Below, piece by piece: positions 1-64,000 of a stretch of DNA of 64,000 bases. The notes beneath the pieces were generated by a model, which saw only the letters and a list, made by a program, of their open reading frames with translations, did no database searches and was not told the DNA's origin. The position numbers and the translations under genes were made by a program. The stretch comes from Promicromonospora soli (GTDB taxonomy: Bacteria > Actinomycetota > Actinomycetes > Actinomycetales > Cellulomonadaceae): NCBI RefSeq assembly GCF_014653785.1, contig NZ_BNAS01000010.1, positions 62,001 through 126,000 of the forward strand, in the 5' to 3' direction. Positions within the stretch are counted from its first letter, which is position 1. Each line of letters begins with the position of its first letter.

Positions 1-42
1 CGATCCGGGTGCACGCGAGAGCCGGCTCAGCGGAGGTATAAC

Positions 43-1308
43 TTGCGAATCGTCCACGTCGCGAACTTCTACAGCCCCCGCTCAGGGGGTATCCGGACCG
101 CGATGCACGCCATGGCCGGGCAGTATCTGTCCCGGGGGCACGAACCAGTGCTCGTCGTGCCCGGCAAGCGGGACGGGGTATCGCACGTGGACGGTGTCCG
201 GGTCGTCACCCTGGCGGCGCCGCGCGTGCCGTTCTCCGGCGGCTACCGCGCCGTCGTGCGGCCCGGCAAGATGCGCGGCCTGCTCGAGACGCTCGCGCCC
301 GACCGCCTCGAGGTGAGCGACCGCACCACTCTCGCCGGCCTGGGCGACTGGGCCCGCGAGTCCGGCATCCCGTCGCTGATGATGCTGCACGAGCGGGTCG
401 ACGGCGTGCTGCGGTCCTGGATCCCCGGTGCCGCCGAGGGCGGTCCTGCGGCGGCTTTCGGCGCCGCGGCGACGCCCGCCCTCGCCGACCGGTACAACCT
501 CGCCACGCTCACCCGGTTCGACCGCCTCGTGGCCACCACCCAGTTCGCCGCGGGCGAGGTGGAGCGGCTGGCCGAACGCGTACGCAGCGCCGCGCTCCCG
601 CCGCTGTACCGGGTGCCGCTGGGAGTGGACCTGGAGCGGTTCCGGCCCGACCGGTACTCGGACGACGCGCGCGCCCAGTACGCGTCGCCGGGCACCGCGC
701 TGATCGTGCTCGCCAGCCGCCAGTCCACCGAGAAGCGGCCCGACCTCGCGATCGACGCCGCGGCCCAGCTCATGCGGGACGGGCGCCGGGTGCGGCTCGT
801 CGTCGCCGGCGCGGGGCCGCTCCTGGCAAAGATGCGACGCCGGGCGGAGGCGGCCGGGCTGCCGCACCGGTTCCTCTCGTTCATCCCGGACCGCGACCGA
901 CTCGCAACCCTCCTGACCTGCGCCGACGTCGTCATCGCGCCGGGGCCGATCGAGACGTTCGGGCTCGCCGCGCTGGAGGCTCTGGCCTCCGGGACGCCTG
1001 TCGTGTGCAGCTCGTCGAGCGCGCTCCCCGAGGTGGTCGGCACCGCCGGTGCAGCGGCCGCGCCGGACGCGGCGGCGCTCGCCCTCGCACTGCACGAGGT
1101 CCTGGACCGCGACGTGGGCGAGCGGCGCAAGGCCGCCCGCGCCCGCGCCGAGCTCTTCCCGTGGAGCGCCACGGGGGACGCGATGCTCGAGCTGCACTCC
1201 CGCAAAGCCTTCGACCTGACACCGGACCCGGTGGTCCCCGAGCTGGCGCGTCTCGAGAGAGCGCAGACCGAGCCGGTAGTCCCGGGCCCGGTAGTCCCGA
1301 TCCGGTAG
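43..1308 (+). CDS. GT4-family glycosyltransferase
   Basis: Retaining glycosyltransferase of the GT-B fold, probably acting at the cytoplasmic face of the membrane on a lipid or glycan acceptor. The N-terminal half opens with a beta-strand and glycine-rich loop (HVANFYSPRSGGIRTA). The C-terminal half has the GT4 donor-site motif ETFGLAALEALASGTPVV, which holds the E-x7-E acid pair. The 421-residue length is normal. The TTG start is chosen because GGAGG lies at 32-36 and the protein begins at once with the typical RIVHVANF strand. Donor and acceptor cannot be told from sequence; relation to actinobacterial mannosyltransferases is a guess. The last ~20 residues are Pro/Val-rich and come from a slipped short repeat that also supplies the stop. 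Convergent with the next gene. Confidence 0.88.
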   Translation: MRIVHVANFYSPRSGGIRTAMHAMAGQYLSRGHEPVLVVPGKRDGVSHVDGVRVVTLAAPRVPFSGGYRAVVRPGKMRGLLETLAPDRLEVSDRTTLAGLGDWARESGIPSLMMLHERVDGVLRSWIPGAAEGGPAAAFGAAATPALADRYNLATLTRFDRLVATTQFAAGEVERLAERVRSAALPPLYRVPLGVDLERFRPDRYSDDARAQYASPGTALIVLASRQSTEKRPDLAIDAAAQLMRDGRRVRLVVAGAGPLLAKMRRRAEAAGLPHRFLSFIPDRDRLATLLTCADVVIAPGPIETFGLAALEALASGTPVVCSSSSALPEVVGTAGAAAAPDAAALALALHEVLDRDVGERRKAARARAELFPWSATGDAMLELHSRKAFDLTPDPVVPELARLERAQTEPVVPGPVVPIR

Positions 1309-1312
1309 TCCC
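1273..1312 (+). repeat. three 11-bp copies of CCGGTAGTCCC at a gene end
   Basis: Copies lie at 1273-1283, 1288-1298 and 1302-1312. Spacing is 15 bp then 14 bp, so the third copy is out of phase and its TAG (1306-1308) is the stop codon of the glycosyltransferase. The first two copies encode the PVVPGPVVP tail. Confidence 0.8.
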
Positions 1313-1354
1313 CGATCTAGGGCCGCGAGCTGGGCGTCGTGAGCCCGCTGGCGA

Positions 1355-2251
1355 TCACGCTGACGGAACCGCACCCCCGTCCTGCGGCCGCATGGCGTCG
1401 ATGATCCGGGTCCAGTTGTCGCCCCCGTGACCGTGCTCGCGGGCCCAGGTGTAGTACGCCTGGACCGCCGCCGGCAGCCCGAGGTCGATGCCGCCCGCGG
1501 CGCTGGCGGCGACTACGTGGTCCGCGGTCGCGCCCATCATGGCGATCGTGCTCAGGTGGCCCGGATGCTCGCCGGCCTCGATCTCCGCGCCGGGATTCCC
1601 GCCCGCGTCCAGGATCTCCGAGATGCCAGCCAGGGTCAGCATCAGCTCGGGCATCGCCTCCGTGGCCTTGACCCCGCCGGACTCCAGCAGTGCGGTCGCG
1701 TGCAGGAGCGACGCGAGCGAGGTGAGGAACACGTCGAGGTTGGCCTGGTACATGAGCTGCGCCAGCCCCAGGTCCTCCCCGAGGTAACGCGGCGCGCCGA
1801 TCGTGGCCAGCGTCTCGCGGCTGGCCTCCATCACCCCGGCCGGGCCGCTGTAGTAGACGTACGCGGCCTCGGTGCCCACCATCGGGGCCGGCGTCATCAC
1901 CCCGCCGGTCAGGAAGCGGGCGCCGTGCTCCGCCGCCCACGCGGCGCCCTCGCGCGTGCGGTCCGGTGAGTCCGAGCTGAGGTTCACGACGGTGCGGCCC
2001 GCGAGCGCCTCGGTCACGGGTCCGAGGATGTCGTACATCGCCTGGTAGTCGGTGAGGCTGAGGATCACGAGCTCGCTCGCCGCGACGGCGTCCGCCGGCG
2101 AGTCGGCGAGCTTCGCGCCGGCCGCGACGACGTCGGCGGCGCGGCTGGGCGTCCGGTTCCAGACGGTGACCGGGTGGCCCTCTCGCAGCAGGGTCTGGAC
2201 CATGGCCTGGCCCATCGGGCCCAGGCCGATGACGGTGACGGGAGCTGTCAT
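1355..2251 (-). CDS. imine-reductase-like NAD(P)-dependent oxidoreductase
   Basis: A 298-residue member of the 6-phosphogluconate/beta-hydroxyacid dehydrogenase superfamily, closest in motif content to imine reductases. The N-terminal Rossmann motif GLGPMGQAMVQTLLREGH is followed by VWNRTPSRA, the NADPH-binding signature of that group. Around residue 120 is GGVMTPAPMVGTEA with a downstream YSGPAG, the substrate-domain pattern of imine reductases. The ATG at 2251 overlaps the upstream gene's TGA by 4 bp, so the two are translationally coupled. It is a diverged tandem paralogue of that neighbour, which suggests a heterodimer or two substrate ranges (inference). Physiological substrate unknown; a beta-hydroxyacid dehydrogenase role is the alternative. 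Confidence 0.82.
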   Translation of the reverse strand: MTAPVTVIGLGPMGQAMVQTLLREGHPVTVWNRTPSRAADVVAAGAKLADSPADAVAASELVILSLTDYQAMYDILGPVTEALAGRTVVNLSSDSPDRTREGAAWAAEHGARFLTGGVMTPAPMVGTEAAYVYYSGPAGVMEASRETLATIGAPRYLGEDLGLAQLMYQANLDVFLTSLASLLHATALLESGGVKATEAMPELMLTLAGISEILDAGGNPGAEIEAGEHPGHLSTIAMMGATADHVVAASAAGGIDLGLPAAVQAYYTWAREHGHGGDNWTRIIDAMRPQDGGAVPSA

Positions 2252-3147
2252 CGTGCGACCTCCGTCAGGTCGGCCCGGTCCGCCCGCAGGCTCTCGTAGA
2301 GTCTCGCGAAGCCCTCGGCCCCGTGGCCCTCTGCGATCTGCCGGCTGATCAGTACCTGTACCGCGGCGATGGGCGCGGGATCGACGCCCTGCTCCTCGCT
2401 CGCGCGCACGATGTGGCTGAGGTCGGAGAAGTCGAGGCTCTGCTGGCCCGGGACGGTGTAGTCGCCGCGGTCGATCACCGCGGCGTCGTGGGCGAAGCCG
2501 GCCGTCATCGCGCTGAGGAACGGTGTGGCGCGGGCCGCGAACTCGGTGGCGCTGACGCCGACCGAGCCGGCCATCGCGGCCCCATGGAGGAAGCCGGCGA
2601 ACATGGTGTACATCCCCGAGAGCATCGCCAGGTCGAACAGCGAGGCCAGGCCGCTGTCCTCGCCGTCGTACGTGCTCGTGGCCCAGCGGTCGAGCACCGG
2701 CCGGGTGGCGGCGAACACCTCGTCGGATCCGCTGTACAGGATCGACGCCGCCGGGGTGCCGATCATCGGTGGGGTCGCCATGATGGCGCCGTCGAGGTAG
2801 TCGACGCCGTGCGCGGCCGCCCAGGTGGCGAGCTCGCGTGCCTCGTTCGGCGTGGTGGTCGTGAGGTTCACCAGCGCGCTCCCCCGCATCCTGCCGATCA
2901 CCGGATCGAGGGTCTCGTGCACGGAGGCATGGTCGAGGAGGCAGGCGATCACCAGCTGGTGGGCCGTGACGGCCTCTCCGATCGACGACGCCGGCTTGGC
3001 GCCCCGCGCAGCCAGGCCGGCCGCGCGCTCGGGGGTGCGGTTCCACACGGTTGTCTCGTGGTCGGCGTCGAGCAGCGCGGCTGCCAGGGCGCTGCCCATT
3101 GCGCCCAGTCCGAGCACCGTGACGCCGGTGCCGTGGGGGTTGGTCAT
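2248..3147 (-). CDS. imine-reductase-like NAD(P)-dependent oxidoreductase
   Basis: First gene of a two-gene operon of imine-reductase-like enzymes (299 residues). It shows GLGAMGSALAAALLDADHE and VWNRTPERA for cofactor binding, then DGAIMATPPMIGTPA with YSGSDE, and a C-terminal helical domain beginning GLASLFDLAMLSGMY, where an Asp sits at the site of the usual imine-reductase proton donor. A longer reading from 3240 exists, but the ATG at 3147 has AGGAG in front and starts just before the Rossmann strand. It is divergent from an HxlR regulator whose promoter region holds palindromes, so redox- or electrophile-dependent control is likely. Substrate not predictable. Confidence 0.83.
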   Translation of the reverse strand: MTNPHGTGVTVLGLGAMGSALAAALLDADHETTVWNRTPERAAGLAARGAKPASSIGEAVTAHQLVIACLLDHASVHETLDPVIGRMRGSALVNLTTTTPNEARELATWAAAHGVDYLDGAIMATPPMIGTPAASILYSGSDEVFAATRPVLDRWATSTYDGEDSGLASLFDLAMLSGMYTMFAGFLHGAAMAGSVGVSATEFAARATPFLSAMTAGFAHDAAVIDRGDYTVPGQQSLDFSDLSHIVRASEEQGVDPAPIAAVQVLISRQIAEGHGAEGFARLYESLRADRADLTEVAR

Positions 3148-3213
3148 GGAGGTTCTCCTCGTGTCGATGCGAACCTCGTTATCGTCAGCTTGCGGCGTAC
3201 GATCAGGGAAGTA

Positions 3214-3249
3214 CCCACTAGTTAGTGGGGTACTCACCAATTCGTAAGT
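3214..3249. promoter_or_regulatory. palindromic operators in the HxlR/imine-reductase divergent region
   Basis: A perfect inverted repeat CCCACTA-GT-TAGTGGG spans 3214-3229. A second imperfect palindrome, ACTCAC-N6-GTAAGT, spans 3232-3249, 14 bp before the HxlR start. The same ACTCAC/GTAAGT pair recurs at the start of the other HxlR gene at 58.6 kb, which supports a role as HxlR-type operator. Binding is inferred. Confidence 0.6.
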
Positions 3250-3263
3250 ATGAGGAGTGCGCG

Positions 3264-3644
3264 ATGACGCAGACGCCCCGCAGCGGCCCCTATATCTGCG
3301 GCATCGATGCCGCCCTCGACGTCGTCAGCGGCAAGTGGAAGGGCCTGATCCTCTGGGAGCTCGACGAGCACGGTGTGCGCCGGTTCGCGGAGCTGTGGCG
3401 CGGGCTGCCGGGCGTCAGCGAGAAGATGCTGACCCAGCACCTCCGCGAGATGGAGGCCGACGGGCTCGTGCACCGGCGGGTGCACGCCGAGGTGCCGCCG
3501 CGCGTCGAGTACTCCCTCACGGCGCACGGCCGGACTCTCAACGCCGCCCTCGCGCCGCTCGGGGCCTGGGGTGTGGCGCGGATCCGGCGCGAGCGGTCGG
3601 AGCTGGTCGAGCACAGCGATGCGGCGGCGCTCCCGCGGCCGTGA
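3264..3644 (+). CDS. HxlR-family winged-helix transcriptional regulator
   Basis: A 126-residue HxlR/DUF24 protein. It has the family-typical opening CGIDAALDVVSGKWKGLILW, with one Cys that in relatives such as YodB and HypR senses electrophiles or oxidants, then the recognition helix in VSEKMLTQHLREMEADGLV and the wing ending in VEYSLTAHGR. The ATG at 3264 is preferred over an upstream GTG because GAGGAG precedes it and the Cys-Gly-Ile start aligns with the family. It is divergent from the two oxidoreductase genes and probably controls both them and itself through the palindromes at 3214-3249. Confidence 0.9.
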   Translation: MTQTPRSGPYICGIDAALDVVSGKWKGLILWELDEHGVRRFAELWRGLPGVSEKMLTQHLREMEADGLVHRRVHAEVPPRVEYSLTAHGRTLNAALAPLGAWGVARIRRERSELVEHSDAAALPRP

Positions 3645-3674
3645 GGCGGTGCGGCTCGGGTGCGGCTCCCGAGG

Positions 3675-4082
3675 TCAGGGCAGAGGCAGCAGCCCGCGCT
3701 CGCCGAACACCTTCCGGGCGACGTCGACGGCGTTCAAGGCGCGCGGGAACCCGCAGTAGACGGAGCTGTGCAGAAAGACCTCGATGATCTGCTGCGGCGT
3801 GAGCCCTACGTTGAGCGATGCGCCGACATGCACCTCGAGCTGCGCCTCGCTGCCGCCGAGTGCGGTGAGTATCCCGAGCGTCACGAGCTGACGCTCCTGC
3901 GGTTCCAGGTCGGGCCTGGCGTAGACGTCCCCGTAGCCCCACGCCACGATCTGGTGCCCGAGCTCGGGGGCGATGTCGGCCAGGGAGTCGATGACCTGGT
4001 GCCCGGCGTCGTCGTGAATGGAGTCAAGCACTTCCCTGCCGGACTCGAATCTTTCGGCGCGCACTGCATCGTTTTCGGTCAT
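3675..4082 (-). CDS. carboxymuconolactone decarboxylase family protein
   Basis: A 135-residue protein of the CMD/AhpD-like fold. The typical features are RQLVTLGILTALGG, then HVGASLNVGLTPQQIIEVFLHSSVYCG, which aligns with the gamma-carboxymuconolactone decarboxylase core (His in the HVG motif). Only one Cys, in VYCG, is present, so an AhpD-type CxxC peroxidase mechanism is unlikely. ATG at 4082 has AGGAG in front; a longer reading to 4295 has no ribosome site. It is convergent with the HxlR gene and may work with the nearby oxidoreductases, but substrate is unknown. The 240 bp upstream of it hold no convincing gene. Confidence 0.82.
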   Translation of the reverse strand: MTENDAVRAERFESGREVLDSIHDDAGHQVIDSLADIAPELGHQIVAWGYGDVYARPDLEPQERQLVTLGILTALGGSEAQLEVHVGASLNVGLTPQQIIEVFLHSSVYCGFPRALNAVDVARKVFGERGLLPLP

Positions 4083-4322
4083 CGCCTTCTCCTTCTGAGC
4101 TGCCGGCATGGGTGATGTGGGCTCGCTAGATCGCCGCAGGAGCATGCGCCGGTAGGCGCGGTCCAAGTTCAACCGATGAGCGGCTGGCGGCGCAAGACCT
4201 TGATCCATATACATGCAGGTCAGGACGGCTCCGGGTGTCGGCGCGGCGTGCAGGACATGCCGAACGCCACGGACGTGGTCGGTGCGCGAGCCCACCAGCC
4301 CGTCGGCAATCTCCCGATCAGA

Positions 4323-5246
4323 TCAGTCGGTCAGCGGGGCGAGGAGCAAGGTCCCCGCGTCCGCATCGAGCGCGCATTCGACCCCGAGCGGGACGGATAC
4401 CGGGCTTTCAAGGTGTCCGAGCGGTAGCCCGGCGAGGACGGGCACTCCGAGCGAACCCAATCGGTCGTGGAGTACGTCCAAGACGGTCCATCCGCGGTCC
4501 TGGTACCCCTCGAACCCCTCGAGCACCCCGACCGCCACGCCCGAGACCTTTGCGAGCGCACCGGACAGCAGCAGCTGGGTCAGAGCGCGGTCGACCATCC
4601 CGAGACCGGCCGCACGATTGATCTCCAACAGCAGCACATGGCCGTCGAGGTCGTTGTCCACGACGCCCACGCTGCGAGCCAGCATCTCGAGGTTCCCGCC
4701 GAACAGGGGCCCGGCGACTGTGCCGGTGGTAGTGAGCTCGGCACCGTACTGACCGCGGTCGCTCCGCACCGGTTCGCCGCGCTCGCCAACGAGGAGCCGC
4801 TGAACGGTGCGCGCGTGAGCGCCGGCCACCGCGCCATGGACGGACGGAACGCCGGCCCGATGCCACAGCTGGTGCAGGGCGGTGATGTCGCTGTACCCGA
4901 TGATCGGTTTCGGGTCTGCCCGGAGAGCCTCGGTGTCGACGTCGGCGAGCAGCCGGAGGCTTCCGCACCCGCCCCGCAAGGTCAGGATCGCTCTGACCTC
5001 CGGGTCACGGATCGCGGCGTTGAGATCTGCCGCGCGCCCACTGTCGCTGCCGGCCATGTACCCAAGTCGGTCGGCGGCATGGTCTCCGACGCGCGCCCTG
5101 AAGCCCCAGGACTCGACCGTTGCGACGCTCTCCACCAGCCACGAGTCCTCGCTCCAGCTGGCCGGGGAGACGAGCGCGATGAGGTCGTCGGGCTTGAGCC
5201 TCGGTATCGGAGCCACATCGAACCGGGGCTCGGGCAGTCGCGACAT
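4323..5246 (-). CDS. LD-carboxypeptidase (S66, muramoyltetrapeptide carboxypeptidase family)
   Basis: A 307-residue serine peptidase that removes the terminal D-residue from tetrapeptides of peptidoglycan or, in MccF-like members, hydrolyses acyl-sulfamoyl adenylates. The N-terminal strand DLIALVSPAS is typical. The catalytic Ser is in GYSDITALH, the Glu in LLLEINRAAG, and the His in PLGHLES, matching the S66 Ser-Glu-His triad in order. No signal peptide, so a cytoplasmic recycling role is expected. Start 5246 is chosen over 5321 because the conserved region begins just downstream and the extra 25 residues are Arg-rich and unlike the family. Confidence 0.88.
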   Translation of the reverse strand: MSRLPEPRFDVAPIPRLKPDDLIALVSPASWSEDSWLVESVATVESWGFRARVGDHAADRLGYMAGSDSGRAADLNAAIRDPEVRAILTLRGGCGSLRLLADVDTEALRADPKPIIGYSDITALHQLWHRAGVPSVHGAVAGAHARTVQRLLVGERGEPVRSDRGQYGAELTTTGTVAGPLFGGNLEMLARSVGVVDNDLDGHVLLLEINRAAGLGMVDRALTQLLLSGALAKVSGVAVGVLEGFEGYQDRGWTVLDVLHDRLGSLGVPVLAGLPLGHLESPVSVPLGVECALDADAGTLLLAPLTD

Positions 5247-5330
5247 GGGCAGGACGCTACCTGGCCAGCGGCGGCGCGAGCCGGCGTGGCGTGTCACTTG
5301 GTGTTCATCCCGAACCGGCACGCTGGGACG

Positions 5331-5522
5331 ATGGCGTCTCGCCCGACCTTCCCGGTGCCACTCCGCAGGGGGCGCCCGGGCACTCGCCGCGCCGCTTGGC
5401 TCCCGGCTGCCGCACTGGTGGTCGGTCTCATGACGGCCTGCTCGACGCCGTCGGCGTCGGCGCCGGGCGTTCTCCCCGCCATGCCACCCGGGCGTGGAGG
5501 CCCCGGAGGTCGTTGGCTGTGA
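5331..5522 (+). CDS. possible truncated lipoprotein
   Basis: A 63-codon frame that begins like a lipoprotein: Arg-rich n-region, hydrophobic stretch WLPAAALVVGLM, then TACSTPSASAPG with a lipidation-type Cys near residue 37. Met at -3 is a poor lipobox residue. The frame then runs into a Pro/Gly-rich tail and stops, too short for a functional lipoprotein. It is most likely the 5' end of a decayed gene, since no continuation is clear in the other frames. The 437 bp between 5247 and 5684 hold nothing else that looks coding. Confidence 0.35.
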   Translation: MASRPTFPVPLRRGRPGTRRAAWLPAAALVVGLMTACSTPSASAPGVLPAMPPGRGGPGGRWL

Positions 5523-5601
5523 TCGCGATCGGGCGGTTGAGAGGTCGTTGCCGAGCGCTCGCCCTCGAGGCAGCCGGAGGGCTAACGCTTGCTCGGGTTT
5601 T

Positions 5602-5613
5602 CAATGCGCATTG
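5602..5613. promoter_or_regulatory. 12-bp palindrome upstream of the secreted-protein gene
   Basis: Perfect palindrome CAATGCGCATTG in a locally AT-rich stretch about 70 bp before the start at 5685. It may be an operator; the binding protein is unknown. Confidence 0.3.
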
Positions 5614-5684
5614 TTTGGCCCTGACGTAGGTTTGCGCCGTCGGGGGCCATTCGGGACTTCCGCGCAATCTGGGGGGAACCACTC

Positions 5685-5951
5685 ATGAAGAAGACCTTGA
5701 CCCTGCTTGCTGCCGCTGCCGCTCTCGCTGGCTCCTTCGCCATCGCACCGGCCGCGTCGGCCAGCGGATGTGCTGTCGTCAAGAGCGACTACACGATGAC
5801 TGTGTCCTGCCCGGACTCGGCGCCCGGGACGCAGTTCCAGGTCGTCAGCAGCTGCCCCGACGGCCTGCGGTACAGCCGCTGGGAGAACCAGGGGAACGCG
5901 ATCACCATGCAGTGCCAGAACATCCGGCTCGCGGACATCCGCTTCCGCTGA
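5685..5951 (+). CDS. small secreted protein, four cysteines
   Basis: An 88-residue protein I do not recognise. A clear Sec signal peptide (MKKTLTLLAAAAALAGSFA, cleavage near ASA-SG at residue 27) leaves a mature part of about 61 residues with four Cys (near positions 29, 42, 57 and 77), enough for two disulfides, and two Trp/Tyr-containing strands. The run of G at 5671-5676 with GGAA serves as ribosome site. It stands alone between the lipoprotein fragment and the integrase remnant, so context gives no function. A secreted disulfide-stabilised peptide or small inhibitor is possible. Confidence 0.7.
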   Translation: MKKTLTLLAAAAALAGSFAIAPAASASGCAVVKSDYTMTVSCPDSAPGTQFQVVSSCPDGLRYSRWENQGNAITMQCQNIRLADIRFR

Positions 5952-6072
5952 TCGGCCAGAACCCGTGCCCGCGCGATGACCGCCGATCGTAGGTACTGAC
6001 CCGCTTGAGTCTCCCGATCGTTGGTTCGCGGCGAGTTGAAGTGCCCGGGATGCGGCCGTGAGCTCTTAGCAA

Positions 6073-6111
6073 CGAAAGACGGTCCTGGCGAGTGATCCAG
6101 GACCGTCTTCG
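6073..6111. terminator. strong hairpin upstream of the integrase remnant
   Basis: Perfect 13-bp arms (6076-6088 and 6097-6109, AAGACGGTCCTGG and its complement) around an 8-nt loop, no T-run. It lies 120 bp after the secreted-protein stop and may end that transcript. Confidence 0.55.
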
Positions 6112-6155
6112 TCATGTCTGGGCCGGGTGCCGAATCGCACTCGGATGCACAGCTC

Positions 6156-6317
6156 GACACGAAGACGGCGGCACAGCTCGGTCACTCGACGGAGGCGACG
6201 ACGCTGCGGCACTACGTGAAGCGGACGCACATAGCGCCCGACGTGCGGGTGGTTCTGGACCTGCTGGTCAACCAACCCGACAGCGACTCCCCCGAGGCGA
6301 ATGTCATGGGGAAGTGA
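6156..6317 (+). pseudogene. C-terminal remnant of a tyrosine integrase
   Basis: About 53 codons that match the end of actinobacterial phage/ICE tyrosine recombinases: AAQLGHSTEATTLRHYVKRT, holding the penultimate catalytic His (LGHS) and the Tyr nucleophile (RHYV), then an APD-containing tail. The Arg, Lys and HxxR parts of the catalytic domain and all of the N-terminal DNA-binding domain are missing; upstream DNA is unrelated and includes a hairpin. It lies 75 bp beyond the 3' end of a tRNA-Ser gene, a classic integration site. I read it as the scar of a lost integrated element. Confidence 0.75.
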
Positions 6318-6338
6318 TGGATCTGGGGGAACGACGAC

Positions 6339-6372
6339 GGCCCCTAACCGGCAAAGATGCTGGTCAGGGGCC
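6339..6372 (-). terminator. hairpin beyond the 3' end of tRNA-Ser
   Basis: Arms of 11 bp (6339-6349 and 6362-6372) with one mismatch, GGCCCCTAACC facing GGTCAGGGGCC, and a 12-nt loop. It lies 20 bp past the tRNA 3' end on the minus strand, so it probably terminates the tRNA transcript. Confidence 0.6.
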
Positions 6373-6392
6373 GTATCGTTCACTCCGGAACG

Positions 6393-6479
6393 CGGTAGCG
6401 GTGGGATTTGAACCCACGGTGGACTTTCACCCACACACGCTTTCGAGGCGTGCTCCTTAGGCCGCTCGGACACGCTACC
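6393..6479 (-). tRNA. tRNA-Ser (anticodon CGA)
   Basis: An 87-nt class II tRNA with long variable arm. Acceptor strands GGTAGCG (6473-6479) and CGCTACC (6394-6400) pair fully, discriminator base is G. The anticodon stem CACGC/GCGTG encloses CTCGAAA, giving anticodon CGA for UCG codons. The T-arm has GGTTCAAATCC flanked by GTGG/CCAC. CCA is not encoded. The gene abuts an integrase remnant. Confidence 0.96.
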
Positions 6480-6641
6480 TTTGCCCGCCGCAACAGCAGC
6501 GGGCCGTAGCAGGATACCCGGTCGATGCCCGGTTCCACGAATCGATAGACGGACCGTGGCCATCGTCTCACTCGGTCGGCAATTGTCCGACGACACAGCC
6601 TGCCTCGTCCGGCGACCCCACCACAACCGTAGAGTGAGCAC

Positions 6642-7355
6642 ATGGCGACGACCGCTGACGCAGAGCCCCTTCCCGAGGTAGCGGCCGGTCTCTCGGAGGC
6701 CAAGGCCGGCGACCTCGTCGAGCGCACGGCGGCCTCGATCCGCTCCTGGATCATCACGGGCACGGCGAAGCCCGGGGACCGACTCTCCGAGAAGACCGTG
6801 GCCGAGACGCTGGAGGTCTCCCGCAACACGCTCCGCGAGGCGTTCCGCGTGCTGACGCACGAGAACCTGCTCGTGCGGCGGCCGCACGCCGGCGTCATGG
6901 TGGCCGTGCCGTCGCTCGCCTCGATCCTCGACATCTACCGGGTACGCCGCATGATCGAGGGTCAGTCCCTACGGGACGCGCTACCCGGCCACCCGGCGAC
7001 CAACATCATGCGAGAGGCCGTCGAGAGCGCCGAGCGGGCGCGCGACGAGAAGGACTGGCGAGCGGCCGGAACGGCCAACATGGAGTTCCACCGTGGGATC
7101 GTCGCGCTGTCCGACAGCGAGCACCTGGACCGGCTCTACGCCACCATCTCGGCGGAGCTGCGGCTGGCGTTCGGCCTGCTCGCGAATCCGGAGTACCTGC
7201 ACGCCCCCTACGTGTCCCGCAACGCCCGGATCCTGGAGATGACCCTCGCCGGGGAGAGCGCGGCTGCCGCAGCCGAGCTCGACGACTACCTCGTCCAGTC
7301 GGAGCGAACGGTCGCGGCCGCATACGGGAGGCGCACCCCGAACCCGCCCGCCTGA
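6642..7355 (+). CDS. GntR-family regulator with FCD ligand domain
   Basis: A 237-residue FadR-type repressor. The N-terminal winged helix (about residues 20-88) includes IITGTAKPGDRLSEKTVAETL and VSRNTLREAFRVLTHENLLV. The C-terminal all-helical FCD domain (about 95-225) has EFHRGIVALSDSEHL and later VSRN, regions that in relatives supply metal- and carboxylate-ligand residues. Such proteins usually respond to small organic acids. No metabolic genes lie next to it in the same direction; it is convergent with the membrane-protein gene at 7368, so its targets are probably elsewhere. Confidence 0.9.
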   Translation: MATTADAEPLPEVAAGLSEAKAGDLVERTAASIRSWIITGTAKPGDRLSEKTVAETLEVSRNTLREAFRVLTHENLLVRRPHAGVMVAVPSLASILDIYRVRRMIEGQSLRDALPGHPATNIMREAVESAERARDEKDWRAAGTANMEFHRGIVALSDSEHLDRLYATISAELRLAFGLLANPEYLHAPYVSRNARILEMTLAGESAAAAAELDDYLVQSERTVAAAYGRRTPNPPA

Positions 7356-7367
7356 CCCAAGGAGAAC

Positions 7368-7979
7368 TCACCGCGGCGGCGGCAGCTCCGCCAGCAGTTC
7401 CTCCAGCTGTGCCCGCGTCGTGGCCACGTACCCGCCCCGCAGGCGCATCGCCGCATCCCACACCTCGCGCTCCCCCGACGTCTGCCGCTCCAGCACGCTC
7501 ATGTTCTCGGTGAGGTCGAGGCGCCGGTTGAACCCCTGGACGGTGTCGCGCCACCGGTGCAGACCGGACACGAGGACGGCATCCCTGCGCCGGTCGAGCG
7601 CGCCCGAGACGAGCGCCGCGTCGACCGCGGAGACCGCGAGCCGCGCAAAGACGGCTCGCGGGCGGTCGTCCGCAGCGCGCGCGAACCCGTTGTCCGCGAG
7701 GATCGCCCGGTTCCGCTCCAGCTCCCGCCGGATCACGGTCAGCACCTGGGCGCGTCGCTCGGCCTCGGCGCTCAGTCGCTCGACGACGAGCCCCGTCATG
7801 CCGGCGACCAGCGTCAGCGAGTTGACCGCCGGCTCCCAGCGCGGCTCTCCCGGGAGCGCGAACCACAGGACGCCGAGGACGAACGCTGTGGCCAGCAGCA
7901 GATAGGTGACCGTGGCGACGGCGGTGCGCGCGACAGTCACGTGGCGCTCCACCACCCACCGCAGGCCGGCCATGCTCAC
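7368..7979 (-). CDS. uncharacterised two-TM membrane protein (paralogue of the protein at 16164)
   Basis: About 203 residues. Two adjacent hydrophobic segments (near residues 18-42 and 52-70) are joined by a short loop with RWEPAVNSL, followed by a charged, probably coiled-coil cytoplasmic region (VERLSAEAERRAQVL, RRELERNRAIL) and a domain with LAVSAVDAALVSGAL and LHRWRDTVQGFNRRLDL. The same signatures in the same order occur in the protein at 16164-16799, so both form one family that I do not recognise. The GTG at 7979 overlaps the upstream gene's TGA (GTGA), which favours it over the ATG at 7973. Function unknown; the paralogue is coupled to a methyltransferase-like gene. Confidence 0.75.
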   Translation of the reverse strand: MSMAGLRWVVERHVTVARTAVATVTYLLLATAFVLGVLWFALPGEPRWEPAVNSLTLVAGMTGLVVERLSAEAERRAQVLTVIRRELERNRAILADNGFARAADDRPRAVFARLAVSAVDAALVSGALDRRRDAVLVSGLHRWRDTVQGFNRRLDLTENMSVLERQTSGEREVWDAAMRLRGGYVATTRAQLEELLAELPPPR

Positions 7980-8284
7980 GCCCAGATCGTGAACGGCCGG
8001 TCGTCCGCCCTCGGTTCGGCGCCCTCCGGCCGCCCCACGAGGTAGACCCGGTCGCCCGGCCGGAGCGCGCCCTGAACACGGTCGAGGGCATCCGCGGCGT
8101 CGTCGGCGTCGGTCACCACCAGGTCCAGGTGAACGGAAAGGACGCGGGGCTGAACCGGCCCCGAAGCCTGACCAGGTTCCGGCGAGCCGACGTCGGCCCG
8201 CACTTTCCGCAGGAGGTGCGGCACCGCTCGGACCAGCACGCCGAGCCGGCGCCCTACGGGCTGCTGCACTGTCGGTTCGGCCAT
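7976..8284 (-). CDS. small protein of unknown function upstream of the membrane protein
   Basis: A 102-residue soluble protein. After a basic, variable N-terminus, the region from about residue 45 (RVLSVHLDLVVTDADDAAD, then VQGALRPGDRVYLVGR) looks like an alternating alpha/beta domain with a DxDD acidic cluster, but no family is evident to me. GGAGG lies 12 nt before the ATG at 8284. The stop overlaps the next start by 4 bp, so it is translated with the two-TM protein, in the position held by the methyltransferase-like gene in the paralogous pair. It may be the cytoplasmic partner of that membrane protein. Confidence 0.65.
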   Translation of the reverse strand: MAEPTVQQPVGRRLGVLVRAVPHLLRKVRADVGSPEPGQASGPVQPRVLSVHLDLVVTDADDAADALDRVQGALRPGDRVYLVGRPEGAEPRADDRPFTIWA

Positions 8285-8526
8285 GTCGGTTCATCCTCCG
8301 GCGCGGGCTGGCAGTTCATCGCTGCACAACCAGGCTAGCCGCGTCCGACATAAGTATCTAGTTTGTTCAACAATTTGCCCTTGTCCCATGCGCGGTACCA
8401 GAGCGTGGCCAACGGGTTCCCAGGACCCTCCCAGCCAGTACCAGGCTTAGCCCAGCGGCACCACAGGGCACCACCGGGTCCATGCGTTTACCTCTGGTTC
8501 ATCACCTCGCAAACCCCGGAGAACCG
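8285..8526. promoter_or_regulatory. AT-rich divergent promoter region
   Basis: Separates the leftward small-protein/membrane-protein pair from the rightward DUF4956 operon. It holds an AT-rich stretch around 8349-8375 with a short palindrome TTGTTCAACAA (8363-8373). No gene seen. Confidence 0.35.
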
Positions 8527-9171
8527 ATGAATCAGTTCTTGCTCTATGCGGTCGACCTTGTCGCCGTCACCCTCCTGACCTTCGCCCTGTACTTCCCGCG
8601 GCACCGCCGGCGGGACCTCGTTGTCGCTTACCTCGGCGTCAACGTGGGCGTGCTCGCGGTGTCCGCGACGCTCTCCGCGAGCGCCGTCGCGGCGGGCCTG
8701 GGACTGGGCCTGTTCGGCGTCCTGTCGATCATCCGGCTGCGTTCCTCGGAGCTGTCGCAGCACGAGGTCGCGTACTACTTCGCGTCGCTCGCCCTCGGCC
8801 TGCTGGGCGGCCTGGGGACGAGCACCGGGTGGCTGGGGATCGCGGGCAGCGGCCTGATCCTGCTGGTCATGGCGCTGGCCGACCATCCGCGCCTGTTCGC
8901 CCGGCACCACAGCCAGCTGGTGGTGCTGGACCGCGCAATCGCCGACCAAGTAGAGCTGGTGAGGCATCTGGAGCAGTTGCTGGGGGCGCGGGTACACACG
9001 CTCTCCGTGCAGCGCCTGGACCTCGTGAACGACTCCACCTGGGTGGACGTCCGCTACTCGGAGGCGCGCCGCCTGCCCGTCGTGACCGACGACGGCACCG
9101 GCGCCCCCATCACCCTGCATCAGGGGGCCACGGCCGACGGACGCTCGGAGCTGGCGGCGGCGGCCCGATGA
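8527..9171 (+). CDS. DUF4956 membrane protein
   Basis: A 214-residue integral membrane protein. Four hydrophobic segments fill the first ~130 residues (from FLLYAVDLVAVTLLTFALYF to SGLILLVMALAD), with the conserved internal stretch GLFGVLSIIRLRSSELSQHE typical of DUF4956, then a soluble C-terminal part of about 80 residues. GGAGAA precedes the ATG. Its stop overlaps the next start (ATGA). Members of this family sit beside VTC-domain polyphosphate-polymerase-like proteins and CotH or Cthe_2159 surface proteins in many Gram-positives; a role in exporting or anchoring the product is only inferred. Confidence 0.85.
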   Translation: MNQFLLYAVDLVAVTLLTFALYFPRHRRRDLVVAYLGVNVGVLAVSATLSASAVAAGLGLGLFGVLSIIRLRSSELSQHEVAYYFASLALGLLGGLGTSTGWLGIAGSGLILLVMALADHPRLFARHHSQLVVLDRAIADQVELVRHLEQLLGARVHTLSVQRLDLVNDSTWVDVRYSEARRLPVVTDDGTGAPITLHQGATADGRSELAAAAR

Positions 9172-10019
9172 TCGGCGCTCTCACCCCGGTCACCCTCGAC
9201 GAGCTGAACGACGTCGCCGCCCTTCAGACCCGTCGCGACCGCAAGTACGTGCTGACGCCGGACGAGCTCGACGCACTGCTCGCCACGCTCCCGCCCGCCC
9301 GGGTGCTGGAGATCGACGGCGTCCGCTCGTTCGCCTACGACTCCACCTACTTCGACACCCCCGAGCTGGACGCCTACCACCTCGCGGCGACGCGCCGCCG
9401 TCGTCGGTTCAAGGTCCGCACGCGGACCTACGTCGACACCGGGTCGTGCTTCGTCGAGGTGAAGACCCGCGCGGGCCGCGGCACCACGGTCAAGGAACGG
9501 CAGCCGCACGACGACGCCGACCACCTCGGCATCGCACGCACCTTCGTCTCGGCCCGTCTGGCCGACGCCGGCGCGCCGCGGGTCCCCGTGCTCACCCCGA
9601 CCCTGCGGTCGCGGTACCACCGCACCACGCTCCTGCTCGACGACGCACGGGTCACCCTCGACACGGGCCTCATCTGGGACCTGCTCGCGCCGGGCGGCAT
9701 GGGCCGGCACGAAATTCCGCACGAAGGTCCCCTTGGAGGCGGGCCGACCGTGCACCGCAGCGCCGCGCTTGGCGACCGTGTGGTGGTCGAGACCAAGACC
9801 GCTGCCGGCTCCGGGCCCTCGTCCGTGGACCGTCTGCTCTGGCGGGCCGGGCATCGCCCCGACCGCATCTCCAAGTACGCCACCGGGATGGCCGTGCTGC
9901 TGCCCGACCTGCCGGACGCGCCCTGGCGGCGCCTCGTCCGGCGTCGGCTCGTGCTGTCGGAGCCGAGCCTGCCCACCCCCATGACCACCGACCTGACCAG
10001 CGAGAGGACCCCCTCATGA
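9168..10019 (+). CDS. VTC-domain (polyphosphate polymerase-like) protein
   Basis: A 283-residue soluble protein with the VTC tunnel fold. Motifs include TRRDRKYVLTPDEL (basic entry residues), SFAYDSTYFDTPELDAYH, RRRRFKVRTRTYVDTGSCFVEVKTR, where the strand-borne Arg/Lys and Glu line the tunnel, and the final HRPDRISKYATGMA with the terminal Lys. In yeast Vtc4 this tunnel makes polyphosphate from ATP; activity of bacterial members is less clear. It overlaps both neighbours by 4 bp, making a strict three-gene unit. Confidence 0.87.
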   Translation: MIGALTPVTLDELNDVAALQTRRDRKYVLTPDELDALLATLPPARVLEIDGVRSFAYDSTYFDTPELDAYHLAATRRRRRFKVRTRTYVDTGSCFVEVKTRAGRGTTVKERQPHDDADHLGIARTFVSARLADAGAPRVPVLTPTLRSRYHRTTLLLDDARVTLDTGLIWDLLAPGGMGRHEIPHEGPLGGGPTVHRSAALGDRVVVETKTAAGSGPSSVDRLLWRAGHRPDRISKYATGMAVLLPDLPDAPWRRLVRRRLVLSEPSLPTPMTTDLTSERTPS

Positions 10020-11611
10020 AGATCCGCCGACCCCACCCCGTCCTGACCGCCGCACTCACCGGCGCACTGGCGATCGGCGCCCTCGCCGGGTGCAGCGCGG
10101 CCGCCGCCGAGACCACGAGCGGCACGGGTACGACCACCACAACCGTCTCCGACGTCGCGACCACCGTGGACGACGCCCTGGCCGACAACGAGGACTACAC
10201 CGGCCTCGCGGCCCTCGCCGACGAGACCTGGGACACCTCGAGCGAGACCGCTGTGTCGCTCGACGGCGACAGCGCTACCGTCTCGGGCGACGGAGCCACG
10301 GCCGACGGCTCCGCGGTCACCATCTCTGCCCCCGGCACCTACCGGATCAGCGGCACTCTCGACGACGGGCAGGTGGTCGTCAGCTCGGAGGCCGACGGCG
10401 TGGTGCGGCTCGTGCTCGACGGCGCCGACATCACCAGCTCGGCCGGCTCCGCGATCGCCGTCACCCAGGCCGACGACGTCTCGGTGGTACTCGCGGACGG
10501 CTCGTCCAACAGCCTGACCGACGCGTCGACCTACGAGGACACCAGCGAGGACGCGCCCAACGCCGCGCTGTTCTCATCCGACACCATGGTCGTCTCCGGC
10601 ACGGGTGCGCTGACCGTCACCGGCCGGTCGAACGACGGCATCGCGTCCAAGGACGGCCTCGTGATCGCGGGCGGCGACATCACCGTCACCGCTGTGGACG
10701 ACGGCGTGCGCGGCAAGGACTACCTGGTCGTCGCCGGCGGCGCCATCGACGTCGACGCCGCCGGCGACGGCCTCAAGGCGGACAACGAGGACGGCACGAA
10801 CGACGACGGCGAGACCGTCGGCTACGCGGCACTCCTCGGCGGCGAGGTGACCGTCGCGGCCGGCGACGACGGCGTGCACGCCGAGAGCGAGCTCGTCGTC
10901 GACGGCGCCACGGTCACCGTCTCCGAGTCCGTCGAGGGCCTGGAGGCGGCGCACATCCTCGTCGCGGGCGGCACTGTCGACGTCACCTCGTCCGACGACG
11001 GCTTCAACGCCGCGGGCGGCACGACCACGACCGACGAGACGTCCTCCGATGCGCCCGCCGAGGGCGAGGCTCCGGCGTCGGACGCGATGCCGCAGGGGGA
11101 GCGGCCGCAGGGCGGCGGGGGCGGCATGCCGGGCGAGGCAGCGGGTGACTTCTCGCTGGTGATCACTGGCGGCGACGTTACGGTCGACGCCGGAGGCGAC
11201 GGCCTGGACTCGAACGGGACGCTGACGGTCTCGGGCGGCGACGTGACCGTCCTCGGCCCGACGGATGCGGGCAACGGCACCCTCGACAGCGCCAGCGCGA
11301 TCACGGTGGACGGCGGCACGCTGCTTGCGGTGGGATCGTCGGGCATGCTGCAGACTCCGGGCGACGGCTCGGAGGGCTGGGTCGCCGCGACCTTCGACAC
11401 GCTGAGCGCGGGTTCGGAGCTGGCCGTGGTCGACTCGTCCGGGACGACGGTCGCCGAGGTGACGCTGACCAAGGACGCGCAGGCGGCGGTCCTGGCCTCG
11501 GCGGACGTGACCAGCGGCGAGGAGTACACGCTGCGGGCGGACGGCGCGGACGTCGCCATCGTCACCGCAGGCGAGGCGCCGGAGGGCTCGGGCATGGGCA
11601 TGCGTCCCTGA
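10016..11611 (+). CDS. lipoprotein with Cthe_2159-type carbohydrate-binding beta-helix
   Basis: A 531-residue surface lipoprotein. The signal peptide ends in LAGC (Cys near residue 26). From about residue 75 the protein is a Gly/Asp/Val repeat, with units such as SNDGIASKDGLVIAGGDI, VDDGVRGKDYLVVAGG and GDDGVHAESELVVDG, the right-handed beta-helix pattern of Cthe_2159, a calcium-dependent acidic-polysaccharide binder. A low-complexity Glu/Ala/Pro/Gly insert (about residues 345-375) interrupts the helix. The start overlaps the VTC gene. Together with DUF4956 and VTC it suggests a cell-surface anionic-polymer system (inference). Confidence 0.85.
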   Translation: MKIRRPHPVLTAALTGALAIGALAGCSAAAAETTSGTGTTTTTVSDVATTVDDALADNEDYTGLAALADETWDTSSETAVSLDGDSATVSGDGATADGSAVTISAPGTYRISGTLDDGQVVVSSEADGVVRLVLDGADITSSAGSAIAVTQADDVSVVLADGSSNSLTDASTYEDTSEDAPNAALFSSDTMVVSGTGALTVTGRSNDGIASKDGLVIAGGDITVTAVDDGVRGKDYLVVAGGAIDVDAAGDGLKADNEDGTNDDGETVGYAALLGGEVTVAAGDDGVHAESELVVDGATVTVSESVEGLEAAHILVAGGTVDVTSSDDGFNAAGGTTTTDETSSDAPAEGEAPASDAMPQGERPQGGGGGMPGEAAGDFSLVITGGDVTVDAGGDGLDSNGTLTVSGGDVTVLGPTDAGNGTLDSASAITVDGGTLLAVGSSGMLQTPGDGSEGWVAATFDTLSAGSELAVVDSSGTTVAEVTLTKDAQAAVLASADVTSGEEYTLRADGADVAIVTAGEAPEGSGMGMRP

Positions 11612-11616
11612 CCCTG

Positions 11617-11715
11617 GGTCTCGACAGGCTCGACCACCAACGGGCCAGGCTCGACCACCGACGGCCAGGCTCGACCACCGCGTGATCGCCACCGGTGGTC
11701 GAGCCTGTCGAGGCC
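11617..11715. repeat. cluster of GGTCGAGCCTGTCGAGACC-type repeats between convergent genes
   Basis: A full copy at 11617-11638 and an inverted full copy at 11694-11715 enclose two partial CAGGCTCGACCACC copies. Folded, the outer copies make a 22-bp stem with one mismatch that could terminate both converging genes. Further copies of the same element occur at 24.7, 25.3, 42.3, 62.4 and 63.1 kb. Confidence 0.8.
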
Positions 11716-11726
11716 GTGCGCGCGGA

Positions 11727-12758
11727 TCAGTACACGTACGGCCAGCCCGCGGAGTCGTAGCCGAGCAGGTTGATGCCCAGCCGCGACGCTCCGCTGTCCG
11801 TGTAGTAGTGGTAGAAGAGCGCGTCTGCGTCGCCGTCGGCGAGCACCGCCTGGTGGCCCGGACCGTGGATGCTCCCGTGGCCGGCCAAGATCTCGGTTCC
11901 GCCGCCGGACGTCATGGCGGTCCCGGCGCGGTCGACGTAGGGACCGGTGACCGACGTCGACCGCCCCACCATCACGCGGTAGGTGCTGTTCGCGCCCTGG
12001 CAGCAGGCGTCGAACGAGACGAACAGGTAGTAGTACCCGTTGCGGTAGTGGATGGTCGGCGCCTCGACGGCGCCGCCGCCCCGGCCGGCGATGCTCCGGA
12101 ACTCGGTCCCGGACCGCTTACCCGTCGCGGGGTCGAGCCGGATCATCTTGATGCCCGACCAGAACGAACCGAAGCTCATGTACCAGCGGCCCGACTGGTC
12201 GATCACGAGGTTCGGGTCTATCGCGTTCCAGTTGTCCGACGTCCTCGACTCGATGACGAGGCCCTGGTTGGTCCACGATCCCTGCGCGCCAGTCGTGCTC
12301 GTGGCCAGGAAGATGCCCGAACGGTTCGAGCCGAACGTCGAGGCCGAGTAGTACATGTAGTAGCGGCCGTTGACGTACGTGATGTCCGGCGCCCAGACGT
12401 TGTTGCTGCCGTTCGTGTACGTGTGCGCCCATGGGACGCCGTTCGGGAACGCGGCTCCGGCGTCGTTCCACTGGGTGCGGTCCGAGGACGTCTTCAGGGT
12501 GATCCCGTCGCCCGTGTGGGCGAGCAGGTAGGTGCCGCTGGGCGACTTGGCGACCTCCGGGTCGTGCACCCCGACGCTCCCGGTGACGACACCCGGACTG
12601 GGATACGCCGCCACGGCGGCGGGCGCCGCCGTCGTGCCCGACGCCGCCGTCGTGCCCGACGCCGCTGGGGTGACCGCGAGCCCTGCGGCGACGAGCAGCG
12701 CGACGGCCGCCTGTCGGCGTCGGGCGCTGCGGGTGGAACGTACTGGGACCTGGTGCAT
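11727..12758 (-). CDS. secreted GH43 alpha-L-arabinanase
   Basis: A 343-residue exported glycosidase of family 43, most like endo-1,5-alpha-L-arabinanases. A basic, hydrophobic signal region (residues 1-50) is followed by a five-blade propeller: catalytic base Asp in VGVHDPEV (about residue 66), the pKa-modulating Asp in NAIDPNLV, and the acid Glu in GAVEAPTIH. The ABN-type ending LLGYDSAGWPYVY is present. A duplicated SGTTAA unit lies in the linker after the signal. GGAGG precedes the ATG. An 18-bp perfect operator-like palindrome lies about 90 bp upstream, so sugar-responsive repression is likely. It should degrade arabinan side chains outside the cell. Confidence 0.9.
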   Translation of the reverse strand: MHQVPVRSTRSARRRQAAVALLVAAGLAVTPAASGTTAASGTTAAPAAVAAYPSPGVVTGSVGVHDPEVAKSPSGTYLLAHTGDGITLKTSSDRTQWNDAGAAFPNGVPWAHTYTNGSNNVWAPDITYVNGRYYMYYSASTFGSNRSGIFLATSTTGAQGSWTNQGLVIESRTSDNWNAIDPNLVIDQSGRWYMSFGSFWSGIKMIRLDPATGKRSGTEFRSIAGRGGGAVEAPTIHYRNGYYYLFVSFDACCQGANSTYRVMVGRSTSVTGPYVDRAGTAMTSGGGTEILAGHGSIHGPGHQAVLADGDADALFYHYYTDSGASRLGINLLGYDSAGWPYVY

Positions 12759-12844
12759 CGTTGCCTCCGTCCGTTACGAGCCGACAGCGACGGGGGCCCC
12801 ATGCGAGCGTTCATATTCCGGCGCCGGACCGTCGTCGCTCCGAC

Positions 12845-12862
12845 TTCTACAAGGTTGTAGAA
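12845..12862. promoter_or_regulatory. perfect operator-like palindrome upstream of the arabinanase
   Basis: TTCTACAA-GG-TTGTAGAA: 8-bp perfect arms around 2 bp, in a stretch more AT-rich than its surroundings, 87 bp before the GH43 start. No regulator gene is adjacent, so the repressor is encoded elsewhere. Confidence 0.6.
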
Positions 12863-13012
12863 CAGTGTGGGACGGGTGAATTCGCACGTCAAGGGGCAAA
12901 GCGGATCCGCGTTGCCGCAGGCCTCGGCCGGACCTCGCGCTCGGCCCCGCCCGGGCTGTTGAACCCTGCCGAATGCGAGGTAGTGTGCCGACACCGCCGA
13001 GGGAGGACACCG

Positions 13013-13969
13013 ATGCCCGCGCCCACGCTCTTCGACTACTCGGACCACAGTCCGTACTCGAACCCTGGAACCCACACGGGGTTCTTCACCGAGCTGAGCA
13101 CCGACCCGGAAGACCTGCACCAGTTCGTCTGCTCCGCCGTCGTGCACTACCGGGCCGGTGGCCCGCGACTGACCGAGGCGCAGAGAGCCGACCCGGACCG
13201 CCGCTGGCTGACCTCGATCCTGGACGCCGCCGAGATGCGCGCCCCGCTCGACGGTCCGCGCACGCAGGCGCAGCAGGTGGCCGGCTGCTGCCGCGACCAC
13301 ACGCTCCTCGCGCTCGGCGTGCTGCGCACGCACGGGATCCCGGCGCGGTCCCGGATCGGTTTCGCCACGTACTTCACGCCGGGCTGGCACGCCGACCACG
13401 TGGTGGGCGAGCGCTGGGACGGCGACCGCTGGGTGCGGTTCGACCCGGAGCTCGACCGACAGGACTTCGACTTCGACGTCCACGACATGCCCACCGGACC
13501 CGAGTCGCCGTTCCGCACCGCTGCCGAGTCGTGGCTGGCGATCCGCGCCGGGACGACCGACCCGGCCACGTACGGCGTGGATCCGGATCTGCCGGGGCTG
13601 AGCGGCCGGGACTTCGTGCGCGACTACGTGCTGCTCGAGGTGGCGCACCGGCACCGCGACGAGCTGCTGCTCTGGGACCTGTGGGGATCGCGGCTCAGGA
13701 GCCCGGTCGTCCGCGAGGCGGAAGGCGGGCCTGCGGCCTCCTGGATCCAGGAGGCCGGCCTGCCGGGCGCCGACGTGTCCGACGCCGAGCTCGACACCGT
13801 CGCCGACGAGCTCGCCTACCTGCTCGTCGCTTCCGACGCCGGTGACGAGTCGGCGGCCGACCAGCTCGCCGAGCTGTACCGCGAGGACGTGCGGCTGCAC
13901 CCGGCCGAACGCGTGCTGACGCTCTCCCCCACGGGCCACGCCGGCATAACGGACCTCTCCGCCCACTGA
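13013..13969 (+). CDS. transglutaminase-like domain protein
   Basis: A 318-residue cytoplasmic protein with a transglutaminase/protease-like core. The catalytic Cys is in GCCRDHTLLALGVLRTHG, the His in WHADHVVGE and the Asp in RWVRFDPEL, in the right order and spacing. The GIPARSRIGF strand between them is typical. The ~120 residues after the core are helical and variable. GGGAGG at 13000-13006 and the ATG at 13013 define the start. No signal peptide. Substrate unknown: amide hydrolysis or peptide cleavage are as likely as cross-linking. Confidence 0.85.
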   Translation: MPAPTLFDYSDHSPYSNPGTHTGFFTELSTDPEDLHQFVCSAVVHYRAGGPRLTEAQRADPDRRWLTSILDAAEMRAPLDGPRTQAQQVAGCCRDHTLLALGVLRTHGIPARSRIGFATYFTPGWHADHVVGERWDGDRWVRFDPELDRQDFDFDVHDMPTGPESPFRTAAESWLAIRAGTTDPATYGVDPDLPGLSGRDFVRDYVLLEVAHRHRDELLLWDLWGSRLRSPVVREAEGGPAASWIQEAGLPGADVSDAELDTVADELAYLLVASDAGDESAADQLAELYREDVRLHPAERVLTLSPTGHAGITDLSAH

Positions 13970-13971
13970 CG

Positions 13972-14038
13972 TTTGTTGCGGGCGTGATCGTTGCGACTGT
14001 CCGCCCGTTTTAGGCGCAACGATCACGCCCACAACAAA
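13972..14038 (+). repeat. 66-bp palindromic element, copy A
   Basis: Begins 3 bp after the transglutaminase-like stop. Terminal inverted repeats of about 23 bp (GGGCGTGATCGTTGCG inside, TTGTTG outside) flank an asymmetric centre that contains CGCCCGTTTTAGGC. Copies B, C and D lie at 41625, 45408 and 59071. Orientation here defined as plus by the centre. Can fold as a terminator between the two convergent genes. Confidence 0.9.
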
Positions 14039-14042
14039 GGGG

Positions 14043-14915
14043 TCAGAGGCGGCGGGTTAGGTCCTCCAGGACGGGGGTCACCCCCGAGTCGATCTTCACC
14101 GTCGCGTACTTGTCGCCCCGGGTGATGCCGCGGTTCACGATCACCACGGGCTTGCCCTCGTCGGCCGCGTGCCGCACGAACCGCAGCCCGCTCATCACGG
14201 TCAGCGACGAGCCGGCGACGAGCAGCGCGTCGGCGGAGTCCACCAGCGCGAACGCCCGCTCGACGCGCTCGCGCGGCACGTTCTCGCCGAAGTAGACGAT
14301 CTCCGGCTTGAGCATGCCCCCGCAGAACTCGCAGGGCGCCGGCCGGAAGTGGGCGGTCGACTCGATGACGGCGTCGGCGTCCGGCGCGATCTCGATGTCC
14401 GCGACATCGCCGACGGACTCCAGGAAGCCTGGATTGAGGGCGTCGAGCCGCTCGGCGAGGTGCGCGCGGGAGATGACCCGGGCGCAGGACAGGCAGATCA
14501 CGCGGTCGTAGCGTCCGTGCAGGTCGATGACGTTGCGGGAGCCCGCATCCTCGTGCAGCAGGTCCACGTTCTGGGTGATGATCCCGGCGAGGATGTCGCG
14601 CTCCTCGAGCCGGACGAGCGCCCGGTGGCCCGCGTTCGGCGCGGTGCGGTTCACGTGCTGCCAGCCGACGTGGTTGCGCGCCCAGTAGTGCCGGCGGAAC
14701 TCCTCGTCGCCCACGAACTGCTGGTAGGTCATCGGGCTGCGCGGCGGGGAGTCGGGGCCCCGGTAGTCGGGGATCCCGGAGTCGGTCGAGACCCCGGCAC
14801 CCGTGAGTGCGGTGATCCGGAGGCCGCTGAGGACCGCTACGGCGTCGTCCACGGTGGTGCGGGCGACCTCGACGGCCTCGGGCTGCCAGGTCGTGGGGCG
14901 GGCTTGAGGAAACAC
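14043..14915 (-). CDS. Sir2-family NAD-dependent protein deacylase
   Basis: A 290-residue sirtuin. It shows TALTGAGVSTDSGIPDYRG (NAD-binding), ITQNVDLLHEDAGS, the catalytic His in DLHGRYDRVICLSC, and the four zinc Cys in CLSC and CEFC. The stretch YFGENVP and the late GSSLTVMSG loop are standard. It should remove acetyl or other acyl groups from Lys, giving nicotinamide and O-acyl-ADP-ribose. The start is uncertain: GTG at 14915 is the nearest start before the conserved region, but no good ribosome site is seen. Divergent from the methyltransferase-like gene. Confidence 0.92.
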   Translation of the reverse strand: MFPQARPTTWQPEAVEVARTTVDDAVAVLSGLRITALTGAGVSTDSGIPDYRGPDSPPRSPMTYQQFVGDEEFRRHYWARNHVGWQHVNRTAPNAGHRALVRLEERDILAGIITQNVDLLHEDAGSRNVIDLHGRYDRVICLSCARVISRAHLAERLDALNPGFLESVGDVADIEIAPDADAVIESTAHFRPAPCEFCGGMLKPEIVYFGENVPRERVERAFALVDSADALLVAGSSLTVMSGLRFVRHAADEGKPVVIVNRGITRGDKYATVKIDSGVTPVLEDLTRRL

Positions 14916-15027
14916 CCTACGAGGGTATGCCGCGAGCGGGCCGCCGTCCTTGCCATGTGTTCCATTTCGCAGTGCCCCACATCCCGCTAACCTGGGATTT
15001 CTTTGCACCGGAGCATGAGGGGACCGC

Positions 15028-16164
15028 GTGGGCGACTCAGCGATATCAAGGATCGACAGCACCTTGGCCGGCGACGACTTCGCGTGGTCCGTGACGCTGG
15101 TCGGCGAGGACCAGTCCGACAAGCTCGCCACCCTTGCCCAGTACCTCGACGACGGCCACTCGGCCTCGGGCGACGGCAAACGGGTCCCGTCGGGGTACGC
15201 ATACTGGGGTATCGGTCCCACCATCGCCTGGTTCAACGCCTCGAACGACCCGACCTACATGGTGATCAAGGTCGGCACGGAGATGTTCCGCAGGCAGTGG
15301 CGCAGCATCTCGCCGCTCGTCACCGACGAGTGCGTGCACCTGGTCAGCCTCGGCGTGGGGACGGGCGCCAAGGACGGGATGTTCCTGGAGACGATGCTTC
15401 GGGCCAACCCGTCGATGCTCTACATCCCGGTGGACATGAGCGCCGAGATGCTCCGGACCGGCTCCCGCACCGCCGTCCGGGACGCGCACTTCCCTCTGGA
15501 TCGCTCGCTGGGCCTGCAGATCGACCTCTCCCTGGACGGCAACCTCGAGGAGCTGCAGCAGTTCCTCGACCGCCTGGTCGGCGAGGAGTCGATCCTCTAC
15601 TCGCTCGTCGGCAACACCGTCGCCAACTTCGACGACGACGCGGAGTTCCTCAACGGGATCGCGCGGGTCCTGCGCCCTCAGGACCGGATCCTCGTCGAGT
15701 TCGCCACCACGGAGGACCTGGCCCCGGGCACCGTGCACGCCGCCGAGGCCGAGTATCGGCAGACCCGTGGGTTCGTGGAGTTCGTGGCGAGCGCCGTCCG
15801 CTACAACACCGACCTCAAGATCGACCTCGACCAGGTCAGGTTCACCGGATCGGTCGAGGACGAGAGCATCCTCCTCAAGGTCTACTGGCAGAACGCCGGC
15901 GGCGAGGCCATCCGGATGCTCATCCCCGGCAGCCGCCCGATCCACCTCGAGCCGCACGACACCATCCGGCTGTACACGACCCGCAAGTACACGACCGTGC
16001 GGATCGACCAGCTGGTGGCCGGCGCCGGCCTGCGCACCACCCACAGGCAGCGGGAACGCTTCCGGCACACCCAGCGACAGAACCCCTTCGGCCTGGAGCT
16101 GCGTCTTCTGGCGCACGACGAGAACGCGCCCGTCGAGCTGCCGACGTTCGACGTGTGGAACTGA
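15028..16164 (+). CDS. histidine-methyltransferase-like (EgtD-family) SAM-dependent protein
   Basis: A 378-residue protein resembling the histidine-specific methyltransferase domain. A SAM-binding glycine motif LGVGTGAKDGMFLETML (about residues 108-124) is followed by IPVDMSAEMLRTGSR and later LVGNTVANFDDDAEFLNGIARVL, all in the order seen in EgtD. The glycine motif differs from EgtD (DxGPGSGxKT), and no ergothioneine genes lie nearby, so the methyl acceptor may be different. The GTG at 15028 has GAGGGGA in front. The stop overlaps the next ATG (TGATG), coupling it to a membrane protein whose paralogue is at 7.4 kb. Role in a two-part membrane-linked system is inferred. Confidence 0.72.
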   Translation: MGDSAISRIDSTLAGDDFAWSVTLVGEDQSDKLATLAQYLDDGHSASGDGKRVPSGYAYWGIGPTIAWFNASNDPTYMVIKVGTEMFRRQWRSISPLVTDECVHLVSLGVGTGAKDGMFLETMLRANPSMLYIPVDMSAEMLRTGSRTAVRDAHFPLDRSLGLQIDLSLDGNLEELQQFLDRLVGEESILYSLVGNTVANFDDDAEFLNGIARVLRPQDRILVEFATTEDLAPGTVHAAEAEYRQTRGFVEFVASAVRYNTDLKIDLDQVRFTGSVEDESILLKVYWQNAGGEAIRMLIPGSRPIHLEPHDTIRLYTTRKYTTVRIDQLVAGAGLRTTHRQRERFRHTQRQNPFGLELRLLAHDENAPVELPTFDVWN

Positions 16165-16799
16165 TGCCGGCGCGGCTGCGCCTGCTGCGGCGACGGGTCG
16201 CGGCGGCATGGTCGAACCGCCGCTGGGCCCGCCGGCGGCGCGTCATCGTCGCCGTGGTCACCTATGCCCTCCTGGCCGTCGCGTTCGTCCTGGGCATCCT
16301 GTGGATCCTCGGCGTCGGACCCGAGTGGGAGCCCTGGGTCAACTCCCTGACGCTCCTCGCGGGCGTCACCGGACTCATCGTGGAGCGCCAGAACGCAGAG
16401 ACGGAGCGCCGCTCGGAGCTGGTCGCCTCGGTGGTCTTCGAGCTGCAGCAGAACCGCGCCATCGTCGAGCGCCGCCTCGCCGGGCTCCGGACCGGGGGTC
16501 AGCGCGCCCTGTCGGTCAGCCCTCGGCTGGCACTGTCGGCCGTCGACGCCGCACTCGCCTCGGGCGTGCTCAGCAGGGCGCCCGACAGTGCCCTGGTCGA
16601 GAAGCTGCACCGCTGGCGGGAGCGCGTCCAGGGCTACAACTGGCGGCGGGACCTCACCGAGTTCGAGCTCATGCTCATCAAGTACCAGGACGGCGATAAC
16701 GTCGGGTCGAACATGTCCAGCCTGGCGAACGAGCGGCTGTACCTGCTGCGCCTGCGGACGCTGCTCGACCAGCTGCACTCCGCGCTGCCCCGGGTCTGA
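16164..16799 (+). CDS. uncharacterised two-TM membrane protein (paralogue of the protein at 7368)
   Basis: A 211-residue protein with an Arg-rich N-terminus (inside), two close hydrophobic segments (VAVVTYALLAVAFVLGILW and the segment after EWEPWVNSL), then a charged helical part (VERQNAETERRSEL, ELQQNRAIVERR) and RLALSAVDAALASGVL with LHRWRERVQGYNWRRDLTE. These match the 7.4-kb protein throughout. It starts inside the stop of the methyltransferase-like gene, so the two are made together. The family is not known to me. A membrane-anchored sensor or scaffold for the soluble partner would fit the build. Confidence 0.75.
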   Translation: MPARLRLLRRRVAAAWSNRRWARRRRVIVAVVTYALLAVAFVLGILWILGVGPEWEPWVNSLTLLAGVTGLIVERQNAETERRSELVASVVFELQQNRAIVERRLAGLRTGGQRALSVSPRLALSAVDAALASGVLSRAPDSALVEKLHRWRERVQGYNWRRDLTEFELMLIKYQDGDNVGSNMSSLANERLYLLRLRTLLDQLHSALPRV

Positions 16800-16833
16800 C
16801 CCGGTGCTCCGGGCCGCTCGAGCCGCCAGGCCC

Positions 16834-16864
16834 GGCTGAGCCCCGGCCCAGCCCAGGCTCAGCC
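16834..16864. terminator. hairpin between convergent genes
   Basis: Perfect 9-bp arms GGCTGAGCC (16834-16842) and GGCTCAGCC (16856-16864) with a 13-nt loop. It overlaps the tadA stop codon and probably ends both transcripts. Confidence 0.5.
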
Positions 16865-17332
16865 CCGCCGGGCCTCGAAGAACTCCCGGAGCAGGGCCCC
16901 GCACTCGTCCTCGCGGATGCCGCCGAGCACCTCGACCTCGTGCAGCGCGCGCTGGTCGCGCACCAGGTCCCACACCGAGCCGGTGGCGCCGGCCTTCGGG
17001 TCCCAGGCGCCGAGGACCAGGCGCCGCACCCGCGCCTGGACAAGCGCGCCTGCGCACATCGCGCACGGTTCCAGGGTCACCACGAGCGTGCAGCCGGTCA
17101 GACGCCACTCGCCGCGCGCGGCTGCAGCGGCCCGCATCGCGAGCACCTCGGCGTGGGCGGTCGGGTCACCCGTCGCCTCCCGCTCGTTGCGCCCGACGCC
17201 GATCACCCGGCCCGCCTCGTCGAGCACCAGTGCCCCGACCGGCACGTCGCCGGTGTCGAGGGCGCGGCGGGCCTCGCCGAGCGCGACGCCCATCCAGCTC
17301 TCCCAGTGCGCGCGACGCTCGGCGGCGTTCAT
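16859..17332 (-). CDS. tadA: tRNA-specific adenosine deaminase
   Basis: A 157-residue zinc deaminase that converts A34 to inosine in tRNA-Arg(ACG). It has the zinc and catalytic motif HAEVLAMRAAA (His, Glu) and PCAMCAGALVQARV (two Cys), and the family ending FFEARRG. The ATG at 17332 is preceded by GGGAGG at 11 nt; an upstream start at 17368 would run into the 40-bp palindrome. Divergent from upp. The 40-bp palindrome lies just upstream of the start. Confidence 0.93.
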   Translation of the reverse strand: MNAAERRAHWESWMGVALGEARRALDTGDVPVGALVLDEAGRVIGVGRNEREATGDPTAHAEVLAMRAAAAARGEWRLTGCTLVVTLEPCAMCAGALVQARVRRLVLGAWDPKAGATGSVWDLVRDQRALHEVEVLGGIREDECGALLREFFEARRG

Positions 17333-17350
17333 CGCGCTCAGCCCTCCCGT

Positions 17351-17390
17351 GTCAGACACACAGGTCACCCTAGTGACCTACGCGTCTGAC
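17351..17390. repeat. 40-bp palindromic element, copy P1
   Basis: Architecture 7-4-7-4-7-4-7: outer arms GTCAGAC/GTCTGAC, inner arms AGGTCAC/GTGACCT, 4-nt spacers and a 4-nt loop. The outer 4-nt spacers do not pair in this copy. It lies between the divergent tadA and upp genes, so it is not at the 3' end of either. Copies P2 and P3 are at 29727 and 58122. Confidence 0.85.
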
Positions 17391-17439
17391 AACCTGGTTG
17401 TGCGGTCCAGGAGCACCGCTGCCCGGTAGCGTTGGCCCC

Positions 17440-18075
17440 ATGCGCCTTCACGTCGTCGATCACCCCCTGGTCGCCCACAAGCTGACCGTCCTGCGGGACG
17501 AGACCACGGACTCGCCCACCTTCCGCCTGCTCGTCGACGAGCTCGTCACGCTCCTGGCCTACGAGGCCACGCGCGAGATCGCCACCGAGCCGCACGAGGT
17601 GAAGACGCCGATCACGACCATGACGGGCACCCGCCTCGCGTCGCCGCCGCCGATCGTGGTGCCGATCCTGCGCGCCGGCCTGGGCATGCTGGACGGCATG
17701 AGCCGCCTGCTCCCGACGGCCGAGGTCGGGTTCCTCGGCCTCGTGCGCGACGAGGAGACGTTCAAGGCCGTCACGTACGCGAACCGCCTGCCCGACGACC
17801 TCACCGACCGGCACGTGTTCCTCATCGACCCGATGCTGGCCACCGGCGGCACGCTCGTCGCGGCTATCGACTACGTGCTGGAGCGCGGCGCCCGCGAGGT
17901 GACCGCGGTCTGCCTGCTCGCCGCTCCGGAGGGCATCCGGCTGCTCGAGGAGCACGTGGGCGAGCGGGCGAACCTGTCAGTGGTGGTGGCCGCCGTGGAT
18001 GAGCGACTTAATGAGAGAGCTTATATTGTGCCCGGCCTTGGCGACGCTGGAGACCGTCTCTACGGCATCGTCTGA
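17440..18075 (+). CDS. upp: uracil phosphoribosyltransferase
   Basis: A 211-residue pyrimidine-salvage enzyme: uracil + PRPP to UMP + PPi. Typical motifs are [15 protein letters not shown], the PRPP loop [15 protein letters not shown], and the uracil-binding end [12 protein letters not shown]. Length is standard. The last 99 bp overlap the 3' end of the opposite-strand sigma gene. In this stretch codon use departs sharply from the rest (CTT, AAT, AGA, TAT, ATT and others that are otherwise rare here), although the encoded protein end is fully conserved. Confidence 0.96.
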
Positions 18076-21000
18076 GTCATCGGCGGCATAGGCATCGTCT
18101 GACGTGTCGGCTGTGCCGTCCCCGCTCGACGCTTCCTCGACCGAGGCCGCCTCGTCGTCGCAGGGGTCGTCCAACAAGGGCAGCTGCTCGGCGTCCGTGC
18201 TCGCCGGGGTCGCGAATGACGTCGGCTCGGTCTCGCACTCCGCGTCGGGGAGACACAGCGTGCCGTCGACCGAGAACGAGCGCTCCACGGTGTGTGCGGC
18301 GCCCTCCAGCTGTCGGGTGAGCCGCACGGTGACGTTGCCCTCGCTGCTGATCGCGGTGTCGCGCTTGAGCTCGAGCTTGGTGGTCTCACCTGCGGGGACC
18401 GGCTTGTCCGGCCCCTTGTCGCCGCTGCCGTCGTCGACGAGTACGCCCGTCCAGTCGTGGCCGGTCCGGTTCTCGACAGTGGCCGTGAGGTGCGTGTGCA
18501 TGTCGACGCACTGCGCCGCGGCGTCGACCGACATGTGCTCGGGCTTGGGCCAGCTGAGCTCGGCGCACGACTCGAACGAGACGTCCGTCACCAAGAGCGT
18601 CTTGCCGACAGCCGTCAGGGTCGCGGTGCCGGTACCCCAGACCACCGGGAACTCGATCAGCTCCACCTCCCCGGCTGGGACGGTCCTCGTCATGCCCGCC
18701 ACGTGGAATGGGACGGGCAGGGTCGAGGCCCTGTTGTCGGCCGTGACCGCGTACATCCGCACCGAGTGGTCCTGAGCGGCGTCGAACTCGCAGGCACCGG
18801 CGGCCCTCGTCGTCTGGCCGTTCGTCGGCGCGATCATGGCGCCGTCGTGGTGCGCCGTCGGGTTGGCGTCCGGCACTACCGGATCGCTGGGCAGGTCCCC
18901 GTCGCTGTCGACCCCGTCGCGCGAGAGGCGGAAGGTGGCGTCACCCTCGGGCAGGTTGGTGCGCTCGGTGTTCACCGAGAGGCTTACGGTTGTGCCCGGC
19001 GCGACGACGCGACTCGCGGACTCCATGGTCGTGTCGCCCACCGGCACGGACATGACGGCGGTCAGCGGCTCGTCCGACTGGTTGGTCACCGTGCCCTCGA
19101 CACCCACGGTGCCACTGGCGTAGACGGTCTCCACGCTCGTGTCGGTGGCCCACCGGGGCGAGTAGCAGTCCTCCCGCCCATGGTCACCCGCGGTGACGCG
19201 GGTCTCGTAGGTCTGGCCCTCCACCTCCGTGGCCACGACGAACACGGCCTGGCCGGCCGGAACGCGCAGACCGTCGGGGACGGTGAGCCGCGTGACATCG
19301 CCCGGTGCGAGGTCCTTGCCGGAGGCCGCATTGCCGCCGGCCGCCTCGAGGGCAACGCGCACGGTGCGGTTGGTCGTGTTGGTGTAGGCGCCGGTGACGG
19401 CGGCGTTTGCCTCGCTGACACCGCCCTTGGCGAGGCAGGTCGTGGCGACCTCGCCCACGCCGTCCTCGGCGTCCGCCCAGGCGGACGTCCCGACCAGCGT
19501 GGCCGACGCCGAGCGCGCGCTGCCCTCGAGGACGGGGGTGACGTTCGCGGCGCCGAGCACGGTGGGCTCCTCCGACGACTGCGCCGCGGTGGTGATGTTC
19601 AGCGTCATGCCTGCCGTGGCGCCAGGGTCCAGCGTCACGGCTGCCCCGTCCGTCCCGGCGCGCGGGGTACAGATCCAGGCGTTCGGCAGCTCGGCGCCGC
19701 GATCACAGGACAGCTCGGGCTGTGCCGACGCGGGCTTGACGGCGTCGGGCAGGGTGACCCGGACCGACCAGCCGGCGGGCACCGTACGGTCACCCGTGCT
19801 GCCGACGCGGACCGGGAGCGCGGCGGTGCCGGGGCTCGCGAGCGAGACGTCTTCGGTCTGCGCGGTGAGCTCCGGACCGAACGGCGCCACCGTACGGCCC
19901 GGGAGGTCCACGCCGAAGGGCGCGATGCCGTCCGCCCAGACCCGGGCACCGACGGGGTAGTCGCCCCCGGAGTTGGCCTCCACCGGCACGACCACCTCGT
20001 GCGTCGCACCCGGCGCGAGCTCGCCGACCGAGCAGAGCAGGACGTGGTCCTGCTCCGTGGGCATACAGGCGGCCGGACCCTCGGTAGGCATCGACCCCCG
20101 GTCGGCGGGTGCGCTGGGCGTGGCGCTCGGCTGCGCCTGCGCCTTGCCGGCGTCGGACGCATCGCTCGTACCGGAGCCGGACGGGGGCACGGTTGACGGG
20201 CTAGACGTCGGAGCGTCCTGGCCGCCGTCCTCCGAACCGTCGGCCGTTCCCACGGAGTGCGGCACCAGGCGGCCGCTGACACCCGTACCAAAGGCGCCGT
20301 CCGGCTTCGCGACACCGAGCCCGGGCGGGAGCGTGATCTCCAGCTGGGTACCCGTGGTCTCGGTGCTGCTCGTGTTCTTGACGGTCAACGACAGATTCTG
20401 GGTCTCGCGCGGGGTCAGCGGCTGCGAGGCGTCGGTGTAGTCGACGTCGAAGTAGACGGTGTTCGCGCCTGGCCCGATGTCGGTGGGCTTGGGCTCGCCG
20501 TTGACCTCCTCGGTGCCCGGCAGCTCGCGACCCTGGCTGACTGCGATCACCGTGTCGGTCAGCGGGTCGTCGTCGGCCGGTGTCGCGATCTGCAGTGCCG
20601 CGACGATGCCCACCGCGGCGACGGCAATCGCACCTGCGGCCACGCTGCCGCCCGTCGCGGCGGCCGCGGCAGAGGCAAGAGCACCGGCAGTGGCGGAGAC
20701 GGCGGACGAGACCGCGCCGGACAACGTGCTGGTCGAGGCAACGGTGACCGTGGCGGCCGGAGCGCCGCCGGCGGCCGCGCCGGCTCCTGCACCGGCCTTG
20801 GCCGCGACGGCCAGGCCGCCGATCGGCACGCCCGCGCCGACCAGGGCAAGACCGCCCGCACCCAGCACCAGCGGGGCGATGACGGTCTTCATGCCGTGCG
20901 CGACGTCGTGGAGCTCGAGCACCAGGGCGCTACAGGTGCCGCAGGTGGCGAGGTGGTCGTTGATCTTCGCGGTCTCGCGCTTGGACAGGCTCTCGCGCAC

Positions 21001-21624
21001 GTACCCGCCGAGCAGCGGGTTGACCGTGCGGCACATGTCCGACGGCGCGTGCGTCAGGTGCTGCTGCAGGTATCCCGCGCGCAGTGCTTCCTTGGCGCGG
21101 TAGAGCAGGGCGGAGACGCCGTTGGCGCTGAGGCCGAGCGCGGGCGCGATCTGAGCGGGCTTGAGGTCATCGACCAGTACGTACCAAAGCACCTCACGCC
21201 AGCGCTCGGGCAGGTCGAAGTAGGCCTTGGAGACCACGCTGCGCTCGAAACCGGCGAGTGCGGGATCCTCCTCCGACGCCACCCGGCCGAGCACTGACTC
21301 GATCTCGTCGTCGGTGGTCGGGCGGGTGCGCGCGGCGCCACGGGACACGTCGAAAGACCTGTGGCGCACGACGGTGTACAGGTACGTCCGAAACCCGGCG
21401 TCAGGACCCGCGCCGCGACGGAGCATCTCGAACAGCTTGCTGAAGGCGTCAGCGACGACGTCGTCGGCGTCCGCGGGCGAGACGTACTGGCGGGCGAGAG
21501 CGCGTGCGGCGCCGGCGTGACGTTCGTAGAGCACACCAAAAGCGTCGCGGTCACCTGACCTGACCTGGAGGATCAGTTCCGCGTCGCTCGGGGTTCCCCC
21601 GGTGCTGCTCTCGACTTGCTTCAC
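17977..21624 (-). CDS. ECF sigma factor fused to zinc-finger, membrane and long extracellular region
   Basis: A 1215-residue protein. Residues ~20-95 are sigma region 2 ([37 protein letters not shown]), ~135-190 region 4 ([32 protein letters not shown]). Near 225 is an anti-sigma-type zinc finger ([13 protein letters not shown] with a preceding His), then hydrophobic segments near 246-275 and 325-345. The remaining ~870 residues are predicted outside the cell, with Ig/DUF11-like modules, Pro/Ser linkers and paired Cys, ending in a His-rich tail. Such all-in-one ECF proteins are known in Actinobacteria (ECF53-like) and may read an extracellular signal. GTG start at 21624. The 3' end overlaps upp by 99 bp, antisense. 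Confidence 0.85.
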
Positions 21625-21803
21625 GTCTACCCAGACTTTCGCGCTCGTCGCCCTGCCGATGACTGTCGCCGTCTGCCAAGACTATAGAGCCAGCGCGCCG
21701 TTTAAGGGGGGGAAAAGTCCTCGGTGGGATGAAAAGCGGGTGAAGTGTGGTACACCACTGTCGAAAGTGCGTCATGATGTGTCCCCGTGGGGGTCCCTTC
21801 ATC

Positions 21804-22571
21804 ATGAGCGAGTCACAGCAGGAGGCGTGGGTGCGTGTGCACGACCTGCGCGAGCGGTGGCGCGCGACGAGTCTGGCGTCGGTATGGATCCGACCGAATG
21901 ACTGGGAGCACCCGGCCGCAGAAGCGCTGGCCGAGGCGTTGGCCGAGGGCCGCGGCGTGATCGCGCCCGCAGAACGCCTGGGAGCGGCGCGCGCAAGCGT
22001 GGGCGCCGGCATCACGGAGGCGCTCGACGACGTCGCCTGTCTCTACGCCGCGTTCGGCCGCCCCACGGACGTGGGTGCGCTGCGTGCCGCCGCGATCGGC
22101 TGGGTCGGGGAGCGCGAGCGCGCCCCTTACCAGATAGCCACGCACGACCCCTCGACCGGCCTGTCCACCGGCGAGTACCTGGGCGAGCGCCTACGCGAGA
22201 CCTATGGCACGGCGGAGCGTTCCGGCACTACCGCCGGGACCGCACACTGCCTGCTCGTGCTCGACGTCGGCCTCGACAACCTGGACACATGGCAGCGGCT
22301 GGCGCGCTCCGCCGCCATTGGACGGACCCTGCAGCAGGTGTTCGGCGAGGGCCATCCCATGGCCGCGGTCGGCGACGGCACCTTCGTCGTGCTGTGCGAG
22401 CGCGGCCCGGCGACGGCCGAGCTGGGCCAGTCATTGCGCCGCGTCGTCGAGCGCAACGCCGAGGTGCTCGGCCTCCAGACCGAGGTGCGCCGGCCCACCC
22501 GGGTCTGGGTGGAGCGCCTGCCGGGCACGCACGCCGACGCGCTGCTGCTGCTGGACCACCTGGCTCGCTGA
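21804..22571 (+). CDS. degenerate GGDEF-domain protein
   Basis: A 255-residue soluble protein. The C-terminal half matches the diguanylate cyclase fold: DPSTGLSTGEYLGERL stands for the usual DxLTGLxNRxxL, LLVLDVGLDNLD for the metal-binding strand, and AVGDGTFVVLCE occupies the GGDEF position. The active-site Glu pair is gone, so it is almost surely catalytically dead and may bind a nucleotide or another protein. The N-terminal ~110 residues are helical and unassigned. It is divergent from the sigma-factor gene across a 180-bp region, which suggests a functional link. The ribosome site is poor. Confidence 0.68.
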   Translation: MSESQQEAWVRVHDLRERWRATSLASVWIRPNDWEHPAAEALAEALAEGRGVIAPAERLGAARASVGAGITEALDDVACLYAAFGRPTDVGALRAAAIGWVGERERAPYQIATHDPSTGLSTGEYLGERLRETYGTAERSGTTAGTAHCLLVLDVGLDNLDTWQRLARSAAIGRTLQQVFGEGHPMAAVGDGTFVVLCERGPATAELGQSLRRVVERNAEVLGLQTEVRRPTRVWVERLPGTHADALLLLDHLAR

Positions 22572-22591
22572 TATTTCGCAGGGCGAAAACA

Positions 22592-22626
22592 TAGAGCGCC
22601 CACTCGCTGGTCGAGTGGGCGCTCTA
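22592..22626. terminator. bidirectional hairpin terminator
   Basis: Perfect 15-bp arms (22592-22606 and 22612-22626, TAGAGCGCCCACTCG and complement) around a 5-nt loop, between the convergent GGDEF-like and DUF1540 genes. No long T-run. Confidence 0.85.
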
Positions 22627-22657
22627 GTTGGTGGTGGTCCTCAGCGTTGGCGGCCCG

Positions 22658-22966
22658 TCAGCGCGCCTGGAAGGTGAGGCAGTCGGCGTGGCCCGGGTCC
22701 TCGGGGCCGGCGCCCACCCGGATCGACGCGGCGCCGCACTCCAGGTCGTCGTTGTGCACACACTCGGTCCGCTGGCAGGCACCGACGTGGGCGATGACCT
22801 TCTCGAGCCCACCCTTGTGGGTCAGCGGGAAGAACGTGGCGCAGGCGGCGTCGCCCGTGTGCCCCGCGATGGTGACGGCGCCGGCGTGGCAGCCGTGCTC
22901 GTGGTTGTAGCCGCAGCCGTCGATCGTACACTCGGCGACCTCGGGCAATTCCATCAGCGTGCTCAT
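22658..22966 (-). CDS. protein with two DUF1540 domains
   Basis: A 102-residue Cys/His-rich protein. Two copies of the DUF1540 pattern: CTIDGCGYNHEHGCHAGAVTI with a later CATF, and CQRTECVHNDDLECGAASI with a later CLTF. Each copy has four spaced Cys, suitable for a metal site, so a small metal-binding or redox role is likely. GAGGAG precedes the ATG. It stands alone between a terminator and hspR. Confidence 0.88.
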   Translation of the reverse strand: MSTLMELPEVAECTIDGCGYNHEHGCHAGAVTIAGHTGDAACATFFPLTHKGGLEKVIAHVGACQRTECVHNDDLECGAASIRVGAGPEDPGHADCLTFQAR

Positions 22967-23128
22967 GGGTTCTCTCCTCGCTCGGTGCGCTGCCCTCCGG
23001 AATAGCTCGATCATATTCCTGAAATGCAGAACGTGTGGAGCAAGGAATGCCTTACCTACATTCCCGCGTGCATTCTCGATTAACGAAAGAATTGCGTTGC
23101 CGAAATCAGCGGACGGCTGGGAAAGGCG

Positions 23129-23581
23129 TCACTCCTCGCGACGCGGCGCCGGCCGCCAGAGCACCACGGCTCCGCCGCCGACGGTGCGATGCTCGAGGTC
23201 GACCCGCATCGCCGCACTCCTGACGCGCTGACCGCGCTGCACCACCACGACATCTCCCGCGTCCGGTCCTGCCGCGAACACGCGGCCTTCCTCCTGGACC
23301 CGCATGAGCAAGTCACCGAGGCGTTCCTCCAGCACGGAGACGTGCGCCTCCAGGTCGAGAATGCGCTTGATCCCTGCGAGGTTGATGCCCTCGACCTGCG
23401 CGAGCCGCTGCACCTGCAGAAGGCGCGCCACGTCCCGGCGCGAATAGCGGCGGCCCCGGCCGCGCGTGCGCCGGGGGACCACCAGGCCGAGCCGGTCGTA
23501 CTGCCGCAGAGTCTGCGGGTGCATGCCCGCGAGCTGAGCAGCTTGAGAGACGGTGAGCACGGGTGCGTCGTCGTCGACCAT
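23129..23581 (-). CDS. hspR: MerR-family heat-shock repressor HspR
   Basis: A 150-residue repressor. The MerR-type helix-turn-helix is SQAAQLAGMHPQTLRQYDRLGLVVP, followed by the RGRGRRYSRRDVARLL wing and a coiled coil (VSVLEERLGDLLMRVQEE). It is the last gene of the dnaK-grpE-dnaJ-hspR operon, 91 bp after dnaJ. In Streptomyces HspR binds HAIR sites with DnaK as co-repressor; two HAIR-like sites lie before dnaK here. GGGAGG precedes the ATG. The C-terminus is longer and more basic than in minimal members. Confidence 0.93.
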   Translation of the reverse strand: MVDDDAPVLTVSQAAQLAGMHPQTLRQYDRLGLVVPRRTRGRGRRYSRRDVARLLQVQRLAQVEGINLAGIKRILDLEAHVSVLEERLGDLLMRVQEEGRVFAAGPDAGDVVVVQRGQRVRSAAMRVDLEHRTVGGGAVVLWRPAPRREE

Positions 23582-23672
23582 GTGCCCCTCCCTGTCTCTT
23601 TCGTTCGCTTTTGCGTCCGCGCAGGTTAACCGAGATCGGCGCGGCGGGGCAGATGCCCCACCGCGCTGACCG

Positions 23673-24683
23673 TCATTCCGCCGCCCGCTCGGCCAGACCG
23701 GAGCGCACGTCCTCGCCGTCACTCTCTGCGGCGAAGGTCTCGAGCGCATCCCTGGCCTTCTTGCTGAGCTTCTGCGGCACGACCACCTGCACGGTGACAA
23801 GCAGGTCGCCGGTCGCCTTCACTGTCTGCACGCCTCGTCCCTTGACGCGCAGCGCCCGGCCCGACGGTGTCCCCGCGGGCACCTTCAGCCGCACGACGGC
23901 GCCGTCCAGGGTCGGCACCTCCAGCGTGGTGCCGAGGGCCGCCTCCGAGAACGTGATGGGCACGCTCATACGCAGGTCGAGGCCGTCCAGCGTCCAGACC
24001 GGGTGTGGCGCGACGTGCACCGTGACCACCAGGTCGCCCGGCGGGCCGCCGGCGACGCCGGGCCTGCCCTTGCCACGCAGGCGGATCTTCTTGCCGTCGT
24101 TGACGCCCGCCGGGATCCGGGCCGTGATGGTGCGGCCGTTGACCTCGAGGTCCGCCGTCGTGCCCTTCACCGCTGACCGGAACGGCAGCGTGACCTGGGC
24201 GACGATGTCGGCGCCGGGGGTCGGGGCAGTGAACCCGGTCGGGCCTGCCGAACCATAGGGGGACCTGCCGCCGGAACCGAACATCGAGCCGAGGATGTCG
24301 TCGAAACCCGCGCCGCCACCGCTCTGCGTGTAGCGGACTCGTGGCCCGCCCCGCCCGGTCTGGGCCCCACCGCCGAACATGGCGCCGAGGATGTCCTCGA
24401 ACCCGCCGGCCCCGGGACCGCCGGCGCCCGCGGAGAACCGAGCGCCGCCGGCCATGGCGCGCACGGCGTCGTACTGGCGGCGCTGCTCCGGGTCGGACAG
24501 GACCGCGTAGGCCTCGCCGATCTCCTTGAACCTGTTCTCCGCGGCCGCGTTTCCCTGGTTCTGGTCCGGGTGGTGCTGGCGCGCGAGCTTGCGGTAGGCC
24601 TTCTTGATGGCGGCGTCGTCGGCGTCCTTGGACACGCCCAGCACGGCGTAGAAGTCCTTCTCCATCCAGTCCTGACCGGTCAT
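23673..24683 (-). CDS. dnaJ: DnaJ-type co-chaperone without zinc finger
   Basis: A 336-residue J-protein that stimulates DnaK ATPase. The J domain (residues ~10-75) has HHPDQNQ. A Gly/Phe-rich stretch (~80-150, including twice DILGxMFG) leads to the C-terminal substrate-binding domains ([19 protein letters not shown]). The CxxCxGxG zinc centre is absent, as in CbpA-like and many actinobacterial operon-encoded DnaJ proteins. AAGGAGG precedes the ATG. A short inverted repeat separates it from grpE. Confidence 0.93.
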
Positions 24684-24710
24684 GGCACCTCCTTCCGCGT
24701 CGATACCGGT

Positions 24711-24750
24711 GGTCGAGCTTGTCGAGACCGGGGCCCCGACAAGCTCGACC
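24711..24750. repeat. inverted pair of the GGTCGAG repeat between grpE and dnaJ
   Basis: GGTCGAGCTTGTCG (24711-24724) and its exact complement (24737-24750) with a 12-nt G/C loop. This copy has CTT for CCT relative to others in the window, on both arms, as expected if the stem is maintained. It may attenuate transcription into dnaJ. Confidence 0.75.
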
Positions 24751-24759
24751 AGCCAGAGA

Positions 24760-25425
24760 TCACTCCGGCCCGACCACGCCCACGCGGGCCGCCCGGACCA
24801 CCTTGTCGCCGATCTTGTAACCGGGCTCCACCACGAGGTTCACCGTGGCGGCCGTCGCGTCCGCCACGGTCGAGTGCATGAGCGCCTCGTGCAGGGTGGG
24901 GTCGAACTCCTCCCCCACCTTGCCGAACCGCTCGACGCCGAACTTCTGCAGGCTCTGGTCGAGCTTCTCCGCGATCGCCGCCATGGCGCCGCTCAGCTCG
25001 CCGTGCTGCTTCGCGCGCTCGACGTCGTCGAGCACGGGCAGGAGCGCGGCCAGCACGTCCTGGACGCCCCGGTTGCGCGCGGCCTCCTGGTCGCGCAGCG
25101 CCCGGTTGCGGTAGTTCGTGAAGCTGGCCCGCTCGCGCTGCAGCGCGTCCAGGTGCTCCGCCGCCTCGGCCTTCGCCTTGAGGACCTCGGACGCCTCGGC
25201 AGCATCACCGGACGGCTCGAAGTCGAGCCCCGCCAGCGGGTCCCCGGAGGTGTCCTGCTGTGCGGGCGTCTCGACAGGCTCCGACGCGGGCTCGTCCGCC
25301 GGCTCAGGCGCCGCCGGGCGGGCCTGCTCGCCGGAGCTGTCCACCTTGCGCTTGTCCGTGAACTGGAAGGGGTGCTCCTCCGAGTCCTCGGGCTCGGGGG
25401 AGACCTGCTGGCTCTCGTCGGTCAC
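24760..25425 (-). CDS. grpE: nucleotide exchange factor GrpE
   Basis: A 221-residue DnaK exchange factor. A long acidic, disordered N-terminus (about residues 1-80) precedes the coiled coil ([23 protein letters not shown]) and the C-terminal beta domain with [17 protein letters not shown] and [17 protein letters not shown]. The ATG overlaps the dnaK stop by 4 bp. The N-terminal region includes SEPVETPAQ, encoded by a partial copy of the dispersed repeat (25267-25281). Confidence 0.96.
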
Positions 25426-27290
25426 TTGCGATCGTCCTCGTCGTCCACGATCTCGGCGTCGACCACGTCCTCCTCAGGGGCGGACTGGGCGTTCGCCGTC
25501 TGCGGGCCGCCCGCGGCGGGCTGCTCCGCGGACTGCTGCCCGGCCGAGTACAGCGCTTCGCCGATCTTCTGCGAGGAAGCGCCGAGCTTCTCGTACGCAG
25601 TCTTCACGGCGGCGGCGTCCTCGCCCTCGAGCGCGGACTTCACCGCGGCGATGTCCGTCTCGACCTCGGTGACGACCTCCGCCGGGAGCTTGTCGCGGTT
25701 GTCCGAGATCTGCTTCTCCATGGAGTACGCGAAAGCCTCGGCCTGGTTGCGGGTGTCCGCCTCCTCGCGACGCTTCTTGTCCTCCTCGGCGTGCGCCTCG
25801 GCATCCTTGACCATGCGGTCGATGTCCTCCTTGGGGAGGGCCGAGCCGCCGGTGATCTTCATCGACTGCTCCATGCCCGTGCCGCGGTCCTTGGCGGACA
25901 CGTGCACGATGCCGTTCGCGTCGATGTCGAACGTGACCTCGATCTGCGGCACGCCGCGCGGGGCGGGGGCGATGCCCGTGAGCTCGAAGACACCCAGCGG
26001 CTTGTTGTCGCGCGTGAACTCGCGCTCGCCCTGGAAGACCTGGATCGCCACGGACGGCTGGTTGTCGTCGGCCGTGGAGAAGACCTCGCTGCGCTTGGTC
26101 GGGATGGCCGTGTTGCGCTCGATGAGCTTGGTCATCACGCCACCCTTGGTCTCGATACCGAGGGACAGCGGGGTGACGTCGATCAGCAGGACGTCCTTGC
26201 GGTCACCGGAGATGACACCGGCCTGCAGGACGGCGCCGACGGCGACGACCTCGTCCGGGTTCACGCCCTTGTTGGGCTCGCGGCCACCCGTGAGCTCCTT
26301 GACGACCTCGGTCACGGCGGGCATGCGGGTGGAACCACCCACGAGCACGACGTGGTCGATGTCCGACACCGAGATGCCCGCGTCGCGGATCACGGCGTGG
26401 AACGGCGCCTTGGTGCGATCGATGAGGTCCTGCGTCATCTGCTGGAACTGAGCGCGCGTGAGCTTCTCGTCCAGGTGGATGGGGCCGTTCTCGCTCATCG
26501 ACAGGTACTGCATCGAGATGTTGGTGCTCGTCGCGGACGAGAGCTCCTTCTTGGCCTGCTCGGCCGCCTCGCGCAGACGCTGGAGCGCGATCTTGTCCTT
26601 CGACAGGTCGACGCCCGAGGAGTTCTTCACCTGCTTGATGAGGTGCTCCACGACGCGCTGGTCCCAGTCGTCACCACCGAGGCGGTTGTCACCGGAGGTG
26701 GCACGCACCTGGATGGTCGAGAAGTCGTCCTCGTCCTTGCCCACCTCGAGCAGCGAGACGTCGAACGTGCCGCCACCGAGGTCGAACACCAGGATGAGCT
26801 CGTCCTCCTTGCCCTTGTCCAGGCCGTAGGCGAGAGCGGCCGCGGTGGGCTCGTTCACGATGCGCTTGACGTCGAGGCCGGCGATCTGGCCGGCGTCCTT
26901 CGTAGCCTGGCGCTCGGCGTCGTTGAAGTACGCCGGGACCGTGATCACGGCCTCCGTGACGGGCTCGCCCAGGTACTCCTCGGCGTCGCGCTTGAGCTTG
27001 CCCAGGATGCGGGCGGAGATCTCCTGCGCGGTGTACTTCTTGTCGTCGATGTCCACGCTCCAGTCAGTGCCCATGTGGCGCTTGACGGAGGAGATGGTGC
27101 GGTCCACGTTGGTGACCGCCTGACGCTTGGCGACCTCGCCCACCAGGACCTCGCCGGTCTTGGAGAACGCGACCACCGACGGAGTGGTCCGCGAGCCCTC
27201 CGCGTTGGCGATGACGGTGGGCTCCCCACCCTCGAGGACTGCCACAACCGAGTTCGTGGTGCCGAGGTCGATACCTACTGCGCGTGCCAT
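25422..27290 (-). CDS. dnaK: Hsp70 chaperone DnaK
   Basis: A 622-residue Hsp70. It opens with [21 protein letters not shown] and contains [15 protein letters not shown] and [12 protein letters not shown] in the ATPase domain, then the linker [14 protein letters not shown] and the substrate domain. The C-terminal lid ends in an acidic [13 protein letters not shown] tail. It heads the operon. Two HAIR-like operators lie 23-103 bp upstream, so HspR repression is expected. Confidence 0.99.
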
Positions 27291-27312
27291 TTGGCTGCCT
27301 TCCTTCGACAGA

Positions 27313-27331
27313 TTGAGTCTGCTGCACTCAA
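27313..27331. promoter_or_regulatory. HAIR-like HspR operator 1
   Basis: TTGAGT-N7-ACTCAA, matching the HAIR consensus CTTGAGT-N7-ACTCAAG except for the outermost pair. It is 23 bp before the dnaK start. Confidence 0.88.
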
Positions 27332-27374
27332 CTTAAGCCGGAGCCTGCCAGGAAGCAAGCCGGTTAGCGCAAAG

Positions 27375-27393
27375 TTGAGTCCACTTCACTCAA
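27375..27393. promoter_or_regulatory. HAIR-like HspR operator 2
   Basis: TTGAGT-N7-ACTCAA, extended by one more pair to GTTGAGT/ACTCAAC, 62 bp from the first site (about six helical turns, same face). Confidence 0.88.
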
Positions 27394-27494
27394 CCTCCAA
27401 CGGAGCCGGAAGGTTCCCAGCAGGACGCACACCGTCGCCGAACCCCGCTGACCTGGGCGGACACATGCGCACCCGCGGGATTATCGTGGGCGCC

Positions 27495-28037
27495 ATGCCC
27501 TTCCAGACCCCCCTGACGGACGACGTCACACTGCGCGAGCTGAGCAAGGACGACGCAGCGGCCATGGCCCAGGCCTACACCCGCAACCGCGAGCACCTCG
27601 CCCCCTGGGACCCCGAGCGACCCGAGGAGTTCTACACCGAGGAGTGGCACAAGGAGCGCCTCTGGGTGCAGGTGCTGGAGAACTCGACGGGCCGTGCGCT
27701 GTACACCGTGCTGGAGTCGGACGGCGAGATCGTGGGCCGACTGAACCTCACCGACATCGTCCACGGCGCCTTCGAGAGCGGCCACATCGGCTACTGGCTC
27801 GATGCCCGGTTCATCGGGCGGGGCCTGATGACCCGCGCCATCGAGGCACTCGCGGCGCACGCGCGGGACGAGCTGGGCCTCCACCGCCTGCAGGCGGTGA
27901 CACTGCCGCACAACGAGGCGTCGCAGGCCGTGCTGGCCCGAGCCGGCTTCGAGAAGATCGGCTTCGCCCCGACCTACCTCAAGATCGCCGGCAAGTGGCA
28001 GGACCACGTCATGTTCCAGCTGATCCTGCACGGCTGA
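27495..28037 (+). CDS. RimJ/RimL-type GNAT acetyltransferase
   Basis: A 180-residue acetyl-CoA-dependent transferase of the ribosomal-protein-alanine acetyltransferase type. Features are LRELSKDDAAAMAQAYTRNREHLAPWDPERP, the CoA-binding region GYWLDARFIGRGLMTRAIEAL and the late NEASQAVLARAGFEKIGF. It may modify a ribosomal N-terminus or detoxify a small amine. Divergent from dnaK across the HAIR sites. Confidence 0.9.
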   Translation: MPFQTPLTDDVTLRELSKDDAAAMAQAYTRNREHLAPWDPERPEEFYTEEWHKERLWVQVLENSTGRALYTVLESDGEIVGRLNLTDIVHGAFESGHIGYWLDARFIGRGLMTRAIEALAAHARDELGLHRLQAVTLPHNEASQAVLARAGFEKIGFAPTYLKIAGKWQDHVMFQLILHG

Positions 28038-28188
28038 CCCCGACCTGCCGATCGGCGGCCGGGACCCGCGCGGCGCGACACGCCGCCGTCGGGCCAGCTT
28101 TCTCCCGTGTCAACGGGCGCGTCGCCCTGACCTGCGGTACACAAGGGTGCACGACCGAGGCCACAGGGGGTGGGGCGTCGGACGAGTG

Positions 28189-28211
28189 ACCCGCGGGCCT
28201 GCCCCGCGGGT
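28189..28211 (+). terminator. GC-rich hairpin
   Basis: Perfect 9-bp arms ACCCGCGGG / CCCGCGGGT with a 5-nt loop, between the acetyltransferase and the 91-residue gene. It may end the first transcript or structure the leader of the second. Nothing else is seen in the 218-bp gap. Confidence 0.4.
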
Positions 28212-28255
28212 GCCTGATGCCCGGGGACCCCGGGCCCCGACGGGGGGAGACCACC

Positions 28256-28531
28256 ATGGCAAGCATCCACGGAAGCTCGTTGTCGATCGCACTCCTGACA
28301 GCGCTGCTCGATCCCGAGGAAGACGGCCTGAGATCGCCTCACGTCCAGGACCTGCTGCAGGAGGCGCTCGAGACCCGCGAGGACGCGCGCGACGTGATCG
28401 TCGCGCTGCTCGCCTCGTCCGGCTCGATGCTGCGGCAGATCAGCTATCACAACGAGCAGGAGCCGCTCGAGTCCCTGCAGAAGGTGGCCCTGGGCTTCCA
28501 GCGCAAGGTGGTTCACCTGCCCACCAGCTGA
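28256..28531 (+). CDS. small protein of unknown function
   Basis: A 91-residue, mostly helical, slightly acidic protein (HVQDLLQEALETREDARDVIVALLAS, then MLRQISYHNEQEPLESLQKVALGFQ). No signal peptide, TM segment or Cys. GGGGGGAGA precedes the ATG and codon use fits the genome, so it is likely real. No family recognised; context (acetyltransferase before, dipeptidase convergent after) gives no hint. Confidence 0.68.
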   Translation: MASIHGSSLSIALLTALLDPEEDGLRSPHVQDLLQEALETREDARDVIVALLASSGSMLRQISYHNEQEPLESLQKVALGFQRKVVHLPTS

Positions 28532-28549
28532 GTCGTCGTCGGCGGTGAG

Positions 28550-29686
28550 TCATGCGGCGGTCCGGGCTGCCACCGCCTCCGCATCCCTCAGCACGCGCAG
28601 CACGTTCCCACTGGTCAGCCTGCCGAGCTCGGCGTCGGACCAGCCGTTGTCAGCGAGCGCCGCGAGCAGGCGCGGGTATCCCGTCACGTCCTCGAGCCCT
28701 TCCGGCAGGGTCGGCGTTCCGTCGTAGTCGCCGCCCAGTCCCACGTGGTCGACGCCGGCGACCTCTCGTACGTGCTCGACGTGCGCGACGACGTCGGACA
28801 GCGTGGTCCTCGGCTGCGGGTGATCCTCCCGCCACCGCCCCATGAACGGCTCGAACGCGCCGATGTCGGTGTTCTTGATGCCCTCGGCCGCGGCGGCCTC
28901 CGCGCCCACGGCCCGCCACTCGGCGACGGCGGGCGACACGAACTGCGGCACGAACGTGACCATGCAGACGCCGCCGTTGGCGGCGAGGGTGCCGAGGACG
29001 TCGTCGGGCACGTTGCGGGGGACGTCGCAGACGGCGCGCGCGCTCGAGTGGCTGAAGATCACCGGTGCCGTGGTGACGCGCAGCGCATGGCGCATGGTGC
29101 CCGCCGAGGTGTGCGAGAGGTCCACGAGCATGCCGATGCGGTTCATCTCGCGCACCACGTCCTCGCCGAAGGGCGAGAGGCCGCCGAGCACCTCCTCGTC
29201 GGTGCCTGAGTCCGCCCAGGGCACGTTGTCGTTGTGCGTGAGCGTCATGTATCGCACGCCGAGCGCGTACAGCATGCGCAGCACGGCCAGGGACTCGTTG
29301 ATGGAATGGCCGCCCTCGGCGCCCATGAGCGAGGCGATCCGGCCGTTGCTCCACGCCTGCTCGACGTCGGCCGCGGTCAGGGCGAGCTGGAGCGTGCCCG
29401 GGTACTTCTCGACCATGCGGTGCACGCAGTCGATCTGTTCGAGCGTGGCCGTGACGGCGGCGCCACCCTGGAGCAGGGAGGGCACGTACACGGACCAGAA
29501 CTGGGCGCCGACGCCGCCCTCGCGCAGCCGCGGCAGGTCCGTGTGGGTGGTGGTGAGCCGCTGCGCGATGTCGACGGCGTCGAGGTCGTAGGACGACTGT
29601 TCCCGCAGCTCCCACGGGAGGTCGTTGTGCCCGTCCCAGACGGGGTGCTTCTCGAGGAGCGCGGCGAGGCGGTCGGCGGTCGTCAT
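28550..29686 (-). CDS. membrane dipeptidase family protein (M19)
   Basis: A 378-residue zinc dipeptidase of the renal dipeptidase family. Metal ligands are in order: [10 protein letters not shown] (HxD), MGAEGGHSI (bridging Glu), DLSHTSAGT and [10 protein letters not shown] (two His), and VGLGGDYDG (Asp). It lacks a signal peptide, so it acts in the cytoplasm despite the family name. Likely substrates are L-D or D-containing dipeptides. It follows the subtilase gene after a 40-bp palindrome. Confidence 0.93.
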
Positions 29687-29726
29687 GCGGGCGACGCTAT
29701 CGCGCCGCCCTACCGAACTTGGCCGC

Positions 29727-29766
29727 GTCAGACGTGCAGGTCACCTGGGTGACCTGCACGTCTGAC
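29727..29766. repeat. 40-bp palindromic element, copy P2
   Basis: Same 7-4-7-4-7-4-7 build as copies P1 and P3, here a perfect palindrome apart from the centre: GTCAGAC outside, AGGTCAC inside, spacers GTGC/GCAC paired. It lies 13 bp after the subtilase stop and 40 bp before the dipeptidase start. Confidence 0.9.
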
Positions 29767-29779
29767 ATGTTGGGGAACG

Positions 29780-32700
29780 TCAGCCGACGCGCTTCCAGAC
29801 ACAGCCGACGGTCTCGAAGCCGATCGCGCCGGACGGCATGGTGACCGTTCGGGCCTCGGTCGCGGCACCCTGGCTCACGATGCCGTCGCGGCCGTAGAAG
29901 CCCTTGTAGAACGCGTACCAGCACGGGTCGTTGGGGTCCTTCGGCCCTGCCGTGGTGTACACGCCCCGCTCCAGGTGATCATCGATGACATAGACGCCGT
30001 TGGCGGCCGTCGAGGCCCGCGTCGTGGTCATCCCGGGGTAGTACTTGGTCCAGGTGCCGCAGCTGCTGCTCGACCAGATGAAGTAGTCGCTGGACTGCAC
30101 CTTGAACATGCGCTGGCCGCGGCCGACGTCGTTGGCGAGGAGCACCTCGCTGGGGGAGTACCGCTCCCAGAAGCACTCCGCGGAACCGGCCTGCGCGATG
30201 TAGTTGACCGCCGGCACGCTGTCCGGGCCGACCAGCCAGGCCGTGTTGTCGTTGCCCGGGAACTTCATGGCCGGGGTCAGCACGGCGCCCGTCGCGGAGC
30301 TCCGTCGCGTCGCCGTGCCGTAGCCGGAGCGATAGGTCCGGACCGACACCGTGATCTTCTTCCCGTACTCCGCACCCGTCAGGGCGTAGGTCGAGCTGGT
30401 CGCCCCGGAGATCGGCAGGCCGTCGGCGTACCACCGGTACGAGAACGACGGCGTCGGCGACCATCTACCGACCGAGGCCCGAAGGCTGGACCCGACCCGC
30501 GTGGTGCCCGTGATCGTCGGGACGGACGACGCCGAGTAGCTCGACCCGACCTTCGCAGCGTCCGAGGTGACCGTTCGGGTGGTGTAACCGGTCTTGCTCA
30601 CCGTGGCGCTGACGGTAATCGTGTGGCCCCTCCACGACGACCGGACGCCGAGGCTGGTGCCGGTCGCCCCAGAGATGGATCGCCCGTCGAGCTTCCACCG
30701 GTAGGCGACGGAGGCGGGCACCGGCGTGGACTGCGGGCGGGAGACACTCAGGGTGGCGCCGGGCGTGGCCAGGCCGATGATCACCGGCGCCGACTGGGCG
30801 AAGACACCCGAGGCGACGGTCGCGGACGCGGCACTCGTTCGGCTGGCCGTGGTGAACCCGGTGCGCGTGCCGGTGAGCCGGACCGTGAGCCTCTTGCCCC
30901 GCTGCGTGGCGGAGGGCGTGAACGAGAACCCGGTGGCGCCGCTGATCGCAGCGCCGTCCGCGTACCACTGGTACGTGAACTGGGTGCCCGACGTCCAGGA
31001 GCCTGAGAGCGCCCGGAGGGTGGAGCCGACGCGTACCGTCCCGCTGATCTGCGGGACCGATGCCGCCAGGTCACCGATGGCGACCACCGGCGTCGCCGTG
31101 CTGGTCGTGGAGGTGGGGGTGCGGCCGTCGGCCGAGCCGACGACGGTGACCGTCAGGGTCTTGCCCGCGTCCGCACCCTGCGGGGTGTAGGTCGGCTTGG
31201 TCGCGCCCGAGATCATCTTGGCGCCGTCGCCGTCGCCGGCGTCGCGGCGCCACTGGTAGGTGAACGTCGCAGCCGGGCTCCAGGTGTCCACCGCGGCGGT
31301 CAGCGGCGTCCCGACCTTGTACTCGGCGCCGGAGATGGTCGGCACGGTCGTCGTGTCGAACGCCTGCGCCTGCGCCAGGTTGTATGCCGCCAGGACGTCG
31401 AGCTTGCCCTCGCCCCACACGTTGTTGTCGTCGGCGGTGCCGCCGCAGGACGTGTTGTCCCGATCGACAGCAGAGTCGTCCAGGATCGCCCGGGTGCGCG
31501 GGACGTCGCCCACGAGCTCAGGCACCGCGTCCCACAGGAGCGCGACCGCGCCCGCGACGTGGGGCGCCGCCATGGAGGTGCCGGACCACTCCTCGTAGCC
31601 GCCGCCGGGCACCGCGGAATAGACGGCCCCGCCGGGCGCGGCGATGTCAGGCTTCACGGTGCCGCTCTGGCCGGGGCCGCGCGAGGACCACGGGGCGATG
31701 GCACCGGACGGCCCGAACGCACCCACCGAGTAGGACGCCTGGCGCGATCCGGGGCTGCCGGACGACTCACAGCCCAGCTCGCCGTCGTTACCGTTGGACC
31801 AGGTGCTGAAGATGCCCGCGGCCTCCCAGGCAGCGATCACGTCCTCCATGAACGGGTCGCTCGACAGGGAGAGGCCCCACGAGTTGTTGACGATGTTCGG
31901 GCGCTTGGTCGGGTCGGCGACGGTGCCATCGATGCGGGTCGGCGCCAGGAGCCACTGACCGGACGCGACGAGCGCCGCGTCCGCGCAGGTGTCGGCGCAG
32001 CCGTTCGCCGCGATCCACTGCGCGCCGGGGGCCACCCCGATGTTCGTCGTACCGTCATCGCTGCCCACCATGGTGCCCATGGTGTGGGTGCCGTGGCCGT
32101 TGTCGTCACGCGGGGTGGTGATGCCGCTCCCGGTCGCGTCGAACCAGTTGTAGTTGCTGCCAGAGTCCGCACCGCGGTACTGGACGATGAGCGTGGAGTG
32201 AGCCCGCTCCACGCCGGTGTCCAGGCCGGCCACGACGACGCCGTCGCCGGTGAAGCCGAGACCCCACATGTCGTCGGCGTTGATCGCCTCGATGCCGTAA
32301 GTCGAGTCGGCGGCGGCTGACGGCGCCGCGACGTCCGTCGTCTCGGGCTCCTCGAGCGCGTGCCGCGTCGTCGGGCGAACCTCCAGGACCTGTGCGTCCG
32401 CCGCGAGGTCCGTGGCCAGGTCGAGCGAGCCGTCCTCGACGAGGATCGCGTTGGTGGCCCAGTAGGACGTGTAGTCGGTGCCGGACTTCTCGAGGTCCGC
32501 GACCGCCTTCTTCTGGGCGGACTCGGCCGCCGCGTGGAGCGTGTCGTACACGTACTGGCCGCGCTCGGCCCAGTCAGTGATGCCCTCGGCCGCGGACAGG
32601 TCCGGCTTGTCGGCGAACCGCAGCCAGAAGTCGGTGGTGCCGCGGGCGGTGAAGGCCCTCTTGGCGCCGGGGGTGATCTTGTCGGCGGGGCGCACGGCGC

Positions 32701-32854
32701 CCGGCAGAGCCTGGACGGCGGCGCTGCCGCGGCCGGTGTCGGGTCCGCCGGCGGGGGCGGGGTCCGGGGCGGCGACCGCTGACGCGGGGGACGCGAGGAA
32801 CGCGACCGCGGCGGCCGACGCGACCGCTCGGGTCACGAACGTGCGACGAGGCAT
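29780..32854 (-). CDS. secreted S8 subtilase with Ig-like repeat modules
   Basis: A 1024-residue exported serine protease. Signal peptide at residues 1-28, then a propeptide. The catalytic Asp is in VVVAGLDTGVERAHS (about 211), His in GHGTHTMG (about 253) and Ser in GTSMAAPHVAGAVALL (about 427). After ~495 come four Ig-like modules of about 90 residues with the repeating pattern TYQWYADGxxISGAT and GKxLTVxVTG, which probably bind cell wall or polymer. The last ~150 residues have several Cys and an unassigned fold. GGAG precedes the ATG. Copy P2 of the 40-bp palindrome follows the stop. Confidence 0.95.
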   Translation of the reverse strand: MPRRTFVTRAVASAAAVAFLASPASAVAAPDPAPAGGPDTGRGSAAVQALPGAVRPADKITPGAKRAFTARGTTDFWLRFADKPDLSAAEGITDWAERGQYVYDTLHAAAESAQKKAVADLEKSGTDYTSYWATNAILVEDGSLDLATDLAADAQVLEVRPTTRHALEEPETTDVAAPSAAADSTYGIEAINADDMWGLGFTGDGVVVAGLDTGVERAHSTLIVQYRGADSGSNYNWFDATGSGITTPRDDNGHGTHTMGTMVGSDDGTTNIGVAPGAQWIAANGCADTCADAALVASGQWLLAPTRIDGTVADPTKRPNIVNNSWGLSLSSDPFMEDVIAAWEAAGIFSTWSNGNDGELGCESSGSPGSRQASYSVGAFGPSGAIAPWSSRGPGQSGTVKPDIAAPGGAVYSAVPGGGYEEWSGTSMAAPHVAGAVALLWDAVPELVGDVPRTRAILDDSAVDRDNTSCGGTADDNNVWGEGKLDVLAAYNLAQAQAFDTTTVPTISGAEYKVGTPLTAAVDTWSPAATFTYQWRRDAGDGDGAKMISGATKPTYTPQGADAGKTLTVTVVGSADGRTPTSTTSTATPVVAIGDLAASVPQISGTVRVGSTLRALSGSWTSGTQFTYQWYADGAAISGATGFSFTPSATQRGKRLTVRLTGTRTGFTTASRTSAASATVASGVFAQSAPVIIGLATPGATLSVSRPQSTPVPASVAYRWKLDGRSISGATGTSLGVRSSWRGHTITVSATVSKTGYTTRTVTSDAAKVGSSYSASSVPTITGTTRVGSSLRASVGRWSPTPSFSYRWYADGLPISGATSSTYALTGAEYGKKITVSVRTYRSGYGTATRRSSATGAVLTPAMKFPGNDNTAWLVGPDSVPAVNYIAQAGSAECFWERYSPSEVLLANDVGRGQRMFKVQSSDYFIWSSSSCGTWTKYYPGMTTTRASTAANGVYVIDDHLERGVYTTAGPKDPNDPCWYAFYKGFYGRDGIVSQGAATEARTVTMPSGAIGFETVGCVWKRVG

Positions 32855-32900
32855 AGGGGCACTCCGAGAAGGTGATGAGGTGCCCCGTCACGGGCGGAGG

Positions 32901-32920
32901 CCCCGCCGTTTCCGGCGGGG
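32901..32920 (-). terminator. GC hairpin after the S4 gene
   Basis: Perfect 8-bp arms CCCCGCCG/CGGCGGGG around TTTC, about 80 bp past the S4-protein stop on the minus strand and before the subtilase start. Confidence 0.5.
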
Positions 32921-32998
32921 AAGACAGCCGCACACTAGCCTTCGCACCGCCCCGAACTCACGTATTCTTCAGGAATTCACCCGGTCGGTCGGCAGCCG

Positions 32999-33355
32999 TC
33001 AGTTCCGCCCGCGCAGCTTGTCGATCTCGCGCCGCTCGCGCTTGGTGGGCCGTCCGGCCCCGCGGTCGCGCAGCCCGACAGCCTCCCGCTCGACCCGTGT
33101 CGGCAGGGGCGGGCTGTGGTCCAGGTACGCCTTGGCGGCGAGGGGCGCGCCGACCCGCTTGGGCAGCAGCTCGACCACCTCGACGTCCCGGTCCCGGAGC
33201 GGGTCGCGCCACGTCACGCGGTCACCGACGGCGACGGACGCCGACGCCTTGGCGATCTTGCCGTTGATGCGGACCCGGTTGCTTCGGCACAGGTCGGCCG
33301 CGACCGACCTGCTCTTGGTCAGTCGCACCGCCCACAACCAGACGTCGATGCGCAT
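32999..33355 (-). CDS. S4-domain RNA-binding protein (Hsp15-like)
   Basis: A 118-residue protein. The S4 domain covers most of the N-terminal half (MRIDVWLWAVRLTKSRSVAADLCRSNRVRINGK), as in HslR/Hsp15, which binds stalled 50S subunits carrying tRNA. The C-terminal tail is basic (RPTKRERREIDKLRGRN). It lies 37 bp after the GH3 gene's end-proximal region on the same strand but is probably independent. Role in ribosome rescue is by family only. Confidence 0.9.
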   Translation of the reverse strand: MRIDVWLWAVRLTKSRSVAADLCRSNRVRINGKIAKASASVAVGDRVTWRDPLRDRDVEVVELLPKRVGAPLAAKAYLDHSPPLPTRVEREAVGLRDRGAGRPTKRERREIDKLRGRN

Positions 33356-33392
33356 CGCCCCATCCTCCCACCATGGCCGGTGCGCCCGACCC

Positions 33393-35825
33393 TCAGGAGA
33401 CCCGCACCCACCGCTCGTCCGCGGTGGTCACCTCGTGCACCTCGCCCGTGATCGTGACCACCGTGCGGGCCGCGGTAGCGGCGGGCGCAGCGGCACCCAG
33501 CATGTCGTTCGGCTCGTCCAGGTCGGCGATGCCCTCGGCCACCACCCTGACAACGCTGTCGGCCGCATGCGCGCCGACCCACACCTCGACGTCGCCGGGC
33601 TCGACGACCCGCACCATCTGGCGGTCGCTGAACGCGAACCGCGCCGTCGGCACGTCGAACGTGATGGTCGTCGACTCCCCCGGCCGCAGCGTGACCCTGT
33701 GGTACCCGAGCAGCTGCGCGGTGGGCCGCGCGACGGAGCCCAGCACGTCGTGCCCGTACAGCTGCACGACGTCGGACCCGGCCACCTCGCCCGTGTTCGT
33801 GACCGACACGACGGCGCGGAACGTGCCGCCCGCCTCGACCGACCGGTCCACGGCGACGAGCTCGCGCGCGAACGTCGTGTACGACAGGCCGAAGCCGAAG
33901 GCGCGCACGGGCGTCGAGTCGGTCGACGTCACCTCGGACGTGCCGCCGAGGATCGGGTGCAGGTACGAGTACGGCTGCGAGCCCGTGGAGCGCGGGAGCG
34001 ACACGGGCAGGCGCCCGGAGGGGTTCACCCGGCCGGAGATCACGCCGGCGAGAGCGGTACCGCCCTCCTCTCCCGGGAAGAACGCCTGGAGCACGGCGCC
34101 GGGCTTCGTGGCTTCGGACTCGCCTGAGCCCGTCGACGGGTCGAGCGCCCAGCCCACCGAGTACGGCCGACCGGTGAGCAGGACCATGACCACGGGCTTG
34201 CCGACGGCGAGCACCGCCTCGACGAGCTGACGCTGCACGCCCGGAAGCTCGAGCGACTCGCTGTCGTTGCCCTCGCCCACGGTGCCGCGGCCGAACAGCC
34301 CGGCCTGGTCGCCGACGACGACCACCGCGACGTCGGCGGCCCCGGCGGCGGCGACGGCCTCGGGGAACCCGGACGTGTCGTCGCCCTCGACGTCGCAGCC
34401 CCGCGCGAACGTGAGCTCGGGTGCGGGCAGGCCCGCGCGGTCGATCTCGACGGCCAGCGCCTCGGCCACGGACGGGATCTCGAACCCGGTCGGAACTTCC
34501 GGGTGGTGCGCGAGCACGTGGTTCGCGAACGAGTAGCAGCCCATCAGCGCCTCGGGGCGGGCCGCGTTCGGACCGATCACGGCCACGCGGGCCGGCTTGT
34601 CGGGCCACGAGCCGAGCGGCAGCACACCGTCGTTCGAGAGCAGCACCACCGACTCCTCGGCGAGCCGCCGGGCGACGTCGCGGTGCGCCGGCGAGTCGAG
34701 GTCCACCACGGCGGGCGGTGCGTCCTCGTACACGTCCGGCTCGAGGAGCCCCAGCTCCTCCTTCTGCTTCAGCGCGCGCAGTACCGCCCGGTCCACGAGC
34801 TCGACCGGCACCGTGCCGTCCATGACGAGCGCGGCGAGCGGCTCGAGGTACGCGTCACCGGACGGCAGCTCGACGTCGACGCCTGCCTCGAGGGCGGCCG
34901 CCGCGGCCGCGCCCCGGTCGGCCGCAATCGCGTGCATGACGTTCAGGAACGCGACGCCGAAGTAGTCGGCGACCACAACGCCGTCGAACCCCCACTGCTC
35001 GCGGAGCAGCTCCGTGAGGTACTCGCCCGACGAGTGCATCGGCACGCCGTCGACGTCGTTGTACGACGCCATGACCGAACGCACGCCGCCGTCGAGCACC
35101 GCCATCTCGAAGGGCGGGAGGTAGACGTCGGCGATCTCGCGGGGGCCCGCGCTCACCGGGGCGTGGTTGCGCCCCGCCTTGGACCCGGAGTACGCCACGA
35201 AATGCTTGAGCGTGGCGTGCACGCCCGCGCCCTGCAGCCCGCGGACGTACGAGGTGCCGACGGTCCCGACCAGGTACGGGTCCTCACCGATGCACTCGTC
35301 GACGCGCCCCCACCGGGGGTCGCGGACGACGTCGAGCACCGGCGCGAGTCCCTGGTGGATACCGAGCTCCCGCATGGACTCCCCGATGAGTCGGCCCATC
35401 TCGGCGACCAGGTCGGGGTCGAAGGAGGCACCCCACGCGAGCGGCGTCGGGAAGGTGGCCGCCTGCCAGGCCGCCAGCCCCGTGAGGCACTCCTCGTGGA
35501 CCAGCGCGGGGATCCCGAGGCGTGTCTCGCGCTTGAGCCTGCGCTGCTCGTCCCAGAGCCACGCAGCGCGCTCGGCCGGGTCCACCGGCCGCGTGCCGTA
35601 CACGCGGGTGAAGTGGCCCAGACCGTTCTTCGTGATCTCCGGGAGCGTCGAGGGCTGGCCGCCGGCCATCTCGCCCTGCATCGGCGCCACCACGTTGCCA
35701 CCCTGGTCCAGCCAGTACCCGACCAGCTGGGCGAGCTTCTCCTCGAGGGTCATCTGGGCGTGCAGCTCGCGCACGCGCTCCGACACCTCGGGCATCGCCC
35801 GAAGCGCCACCGGCAGCTCCGTCAT
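33393..35825 (-). CDS. GH3 beta-glycosidase (beta-xylosidase/glucosidase), intracellular
   Basis: An 810-residue GH3 enzyme. The (beta/alpha)8 domain has LKHFVAYSGSKAGRNHAPVS and the nucleophile Asp in GVVVADYFGV; Tyr after the Asp, instead of Trp, is seen in BxlA-type beta-xylosidases. The alpha/beta sandwich and a C-terminal FnIII-like domain (YTTFARELVAVDRSV onward) complete it. No signal peptide, so it hydrolyses imported oligosaccharides. The ATG at 35825 has AAAGGA at 7 nt; a start at 35849 is less likely. It follows the sugar ABC genes, as bxlA follows bxlEFG in Streptomyces, so xylobiose is the leading substrate guess. Confidence 0.92.
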   Translation of the reverse strand: MTELPVALRAMPEVSERVRELHAQMTLEEKLAQLVGYWLDQGGNVVAPMQGEMAGGQPSTLPEITKNGLGHFTRVYGTRPVDPAERAAWLWDEQRRLKRETRLGIPALVHEECLTGLAAWQAATFPTPLAWGASFDPDLVAEMGRLIGESMRELGIHQGLAPVLDVVRDPRWGRVDECIGEDPYLVGTVGTSYVRGLQGAGVHATLKHFVAYSGSKAGRNHAPVSAGPREIADVYLPPFEMAVLDGGVRSVMASYNDVDGVPMHSSGEYLTELLREQWGFDGVVVADYFGVAFLNVMHAIAADRGAAAAAALEAGVDVELPSGDAYLEPLAALVMDGTVPVELVDRAVLRALKQKEELGLLEPDVYEDAPPAVVDLDSPAHRDVARRLAEESVVLLSNDGVLPLGSWPDKPARVAVIGPNAARPEALMGCYSFANHVLAHHPEVPTGFEIPSVAEALAVEIDRAGLPAPELTFARGCDVEGDDTSGFPEAVAAAGAADVAVVVVGDQAGLFGRGTVGEGNDSESLELPGVQRQLVEAVLAVGKPVVMVLLTGRPYSVGWALDPSTGSGESEATKPGAVLQAFFPGEEGGTALAGVISGRVNPSGRLPVSLPRSTGSQPYSYLHPILGGTSEVTSTDSTPVRAFGFGLSYTTFARELVAVDRSVEAGGTFRAVVSVTNTGEVAGSDVVQLYGHDVLGSVARPTAQLLGYHRVTLRPGESTTITFDVPTARFAFSDRQMVRVVEPGDVEVWVGAHAADSVVRVVAEGIADLDEPNDMLGAAAPAATAARTVVTITGEVHEVTTADERWVRVS

Positions 35826-35856
35826 CGAAATCCTTTCATGGTCCTGCATGTATGCC

Positions 35857-35924
35857 CCGCTTGAAACGTGTGCCCGCTTGAAACGTGTGCCCGCTTGAAA
35901 CGTGTGCCCGCTCGGAACGTGTGC
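35857..35924. repeat. four tandem 17-bp units between permease and GH3 genes
   Basis: Units start at 35857, 35874, 35891 and 35908, each CCGCTTGAAACGTGTGC; the last has CTCGGAACG. Each holds GAAACG, a half-site seen in LacI operators, in the same orientation. It sits in the 117-bp gap between the MalG-type permease and the GH3 gene and may tune GH3 expression. Confidence 0.85.
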
Positions 35925-35942
35925 GCGACAGCCGCGCCCTGC

Positions 35943-36848
35943 TCAGCCCTTGACTGCTCCCGTGAGGCCGCCGACGATGCGCCGCTGCATGGCCAGGAAG
36001 AACACGAGGGCGGGGATCATGGCGAGCGTCGTGAAGGCGAACACACCTGCCGTGTCCGAGGCATGCTCCGACGAGAAGTCGGCGACCCCGAGCGGCAGCG
36101 TCTTCATTTCCGACTGCAGCAGGAGCAGCGGCAGCAGGTAGGCGTTCCACGACCCGACGAACGCCAGCACGCCGACCGTCACCATCCCCGGACCGGACAA
36201 CGGCAGGACGATGCGCCAGAAGAAGCCGATCCGGGATGTGCCGTCGAGCTGCGCGGCCTCCTCGAGCTCCTTCGGGAGCGCGGCGAGGAACGGCCGCAGG
36301 ATCACCACGGTCACAGGCAGGGCGAACGCCGCTTGCGGCAGCGCCACGCCGATCCACGTGTTCCCCAGCTGCAGGTTCTGCGTGATGAGGATGAACAGCG
36401 GGACGATCGCCACGGTCGCGGGGAAGAGCAGGCCCACCACGAAGACCATGAACAGTCCCTCGCGGCCCTTGAACTGGTACCGGGCCAGCGGGTAGGCCGC
36501 CATCACGCCGAACACCACCGTGATCGCAGTGGTCAGCACGGCGATGATCGTCGAGTTGAGCGCGTACTGCCAGAAGCTGGGGCCGGTCAGGACGCCCACG
36601 TAGTTGTCGAGCACCCACGGGCTCGGCAGGCCCGACGGGTCCTGAGCGATCTGCGCGTTGGTGCGGAAGCCGCCCAGCACGCCGTAGAGCACCGGCCCCA
36701 GCGTGAGGGCCACGACCACGAGGGCGATCCCGTAGACGATCGGGTGGCCGCCCCCGTAGGAACCCCGCTTCCGGGTCCGGTTGCGGTTCTGGGTCCCGTT
36801 GCGGGTGGAAGGGGCGCGCATGAGGACGCCCGCGTTCGAGGCACTCAC
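35943..36848 (-). CDS. carbohydrate ABC transporter permease (MalG type)
   Basis: A 301-residue inner-membrane permease with six predicted helices and the EAA loop ELEEAAQLDGTSRIGFFWRIVLPLSGPG that contacts the ATPase. It has the MalG-type ending (MQRRIVGGLTGAVKG). The GTG at 36848 overlaps the preceding permease stop (GTGA). The N-terminal ~35 residues are unusually Arg/Asn-rich (STRNGTQNRNRTRKRG). The ATPase is not encoded here; as in other actinobacterial sugar systems a shared MsiK-like ATPase is expected. Confidence 0.95.
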   Translation of the reverse strand: MSASNAGVLMRAPSTRNGTQNRNRTRKRGSYGGGHPIVYGIALVVVALTLGPVLYGVLGGFRTNAQIAQDPSGLPSPWVLDNYVGVLTGPSFWQYALNSTIIAVLTTAITVVFGVMAAYPLARYQFKGREGLFMVFVVGLLFPATVAIVPLFILITQNLQLGNTWIGVALPQAAFALPVTVVILRPFLAALPKELEEAAQLDGTSRIGFFWRIVLPLSGPGMVTVGVLAFVGSWNAYLLPLLLLQSEMKTLPLGVADFSSEHASDTAGVFAFTTLAMIPALVFFLAMQRRIVGGLTGAVKG

Positions 36849-37801
36849 CGGATCACCTTTTTCTTCTTCTTCACCGTCACCACGTCGGGCCGCGTGTCCC
36901 GGCTCAGGATCAGCTGCTGGTACAGGACGGCCATGATGAGCGCGATGACGAACAGGATCACCGAAGCGGCCCCAGCGATGCCGAAGTTCTGGCTCCTGGT
37001 GCCCTGGTTGATGAGATAGGTGGCCATGGTGGTCGTCGAGTTGGCGGGTCCGCCGCCGGTCAGGATCCACACCATGTCGAAGAGCTGGAGCGCGCCGATC
37101 ATCGACAGGAACGCCCAGGTGCGCATCGTCGGTCCGAGCAGCGGGAAGGTGATCTTGCGCTGCACCTGCCACCACGAGGCGCCGTCGAGCTGTGCTGCCT
37201 CGTAGAGCTCCTCGGGCACACCCTGCAGGCCCGCGAGGAACAGGATCACGGCCAGGCCGAGGTACTTCCACGTGAGCACCGCGAGCACGGTCCACAGCGC
37301 GAGGTCGGGGTCACCGAGCCAGCCCTGCTCCGGCGTCTGCAGCCCGACGGCGCCGAGCAGCCCGTCGATCACGCCGTACTCCGGCTGCAGGAGCTGGAAC
37401 CAGACCACACCGGCGATGACCTCGGCGAGGACGTACGGCACGAAGATGATCGTGCGCAGGAGGCCCTGGCCCCATATCTTGCGATTGAGCAGCAGGGCGA
37501 TGGCCAGGCCCAGCGGGAGCTGGACCGCGATGGAGCCGCCGACGATGATCAGGTTGTGGACGATCGAGTCGACGAAGACGTCGTCACCGAGCACCGTCAG
37601 GTAGTTGCGCAGGCCGACGAAGTCGGTCAGCGGGCCGAAGCCCTTCCAGCGGAACACCGAGAGCTGGACCGCCGTGACGATCGGCCAGACGACGAACAGG
37701 GCGAACAGCGCCAGGGCGGGCGTGACGAAGAATGCGATCTCGAGGCGCTTTCGCCACGCAGAGGTCACCCTGCCGCGCCCGCCCCGGGCTATGACGGTCA
37801 C
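36845..37801 (-). CDS. carbohydrate ABC transporter permease (MalF type)
   Basis: A 318-residue permease with six helices (first: FFVTPALALFALFVVWPIVTA) and the EAA loop ELYEAAQLDGASWWQVQRKITFPLLGP. It ends in a Lys-rich tail (TVKKKKKVIR), coded by the run of TTC/TTT near 36860. The GTG at 37801 lies 4 bp after the binding-protein stop. It forms the channel with the MalG-type partner. Confidence 0.95.
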   Translation of the reverse strand: MTVIARGGRGRVTSAWRKRLEIAFFVTPALALFALFVVWPIVTAVQLSVFRWKGFGPLTDFVGLRNYLTVLGDDVFVDSIVHNLIIVGGSIAVQLPLGLAIALLLNRKIWGQGLLRTIIFVPYVLAEVIAGVVWFQLLQPEYGVIDGLLGAVGLQTPEQGWLGDPDLALWTVLAVLTWKYLGLAVILFLAGLQGVPEELYEAAQLDGASWWQVQRKITFPLLGPTMRTWAFLSMIGALQLFDMVWILTGGGPANSTTTMATYLINQGTRSQNFGIAGAASVILFVIALIMAVLYQQLILSRDTRPDVVTVKKKKKVIR

Positions 37802-37805
37802 TTGC

Positions 37806-39125
37806 TCACTGCTCCGCTTCTGCCGCGGACTGGATGGCGTCGACGACGTCCTGCGGACCTGCCTCACCGGCGAACACGAGGGCGATCTCGTCGTTCATGG
37901 CGCCACCGATCGACTGGCCGAGGCGCGTGTCGAGGTAGAGCTGGGTCACGCCGCCGCCGTCACGCACCGGGATGAGCTGGGCGAGGGTCTGGTTCGCGAG
38001 CGAGTCGGTCGCCGCGGGGTTGGTCGGCAGGCCCATGTCCCGCTCCGCGAAGCCCTGCTGGACCTCGTCCGAGAGCAGGTAGTTGACGAAGTCGACCGCC
38101 GCGTCGGGTGCTGCGGCCGAGACCGACCATGCGTCGCCGCCGCCCATCTGGTCCGCGGGGTTGCCGCCCTGCCCGTCGAACGTGGGGAACGCGAACCAGC
38201 CGAGGAAGTCGGGCACCTTGCCGTCCTCCGTGAGGCCGCCGGCCACGCCGGGCTCCCAGTGACCCGCGAGCTCCATCGCGACCTTCTCGGTAGCGAGGAG
38301 GCCGGAGGCCGACGTCGGGCCGGACTGCGCGGGAGTGGTGAGGAAGCCTCTGTTGAACGGCTCCTCGCCGATGATGTCCTCGAGGTGCTCGCCCGCCTTG
38401 AGGAAGCACGGGTCGGAGTAGTCGGCACTCTCGATCGCAGCCTCGACGACGTCGAACGGGCACTCGCGGACCACGCCGTAGTACCAGTAGTGCGCGGCCG
38501 GCCACTTGTCGCCGGCGCCTACGGCCAGCGGGGTGGTGTCGGCCTGCTTCAGCTTGTCGAGGTAGCCGTTGAACTCCTCGATGGTCGGGTTCGGCGACAC
38601 CTCGGAGATGCCCGCCGCCTCGAAGAGGTCCTTGTTGTACCAGAAGCCGACGATGCCCATGGAGAAGGGCAGGGCGTAGACCTTGTCGTCCACCGTGTAC
38701 TGGTCGGTGAAGTTCGAGATCTTGCTGATCGTGTCGGCGGAGTCCTCGGTGAGGTCGCGCACGAGGCCGGCCTCGACCTCGTTGGCGAGCTCGCCGCCGC
38801 CCCGGCTCATGTAGACGTCCGGGATCTGCTCGTCGTCGCCGGACTGGAAGGCCGCCTGCAGCTTGGTCCCCATGTCCTCGTGCTGCATCGCGGAGACGTT
38901 GACCTTGACGCCGGTCTCGGCCTCGAAGTCGGCGGCGACCTGGTCGTAGTACGCCTTGCCCTCGCCGGTGTTCGAGTTGTGCCACCAGGTGAACTCCTGG
39001 GCGTCGGCGTTCTCGTTGGTCTCGCCGCCGTTCGAGCCGGAACCGGCTCCGATACAACCGGACACGAGTAGTGCGACGGTGCTGCCGAGCGCGACAAGCG
39101 CCGCGCCGCGCGTCTTCCTCATCAT
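37806..39125 (-). CDS. sugar ABC transporter substrate-binding lipoprotein
   Basis: A 439-residue extracellular solute-binding protein (family 1). The lipobox LVSGC puts the lipidated Cys near residue 24, followed by a Gly/Ser/Asn linker and EFTWWHNSNTGEGKAYYDQ, typical of oligosaccharide binders. Several Trp/Tyr in the core suit sugar stacking. AAGGGG lies 7 nt before the ATG at 39125. First gene of the transport operon, divergent from a LacI repressor. Confidence 0.95.
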   Translation of the reverse strand: MMRKTRGAALVALGSTVALLVSGCIGAGSGSNGGETNENADAQEFTWWHNSNTGEGKAYYDQVAADFEAETGVKVNVSAMQHEDMGTKLQAAFQSGDDEQIPDVYMSRGGGELANEVEAGLVRDLTEDSADTISKISNFTDQYTVDDKVYALPFSMGIVGFWYNKDLFEAAGISEVSPNPTIEEFNGYLDKLKQADTTPLAVGAGDKWPAAHYWYYGVVRECPFDVVEAAIESADYSDPCFLKAGEHLEDIIGEEPFNRGFLTTPAQSGPTSASGLLATEKVAMELAGHWEPGVAGGLTEDGKVPDFLGWFAFPTFDGQGGNPADQMGGGDAWSVSAAAPDAAVDFVNYLLSDEVQQGFAERDMGLPTNPAATDSLANQTLAQLIPVRDGGGVTQLYLDTRLGQSIGGAMNDEIALVFAGEAGPQDVVDAIQSAAEAEQ

Positions 39126-39223
39126 TGTGGAACCCCTTGTAGGTCGTCATCGACGTCGGCAGGAGCCTGCCGTGACGGACGACAGGTCCGTCATCCAGGA
39201 GCGTGGCAGGCGGGTCATCGCCA

Positions 39224-39257
39224 TGTCAAACGGTTTCGATATCGATTTCGAAACAGG
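39224..39257. promoter_or_regulatory. LacI operator cluster in the sugar-operon control region
   Basis: An AT-rich island with overlapping palindromes: AAAC-G-GTTT (39228-39236), TCGATATCGA (39236-39245), TTTCGAAA (39246-39253), and a longer GTTTCG-N10-CGAAAC pair (39233-39254). It lies in the 178-bp gap between the binding-protein and LacI genes. Confidence 0.7.
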
Positions 39258-39303
39258 TCGGCCCCGCCGGACACACTGCGTGCCCGGGGGTACTGTCTGT
39301 TCT

Positions 39304-40410
39304 GTGCAGAGTGCGACAGGTTCACCCGGGTCCGCTGCCGGACCGGGTGACAGTGCGACGGTCGGTCCGGAGACCCCGGAACCGTCCACCCCGGAACGTG
39401 CGACCGGCCGCGCCACCATCACTGATGTCGCGCGCGTCGCCGGCGTATCGGTAGCCACCGTGTCGAAGGTCGTCAACGGCCGGTACGGCGTGGCGGCGGC
39501 CACCGCTGAGAAGGTGCTCGGCGTCGTCGAGGACCTCGGGTACGAGTCGTCCCTCGTCGCGCGCAGCCTCCGCCGCAGGCAGACCAACGTGATCGGCGTG
39601 CTGGTGGCCGAGTTCGAGCCGTTCAGCACGGAGCTCCTCAAGGGCATCTCCGCCGCCATCAACGGCACGGGCTACGAGCTGCTCGCCTACTCCGGCGACG
39701 CGGGCCGCGCGGACCATGTGGGCTGGGAGCGACGGTCCCTGTCCCGCCTCGCGGGCACCTTGATCGACGGCGTGGTCATCGTCACGCCCACGCTGGCCCT
39801 CCCGGTGCACGAGGGCGTGCCCATCGTCGCCATCGACCCGCACACCGGGCCCACGGGCCCGGCCACCGTGGACTCCGACAACCTGGGCGGCGCCCGCACC
39901 GCCACCGAGCACCTCATCGGCCTGGGTCACACGCGCATCGGCTACCTGGGCGGACGCTCCGACCTGGAGTCGGCCCGTCTGCGCGAGCTCGGGTTCTTCG
40001 AGGCGATGGAGGCCGCAGGCCTCGAACCGGACCCGAGCCTGGTGCTCGAGGGCGGCTACCGCCCGGACCGGTCCGACCGTCCCACGCACGACCTGCTCGA
40101 ACGCCCCGACCGGCCGACCGCGGTCTTCGCCGCGAACGACCTGTCGGCCATCCACGTCATCCAGGTGGCCCAGGAGCTGGGCCTGCGTGTCCCGGAGGAC
40201 CTCTCGGTCATCGGGTTCGACGACGTCCCGGAAGCCGCCGGTTCGACGCCGCCCCTGACGACCATCGCGCAGTCCCTGCACGAGATGGGCGCCGAGGCCC
40301 TCCGCATGGTCATCGCGATGCTGGAGTCGGGCACCACGGCCGGCCGGCACACCCGCCTGCCCACGCGCCTGGTGGAACGCGCGAGCACGGCACCCCCGCC
40401 CGCCTCCTAG
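39304..40410 (+). CDS. LacI-family transcriptional regulator
   Basis: About 368 residues. The helix-turn-helix ATITDVARVAGVSVATVSKVVNG is followed by the hinge and a periplasmic-binding-protein-like domain (NVIGVLVAEFEPFSTELLKGI, TAVFAANDLSAIHVIQVAQELG, VPEDLSVIGFDDVPEA). An unusual Pro/Gly/Ser/Thr-rich extension of about 38 residues precedes the HTH. The start is uncertain; GTG at 39304 keeps the protein clear of the operators. Likely represses the divergent sugar operon until its sugar binds. Confidence 0.9.
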   Translation: MQSATGSPGSAAGPGDSATVGPETPEPSTPERATGRATITDVARVAGVSVATVSKVVNGRYGVAAATAEKVLGVVEDLGYESSLVARSLRRRQTNVIGVLVAEFEPFSTELLKGISAAINGTGYELLAYSGDAGRADHVGWERRSLSRLAGTLIDGVVIVTPTLALPVHEGVPIVAIDPHTGPTGPATVDSDNLGGARTATEHLIGLGHTRIGYLGGRSDLESARLRELGFFEAMEAAGLEPDPSLVLEGGYRPDRSDRPTHDLLERPDRPTAVFAANDLSAIHVIQVAQELGLRVPEDLSVIGFDDVPEAAGSTPPLTTIAQSLHEMGAEALRMVIAMLESGTTAGRHTRLPTRLVERASTAPPPAS

Positions 40411-40484
40411 GTGCGCCCGAGCCGGGCGCCCGGCCCGCCGAAATAAACCTCGCCGCCCGACGGCGGGCCGGGCACCCTGGTTGC

Positions 40485-41621
40485 ATGAGCTCCCCCACCC
40501 GCCGCACGCCAGAGCCGACGCCGTGGCACGTCCTCGAGGTGCAGGCCGTACCTTCGGTCGATCACCCCGACGCCTGGACGTACCACGGCATGGCCGCCGT
40601 CGACCAGGCGCTGGAGATCGCGAACCTTGGTTACGACGACCTCGCCCGCCCGGTGCAGCAGATCGTCAGCGGCATGCAGCACCAGGAGTACGCGCGCAAG
40701 CAGCGGTTCGTCGCGGTCCTGGACCGGCCGGACGGCGTCGAGCCGACCGCCGACGACGTCGTCGGGTTCGGGTTCCTCGCGCTGCCGCTCACGGAGAACA
40801 CGCACACCGCCGACGTCTACGTGGGTGTCCACCCGGACCACCGGCTGCGCGGCATCGGCTCAGCCCTGGCCGACCGGCTGGAACAGGCAGCGGCCGACGC
40901 CGGCCGGACCACGTTCTTCGGCTGGTCGCTGTCGCCTCGGGAAGCGGCCGAGGGCGAGGACGCGCTGGTGCCGGCCACCGGCGCCGGGCGGCTCCCTGCC
41001 GACACTGCGGGTGCCCGGTTCGCGCTCGACCGCGGGTACACGATCGAGCAGGTGGAGCGCATGTCGCGGCTCGACCTGCCGGTGGACCCGGACAAGCTGG
41101 CGGCGTTCGAGGCTGAGGCACGTGCGAAGGCAGGCGACGACTACCGGACGCACACGTGGGAGGGCATCCCCGAGGAGTGGTACGAGGGATATGCCCAGCT
41201 CATGACCCGGATGTCGACGGACGTGCCGCAGGGCGAGCTCGACTTCGGCGAGGAGGCGTGGGACGCCGAGCGCGTCCGCGTCTACCTCGAGGAGCGCACC
41301 GCCAGCGGCCAGCGCCTGCTGACCACCCTGGTGGAGCACGTCCCGTCCTGCGAGGTCGTGGGCGGCACCTCGTTCCTGCTGCAGGACGGCAAGCCGTCGT
41401 TCGTGTTCCAGGAGGAGACGATCGCGCTGAAGTCCCACCGCGGGCACCGGCTCGGGATGCTCGTCAAGGCCGTGAACCTGCGCGAGCTCGCCGCCCGGTA
41501 CCCGCAGACCGAGCGCGTGCACACGTTCAACGCCGAGGAGAACGCGCACATGCTGGGCATCAACGTGGCGCTCGGGTTCCGGCCGTCGGGCGCGGAGGCG
41601 GCACTCCAGAAGCGCCTCTAG
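40485..41621 (+). CDS. tandem-GNAT acetyltransferase
   Basis: A 378-residue protein with two GNAT folds. The first CoA site is VYVGVHPDHRLRGIGSALADRLE (about residues 108-130), the second is ETIALKSHRGHRLGMLVKAVNLREL with the ending FNAEENAHMLGINVALGFRP. Domain order and length recall mycothiol synthase, but the sequences are distinct and it has a close paralogue at 44271. Substrate unknown; resistance or amine detoxification are possible. A copy of the 66-bp palindrome starts 4 bp after its stop. Confidence 0.85.
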   Translation: MSSPTRRTPEPTPWHVLEVQAVPSVDHPDAWTYHGMAAVDQALEIANLGYDDLARPVQQIVSGMQHQEYARKQRFVAVLDRPDGVEPTADDVVGFGFLALPLTENTHTADVYVGVHPDHRLRGIGSALADRLEQAAADAGRTTFFGWSLSPREAAEGEDALVPATGAGRLPADTAGARFALDRGYTIEQVERMSRLDLPVDPDKLAAFEAEARAKAGDDYRTHTWEGIPEEWYEGYAQLMTRMSTDVPQGELDFGEEAWDAERVRVYLEERTASGQRLLTTLVEHVPSCEVVGGTSFLLQDGKPSFVFQEETIALKSHRGHRLGMLVKAVNLRELAARYPQTERVHTFNAEENAHMLGINVALGFRPSGAEAALQKRL

Positions 41622-41624
41622 TTC

Positions 41625-41691
41625 CTTGTTGTGGGCGCGATCGTTGCGCCTAAAACGGGCAGGATGTCGCAACGATCACGCCCACAACAAG
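41625..41691 (-). repeat. 66-bp palindromic element, copy B
   Basis: Inverted orientation relative to copies A and C (centre reads GCCTAAAACGGGC). It starts 4 bp after the GNAT stop and ends 4 bp before the stop of the convergent GH3 gene. Confidence 0.9.
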
Positions 41692-41695
41692 GGGA

Positions 41696-44158
41696 CTAGC
41701 TCTTGCGCACGCGGCCGGCGAGGCCAAGCACCTTGCCCGCCGCACGGGTGGCGAGGCCGCCGGTGCCATTGGCGACGTCGAGCAGCTGCCGCACCTGCCT
41801 GTGCGTCACGCCCGAGCCGGGCTGGTACGGGAGCCGGTCCAGGGGCATCGCCCTGGTCATGATCATGACGTCGTCGGACAGACCGGTCGCCCTGAGCAGC
41901 GCCGTGACCGTCGGGCCGATGACTCGGTGCGCCATCGCCTCGCCCAACGAGGACTCCGCGGTGAGCGGCGCGACGACGTCGTCCGCGGCCACGTCGGCCT
42001 CGGCGGTGACCCGGATGTCGCGGCTCGAGGCACCCACCTCGACGCGGTAGGCGCCGCCCTCCACCACCCACCGGCCGGCGCGGACGTCCCAGTACGCCAG
42101 GTCGTCCCGCGCCACGGTCAGCTCCACCTCCCGGGACTCCCCCGGCGCGAGGTCGACGACGGCGAACGCGGCCAGGGCGCGCGGTGCCCGCGGGACCGCG
42201 GAGCCCGGCAGGGACACGTAGCACTGCACGACCTCGCGCCCAGCGACACCGCCGGTGTTGGTGATCGTCACGCGGGCGGTCAGGCCGCCGGCGTCGGCCG
42301 GGCTGCCACTGGTCGAGCCCCTCCCACTGGTCGAGCCCCTCCCAATGGTCGAGCCTGGCGAGACCCCCAGGCCCGAGTAGGCGAACGTCGTGTACGAGAG
42401 TCCGTGGCCGAAGGGGAACTGGACCGCCAGGTCACGCGCGTCGTACCAGCGGTAACCCACGAAGATGCCCTCGCCGTAGGTGACGTGCAGACCCGTGCCG
42501 GGGAAGCTCGTCCAGGCGGGGGTGTCCTCGATCCGCAGGGGGACGGTCTCGGCCAGGCGGCCCGACGGGTTGACCCGGCCGAAGATGACGTCGGCCACGG
42601 CGCCGCCGCCCGCCTGGCCCAGCAGCCAGCCCTCGACGATCGCGGGCACCCGGTCCGCGAAGCCGGACAGCCGCACCACCGAACCGTTGGACAGCACGAC
42701 GACCACGCGCGGGTTGACCTCCAGCACCCGGTCCAGCAGGTCGAGCTGGGGCGCGGGGATCTCGATGTGCTCGCGGTCGCGGCCCTCCGCCTCGGCCGAC
42801 TGCGGCAGGCCCGCGAAGAACAGCACCACACCAGCGCCCCGTGCGGCGGCGACTGCCTCGTCGGCGAGCGCGGCGGCGTCGGCGGCGTCCGCCTTGGCCC
42901 GCCTCTGCCCGGCTCTCGAACCCTTCCCACCCGCCGAGCCCGCCGAGCCGTTTGGGACCAGCTCGTAGCCGGGCGCGAAGACCACGTCGGTCGCGGAGTC
43001 CTGGATCGCGGCGAGGGCGTCGTCGAGCTGGGTCGGGACGATCTGCGACGAACCCGAGCCCTGGTAGCGCGGCGTGCGGGCGAGCTCACCGATCACGGCC
43101 AGGCGGGTCTGCGGAGCCAGCGGCAGCAGGCCGCCGTCGTTCTTGAGCAGCACGATCGCCCGGCTCGCGACCTCGCGAGCCAGCGCGTGGTGGGCGGCGT
43201 CGTGCCAGGCCTCGGGATCGTGGCCGCGTTCCGCCGCGAGCGGCGCGGCCGGGCCCCGCGTGGCCTGTGCCGCGAGCGCCAGGGCGACCACCCGGGTGGC
43301 CGAGCGGTCGACGTCGGCCAGGTCGAGGGTGCCGGACTTCACGGCCGCGACGATCTCCTTGACCCTGCCCTCGCCGGCGGCGGGCATCTCCAGGTCCAGG
43401 CCGGCGCGGATGCCGGCTATGCGGTCGTGGACGGCGCCCCAGTCGGACAGCACGAGGCCTTCGAAGCCCCATTCGCCGCGCAGGATGTCGGTGGTGATGC
43501 GGCGGTCCTCGCCGGTGTGCGTGCCGTTGATGCGGTTGTACGAAGACATGATCGTGGCGGGCCGCGCCTTGGTGACGACGCGCTGGAAGCCGCGCAGGTA
43601 GATCTCGCGCAGGGTGCGCTCGTCGATGTCGGCGGAGACGCGCATGCGCTCCGTCTCCTGGTTGTTCGCGGCGAAGTGCTTGAGGCTCGTGGCCACGCCC
43701 TGGCCCTGGATGCCGGTGACGAGCGCCGCGCCGATCTCGCCGGCGAGCAGCGGATCCTCCGCGACGTACTCGAAGTTGCGCCCGCACAGCGGGCTGCGCT
43801 TGATGTTGATGCCGGGCCCGAGCACGACGTCGACGTCGCGCCGTCTGGCCTCGACCGCGACGGCCTGGCCCACCCGCTCGACGAGGCCGACGTCGAAGGT
43901 GCTGCCCAGCGCTACCGCTGGCGGGAAGCACGTGGCCGGGACGGCGCCCTCGATGTCGCCGACGTCGGGGTCGAGCCGGCGCACGCCGTGCGGGCCGTCC
44001 GCGAGGTAGACCGACGGGACGCCGGGGGCCTCGGCAGTGGTCCAGAAGGAGGCCCCGGACAGGAGCCGCGCCTTCTGCGCGAGGGTGAGTCTCTTGACGA
44101 GTGCTGCGGGGTCGGCAGCGGCGGTACCTGCGGTGTCGGCGCGCGGCCTCTTCGTCAT
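41696..44158 (-). CDS. GH3 beta-glucosidase-type enzyme
   Basis: An 820-residue GH3 enzyme without signal peptide. It begins LTLAQKARLLSGASFWTT and has SLKHFAANNQETERMRVSAD and the nucleophile Asp in GLVLSDWGAVHDR. The alpha/beta sandwich carries the acid/base region, then an FnIII-like C-terminal domain (TNTGGVAGREVVQCYVSLPG). Near residue 600 is a Gly/Ser/Thr-rich stretch (SPGSTIGRGSTSGRGS) coded by three partial copies of the dispersed GGTCGAG repeat, just after the GYRWYD..YTTFAYS region, which looks like an insertion tolerated in a surface loop. Between paralogous tandem-GNAT genes. Confidence 0.93.
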   Translation of the reverse strand: MTKRPRADTAGTAAADPAALVKRLTLAQKARLLSGASFWTTAEAPGVPSVYLADGPHGVRRLDPDVGDIEGAVPATCFPPAVALGSTFDVGLVERVGQAVAVEARRRDVDVVLGPGINIKRSPLCGRNFEYVAEDPLLAGEIGAALVTGIQGQGVATSLKHFAANNQETERMRVSADIDERTLREIYLRGFQRVVTKARPATIMSSYNRINGTHTGEDRRITTDILRGEWGFEGLVLSDWGAVHDRIAGIRAGLDLEMPAAGEGRVKEIVAAVKSGTLDLADVDRSATRVVALALAAQATRGPAAPLAAERGHDPEAWHDAAHHALAREVASRAIVLLKNDGGLLPLAPQTRLAVIGELARTPRYQGSGSSQIVPTQLDDALAAIQDSATDVVFAPGYELVPNGSAGSAGGKGSRAGQRRAKADAADAAALADEAVAAARGAGVVLFFAGLPQSAEAEGRDREHIEIPAPQLDLLDRVLEVNPRVVVVLSNGSVVRLSGFADRVPAIVEGWLLGQAGGGAVADVIFGRVNPSGRLAETVPLRIEDTPAWTSFPGTGLHVTYGEGIFVGYRWYDARDLAVQFPFGHGLSYTTFAYSGLGVSPGSTIGRGSTSGRGSTSGSPADAGGLTARVTITNTGGVAGREVVQCYVSLPGSAVPRAPRALAAFAVVDLAPGESREVELTVARDDLAYWDVRAGRWVVEGGAYRVEVGASSRDIRVTAEADVAADDVVAPLTAESSLGEAMAHRVIGPTVTALLRATGLSDDVMIMTRAMPLDRLPYQPGSGVTHRQVRQLLDVANGTGGLATRAAGKVLGLAGRVRKS
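42308..42365 (-). repeat. GGTCGAG repeats inside the GH3 gene
   Basis: Two identical 18-bp units (42308-42325 and 42326-42343, ACTGGTCGAGCCCCTCCC) and a third longer one (42344-42365) with the fuller element GGTCGAGCCTGGCGAGACC. They stay in frame and encode a Gly/Ser/Thr linker. Confidence 0.85.
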
Positions 44159-44270
44159 GCGGTCACGTTATCGGTGGCTACCCACATGCGTTCCGCGCCG
44201 CGCGTCCCGGCCCCGGAAGCCTGGCAAAAAAGCCGTGCGCCCCCGGCACCGCCGAGAGCACCCTGAGTCC

Positions 44271-45398
44271 ATGACCTCCTCAACCTCGGCAGTACCCGCC
44301 CCGGCGACGTCGGCGTGGCGGCTGATGACCCCACCGCACCCGTCCTCCCTGGAGGACCCGCAGGCATGGGCGTACCGGGGCCTCGCCGAGCTCCACGCGG
44401 CGGCGCAGCGCGCCGACCTCGGCAACGCCGACAACGCCCCGACGCCGATCGGGATCCTGGTGGGGATGAACAACCAGGAGTACATGCGCAAGCCGCGGCA
44501 GATCGCCGTGGTGGACACGCCTGACGGGCCGCTGGTGGTGGGCGAGGCGATGGTGTTTCTCCGCGTGCGGTCGAACCTGGAGCTGGCAAGCTGCATAGTC
44601 GTCGTGCACCCGGATCATCGGGGACAGGGCATCGGCACCGCCCTGGCCGGATGGGCGAACAGCACGGCCCGGGCGGAGGGCCGGACGTCGCTCCTGGCCT
44701 ACGTCGACTTCGGGCCGGAGGGCGCCGACGGCGAGACGCTGGCCCCGGCGTCAGGCAACGGGCGCGTGTCCGCAGACCTGCCGGGCGTGCGGATGGCCCG
44801 CAAGCTGGGCCTGACCCTGCAGATCGTGGAGCGCCGGTCCCGGCTCGACCTGCCGGTCCCGCCCGAGACGGTGGCGCGTTTCGAGGCCGAGGCGCGCGCC
44901 GCCGCAGGTGACGCGTACCGCATCCATACCTGGGCCGCCCCGACGCCGGAGGCGTGGGTCGCCCAGTACGCCGCGCTGGAGCAGGCCCTGGCCGACGACG
45001 AGCCGCGCGGCGGTCTCGACATGGAGTCGGATGTCTGGGACGCCGACCGCATCCGCGTCGAGGATGCGGCGATCGCCGCGAAGGGCGACCAGTACGTGGT
45101 GACCGCCGCCGAGCACGTGGCCACGGGCGAGCTCGTCGCGATGACCATGCTGATGTGGAACGACCAGAAGCCGGAGCACACCGACCAGCAGGCGACGGTC
45201 GTGCTCGGGGCGCACCGGGGGCACCGGCTCGGGATGCTCGTCAAGGCGGTGAACCTGCGCGAGCACGCCCGGCTCCGGCCCGGCGCCCGCCGCATCTACA
45301 CCTGGAACAACGAGGAGAACCCGCACATGCTCGCGATCAACGTGGCGCTCGGGTTCGCCCCCGCCGGCGGCTGCGCGAACTTCCAGGGCCCACTCTGA
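44271..45398 (+). CDS. tandem-GNAT acetyltransferase (paralogue of the protein at 40485)
   Basis: A 375-residue two-domain GNAT protein. First CoA site CIVVVHPDHRGQGIGTALAGWA, second TVVLGAHRGHRLGMLVKAVNLREHA, with NNEENPHMLAINVALGFAP at the end. It shares nearly every motif with the 40485 protein, including NNQEYMRKPRQIAVVD versus HQEYARKQRFVAVLD, so a local duplication is clear. Each copy is followed by a 66-bp palindrome, but in opposite orientations. Substrate unknown. Confidence 0.85.
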   Translation: MTSSTSAVPAPATSAWRLMTPPHPSSLEDPQAWAYRGLAELHAAAQRADLGNADNAPTPIGILVGMNNQEYMRKPRQIAVVDTPDGPLVVGEAMVFLRVRSNLELASCIVVVHPDHRGQGIGTALAGWANSTARAEGRTSLLAYVDFGPEGADGETLAPASGNGRVSADLPGVRMARKLGLTLQIVERRSRLDLPVPPETVARFEAEARAAAGDAYRIHTWAAPTPEAWVAQYAALEQALADDEPRGGLDMESDVWDADRIRVEDAAIAAKGDQYVVTAAEHVATGELVAMTMLMWNDQKPEHTDQQATVVLGAHRGHRLGMLVKAVNLREHARLRPGARRIYTWNNEENPHMLAINVALGFAPAGGCANFQGPL

Positions 45399-45407
45399 GC
45401 TTGCCGT

Positions 45408-45472
45408 TTGTTGTGGGCGTGATCGTTGCGACTACCTGCCCGCTTTAGGCGCAACGATCACGCCCACAACAA
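45408..45472 (+). repeat. 66-bp palindromic element, copy C
   Basis: Same orientation as copy A (centre GACTACCTGCCCGCTTTAGG). It begins 9 bp after the GNAT stop and ends 7 bp before the stop of the convergent M81 gene. Confidence 0.9.
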
Positions 45473-45479
45473 GGCTGGG

Positions 45480-46973
45480 TCAGAGGAGCTCCGGGGTGAG
45501 GTCGGGGCCGTCGCCGAACGCCTCGTCGGCGTGGAACGGGTGCACCGGCCCGCCCAGATTCGTGTGTCGCAGCCGGAGCAGGTCCTGGTCCACCCCGCCC
45601 GGGGTGAGCATGAGCATCCAGTCCTCGGCCATGTCGTACAGCTCGGTCTCGAGGTTGCCGATCTTCACCACGACGACGTCGGTGCCTCGCGGGTCCAGGC
45701 CGATCGCCGTGAAGTCCGACTCCAGGTGATAGGGCCTGCGGCGTTCGGTCAGCACCACCTTCAGGCCGCCGATCGCCACTACGCACACGATGCCCGCCAC
45801 CGGGTCGCCCGCATGGACGTGCTCGACCACGCCCCGCAGCGTGACCGGCCCGTGCGGTCCGGCGTCGACCCGGGCGCCGGCCGCCACCTCGACGACGGCG
45901 CCCACCCCGGCGTCGGCCACCGCGCGGGCGGCGTCGGCGTCGGGCAGGGCCGCGTAGATGGCGCTCCGCCCGCCCTCCTCGGGCGGGGCCGCGAAGGCGG
46001 GCTCCGCCAGGAGCCGCGCCAGGGTCCAGGTGACGTCGCCCGCGCCACCGGCCATGGGGTTGTCGCCGGAGTCGGACAGCACGAACGGCCGCGCATCGCT
46101 CGCCAGCACCGCCTTCAGGCACTCCTCGTAGGTGCCGGCGGGCGCGACGAACTCGAACTCGTCGCGCGCGTCCCAATACCTGCGGGCCAGGCGCTCGGCC
46201 TCCCGGACGATGACCGCATCGTCGTCGCCCATCACGACGACGGCGGCCCGGCAGCGCGGCTCGTCCGCCCACGCGTACCCGACCCAGACCGAAGCGTCCA
46301 GCACGCCGTCCAGCGCCCCGACCCGCGCCACGTCCTCGTAGATGCCCTTCGCGGGCTCCAGCCGGGTGCTCGTCTTCTCCCCCGGCAGCAGCACCGGGAC
46401 CTGCACCCATGCCTTGCGCGGCCGCCCGCCACCGTCGATCCGGCGGAGCAGGTCGGTCGCCGCTCGCTCGCGTGCCTCGTCGTCGTCCTCGTGCGGGGTC
46501 ATACGGTGGCACGCGATGAGGTCGACGGTCACGGCGAGCCCCCGCGACACGTTGCCGTGCAGGTCCATCGACGCGGAGACCAGACAGTCCGGCCCGACGG
46601 CGGCGCGCACCGCCCGCGCGAGGTCCGACTCCGCGTCGGTGTACCCGAGCACGGCCATGGCGCCGTGGATGTCGAGCAGCACCCCGTCGAACGGGCCCTG
46701 CGCCTCCAGCGCCAGGCCGATCTCGGTGCGGACGGTCTCGTAGACGTCCGCGGGGACCGCGCCGCCCGGGAGCGCCCCGGCCCGCAGGATGCCCACCCAC
46801 TCTGCCTCCCGGCGCAGCGATGCCCCGTCCCGCAGGAACGGGTACCGCCGGACGAGCTCGTTGCCGCGCAGAAGAGTGAACGCCTCCCAGTCCGAGCGGT
46901 GCGGGGAGAACGTGCTGGACTCGATGGCCATGCCGCAGATCGCGATCCGCGGCCGATGGTGGGTACGGGTCAC
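45480..46973 (-). CDS. M81 family metallopeptidase (MlrC-like)
   Basis: A 497-residue protein of the MlrC/microcystinase C family, zinc enzymes that cleave linearised cyclic peptides in the named example. The N-terminal domain begins RIAICGMAIESSTFSPH and has metal-site candidates in VLLDIHGAMAVLGY and SMDLHGNVSRG; the C-terminal domain has VLSDSGDNPMAGGAGD and a late VVKIGNLETELYDMA. No signal peptide. The GTG at 46973 is the family-consistent start. In this genome the substrate is unknown and microcystin is unlikely. Confidence 0.9.
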   Translation of the reverse strand: MTRTHHRPRIAICGMAIESSTFSPHRSDWEAFTLLRGNELVRRYPFLRDGASLRREAEWVGILRAGALPGGAVPADVYETVRTEIGLALEAQGPFDGVLLDIHGAMAVLGYTDAESDLARAVRAAVGPDCLVSASMDLHGNVSRGLAVTVDLIACHRMTPHEDDDEARERAATDLLRRIDGGGRPRKAWVQVPVLLPGEKTSTRLEPAKGIYEDVARVGALDGVLDASVWVGYAWADEPRCRAAVVVMGDDDAVIVREAERLARRYWDARDEFEFVAPAGTYEECLKAVLASDARPFVLSDSGDNPMAGGAGDVTWTLARLLAEPAFAAPPEEGGRSAIYAALPDADAARAVADAGVGAVVEVAAGARVDAGPHGPVTLRGVVEHVHAGDPVAGIVCVVAIGGLKVVLTERRRPYHLESDFTAIGLDPRGTDVVVVKIGNLETELYDMAEDWMLMLTPGGVDQDLLRLRHTNLGGPVHPFHADEAFGDGPDLTPELL

Positions 46974-47023
46974 GCGCGCAGTGTAGGCACGACTGGTTAC
47001 GACTATGTACTACTTTGCCCCAC

Positions 47024-47461
47024 TCAGTCGTCGCCCTGACCGTCGTCGTCAGCGTCGTCCAGGCCGTCATCCGAGTCGTCGTCCTGGGCGTAGCGCGAGT
47101 CGTTCGGCGAGTCAGCCGACTGCGCGGAACCCGCGGTGTCCGTCGCCGACTCGTTCGGGGAGTCGGCCGACTCCGGCGAAGGGTCGTAGTTCGCGTCGCC
47201 CGGCGAGTCCGCCGACTGCGCGGAACCCGCGGTGTCGCGGGCGGACTCGTTCGGTGAGTCCGCGGACTCCGGCGAAGCGTCGTTGGTCGCGGCGGCCGTA
47301 CCGTCGTCGGACGGCGTCGCGCCGTCCAGGGCGACGGCGGCGGACGACTCGGCCCGCGGGGCGGGGTCGTTCAGCGCCGCGGCGGTGCCCGCGCCTGCGA
47401 TTCCGAGCACGGCGGCCGCACCGACGATTGCCCAGCGCTTCTTCATGGTTGAAGGGTTCAT
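47024..47461 (-). CDS. acidic repeat-containing exported protein
   Basis: A 145-residue protein. Signal-like N-terminus (MKKRWAIVGAAAVLGIAGAGTAAA) and then a disordered region rich in Asp, Ser, Ala, Asn. Two near-identical segments of about 31 residues, each with PESADSPNESA and DTAGSAQSADSP, are followed by an Asp-rich tail (QDDDSDDGLDDADDD). It may bind Ca2+ or another cation outside the cell. GGAG 11 nt before the ATG at 47461 favours that start. It lies 142 bp after the response-regulator gene on the same strand and could be a target of that system. Confidence 0.65.
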   Translation of the reverse strand: MNPSTMKKRWAIVGAAAVLGIAGAGTAAALNDPAPRAESSAAVALDGATPSDDGTAAATNDASPESADSPNESARDTAGSAQSADSPGDANYDPSPESADSPNESATDTAGSAQSADSPNDSRYAQDDDSDDGLDDADDDGQGDD

Positions 47462-47603
47462 CTGAAGTGATCTCCCGGTCTCGCGGCGCCCCTTTTGGGT
47501 GCCTCCTGGTGAAGAGTCTGGGCCGCCAGGATGAGGCGACGAGGAGACCCGGATGAGACGGCTCTCATGATGTTCGAGGCGGCTGACGGCCCGGGACGGC
47601 GGG

Positions 47604-48269
47604 TCAGCCCCGGAACCGGTAGCCCGCCCCGCGCACGGTCTCGATCCGGTCCGCCCCGAGCTTCTTGCGCAGATACCGCACGTACACGTCGACGACGTTG
47701 GAGCCGGGGTCGAAGTCGTACCCCCACACGCGGGACAGCAGCTGCTCCCGGGACATGACCTGTCCCGGGTGCTGGAGGAACACCTCGGCCAGCGCGAACT
47801 CCCGCGCCGACAGCTCCACCTCGCGCCCCTCAACGGTCGCGGTACGGGTGCGCAGGTCGAGCCCGACGTCGCCGTGCTCGAGCCGGTCGGGCGACGTGGC
47901 CTCCCCCGTCGTCCGGCGCAGCCGCAGGCGGATCCGCGCGAGCAGCTCGTCGAACCCGAACGGCTTGGACATGTAGTCGTCGGCCCCGCCCTCCAGGCCG
48001 GCCACCCGGTCGGACAGCGAGTCCCGGGCGGTCAGGATGACCACCGGCAGCGTGGAGCCGACGTCGCGCAGCCGCTGCAGCACCGTGAACCCGTCCAGCA
48101 CGGGCAGCCCGATGTCCAGCACCATCAGGTCGTAGCCGCCCGACATGGCATGGGCGAGCGCCGAGGAGCCGTCGGACACCACGGTGGGCTGGAACCCGTG
48201 CGCCTTGAGCCCCTTGCGCACGAACTGCGCGATGCGCTCCTCGTCCTCCGCGATCAGGATCTGGTTCAA
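47604..48269 (-). CDS. OmpR-family response regulator
   Basis: A 221-residue two-component regulator. The receiver has the acidic pair in LIAEDEERIA, phospho-acceptor Asp in YDLMVLDIGLPVLDG, Thr/Ser in VVILTARDS and Lys in DDYMSKPFG. The winged helix has LSAREFALAEVFLQHPGQVMSREQLLSRVWG and VDVYVRYLRKKLG. The TTG at 48269 overlaps the kinase stop (TTGA), which makes it the coupled start. Third gene of a kinase/phosphotransferase operon. Confidence 0.95.
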   Translation of the reverse strand: MNQILIAEDEERIAQFVRKGLKAHGFQPTVVSDGSSALAHAMSGGYDLMVLDIGLPVLDGFTVLQRLRDVGSTLPVVILTARDSLSDRVAGLEGGADDYMSKPFGFDELLARIRLRLRRTTGEATSPDRLEHGDVGLDLRTRTATVEGREVELSAREFALAEVFLQHPGQVMSREQLLSRVWGYDFDPGSNVVDVYVRYLRKKLGADRIETVRGAGYRFRG

Positions 48270-49756
48270 CCTGCTACCCCCGTCGTCCTCCTGGCCACTG
48301 GATACCCGCCGGACGGCCCGACGCCGGCGGCACCGTCCGCGGGCCATGTCATCACGAAACGCGCCCCGCCCCCATCCGACCGTTCGACCGCCACGTCCCC
48401 GCCGTGCCCCTGCGCGATGGCCCGCACGATGGCGAGACCGAGGCCGGATCCCGGCGCTCCGCCCGTCGTGCTGCCCCGTGCGAACCGGTCGAAGATCCGG
48501 TCCGCCTCCTCCGGCGGCACACCCGGCCCCGTGTCCCGCACCCAGAGCCGGACCCGGCGGCCGGAGGGCCCGTCGAACACCTGCGTGCCGATCCCCACCT
48601 CGTCGCCGGGGCCGGTGAACTTCACCGCGTTGTCCGCGAGCTGCAGCACGGCCTGGGTGAGCCGGTTCGCGTCAGCCGGCACCTCGACGTCGGCCCGCGC
48701 GTCCACCACCCAGCGGCGCGCGCCCAGCGCGCGGGCCTTGTCGTGCACGTCGTCCATGAGCCGGCCCAGGTCGACGGGAACGAGGGTCACGAAGTCGGAC
48801 CGCTCGGCCTTGGCCAGCAGGACGAGCTCCTCGACGATCTGCCCCATCCGCGACGTCTCGTCGAGCAGGAGGTCCCGGGTCTCGCGCACGTCCGCGGGGT
48901 CGTCCGGGTCGAGGACCTCCAGGTGGCCGCGCAGGACGGTCAGCGGCGTGCGGAGCTCGTGCCCGGCGTCGTCCAGGAACTGCCGCTGCGTCTCGATGGC
49001 CGTCGACAGGCGGTCGAGCATGGTGTTGAAGGCGCCGGCGAGCTCGCCGAGGTCGTCGTCGGTGGCGACGGCGACCCGTTGATTCAGGTCGGTCTCGGTC
49101 ACCCCGGTCGCGGTGGCGCTGAGCTGCCGCAGCGGCCGCAGCAGGCGGCTCACCACCAGCCACGCGAACAGCCCCAGCAGCACCAGCGCCACGGAGCAGA
49201 CGATCGCGTAGGTGCGCATCACGGCGGTCTCCGGGTCCAGCGACTGGTCGAGGGCGGATGCCATGACGTACGCGCCCACCTCCTGACGGTCCGCCACCGT
49301 CACCGGCACGACGACGAACCACACGCGGCCGAGCTCGGGTGTGTCGATCTCGCGCTGGAAGGTGCGCTCCGACTCCGGCGTGAGACTCTCCACGGCGTCC
49401 CGGACCGCCGGATGCTCCGCGACCACCCGCCCCCACGCGGGCGGGTTGGACGACTGGTGCTTGCCGTCCAGGTAGCTGACGAAGATCTCGTTGGTGCCGG
49501 GGACGTTCCGCTCCATGGCGACGCTCATCAGCCGCCCGGCTCCGTGGAACGCCTCGCCCGTCTCCGGGTCCACGCCGTTGACCGCCAGCGTCTGCAGCTC
49601 CGCGTACTCCTGGTCGAAGTCCTCGGAGATGTCGTCCATGATCTGCTGGGACTGGATGGCGTGGGTGAGCAGACCGGCCGCGAGCAGCCCGATGGCGGTC
49701 ACCGCCACGACCACCGCTACCACCTTGGCCCGTACCGAGGGCCGGCGGAGGCTCAT
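48266..49756 (-). CDS. sensor histidine kinase
   Basis: A 496-residue kinase. Two TM helices (near 14-34 and 184-206) enclose a ~150-residue extracellular sensor with no clear family. A HAMP region (RLLRPLRQLSATATGVTETDL) leads to the H-box FLDDAGHELRTPLTVLRGHLE, N-box QLADNAVKFT, and G-boxes VRDTGPGVP and GSGLGLAIVRAIA. It overlaps both neighbours by 4 bp. Signal unknown; targets may include the acidic protein at 47024. Confidence 0.95.
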   Translation of the reverse strand: MSLRRPSVRAKVVAVVVAVTAIGLLAAGLLTHAIQSQQIMDDISEDFDQEYAELQTLAVNGVDPETGEAFHGAGRLMSVAMERNVPGTNEIFVSYLDGKHQSSNPPAWGRVVAEHPAVRDAVESLTPESERTFQREIDTPELGRVWFVVVPVTVADRQEVGAYVMASALDQSLDPETAVMRTYAIVCSVALVLLGLFAWLVVSRLLRPLRQLSATATGVTETDLNQRVAVATDDDLGELAGAFNTMLDRLSTAIETQRQFLDDAGHELRTPLTVLRGHLEVLDPDDPADVRETRDLLLDETSRMGQIVEELVLLAKAERSDFVTLVPVDLGRLMDDVHDKARALGARRWVVDARADVEVPADANRLTQAVLQLADNAVKFTGPGDEVGIGTQVFDGPSGRRVRLWVRDTGPGVPPEEADRIFDRFARGSTTGGAPGSGLGLAIVRAIAQGHGGDVAVERSDGGGARFVMTWPADGAAGVGPSGGYPVARRTTGVAG

Positions 49757-51021
49757 CCGCTGCCCGCGCCGGACGGCGCGAGCCTGGTCCCGCCGAGCCT
49801 GCTCCCGTCGAGCCAGGCGGCGACGACGTCCAGGCGGCGCGACGTCGCCGCCTTCCAGCCGCGCTCCTGCACCCGGTGCGGGCCCGTGGCCAGGGACAGC
49901 AGCACCCCGGCGACGCGGGCGGCCAGGTCGCTCAGGTCCGCGCCCCGGCTTCCAGGGGCGGCCACGAACCCCGCCGCGTAGTCCGCAGCGAGCCGGCGCA
50001 TCCGGGCCGCGCGCTCGGTCTGGGCGGGGTCGGACCCGGTCACGAGGGACAGCACGTCGAGGTGAGCGACGAGGCACGCGAGGTCGTCGGCGCGATGGCC
50101 GGGACCGGCTGAGTCGACGTCGAGCAGCCCGGTGATCCGGCCCTCGTTGAGCATGATCTGCGCCTCGTACAGGTCGCCGTGGGTGGGATCGGCCCCGGCT
50201 CCGCGTTCCGCGAGGCGCGCCACGACGGCGCCGGCCAGGTCGGTGGCCCGGCCCGCCTCCGCCGGCAGCGCCGCCCCGATCACGCCCGCGTAGTGCTCGG
50301 CCGACTCGCTCCAGGCGGGGCGGCGCGGCAGGTCGCGCACGTCCGCGGGCAGCCGGTCGAGAAGGTCCAGCACCTCCGCCGGGGACGGGATCCGGCCCCC
50401 GTTGCGGACCGCGGAACGCATCTCGGTGCCGTGCAGCGGGGACAGCACGAGGAGGCCGTCGTCGGACCAGCCGAGGGGGCGCGGGACGGGCAGCCCGGCC
50501 CGCGACAGCAGAGTGTGCCGCTGGTGCAGGTCCGCGACCTTGCGCGGGCGCAGCACCTTGAGGAACACCCGGGCGGACGCCGCCCGGGCCTCGATCACCG
50601 CGCGCCGGGTCGGCCGGTAGGCCCGGACCTTGAGCTCCGGGTCTGCGCGCGCCTCCGGGCCGACGCCGAGCCCGGCCAGCAGCTCTTCGACGGCGGCGGG
50701 GTTGAACGCTCGCGGCAGCGCGGGCAGTGCCGGGTCGCCGGGAAACCGCCAGACGGCGACCGTCGCGTCGCCGTCGGACAGCGTGACCACACCCGGCTTG
50801 CGCCCGTCGCGCGATCGGCCGACGCTCGCGCCGAGCGTCTCGGAGCGCTCCACGCCGTCCCAGCGCACGGTTGCCCGGTACGCCACCGTGGTGGTCGAGC
50901 CGGGCCGATGGTCCACCTGGCGTACCCGCCAGTCCACGAGCTCGCCGCCTGCCGTCGCCACCGCCGCGTCGAGGAGGCCCGCGGCGGCTTCACCGGTCAA
51001 CAGGTCGAGGTGCGTGTTCAC
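49753..51021 (-). CDS. aminoglycoside-phosphotransferase-like kinase
   Basis: A 422-residue protein of the APH/choline-kinase fold. The C-lobe has ADPTHGDLYEAQIML and LLDVDSAGPGHRADDL, matching the Brenner and DFG-like motifs, but the Asn usually eight residues after the His is Gln. The N-terminal ~130 residues form an extra domain. The GTG at 51021 has GAGGA before it. It heads a three-gene operon with the HK and RR. A small-molecule kinase is likely; antibiotic resistance is not supported by context. Confidence 0.78.
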   Translation of the reverse strand: MNTHLDLLTGEAAAGLLDAAVATAGGELVDWRVRQVDHRPGSTTTVAYRATVRWDGVERSETLGASVGRSRDGRKPGVVTLSDGDATVAVWRFPGDPALPALPRAFNPAAVEELLAGLGVGPEARADPELKVRAYRPTRRAVIEARAASARVFLKVLRPRKVADLHQRHTLLSRAGLPVPRPLGWSDDGLLVLSPLHGTEMRSAVRNGGRIPSPAEVLDLLDRLPADVRDLPRRPAWSESAEHYAGVIGAALPAEAGRATDLAGAVVARLAERGAGADPTHGDLYEAQIMLNEGRITGLLDVDSAGPGHRADDLACLVAHLDVLSLVTGSDPAQTERAARMRRLAADYAAGFVAAPGSRGADLSDLAARVAGVLLSLATGPHRVQERGWKAATSRRLDVVAAWLDGSRLGGTRLAPSGAGSG

Positions 51022-51111
51022 CCGAACATCCTCGCAGCCGGTCCCGGTCGAGGCCCCCCGATTCAAATGAGAATCCTCTAACCCGCGCACGGAGTCGGCC
51101 CTGGTGAGATA

Positions 51112-51180
51112 TGTACGCCCGGGGGAAGGTAACGCTGAGCTAGCAATGCTCCCTCTCCGTTACCTCCTCCCAGGCGTACA
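51112..51180 (-). terminator. long imperfect hairpin after pgi
   Basis: Arms of 23 bp (51112-51134 and 51158-51180) pair at about 20 positions: TGTACGCC outside and AGGTAACG inside, with a 23-nt loop. It lies 27 bp past the pgi stop. The arm length is more than terminators need. Confidence 0.6.
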
Positions 51181-51207
51181 CGTCTCCGGAGAGCCAAGCC
51201 GAAGTCG

Positions 51208-52923
51208 TCAGCCCCGCAGCTCGCGGTACTTCGCGATCAGCGCCGCCGTCGACGGGTCCTGCGCCCGCAGCGCGGCCTCGTCGCCCGCGACCGCCGGGGC
51301 GATCTCCAGCGCGAGCTTCTTGCCGAGCTCGACGCCCCACTGGTCGAACGAGTCGATGCCCCACACGACGCCCTGCACGAACGTGATGTGCTCGTACAGC
51401 GCGACCAGCTGCCCCAGCACGGACGGCGTCAGCGCGGGGGCGAGGATCGACGTCGTCGGCCGGTTGCCGCTGAACACCTTCGCCGAGACCAGGTCCTCGG
51501 CGACGCCCTCGGCCCGCACCTCGTCGGCCGTCTTGCCGAACGCGAGCGCCTTGGTCTGCGCGAAGAAGTTCGCAAGGAACAGGCCGTGCACGTCGGCCCC
51601 CGCTGCCACGGCGCCGCCGTCGCCCACGGCGTCGGTCAGCGGGTAGGCAGGGTTGGCGACGGCGATGAAGTCGGCCGGGATGACCCGCGTGCCCTGGTGG
51701 ATCAGCTGGTAGAACGCGTGCTGCCCGTTGGTGCCCGGCTCGCCCCAGAAGACCTCGCCGGTGTCCGACGTGACGGGCGTGCCGTCCCAGCGCACGGACT
51801 TGCCGTTGGACTCCATGGTGAGCTGCTGCAGGTACGCCGGGAACCGGTGGAGCTGCTGCGCGTACGGGAGCACGGCGTGCGTGTGCGCGTCGCGGAAGTT
51901 CACGTACCAGACGTTGAGGAGCCCCATCAGGACGGGCACGTTGCTCTCGAACGGCTCGGTCCGGAAGTGCTCGTCCATCGCGTGGAAGCCGGCGAGCAGC
52001 TCGGCGAAGGCGTCCGGCCCGATCGCCACGGCGAGCGACGTGCCGATCGCCGAGTCCACGGAGTAGCGGCCGCCCACCCAGTCCCAGAACCCGAACGCGT
52101 TCTCGGGGTCGATGCCGAACGCCTCGACCTTGTCCAGGGCCGTGGACACCGCGACGAAGTGCTTGGCAACGGCGTCGGCGCGGCCCTCCTCGGAGTCCTC
52201 GATGGCGCCGGCCGCAACCAACGACCGCCACAGCCAGTCGCGCGCGAGGCGCGCGTTGGTGAGGGTCTCCAGCGTCCCGAAGGTCTTGGACGCGACGATG
52301 AACAGGGTCGTGGTCGGGTCCAGGTCGGCGGTCTTCTGCGCGACGTCGGTGGGGTCGATGTTCGAGACGAACCGGACCTCCAGGCCGTCCTGGACGTAGG
52401 GCTCCAGGGCCTCGTACGCCATGACCGGGCCCAGGTCGGACCCGCCGATGCCGATGTTGACGATCGTGCGCACGGGCTCGCCCGTGACGCCGGTCCACTC
52501 GCCGGAGCGGACCTTCTCGGCGAACGCGTACACCTTCGCGAGCTCGTCCTGCACGTCGGCGGTGACGTCCTGGCCGTCGACGGTCAGGGGCTCGTCCGAC
52601 GGGCGGCGCAGCGCGGTGTGCAGCACCGCGCGGTCCTCGGTGACGTTGATGTGCTCGCCCGCGAACATCGCGTCGCGGCGCTCCGCGAGCCCGACCTCCT
52701 CGGCCAGGGCGAGCAGCGACGCGAGCACCTCGTCGTCAAGCAGGTTCTTCGACAGGTCCACGTGCAGGTCGGCGGCCTGGTGGCTCATGCGGCCGGCGCG
52801 GGCCGGGTCCTTGGCGAACCAGCCGCGCAGGTCGGGCTGGAGGTTCTTGGAGAGCTCGGTGAGCGAGCCCCATGCGGTGGTGGTGGTGGCGTCGACAGGC
52901 AGACGGGCTGGCACTGAGGTCAT
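51208..52923 (-). CDS. pgi: glucose-6-phosphate isomerase
   Basis: A 571-residue enzyme that interconverts glucose 6-phosphate and fructose 6-phosphate. Both family signatures are present: [18 protein letters not shown] and [15 protein letters not shown]. Other active-site parts are [21 protein letters not shown] and [15 protein letters not shown]. Length is standard. The ATG at 52923 overlaps the cutC stop by 4 bp, so it is the second gene of a cutC-pgi unit. Confidence 0.98.
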
Positions 52924-53684
52924 GGGACAACCGTAATGCTGAGCGCCTCCGCCGCAGCCTTGGCCAGTGTTCGATCCGTCACCTCGTAGCCGGAGTCGGC
53001 ACCGCCGCCGGGACCACCGGCGTCCGCCACCGAACGCTTCGCGGACAGGTGCACGGCGTCCACGCCGACGCCGAGCAGGGCCGGGATGTCCGCCGCGGTC
53101 ACGCCGCCGCCCGCCATGATCTCGATGCCGAGCTCTGCGCTGTGCTCCACCAGGGCGGCCAGCCGCTCGAGGCCGTCTCGCACCCGGGCCGCGCCACCGG
53201 AGGTGAGCACGCGCGCGACCCCCAGCTCGGCGAGCGTGTCGAGGGCGGCGACCGGGTCCGCAATCACGTCGATCGCCCGGTGGAACGTCACCTCGGCCAC
53301 GTCGGCGGCGTCGACCAGGTCGCGCATCCGCGCCTCGTCCACGACGCCCGACGCCGTCAGCGCGCCCAGCACCACACCGTCCGCCCCGGCGTCGACCGAC
53401 AGGGCGATCTCGCGGAGCATCAGGTCGATCTCCGCGGAGGAGTAGACGAACCCGCCGGGCCGGGGCCGCACGAGGACGTGCACCCCGAGGATCGGTGCGT
53501 CGGCGGACGACGGGACCACCGCCGCGGCGTTGACCACCGCCTCGATGAGCGCGGCGCTCGGCGTGATGCCGCCGGTGGCGCCGAGCGCGGAGCAGAGCTC
53601 GACGCGGCGGGCGCCGACTTCGGCTGCGATCACCGCCCCGGCCGGGTCCTGGACAGCGAGCTCGAGAGCGACACGTTGGGGCAC
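52920..53684 (-). CDS. cutC: CutC family protein
   Basis: A 254-residue TIM-barrel protein named for copper homeostasis, though its biochemical role is unclear. Motifs are [67 protein letters not shown] and [13 protein letters not shown]. The GTG at 53684 is the start that fits the family (ALELAVQD near the N-terminus). Coupled to pgi. Confidence 0.93.
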
Positions 53685-53759
53685 GTGCGCCAGCGTAACC
53701 GTGCGCGGGGTCCGCCGGTCGCCCGCCACGTCCGCCGCCGAGTCGGTAGGGTCCCATGC

Positions 53760-54944
53760 ATGGCCATCGATCCCAGTGCGATCCTCACGGGTCGCGCCCC
53801 CGGGCGTGCCCCGATCGGCGTGATCCTCGGGATCGTCTTCGCGTCCGTCTGCCTGCTCGTGATCCTCGCGTTCGACGCCTGGACTGGCGGCGCGTCGTTC
53901 ATCGTCGGGCTCCTGCTGGCGGTGCTGCCCGTCGCCGTCTGGCTGCCGCTCGTGCTCGCGCTGGACCGGCTGGAGCCGGAGCCGCCGAACGCCCTGATCT
54001 TCGCGTTCCTCTGGGGCGCGGGGGTCGCGGCGCTGTTCGCGAGCATCCTCAACACGCTCGGGCTGTCGCTGCTCACCGAGACCGAGCTCACGGGCGAGGA
54101 GGAGGGCTGGTACGTCGTCGCGACGTTCGGCGCGCCCGTCGTCGAGGAGCTGCTCAAGGGCGCCGTCCTCTTCGGCATGCTGTGGTGGCGGCGGCAGGAG
54201 CTCAACGGCCCCACTGACGGCGTCATCTACGCCGCCATGGTGGGCCTCGGCTTCGCCGCGACGGAGAACGTCCAGTACTTCATCGACGCCGTCGAGGTGG
54301 ACCAGCTCGGATACGTGTTCGTGCTGCGGGCCATCGTCTCGCCGCTGCTGCACCCGCTGTGCACGGCGATGACGGGCATCGGCGTCGCGGTGGCAGCGCT
54401 GGCCGGACCCGGCCGGCTGCGCCGTACGGCGCCCCTCTACGGGCTGCTCGGCGCGATCGCCCTGCACAGCCTGTGGAACGGCTCCACGAAGTTCGGCCTC
54501 GGCGGCCTCGCCGGCGCCTACCTCGTCGGGTTCGTGGTGCTGATCGGGCTCATCGTGATCCTGGCCCGCGACCGGCGCCGGATCGTCCAGCTCATCGGGC
54601 ACTACCTGCCGCTGTACGGTCCGATCGGCATCGTCACCGGCGACGACCTGCGGATGCTGTCCAGCCTCCCCGGCCGCCGGGCGGCCCGGAGCTGGGCGAG
54701 GTCCGCGGGCGGCCGGGGGGCAGAACGGGCCATGACGAGCTACCAGCAGGCCGCTACCGAGCTCGCGCTGCTGCACCAGCGGGCCGGCGCGCAGCGGGAC
54801 CTCGACCCGCACGGCCTGGAGCAGCAGCGGCAGTACCTCGTGTGGGTCATGCAGCAGGCGCGGGCCGCCTTCCTCGACCGGCAGCCGCGACCGCCGGCCT
54901 CGCCGTGGGGCACGACGGGCTTCGGCACGGCGGGTCGCTACTGA
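53760..54944 (+). CDS. PrsW-family intramembrane metalloprotease
   Basis: A 394-residue membrane protein of the PrsW/CAAX-protease-related group. About eight helices. The catalytic Glu pair is in [10 protein letters not shown], next [13 protein letters not shown], and His in [12 protein letters not shown] and ALHSLWNGS, all within membranes. In Bacillus PrsW cleaves an anti-sigma factor. A soluble ~120-residue C-terminal extension is rich in Arg, Gln and Pro. Convergent with the MenC-like gene, 12 bp apart. Confidence 0.92.
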
Positions 54945-54956
54945 CGCCGGTCCGGA

Positions 54957-56093
54957 TCAGCCCAGCGGTATCCACTCGGTGGCGGTGGTCACCTCGTCGA
55001 GGATCGCCGGCAGCGGCGTCACACCCAGGCCCGGTCCGGTGGGCACGGCGATCTGGCCGTCGTCGAGCACGAACGGTTCGGTGATGTCGGTGGCGTAGAA
55101 CCTGCCCGACGCCGAGACGTCGCCAGGCAGCGTGAACCCCGGCAGGGCAGCGAGCGCCGCGTTTGCCGCGCGCCCGATCCCGGTCTCCAGCATGCCGCCG
55201 CACCAGACGGCGACGCCGTGCGCGACGGCGAGGTCGTGGATGCGACGCGCCTCCAGGTACCCGCCCACGCGGCCGGGCTTGATGTTGATGATCGAGCAGG
55301 CGCCGAGCGTGATGGCGGCGGCAGCGGTCTGCGCGGAGACTATCGACTCGTCCAGGCACACCGGCGTGCGGATGCGGCGGGCGAGCTCGGCGTGGCCCAG
55401 CACGTCCTCCTCCTCGAGGGGCTGCTCGATCAGCAGCAGGTCGAACGGGTCGAGCCGCGCCAGGTGCCGCGCGTCCCGGAGCGTGTAGGCGGTGTTCGCG
55501 TCGACCTGCAGCAGCACGTCGTCGCCGAACCTCTCGCGCACGGCCCGCACAGGCTCGACGTCCCAGCCGGGCTCGATCTTCAGCTTGATCCGTGCGTAGC
55601 CCTCGTCGAGGTAACCGCCGACGGCGTCGAGCAGCTGCGGGACCGAGTCCTGGATCCCGACCGACACGCCGCTCGGCACCCGGTCGACGACGGCGCCCAG
55701 CTCGCGGGACAGTGGCCGGCCCAGGGCGCGCAGCTCGGCGTCGAGCACTGCCATCTCCAGGGCCGCCTTCGCCATGCGGTGCCCCTTGACCGGCGCCAGC
55801 GCCTGGCCGACGTCGACCGCGGACGCGATCCCGGCCCCGCCCCGGTGCGCGCTCAGCGCCGGGATCAGGAACCGGCGCAGCACGTCCGCCGACGCGTCCA
55901 CGTACTCGGAGGAGTACAGCGGGTCCTCGGCGGCGACGCACTCGCCCCAGCCCTCGGCCTCGTCGGTCTCCACGCGCAGCAGGAGCAGGTCGCGCTCGAC
56001 CTGCGTGCCGAACGACGTACGGAACGGCGACACGAGCGGCAGCCGGATGCGGCGCAGCTCGATGCCGCGGATGGTCAGGCCCTGGGTGGTCAT
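54957..56093 (-). CDS. menC: o-succinylbenzoate synthase / N-succinylamino acid racemase family enzyme
   Basis: A 378-residue enolase-superfamily member of the MenC/NSAR group. The catalytic Lys pair is in YARIKLKIEPGWD; metal ligands are in LLQVDANTAYT, LLIEQPLEE and PVCLDESIV; the second catalytic Lys is in SIINIKPGRVGG. The family includes o-succinylbenzoate synthases and N-succinylamino acid racemases, which sequence alone cannot separate. The coupled GNAT and M20 genes match the D-amino acid conversion cluster of Geobacillus, and no other men genes are here, so racemase is favoured. The symbol is the family name only. Confidence 0.85.
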   Translation of the reverse strand: MTTQGLTIRGIELRRIRLPLVSPFRTSFGTQVERDLLLLRVETDEAEGWGECVAAEDPLYSSEYVDASADVLRRFLIPALSAHRGGAGIASAVDVGQALAPVKGHRMAKAALEMAVLDAELRALGRPLSRELGAVVDRVPSGVSVGIQDSVPQLLDAVGGYLDEGYARIKLKIEPGWDVEPVRAVRERFGDDVLLQVDANTAYTLRDARHLARLDPFDLLLIEQPLEEEDVLGHAELARRIRTPVCLDESIVSAQTAAAAITLGACSIINIKPGRVGGYLEARRIHDLAVAHGVAVWCGGMLETGIGRAANAALAALPGFTLPGDVSASGRFYATDITEPFVLDDGQIAVPTGPGLGVTPLPAILDEVTTATEWIPLG

Positions 56094-56965
56094 GTGGTCT
56101 CCTCGTTCGTCGGCTCGCTCGTCGTATCCGTGCGCACCAGGTAGCCGCCGCGGCCGAACCCGACCACCGCCCCGCCGTCGGACAGCGGTGGCAGCAGGCC
56201 TTCCCGCACGGTGGTGCGCCACCGGCGGGCGGCCGCCGGGTCGGTGGTGCGCAGCGTCTCGATGTCGGCGGGCACGGGCACGGTGACGAGCCGGCCGCCG
56301 GTGCCCGGTTGCCCAGCCTGCTGAGGGCGCGTGCCGGTCTCGGCAGGCTCGGCCGCCGGTCTGCCCCAGCACGCCGCCGCGACGCGTGGGTCCCGCAGGT
56401 CCCAGCGCACCAGGACCCGGTCGGACTCGTCGCCCCGGTTGATCGCGTCGGGCATGGCGCCGTAGAAGTTCGGCAGGTACTCGACCGCCCGCGCGGCGAG
56501 CTTCACGAGGTTGAAGTACGCGTTCCGGGCGACGAGCGGGTCGTAGGTCCAGGTGATGGCGTCCAGGCCGCGCTCGAGCACCCAGGCTCGCTGGTGCGCC
56601 TTGAGCGCGAAGCCGATGCCGCGGCCCGCGGCCTCGGTGGACACCCCGGCGACGTGGCTGTGCAGGGCGCGCTCGGCGGGCGCGTGGAAGAACCCGGCGC
56701 ACGCGCCGACCATCCGGTCGCCCTCGTACGCGGCGGCCACATAGCCGTGCACCTTGGCCAGCGCCCGCAGCAGCTCGGCGGGCATGGCCGACCCGCCCCA
56801 GATCTCGGTCCACAGCCGCTCGATGGCGGCGTGGCCGGCCATGTCGTCGACCTCGCGGATCTGGACGCCCGCGGCGCGGGCCGCTGCGTCCGCCGCACGG
56901 ACGGCGTCGGCCACCACAGCGCCTTGCGCGGCGGCAGCGTCCGCCGCGCCGCCGTGGGCGGTCAC
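56090..56965 (-). CDS. COG3375-type GNAT acyltransferase (probable N-succinyltransferase)
   Basis: A 291-residue GNAT-fold protein of the group that accompanies NSAR genes. The CoA-binding part is AGRGIGFALKAHQRAWVLERG; the group-specific stretch is ITWTYDPLVARNAYFNLVKL and YLPNFYGAMPDAINRGDESDR. By analogy it should use succinyl-CoA to acylate D- (or L-) amino acids. It overlaps both neighbours by 4 bp. Confidence 0.85.
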   Translation of the reverse strand: MTAHGGAADAAAAQGAVVADAVRAADAAARAAGVQIREVDDMAGHAAIERLWTEIWGGSAMPAELLRALAKVHGYVAAAYEGDRMVGACAGFFHAPAERALHSHVAGVSTEAAGRGIGFALKAHQRAWVLERGLDAITWTYDPLVARNAYFNLVKLAARAVEYLPNFYGAMPDAINRGDESDRVLVRWDLRDPRVAAACWGRPAAEPAETGTRPQQAGQPGTGGRLVTVPVPADIETLRTTDPAAARRWRTTVREGLLPPLSDGGAVVGFGRGGYLVRTDTTSEPTNEETT

Positions 56966-58095
56966 CGGTCCCCCGCCTGGCCGCCGACGGGCCGGCCGCC
57001 GACCAGGTCCGCGATCAGCGCGCGCAGCAGCGCCGTCCGGTCGGCGATCCGGTCGACGAGCACGTGCTCGTCGTCGGCGTGCGCGCCGCCGCCCACGGCG
57101 CCGAGGCCGTCGAGCGTGGGCGTGCCGACGCCGGCGGTGAAGTTGCCGTCGGACGCCCCGCCCACGGCGACGCCGGTGAGCGGCGGCAGCCCGGACGCCT
57201 CGGCGATGCCCGAGGCCCGCGCGAAGAGGCCGGCCGACAGCGCACGCTCCAGCGGCGGCCGGTTGATCCCGCCCTCGATCTCCAGCGCGGCGTCGGGCAG
57301 CGCGGGCGCCAGCGCACGCACGGCGGCGTCGACCCGCCGCTGCTCCGCGACGGTCCGCGCGCGGACGTCGACCGCGAACGACGCCTCGGCCGGGACCGTG
57401 TTGCCCGTGGTGCCGGAGGTCGCGACGGTCGGCGTCACGGTGGTGCCGAGCGCCGGGTCGCCCAGCGCCGCCACCGCGAGCACCTGGTGCGCCAGCTCGA
57501 CCGACGCGTTCACGCCCTTCTCGGGCTCCAGGCCCGCGTGCGCGGCCCGGCCCTTGACCAGCACGCGATAGATCGAGGTGCCCTTGCGCTCCAGCTTGAG
57601 CGCGCCGTCGGCGGACGCCTCCAGCACGAGCGCGGCGTCCGCCCCGCGCGCCTCGTCCTCGATGAGCGTCCGGGACGACGGCGAGCCGACTTCCTCGTCA
57701 CCAGTCACCAGGAGCGTGACCCCGGTCCGGTCGTCGAGGGACGCCAGCACGTGCAGCGCCATGGCCAGGCCGGTCTTCATGTCGAAGCTGCCCGGTCCCC
57801 GGAGCACCCCGTCAGCGATGCCGAACGGGTGCGTCAGGAGCGAGCCGAGCGGCCACACGGTGTCGTGGTGCGCCAGCACCAGCACGCGCGTGGGGCCGCC
57901 GAGCCGCCACCGCAGGTGGATCCCGAGCCGCTCCGGCTCGACGCCCAGGTGCGCGGTGCCGAGCCGGGCCACCAGGTCGGCGGACCGGGCCAGCGCGTCC
58001 GGGTCCGACGACGGCGACTCGCACTCGACCAGTGTCCGCAGGTCCTCGATCAGCGCGTCGGTGTCCGGTCGGGCAGGAGTCTCGTGGAAAGCCAT
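56962..58095 (-). CDS. M20-family amidohydrolase (CPG2-like, probable N-succinyl-amino acid hydrolase)
   Basis: A 377-residue zinc exopeptidase/deacylase. Motifs in order are LVLAHHDTVWPLGSL, GPGSFDMKTGLAM, TGDEEVGSPSSR (catalytic Glu-Glu), and the dimerisation domain with GRAAHAGLEPEKGVNAS. The final metal His is in GGGAHADDEHV. No signal peptide, so it acts inside. First gene of the operon; the product chain M20-GNAT-NSAR fits N-acyl amino acid turnover. A 40-bp palindrome lies 27 bp upstream. Confidence 0.92.
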   Translation of the reverse strand: MAFHETPARPDTDALIEDLRTLVECESPSSDPDALARSADLVARLGTAHLGVEPERLGIHLRWRLGGPTRVLVLAHHDTVWPLGSLLTHPFGIADGVLRGPGSFDMKTGLAMALHVLASLDDRTGVTLLVTGDEEVGSPSSRTLIEDEARGADAALVLEASADGALKLERKGTSIYRVLVKGRAAHAGLEPEKGVNASVELAHQVLAVAALGDPALGTTVTPTVATSGTTGNTVPAEASFAVDVRARTVAEQRRVDAAVRALAPALPDAALEIEGGINRPPLERALSAGLFARASGIAEASGLPPLTGVAVGGASDGNFTAGVGTPTLDGLGAVGGGAHADDEHVLVDRIADRTALLRALIADLVGGRPVGGQAGDR

Positions 58096-58121
58096 GACCG
58101 CACCGTAGCGGCCAACCCCGT

Positions 58122-58161
58122 GCCAGACCCCCGGGTCACTCCGGTGTCCCGGGGGTCTGAC
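58122..58161. repeat. 40-bp palindromic element, copy P3
   Basis: Same length and 7-4-7-4-7-4-7 layout as P1 and P2. The spacers read CCCC/GGGG instead of P2's GTGC/GCAC, a compensatory exchange. One outer base is changed (GCCAGAC). It lies 14 bp past the DoxX-type gene's stop and 26 bp before the M20 start. Confidence 0.8.
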
Positions 58162-58175
58162 ACAGGCGAGATGGC

Positions 58176-58529
58176 TTACGCCGAGAGCAGGCGCAGCGTC
58201 AGGGCCGCCGCTGAGAGGAGCGTCAGCACGACGGTCGGGACCATGCCCGCCCAGTCCTTCGCGCGGACATGCGTGATGACCGCGCCGAGGAAGTAGAGGA
58301 CGAAGCAGCCGGTGGCCGCGATACCGATCGGCGCCCACCAGATCCCGGCGGCGGTGCCGACGGCGCCGGCAAGGAGCAGGGTGCCGAGCACCGGGATGAG
58401 CCGCTCGGGCACACCGAGCTTGTTGACAAGCTGCTCGAGCATCTGCGGGTTGCGCGCCAACTTGCCGTAGCCGCTGAAGGCGGCGGCAAGGGCGAGGAGC
58501 GCGGAGACGATGACTGAAGCGATGAACAC
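58176..58529 (-). CDS. DoxX-like membrane protein
   Basis: A 117-residue integral membrane protein with four predicted helices. SGYGKLARNPQMLEQLVNKLGVPERLIPVLGTLLLAG is broken by a charged helix as in DoxX family members. GGAGG lies just before the GTG at 58529. It is divergent from the HxlR regulator at 58654, a pairing often seen, so HxlR control is expected. Role may be linked to redox stress at the membrane (family-based). Confidence 0.85.
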   Translation of the reverse strand: MFIASVIVSALLALAAAFSGYGKLARNPQMLEQLVNKLGVPERLIPVLGTLLLAGAVGTAAGIWWAPIGIAATGCFVLYFLGAVITHVRAKDWAGMVPTVVLTLLSAAALTLRLLSA

Positions 58530-58638
58530 GGGTCCTCCGAGGACGACAGCCGGACGTACCCGGCGAGAGCGGGCGCCCGTTCGAGCGCCTCACGAATGGT
58601 CGGGTATCCGTCCGCGCTTGCCAAGGGGCGGGGAAGCA

Positions 58639-58655
58639 ACTCACTATTAGTAAGT
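58639..58655. promoter_or_regulatory. HxlR-type operator overlapping the regulator start
   Basis: ACTCAC-N5-GTAAGT; outer bases extend it to ACTCACT/AGTGACT with one mismatch. It overlaps the GTG start at 58654 by 2 bp. Nearly identical half-sites precede the other HxlR gene (3232-3249). Confidence 0.6.
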
Positions 58656-59064
58656 GACTTTCAGGACGACCGCCTCTGCCGCCCCTGCCCGGAGCATCCT
58701 CCCGAGCCCCGATCGGCCCGCCCCAACGAACGGTGCTCCCGACGCCGACGAGTGCGATCTCTTCCAGCGCGTCGTCGAGCGCGCCGGGCGGCGCTGGTCG
58801 GGCGCCATCCTCTTCGCCGCCGTCGCGGGCGCGCGGCGCTTCGTCGAGTACCGGCGCGCCGTCCGCGGCATCTCCGACCGGATCCTGACCCAGCGCCTGC
58901 GTGAGCTCGAGCAGCAGGGGCTGATGGCGCGCGAGGTGGTACCGACCATGCCCGTGCAGATCCTGTACACGCCGACACCGGCCGGTGCCGACCTCATCGC
59001 GGCGCTGGGACCCCTGGCCGAGTGGGGCAACAAGCACCACGACGCCCTCAAAGCCCCCGAGTAA
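58654..59064 (+). CDS. HxlR-family winged-helix regulator
   Basis: A 136-residue regulator. Core: DECDLFQRVVERAGRRWSGAILFAAVAG, then GISDRILTQRLRELEQQGLMARE and ILYTPTPAGADLI. One Cys, in DECD, is placed as in redox-sensing relatives. An extra ~30-residue Pro/Ala-rich N-terminus precedes it. The GTG at 58654 is the only start in frame; with no ribosome site and an operator over it, a leaderless transcript is plausible. Divergent from the DoxX gene. Confidence 0.88.
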   Translation: MTFRTTASAAPARSILPSPDRPAPTNGAPDADECDLFQRVVERAGRRWSGAILFAAVAGARRFVEYRRAVRGISDRILTQRLRELEQQGLMAREVVPTMPVQILYTPTPAGADLIAALGPLAEWGNKHHDALKAPE

Positions 59065-59070
59065 GCCCGC

Positions 59071-59135
59071 TTGTTGTGGGCGGGATCGTTGCGCCTAAAA
59101 CGGGCACGTAGTAGCAACGATCACGCCCCAACAAA
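59071..59135 (-). repeat. 66-bp palindromic element, copy D
   Basis: Inverted orientation like copy B (centre GCCTAAAACGGGC). It starts 6 bp after the HxlR stop and has one base missing in its distal arm (GCCCCAACAA). It is the only copy with no convergent gene next to it. Confidence 0.88.
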
Positions 59136-59204
59136 GAGGCGGCAGGGGCGGGCGACGGGGGTGACACCACTTTGACGTCTTGGATGACGCCTTGCCTCTT
59201 GCGC

Positions 59205-59224
59205 TGACACCATTGATGGTGTCA
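59205..59224. promoter_or_regulatory. perfect operator palindrome before the RHH gene
   Basis: TGACACCAT-TG-ATGGTGTCA: 9-bp perfect arms, 10 bp before the start codon. A related half-site, TGACACCAC, is 43 bp upstream (59162-59170). Ribbon-helix-helix autoregulation is likely. Confidence 0.65.
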
Positions 59225-59234
59225 TAGTGACGTC

Positions 59235-59759
59235 ATGGACCTGACGAGATATGTCGACGAGCTGCAACGCCAGCTCTCAACCGCAGCAGCAGCCGGCGGG
59301 GACGAGGCGCGTGAGCTCGCCGGCCGCCTGACCGCCCCGCTCGACGCCGCCGTGCGGCTCGTGCTGCTCGAGGCGCTGTCGACCGCGGCCGGCGAGATCT
59401 CCGCCGAGCTCGCACCCGGCTCCGTCGACGTGCGTCTGCGTGGCGGCGACCCCGAGTTCGTCGTCGCGCTACCGGCCCCCGCGCTGCCGGCTCGGGCCAC
59501 CGAACCTGCGGCGTCGCCCGCCGGGCCGCCGCCCGTGCCGAACGCCGACGCCGAGGGTGCTACCACCCGCACCACCCTGCGCCTGCCCGACCACCTGAAG
59601 ACCCAGGCCGAGATCGCCGCCGCCCGCGACGGCGTCTCCGTCAACACGTGGCTCGTACGGGCGGTCGCCGCCGCGCTCGGGCCGACCACCGGGAGGCCCG
59701 CCACCCAGGCCGGGCCCGAGCAGCGTGCCACCAACCGTCACACCGGCTGGGTGCGCTGA
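59235..59759 (+). CDS. ribbon-helix-helix (HicB/Arc-like) protein
   Basis: A 174-residue protein. The N-terminal ~60 residues are helical; a Pro/Ala linker follows; residues ~112-150 hold the RHH pattern TTRTTLRLPDHLKTQAEIAA and DGVSVNTWLVRAVAAAL, as in HicB-type antitoxin DNA-binding tails. No toxin gene is next to it. It probably regulates itself and the DUF4097-ABC genes that follow on the same strand. The palindrome at 59205 overlaps its promoter. Confidence 0.72.
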   Translation: MDLTRYVDELQRQLSTAAAAGGDEARELAGRLTAPLDAAVRLVLLEALSTAAGEISAELAPGSVDVRLRGGDPEFVVALPAPALPARATEPAASPAGPPPVPNADAEGATTRTTLRLPDHLKTQAEIAAARDGVSVNTWLVRAVAAALGPTTGRPATQAGPEQRATNRHTGWVR

Positions 59760-59830
59760 ACGCACCTCGACCACCGGTCACCCGTCGCACACCCACTGAT
59801 CGCCCGCACCCACATGCCCCTGGAGTCACC

Positions 59831-60673
59831 ATGACCACCTTCCCCGCCCCCACGCCCGTCCCGGTCGTCGTGGACGTGCCCTTCGGCAACCTGCACGTCG
59901 TCGCCAGCGAACGGGACGATGTAGTCGTCACGGTCCTGCCTGCCGACCCGAGCAAGTCTGGCTCCGTGCGCGCCGCCGAGGAGACCCGCGTCGAACGCGA
60001 CGGCGACGCCGTCACGATCATCTATCCGGCCGCGTGGAAGCAGTACGTCCTTCCCTTCGCGGCCGGCGGTGCGATAGTCAACATCGAGCTGCCCGCCGGG
60101 TCGAGCCTCAGCGGCAAGGCCGGCTCGCTGTATGCGGAGGGCAGGCTCGGCACTGTCGACCTCAACCTCAACGGCGGCGACGCCCGGGTCGACGAGGCGG
60201 CCCGCCTGGACCTCAAGGTCTCGGCCGGGAACGTCATCGTCGGCAGCGCCCCTGGCCCCACGACCGTCAAGGCGAGCGCCGGCTCCGTGCGGATCACCGA
60301 GTTCGCCGGCGAGGGCACCGTCCGCGCCAGCAACGGGACCACGACCGTCGGGTCGGTGACGGGAACGCTGGACGTCGTCGGGGCGCACGCCGAGATCGCC
60401 GTGGGCCGTGTGCACGGCACCCTCACCGTCAAGTCGGCCCATGCCGGCATCCGCGTCGACCGCGTCGAGTCCGGCAGCGTCACGCTCACCACGTCCTACG
60501 GCTCGATCGAGGTCGACGTGCCCGAGGGCACCGCCGCCTGGCTCGACGTCGCCTCGGAGCACGGCACCGTCCGCAACCAGCTGACGCCCGCCGAAGGGCC
60601 CGTCGAGAACGACGCCACCGCCGAGATCCACGCCAGCACCGGCTGGGGCGACATCATCGTCCGCCGCCCCTGA
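59831..60673 (+). CDS. DUF4097 family beta-helix protein
   Basis: A 280-residue protein of the DUF4097 (adhesin-like) family. A strand-rich repeated pattern runs through it, e.g. VKASAGSVRITEFAGEGTVRA, SNGTTTVGSVTGTLDVVGAH and VKSAHAGIRVDRVESGSVTL, as in a short beta-helix. No signal peptide or TM segment, so it is cytoplasmic or exported by another way. Lies between the RHH gene and a DrrAB-type transporter, a common grouping. Confidence 0.82.
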   Translation: MTTFPAPTPVPVVVDVPFGNLHVVASERDDVVVTVLPADPSKSGSVRAAEETRVERDGDAVTIIYPAAWKQYVLPFAAGGAIVNIELPAGSSLSGKAGSLYAEGRLGTVDLNLNGGDARVDEAARLDLKVSAGNVIVGSAPGPTTVKASAGSVRITEFAGEGTVRASNGTTTVGSVTGTLDVVGAHAEIAVGRVHGTLTVKSAHAGIRVDRVESGSVTLTTSYGSIEVDVPEGTAAWLDVASEHGTVRNQLTPAEGPVENDATAEIHASTGWGDIIVRRP

Positions 60674-60733
60674 CAACCGTCTGACCGCATTCCACGACCA
60701 CCCCCAGAGACCATCCCCAGAGAAGGGAAGAAC

Positions 60734-61561
60734 ATGAGCGCCTCAACCGAGCGGGGTCGCGAGCCCGCGATCCGAGTGCAGGGCATAGAGAAGTCGTACA
60801 AGGAGCTGCACGTCCTGCGGGGCGTGGACTTCGAGGTCGCGCCGGGCAGCATCTTCGCCCTGCTCGGCTCGAACGGAGCCGGGAAGACCACCGTCGTCAA
60901 GATCCTGTCCACCCTGCTCAGGGCCGACGCCGGCGCCGCGAGCGTGCACGGGTTCGACGTCGCCACCCAACCCGCCAACGTGCGCGAGTCGATCAGCCTC
61001 ACCGGACAGTTCGCCGCCGTGGACGAGATCCTCACCGGGCGGGAGAACCTGATCCTGGTCGCCAGGCTGCGCCACCTCGAGGACCCCGGCCAGATCGCCG
61101 ACGACCTGCTCGCGCGCTTCTCCCTGACCGACGCCGGCGGGCGCAAGGCCGCCACCTACTCCGGCGGCATGCGCCGCCGCCTGGACATCGCGATGAGCCT
61201 GATCGGCGACCCGCCGATCATCTTTCTCGACGAGCCCACCACGGGTCTGGACCCGCAGGCGCGCATCGAGGTCTGGGACGCCGTCAAGAAGCTCGCCCAG
61301 AGCGGCACCACGGTCCTGCTGACCACCCAGTACCTGGACGAGGCCGAGCAGCTCGCCGACCGGATCGCGATCCTGCACGAGGGCCGGATCATCGTCAACG
61401 GCACCCTGGCCGAGCTCAAGGCCCTGCTGCCGCCCGCCAAGGTCGAGTACATCGAGAAGCAGCCGACCCTGGAGGACGTGTTCTTCGCCGTCGTCGGGAG
61501 CGACGGCGCGGCCGGCAGGGCCGGCGACAAGACCAGCAACCCCGTCGGCACGGACGCGTGA
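60734..61561 (+). CDS. ABC transporter ATP-binding protein (DrrA type)
   Basis: A 275-residue ATPase. Walker A LLGSNGAGKTTVV, ABC signature YSGGMRRRLDIAM, Walker B IIFLDEPTTGLD, H-loop TTQYLDEAEQLA. The ending LEDVFFAVVG is the DrrA-type C-terminal motif. AAGGGAAG lies before the ATG. It pairs with the permease 10 bp downstream to export a hydrophobic compound or lipid; the substrate is unknown. Confidence 0.95.
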   Translation: MSASTERGREPAIRVQGIEKSYKELHVLRGVDFEVAPGSIFALLGSNGAGKTTVVKILSTLLRADAGAASVHGFDVATQPANVRESISLTGQFAAVDEILTGRENLILVARLRHLEDPGQIADDLLARFSLTDAGGRKAATYSGGMRRRLDIAMSLIGDPPIIFLDEPTTGLDPQARIEVWDAVKKLAQSGTTVLLTTQYLDEAEQLADRIAILHEGRIIVNGTLAELKALLPPAKVEYIEKQPTLEDVFFAVVGSDGAAGRAGDKTSNPVGTDA

Positions 61562-61571
61562 GGAGCGAACG

Positions 61572-62333
61572 ATGACCAAGCACTTCTTCAGCGACAGCAC
61601 CGTCCTGCTGGGGCGGTCCCTACGACACATCTCGCGCAGCCCCGACACCATCATCACGACGGCGGTCACGCCGATCGCGCTGATGCTGATGTTCGTCTAC
61701 GTCTTCGGCGGCGCGATCGAGACAGGAACGGACGACTATGTGAACTACCTGCTGCCCGGCATCCTGCTCATCACCATCGGCTCGGGTATCGCCTACACCG
61801 CCTACCGGCTCTTCCTGGACCTGCAGGGCGGCATCTTCGAGCGATTCCAGTCCATGCCGATCGCACGATCGTCCGTGTTGTGGGCGCACGTGCTGACCTC
61901 GCTGGTCGCGAACATGATCTCGATCGTCCTGGTCGTGCTCGTCGCCCTGCTCATGGGCTTCCGCTCCGGGGCAGGAGTGCTGGACTGGCTCGCCGTCACC
62001 GGCATCCTGATCGTGTTCACCCTGGCCCTGACCTGGATCGCGGTCATCGCCGGACTGTCGGCGAAGACCGTGGACGGCGCGAGCGCGTTCTCCTACCCGA
62101 TCATCTTCCTGCCGTTCGTCAGCTCGGCGTTCGTGCCCACCGACACCATGCCCGGCCCGGTGCAGTGGTTCGCCGAGAACCAGCCGGTCACCTCCATCGT
62201 GAACACGATCCGTGACCTGCTGGCCCAGCAGCCGGTCGGCGCCGACATCTGGATCGCACTGGGCTGGTGCGTCGGGATCCTCGTGATCGCCTACGTGTTC
62301 GCCATGGCCGCGTACAGGCGCAAGATCGCCTGA
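61572..62333 (+). CDS. ABC transporter permease (DrrB type, ABC-2)
   Basis: A 253-residue permease with six helices, the ABC-2 pattern: DTIITTAVTPIALMLMFVYVFGG near the start, then RFQSMPIARSSVLWAHVL and the late FAENQPVTSIVNTIRDLL. It forms the exporter with the preceding ATPase. GAGGAG precedes the ATG. Confidence 0.95.
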   Translation: MTKHFFSDSTVLLGRSLRHISRSPDTIITTAVTPIALMLMFVYVFGGAIETGTDDYVNYLLPGILLITIGSGIAYTAYRLFLDLQGGIFERFQSMPIARSSVLWAHVLTSLVANMISIVLVVLVALLMGFRSGAGVLDWLAVTGILIVFTLALTWIAVIAGLSAKTVDGASAFSYPIIFLPFVSSAFVPTDTMPGPVQWFAENQPVTSIVNTIRDLLAQQPVGADIWIALGWCVGILVIAYVFAMAAYRRKIA

Positions 62334-62352
62334 CCGCCCACCACCTTCGAAC

Positions 62353-62400
62353 CACGATCCTCAACCGGCACACAGCCACTGTGCCCGGTTGAGGATCGTG
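62353..62400. terminator. hairpin between convergent transporter operons
   Basis: 20- and 21-nt arms (CACGATCCTCAACCGG and complement, one bulge) around a 7-nt loop. It separates the DrrAB genes from the ThiQ-like gene and can act in both directions. Confidence 0.8.
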
Positions 62401-62412
62401 CCGTTCAGCCCC

Positions 62413-62441
62413 GTCGAGACCGGTCTCGACAGGCTCGACCA
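62413..62441. repeat. GGTCGAG repeat copy after the DrrB hairpin
   Basis: GTCGAGAC followed by CGGTCTCGACAGGCTCGACC; the first 18 bp form a perfect palindrome (62413-62430). Confidence 0.75.
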
Positions 62442-62452
62442 GCGGGAGCGGC

Positions 62453-63187
62453 CTAGCCTCGCAGGCCCAGGAACTCCGCCACACGGGTCGACGCCGGGGC
62501 GGTCCGCAGCTCGTCCGGCGCTGCCACCTGCAGCAGCCGGCCCCGGTCCATCACGCCCACCCGGTCGGCCACGACCGAAGCCTCGGCGTGGTCGTGCGTC
62601 ACGAACACCGCCGTCGTGCCGGTCTCGACCAGCGCGGCCCGCACCTCGCCCGCGAGCCGTTCCCGGAGCTGCCGGTCGAGCGCGGACAGCGGCTCGTCCA
62701 GCAGCAGCAGGCGGGGCCGAGGGGCCAGGGCGCGCGCGAGGGCCACTCGCTGCTGCTCCCCGCCGGACAGTGTCGGCACCGCCCGCTGCTCGTACCCGGC
62801 GAGCCCCACCAGGCCGAGCAGCTCGGTCACCCGCTCGTCCCGCTCCGCCCGGGACAGGTCCTGCGTCTCCAGCCCGTAGGCGACGTTGCGACGCACGTCC
62901 CGGTGCGGGAACAGCTGGCCGTCCTGGAACATCAGCCCGAACCGGCGCTTGTGCACCGGCAGCCCGGCGAGGTCCTCGCCGTCGTACAGCACGCGACCGC
63001 CCGCCAGCGGCTCCAGCCCGGCCACCGCGCGCAGCAGCGACGACTTGCCACACCCGCTCGGGCCGAGCAGCGCGACGACCTCGCCCGGTGCGACGGTCAG
63101 CGAGACGCCGTCTACCGCCGTGACGCGGGTCGAGCCTGTCGAGGCCCCGTACCGGACCGACACCTCCCGGATCTCCAGCCCCGCCAT
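62453..63187 (-). CDS. ABC transporter ATP-binding protein (ThiQ-like)
   Basis: A 244-residue ATPase. Walker A GPSGCGKSSLLRAVAG, signature LSGGEQQRVALARAL, Walker B LLLLDEPLSALD. FQDGQLFPHRDVRRNVAYGL is typical of thiamine/iron-type systems. The ATG overlaps the permease stop by 1 nt (TGATG). Near residue 15 the strand before AVDGVSL carries an extra ASTGSTR, encoded by a copy of the dispersed repeat (63128-63146). It fuels the partial permease upstream. Confidence 0.92.
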   Translation of the reverse strand: MAGLEIREVSVRYGASTGSTRVTAVDGVSLTVAPGEVVALLGPSGCGKSSLLRAVAGLEPLAGGRVLYDGEDLAGLPVHKRRFGLMFQDGQLFPHRDVRRNVAYGLETQDLSRAERDERVTELLGLVGLAGYEQRAVPTLSGGEQQRVALARALAPRPRLLLLDEPLSALDRQLRERLAGEVRAALVETGTTAVFVTHDHAEASVVADRVGVMDRGRLLQVAAPDELRTAPASTRVAEFLGLRG

Positions 63188-64000
63188 CAGAACTCCCCTC
63201 CGGCGCGCTCGTCGCGCAGTCGCTCCGCCATCATCATCACGGTCGCGGTCAGTGCCGCGAGCACCACCGACGCCGCGAGCGCCATCCCGTAGTTCTCCGC
63301 GCCGGGCCGCCCGATGAGGCGGAAGATCACGACGGGCAGCGTGGCGCCGTCGGGCCGCGCGAGGAACGACGTAGCGCCGAACTCGCCGAGCGAGACCGCG
63401 AATGCGAACCCGGTCGCGAGCCCGACCGACCGCAGTGCGATCGGCAGGTCCACGGTCCGCAGCACGCGTCCAGGGCCAGAGCCGAGCACTGCCGCGACCT
63501 CGCGCAGCCGCGGGTCGATCGCCCGCAGCACGGGCAGCACGGTGCGCACGACGAGCGGTATCGCGACCACGGCCTGCGCCACCGGCACGAGCAGCCCGGA
63601 GGTCCGCAGGTCCACGCCCAGGACGGGCTGGTCCATGGTGATGAGGAACCCGAAGCCGACGGTCACGGCGGACACGCCGAGCGGAAGCATGAACAGGGCG
63701 TCGAACGTCCCGACGGCGCGGCGCGCGCCCACCGACCGCGGCCGCCGGGACACCACCAGCGCCACGAGCCCGCCGACCACCAGGGAGATCACGGTGGCGG
63801 TCAGCGCAATCCGCAGCGAGGTCGCCGTCGCCTCCCATACGGTCACGACCAGCGCGTTCCGCTCGCCGGTGGTCCCGAGCGCGACGTAGTTCGCCGGGCC
63901 CCAGGATCCGTCCGGCTCCCGGAACGACCGGGCCACGAGCCCGGCCAGCGGCAGCACGATGAGCCCGGCGACGATCGCCGCACCCACCAGCGCCGCTGTC
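63187..64000 (-). CDS. ABC transporter permease (ThiP-like), 5' end outside the window
   Basis: The last 270 codons of a permease. At least six helices; the EAA-type loop is LREVAAVLGSGPGRVLRTVDLPIALRS, and FAVSLGEFGATSFLARPDG with PVVIFRLIGRPGAENYGMALA is characteristic of the C-terminal half of two-module ThiP/FbpB permeases. The frame is open to the window edge. Thiamine, or a derivative, is the likely substrate; Fe3+ is the alternative. Confidence 0.9.
   Translation of the reverse strand, partial: TAALVGAAIVAGLIVLPLAGLVARSFREPDGSWGPANYVALGTTGERNALVVTVWEATATSLRIALTATVISLVVGGLVALVVSRRPRSVGARRAVGTFDALFMLPLGVSAVTVGFGFLITMDQPVLGVDLRTSGLLVPVAQAVVAIPLVVRTVLPVLRAIDPRLREVAAVLGSGPGRVLRTVDLPIALRSVGLATGFAFAVSLGEFGATSFLARPDGATLPVVIFRLIGRPGAENYGMALAASVVLAALTATVMMMAERLRDERAGGEF

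Follow-up and report, generated by a model that had tools for sequence, protein, structure and literature searches.

A 65-bp palindromic element behind stop codons in Promicromonospora shares its gene ends with unrelated palindrome families

Introduction

What is a palindrome that recurs, in both orientations, directly behind the stop codons of different genes: a mobile repeat that favours gene ends, or a terminator retained there? The question is raised by four such copies in a 64,000-nucleotide stretch of Promicromonospora soli DNA, the window of this report (C10:62001-126000 in the assembly numbering used here). Dispersed bacterial palindromes are known best through REPs and their RAYT transposases; here several families occur, and no RAYT was found. 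The setting is a natural experiment in the spread of short repeats that have no known transposase, and in whether such repeats become useful transcription boundaries. U-tract terminators are said to be rare in GC-rich actinobacteria, which, if a boundary role of these elements is true, would have a recognisable gene-end signal.

Results and Discussion

Four copies in the window

The copies, members of what is designated family I below, are these:

13972..14038, plus strand: copy A of the family I palindrome, at site E20; the flanking transglutaminase-like and Sir2 genes converge
41625..41691, minus strand: copy B of the family I palindrome, at site E21; the flanking GNAT and GH3 genes converge
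45408..45472, plus strand: copy C of the family I palindrome, at site E22; the flanking GNAT and M81-peptidase genes converge
59071..59135, minus strand: copy D of the family I palindrome, with one imperfect arm, behind the stop of an HxlR gene in a tandem context

An earlier note on this DNA had described four copies of about 66 bp at these places, with A and C in plus and B and D in minus orientation, each beginning 3-9 bp behind a stop codon. We confirmed the copies and their orientations; the arm pattern has seven matches in the window, against none per shuffle (n=100). The distances hold too, the 65-nt core lying 3 and 5 nt from its stops in A, 4 and 5 nt in B, 9 and 7 nt in C, and 6 nt from the upstream stop in D. 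Copies A, B and C each adjoin two stop codons because their flanking genes converge. The note's statement that nothing links the four genes fails for B and C, both of which lie behind similar GNAT acetyltransferase genes (40485-41621 and 44325-45398; DNA 86% alike over 85 nt and 77% over 79 nt), and stands for the remaining neighbours (transglutaminase-like, Sir2, GH3, M81 peptidase, HxlR and HicB), which are unrelated. An Rfam scan of the window at the gathering threshold returned a single tRNA and no match to the palindrome. A full-text literature search, whose scope left out most subscription journals, gave no description of these elements among the matches listed.

The window also contains tandem repeats. 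Minus-strand genes 33393-35825 and 35943-36848 are separated by a short spacer with four 17-bp units (CCCGCTTGAAACGTGTG) at 35856-35923, of which the last has diverged, and a 96-bp tandem pair (84% alike) occupies 47086-47277 inside a minus-strand gene called at 47024-47446.

Copy number and anatomy of family I

Across the P. soli genome (5.38 Mb, 20 contigs), the oriented centre of the element matches 89 times with at most three mismatches, 47 forward and 42 reverse, while the reversed-pattern control for centre and arms has no match. Ungapped comparison with a 65-nt template (at least 40 identities, over loci with earlier pattern matches) found at least 93 elements, a lower bound, since the comparison admitted no gaps and was confined to pattern-hit regions, and since some copies adjoin gaps in the assembly. 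Such a scan would miss length variants, and some copies do differ in length in relatives, where a few model matches lack one or two bases or have one extra. N-runs lie near or inside family I elements of the assembly (locus L157 near 5070-5150, on contig C8, and loci L124 and L164); repeat copies therefore seem to cause assembly gaps, so that counts are lower bounds. The genome-wide search that the earlier note had proposed thus revealed neither four copies only nor a scatter of random positions, but many copies of one fixed structure.

After omission of two elements with internal N-runs, 91 copies align without gaps at a mean column identity of 88%. Stem-loops in general prefer, and are common at, the 3' ends of bacterial genes, as PMC1590033 reports, and from this one might suppose a chance set of look-alike ordinary terminators; the alignment and the zero control in P. 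soli refute that idea, which keeps next to no credibility.

The arms occupy positions 1-23 and 43-65. Inward of them come a mismatch at 24/42, which in 67 of 92 copies is A·G, then a short pairing of 25-27 with 39-41, and finally a loop at 28-38. The centre is asymmetric, and GNCCG stands at loop positions 31-35 in 87 of the 93 copies. Outward, the palindrome extends weakly for about 5 nt, C-rich on the left and G-rich on the right. Arm positions covary: pair 2/64 is GC in 44 copies and TA in 26, pair 4/62 TA in 75 and CG in 6. With the stem imposed on the 91 rows, there are 64 two-sided-change cells against 35.9 after shuffling, and no shuffle reached the covariation score, although pairs with two-sided change (6 against 5.7) and further pair types (22 against 21.0) do not exceed this control, which ignores the relatedness of copies.

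Placement behind stop codons

By the calls of a simple codon-usage gene caller, some of which may be wrong, the 93 copies comprise 52 between convergent genes, 34 in tandem spacers, 6 in divergent spacers, and 1 called inside a gene. For 81 of the 86 copies in convergent or tandem spacers, a stop codon is no more than 15 nt away, and in 33 of the 34 tandem cases the nearer side is the stop side. In a random-placement null of 92 points (2,000 draws over the intergenic bases of family I loci, elements removed), the number within 15 nt of a stop averaged 10.7 and never exceeded 23, and the number in convergent spacers averaged 8.9 with a maximum of 20. Placement directly after stop codons, as claimed from the window, is therefore a genome-wide property. 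A looser test, in which any frame counts and which has no null, was applied to loci of named genomes: there a stop-like triplet stands no more than 15 nt away, on the proper side, for 56 of 65 elements.

If family I were a selfish miniature mobile element, REP- or MITE-like and moved by some enzyme, it would be kept at gene ends only because insertion does least harm there. Its dispersed copies in both orientations, with unrelated flanks, agree with this. Divergent and mid-spacer positions, however, are little used, though tandem and divergent spacers offer most of the intergenic bases (27,040 and 19,917, against 4,986 convergent). An integron attC-like site was also considered and rejected: tandem copies face with the gene in 13 cases and against it in 21, and more than half of all copies (52/93) lie between convergent genes.

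Signs of mobility and known systems

The earlier note had likened the element to a mobile palindrome of REP or MITE type. This is partly borne out, by dispersal, both orientations, the tie to gene ends, high copy number and fixed structure; a RAYT, a target-site duplication and a GTAG tag do not appear, and the first two absences count against the selfish reading as well. Pfam model PF01797 (Y1_Tnp) has no match at E <= 0.001 in any of the 13 genus genomes, P. soli included; the search covered the Y1_Tnp family and detected it in 5 of 14 control genomes. Around the 93 copies, no flank repeat of 2-9 nt clearly exceeds shuffled pairing, the largest excess (12 against 6.5) being a dinucleotide at uneven offsets. 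The flank columns are poorly conserved, with neither a GTAG tag at the hairpin foot nor a conserved CGTC; CTAC sits in the apex (positions 25-28), away from the foot. In a search for a vehicle, plasmid and phage collections contained nothing that matches the 71 bases of copy C at E <= 0.01, and the exact 21-base arm is absent from the viral contigs, which again tells against a selfish element. The 190 arm matches of P. soli, whose places were listed in part, compare with at least 93 paired elements, so there is little scope for a longer element that shares these ends.

Among known systems, family I behaves most like REPs, which, according to PMC3733652, lie mostly behind genes, between convergent or co-directional ones. 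GTAG-tagged REPs and REPINs, with their RAYT, are likewise short dispersed palindromes behind genes (PMC3733652), but they are units of 20-40 bp, whereas family I is a 65-bp dyad with an asymmetric centre, lacks the GTAG foot tag, and comes without a Y1 transposase. CGTC-tagged REPs, described in PMC3733652 as palindromes apparently without a dedicated transposase of their own, are similar in that respect and differ in the tag. MITEs are short, with inverted ends and no internal gene, and in this resemble family I; they differ in target-site duplication, which family I lacks. The DNA-uptake stem-loops of Haemophilus and Pasteurella are also inverted repeat pairs in intergenic space (PMC1590033), but the uptake sequence is a decamer, often single, while the arms of family I form fixed 65-bp pairs. 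Compared with stem-loops in general, what is new is a repeated sequence with a constrained centre, together with the turnover of families at the same ends.

Inheritance and constraint

Flanks of the 93 copies, compared by BLAST with the loci of other genomes, gave 27 positional matches with an element, at 23 P. soli sites; 19 match on both flanks and 8 on one, and two are cross-matches between paralogous neighbourhoods. Orientation is the same in all 27, which means that the copies are inherited. The presence of both orientations, taken in the earlier note to argue for transposition-like spread, is not by itself a sign of ongoing transposition. Half-arm remnants in relatives show, moreover, that copies decay.

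For a test of constraint we kept 22 of the 27 pairs, three one-flank cases among them, and dropped the two cross-matches and three other one-flank cases. In this set the core is 89% identical and the flanks 35-59%, the flank values being gapless, so that indels count against them. Loop positions 31, 33 and 34 are identical in 22/22 pairs. Identity at other loop positions is 91% at 35, 86% at 32, 64% at 28 and 29, 59% at 38, and 45% at 36. The overall identity of orthologs is inflated because they were found by similarity, but the contrast within the loop is unaffected, and by this sequence comparison sites 31, 33 and 34 look constrained. Over the 65 positions, orthologs average 57.8 identities, copies within the P. 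soli genome 55.6, and non-orthologous copies of different genomes 54.2; in 6 of the 27 cases the ortholog is less similar than the median foreign copy. These values and the kept orientation indicate that the copies are inherited, that the centre is constrained, and that the shared consensus is older than these species. Part of the apparent constraint could be overwriting by other copies.

One pair resembled recent copying: the elements at C2:126086 and C8:36450 share 79 identical nt, including 13 nt of one flank with a stop codon. The second lies near an N-run, so a repeat-induced misjoin is likelier than fresh copying, and the apparent new copy is probably an assembly error. Among the 181 elements compared, every other pair with at least 63 of 65 positions identical shares at most 6 nt of unbroken flank per side. 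The site-specific constraint in inherited copies argues further against a purely selfish element, a reading that we regard as rather unlikely.

Hairpin, terminator, or DNA signal

Folding predictions give each of the four window copies a very stable hairpin for either strand, at -41.2 to -53.4 kcal/mol (z -5.6 to -10.5), yet none of 138 transcript ends has TTTT within 12 nt behind the core. A canonical intrinsic terminator is thereby rejected; of the note's suggestion that the element is retained as a terminator, the general idea survives as a possibility and the canonical U-tract form does not.

Actinobacteria also have U-less (I-shaped) terminators, stable hairpins behind stop codons that lack a U-tract, as family I does. 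These are not known to be one repeated sequence, whereas family I has its sequence and loop in common at 93 sites. Family I might nevertheless be a bidirectional terminator, or a hairpin that stabilises 3' ends, acting at the RNA level without a U-tract and owing its common sequence to spread by copying. The strong fold on both strands, the location between convergent stop codons, and ordinary GC-rich hairpins at E22 (junction 45398) in three relatives speak for this. Besides the missing U-tract, two observations oppose it. Loop bases that are unpaired in the main fold are among the most constrained. G·U mismatches, moreover, do not exceed A·C, either in all copies (52 against 47) or on the transcribed strand of tandem copies (19 against 23, a test with 42 mismatches); with no G·U excess on that strand, recognition as DNA fits better than one RNA hairpin, few as the data are. 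The loop motif, whose key bases are invariant, could also pair in an alternative inner fold. We judge action at the RNA level to be unlikely.

The reading we prefer, at a probability of about 0.45, takes family I to be a boundary element at gene ends, a 65-bp dyad belonging to one Promicromonospora lineage, which spread earlier and is now inherited; it behaves like a REP, which does not prove it to be one. It would have been copied to some ninety gene ends in the past, and its copies now pass on site by site. Most likely it would serve as a putative orientation-independent boundary behind stop codons, halting transcription or shielding 3' ends from either side, and from its sequence and placement we infer that it may mark a transcription boundary for the adjoining genes. 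Because constraint in the asymmetric centre is site-specific, we suspect that a protein recognises it; the missing RNA-strand bias points to recognition as DNA and not as a hairpin in one transcript.

Distribution in Promicromonospora and beyond

Family I arm matches (both strands, at most two mismatches) number 190 in P. soli, 288 in G188, 92 in G189, 62 in G195, 61 in G191, 47 in G185 and 19 in G186, against 0-1 each in G184, G187, G190, G192, G193 and G194 and none for the controls in all 13 genus genomes. The seven carriers thus range from 19 to 288 matches, a spread that suits a selfish element. An unrooted tree of 11 of the 13 genomes (without G184 and G187), built from 20 genes and 18,267 columns, separates the seven carriers from the four non-carriers in it, which group together. 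A scan of a contig collection found at least 77 loci; among the matches listed, 74 were from Promicromonospora, while the other 3, in unrelated MAGs, covered a single arm.

Beyond the genus, 12 of 18 g9 genomes have a match to model R1 (E <= 1e-4, with 22 candidates scored in each genome), as does one genome each in g4 and g17. Of six such loci read (set L192-L196 and L213), the five of g9 carry the outer arm GTTGTGGGCG, and the g17 locus has a close variant; the inner part of the g9 and g17 palindromes is unlike family I. From sequence, the outer arms of family I look like an older module.

Other palindrome families at the same gene ends

Palindrome scans of syntenic stretches in 11 genomes, and of the P. 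soli family I loci, found several unrelated gene-end palindrome families in Promicromonospora, with very different copy numbers per species:

Family II: GTCAGACGNNCAGGTCACC, gene-end palindrome
Family III: GTTGAGTGCTGG, gene-end palindrome
Family IV: GGTCGAGCTTGTCGAGACC, gene-end palindrome
Family V: GCGAAGTAGAAC units, gene-end palindrome
Family VIII: CCTAGGTTTCTTCGCTTTGA, at four places in two genomes

Two such palindromes lie in the window:

29727..29766, no strand assigned: family II palindrome (GTCAGACG..CAGGTCACC), 13 nt from the stop of minus-strand gene 29780-32836
24684..24759, no strand assigned: intergenic stretch with a family IV-like palindrome (GGTCGAGCTTGTCGAGACC), read by eye

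At orthologs of the latter stretch, 7 of 11 genomes have a IV-like palindrome and 4 another GC-rich hairpin, as read by eye; the automatic label adds G190 to family IV. Family VII was found behind glgC alone (4 of 6 genomes by pattern, 2 by eye) and is a local palindrome.

Copy numbers of the families vary independently among genus genomes. Family II arms match 375 times in G192, 44 in P. soli and 3 in G184, with 0-4 matches per genome outside the genus and 0-2 for controls; family III arms match 166 times in G192, 129 in G186 and 3 in P. soli, and up to 10 times in eight genomes of genus g6. Within the syntenic stretches, palindromes lying no more than 20 nt from a stop codon make up 8/8 of family I, 12/16 of II, 10/10 of III, 3/4 of IV, and 11/19 of the others.

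Unrelated palindrome families occupy orthologous gene ends in other species. We compared six ends that carry family I in P. soli, a set that is not random: E20-E22 come from the window, E53 from loci already analysed, glgC from a suspected duplication, and E9 was chosen. Family labels were read by eye from the sequences, since loose automatic patterns mislabelled some junctions.

E20 (13972), 13 genus genomes: family I 3, half-arm remnant 2, family II 3, none 5 (four g9 genomes, which have a different downstream gene, are omitted)
E9, 13 genomes: family I 3, family VIII 1, plain GC hairpin 2, none 7
glgC end, 13 genomes: family I 2, family VII 6, family VIII 2, family V-like 1, none 2 (the P. 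soli family I copy is near an assembly gap, but G188 also has one there)
E22 (45408), 12 genomes: family I 2, remnant 1, plain hairpins 3, none 6
E21 (41625), 10 genomes: family I 1, remnant 1, family III 4, other or none 4
E53, 5 genomes: family I 2, family III 1, family IV 2

At five of the six ends some relative has another palindrome, the exception being E22, with plain hairpins only. The end at 51021/51208 is similar: family I occurs there in G191, a half-arm in G185, family VIII in G195, a further palindrome in P. soli and G190, and a different one again in G188. In many relatives the compared ends hold no palindrome, so the family I element is dispensable there, not essential; such empty ends and the half-arm remnants also suit a selfish element. 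Without a rooted tree, loss, replacement and independent gain are not always separable at these ends.

Gene ends thus look like contested ground for several small-repeat families. A fuller version of this idea treats them as niches of competing families, each of which would spread by a RAYT-free mechanism of its own that targets the spot behind a stop codon, would become a constrained boundary recognised by a protein, and would later be cleanly replaced; the target would perhaps be an existing hairpin or a terminated transcript, with the glgC end and its four palindromes in 13 genomes as the example. We consider this whole sequence of steps improbable.

Individual members of these families show further peculiarities. 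Family III arms (CGTTGAGTGC) overlap the gene end at L274:4954-5017 (G190), at L263:6596-6658 (G185) and in the G186 ortholog, so that the TGA with which one or both of the convergent genes end is part of the palindrome. Family V palindromes differ from the other families in that each arm looks built of tandem units (CGAAGTAGAACCCTGG), about 16-17 nt long; examples are L117:9115-9176, L137:1646-1709, L108:2510-2600, L131:5196-5283 and one in L328. Junction 22571-22658 and its orthologs, unlike the ends where families are swapped, have related plain hairpins (GAGCGCC..GGCGCTC type) in most of 11 genomes.
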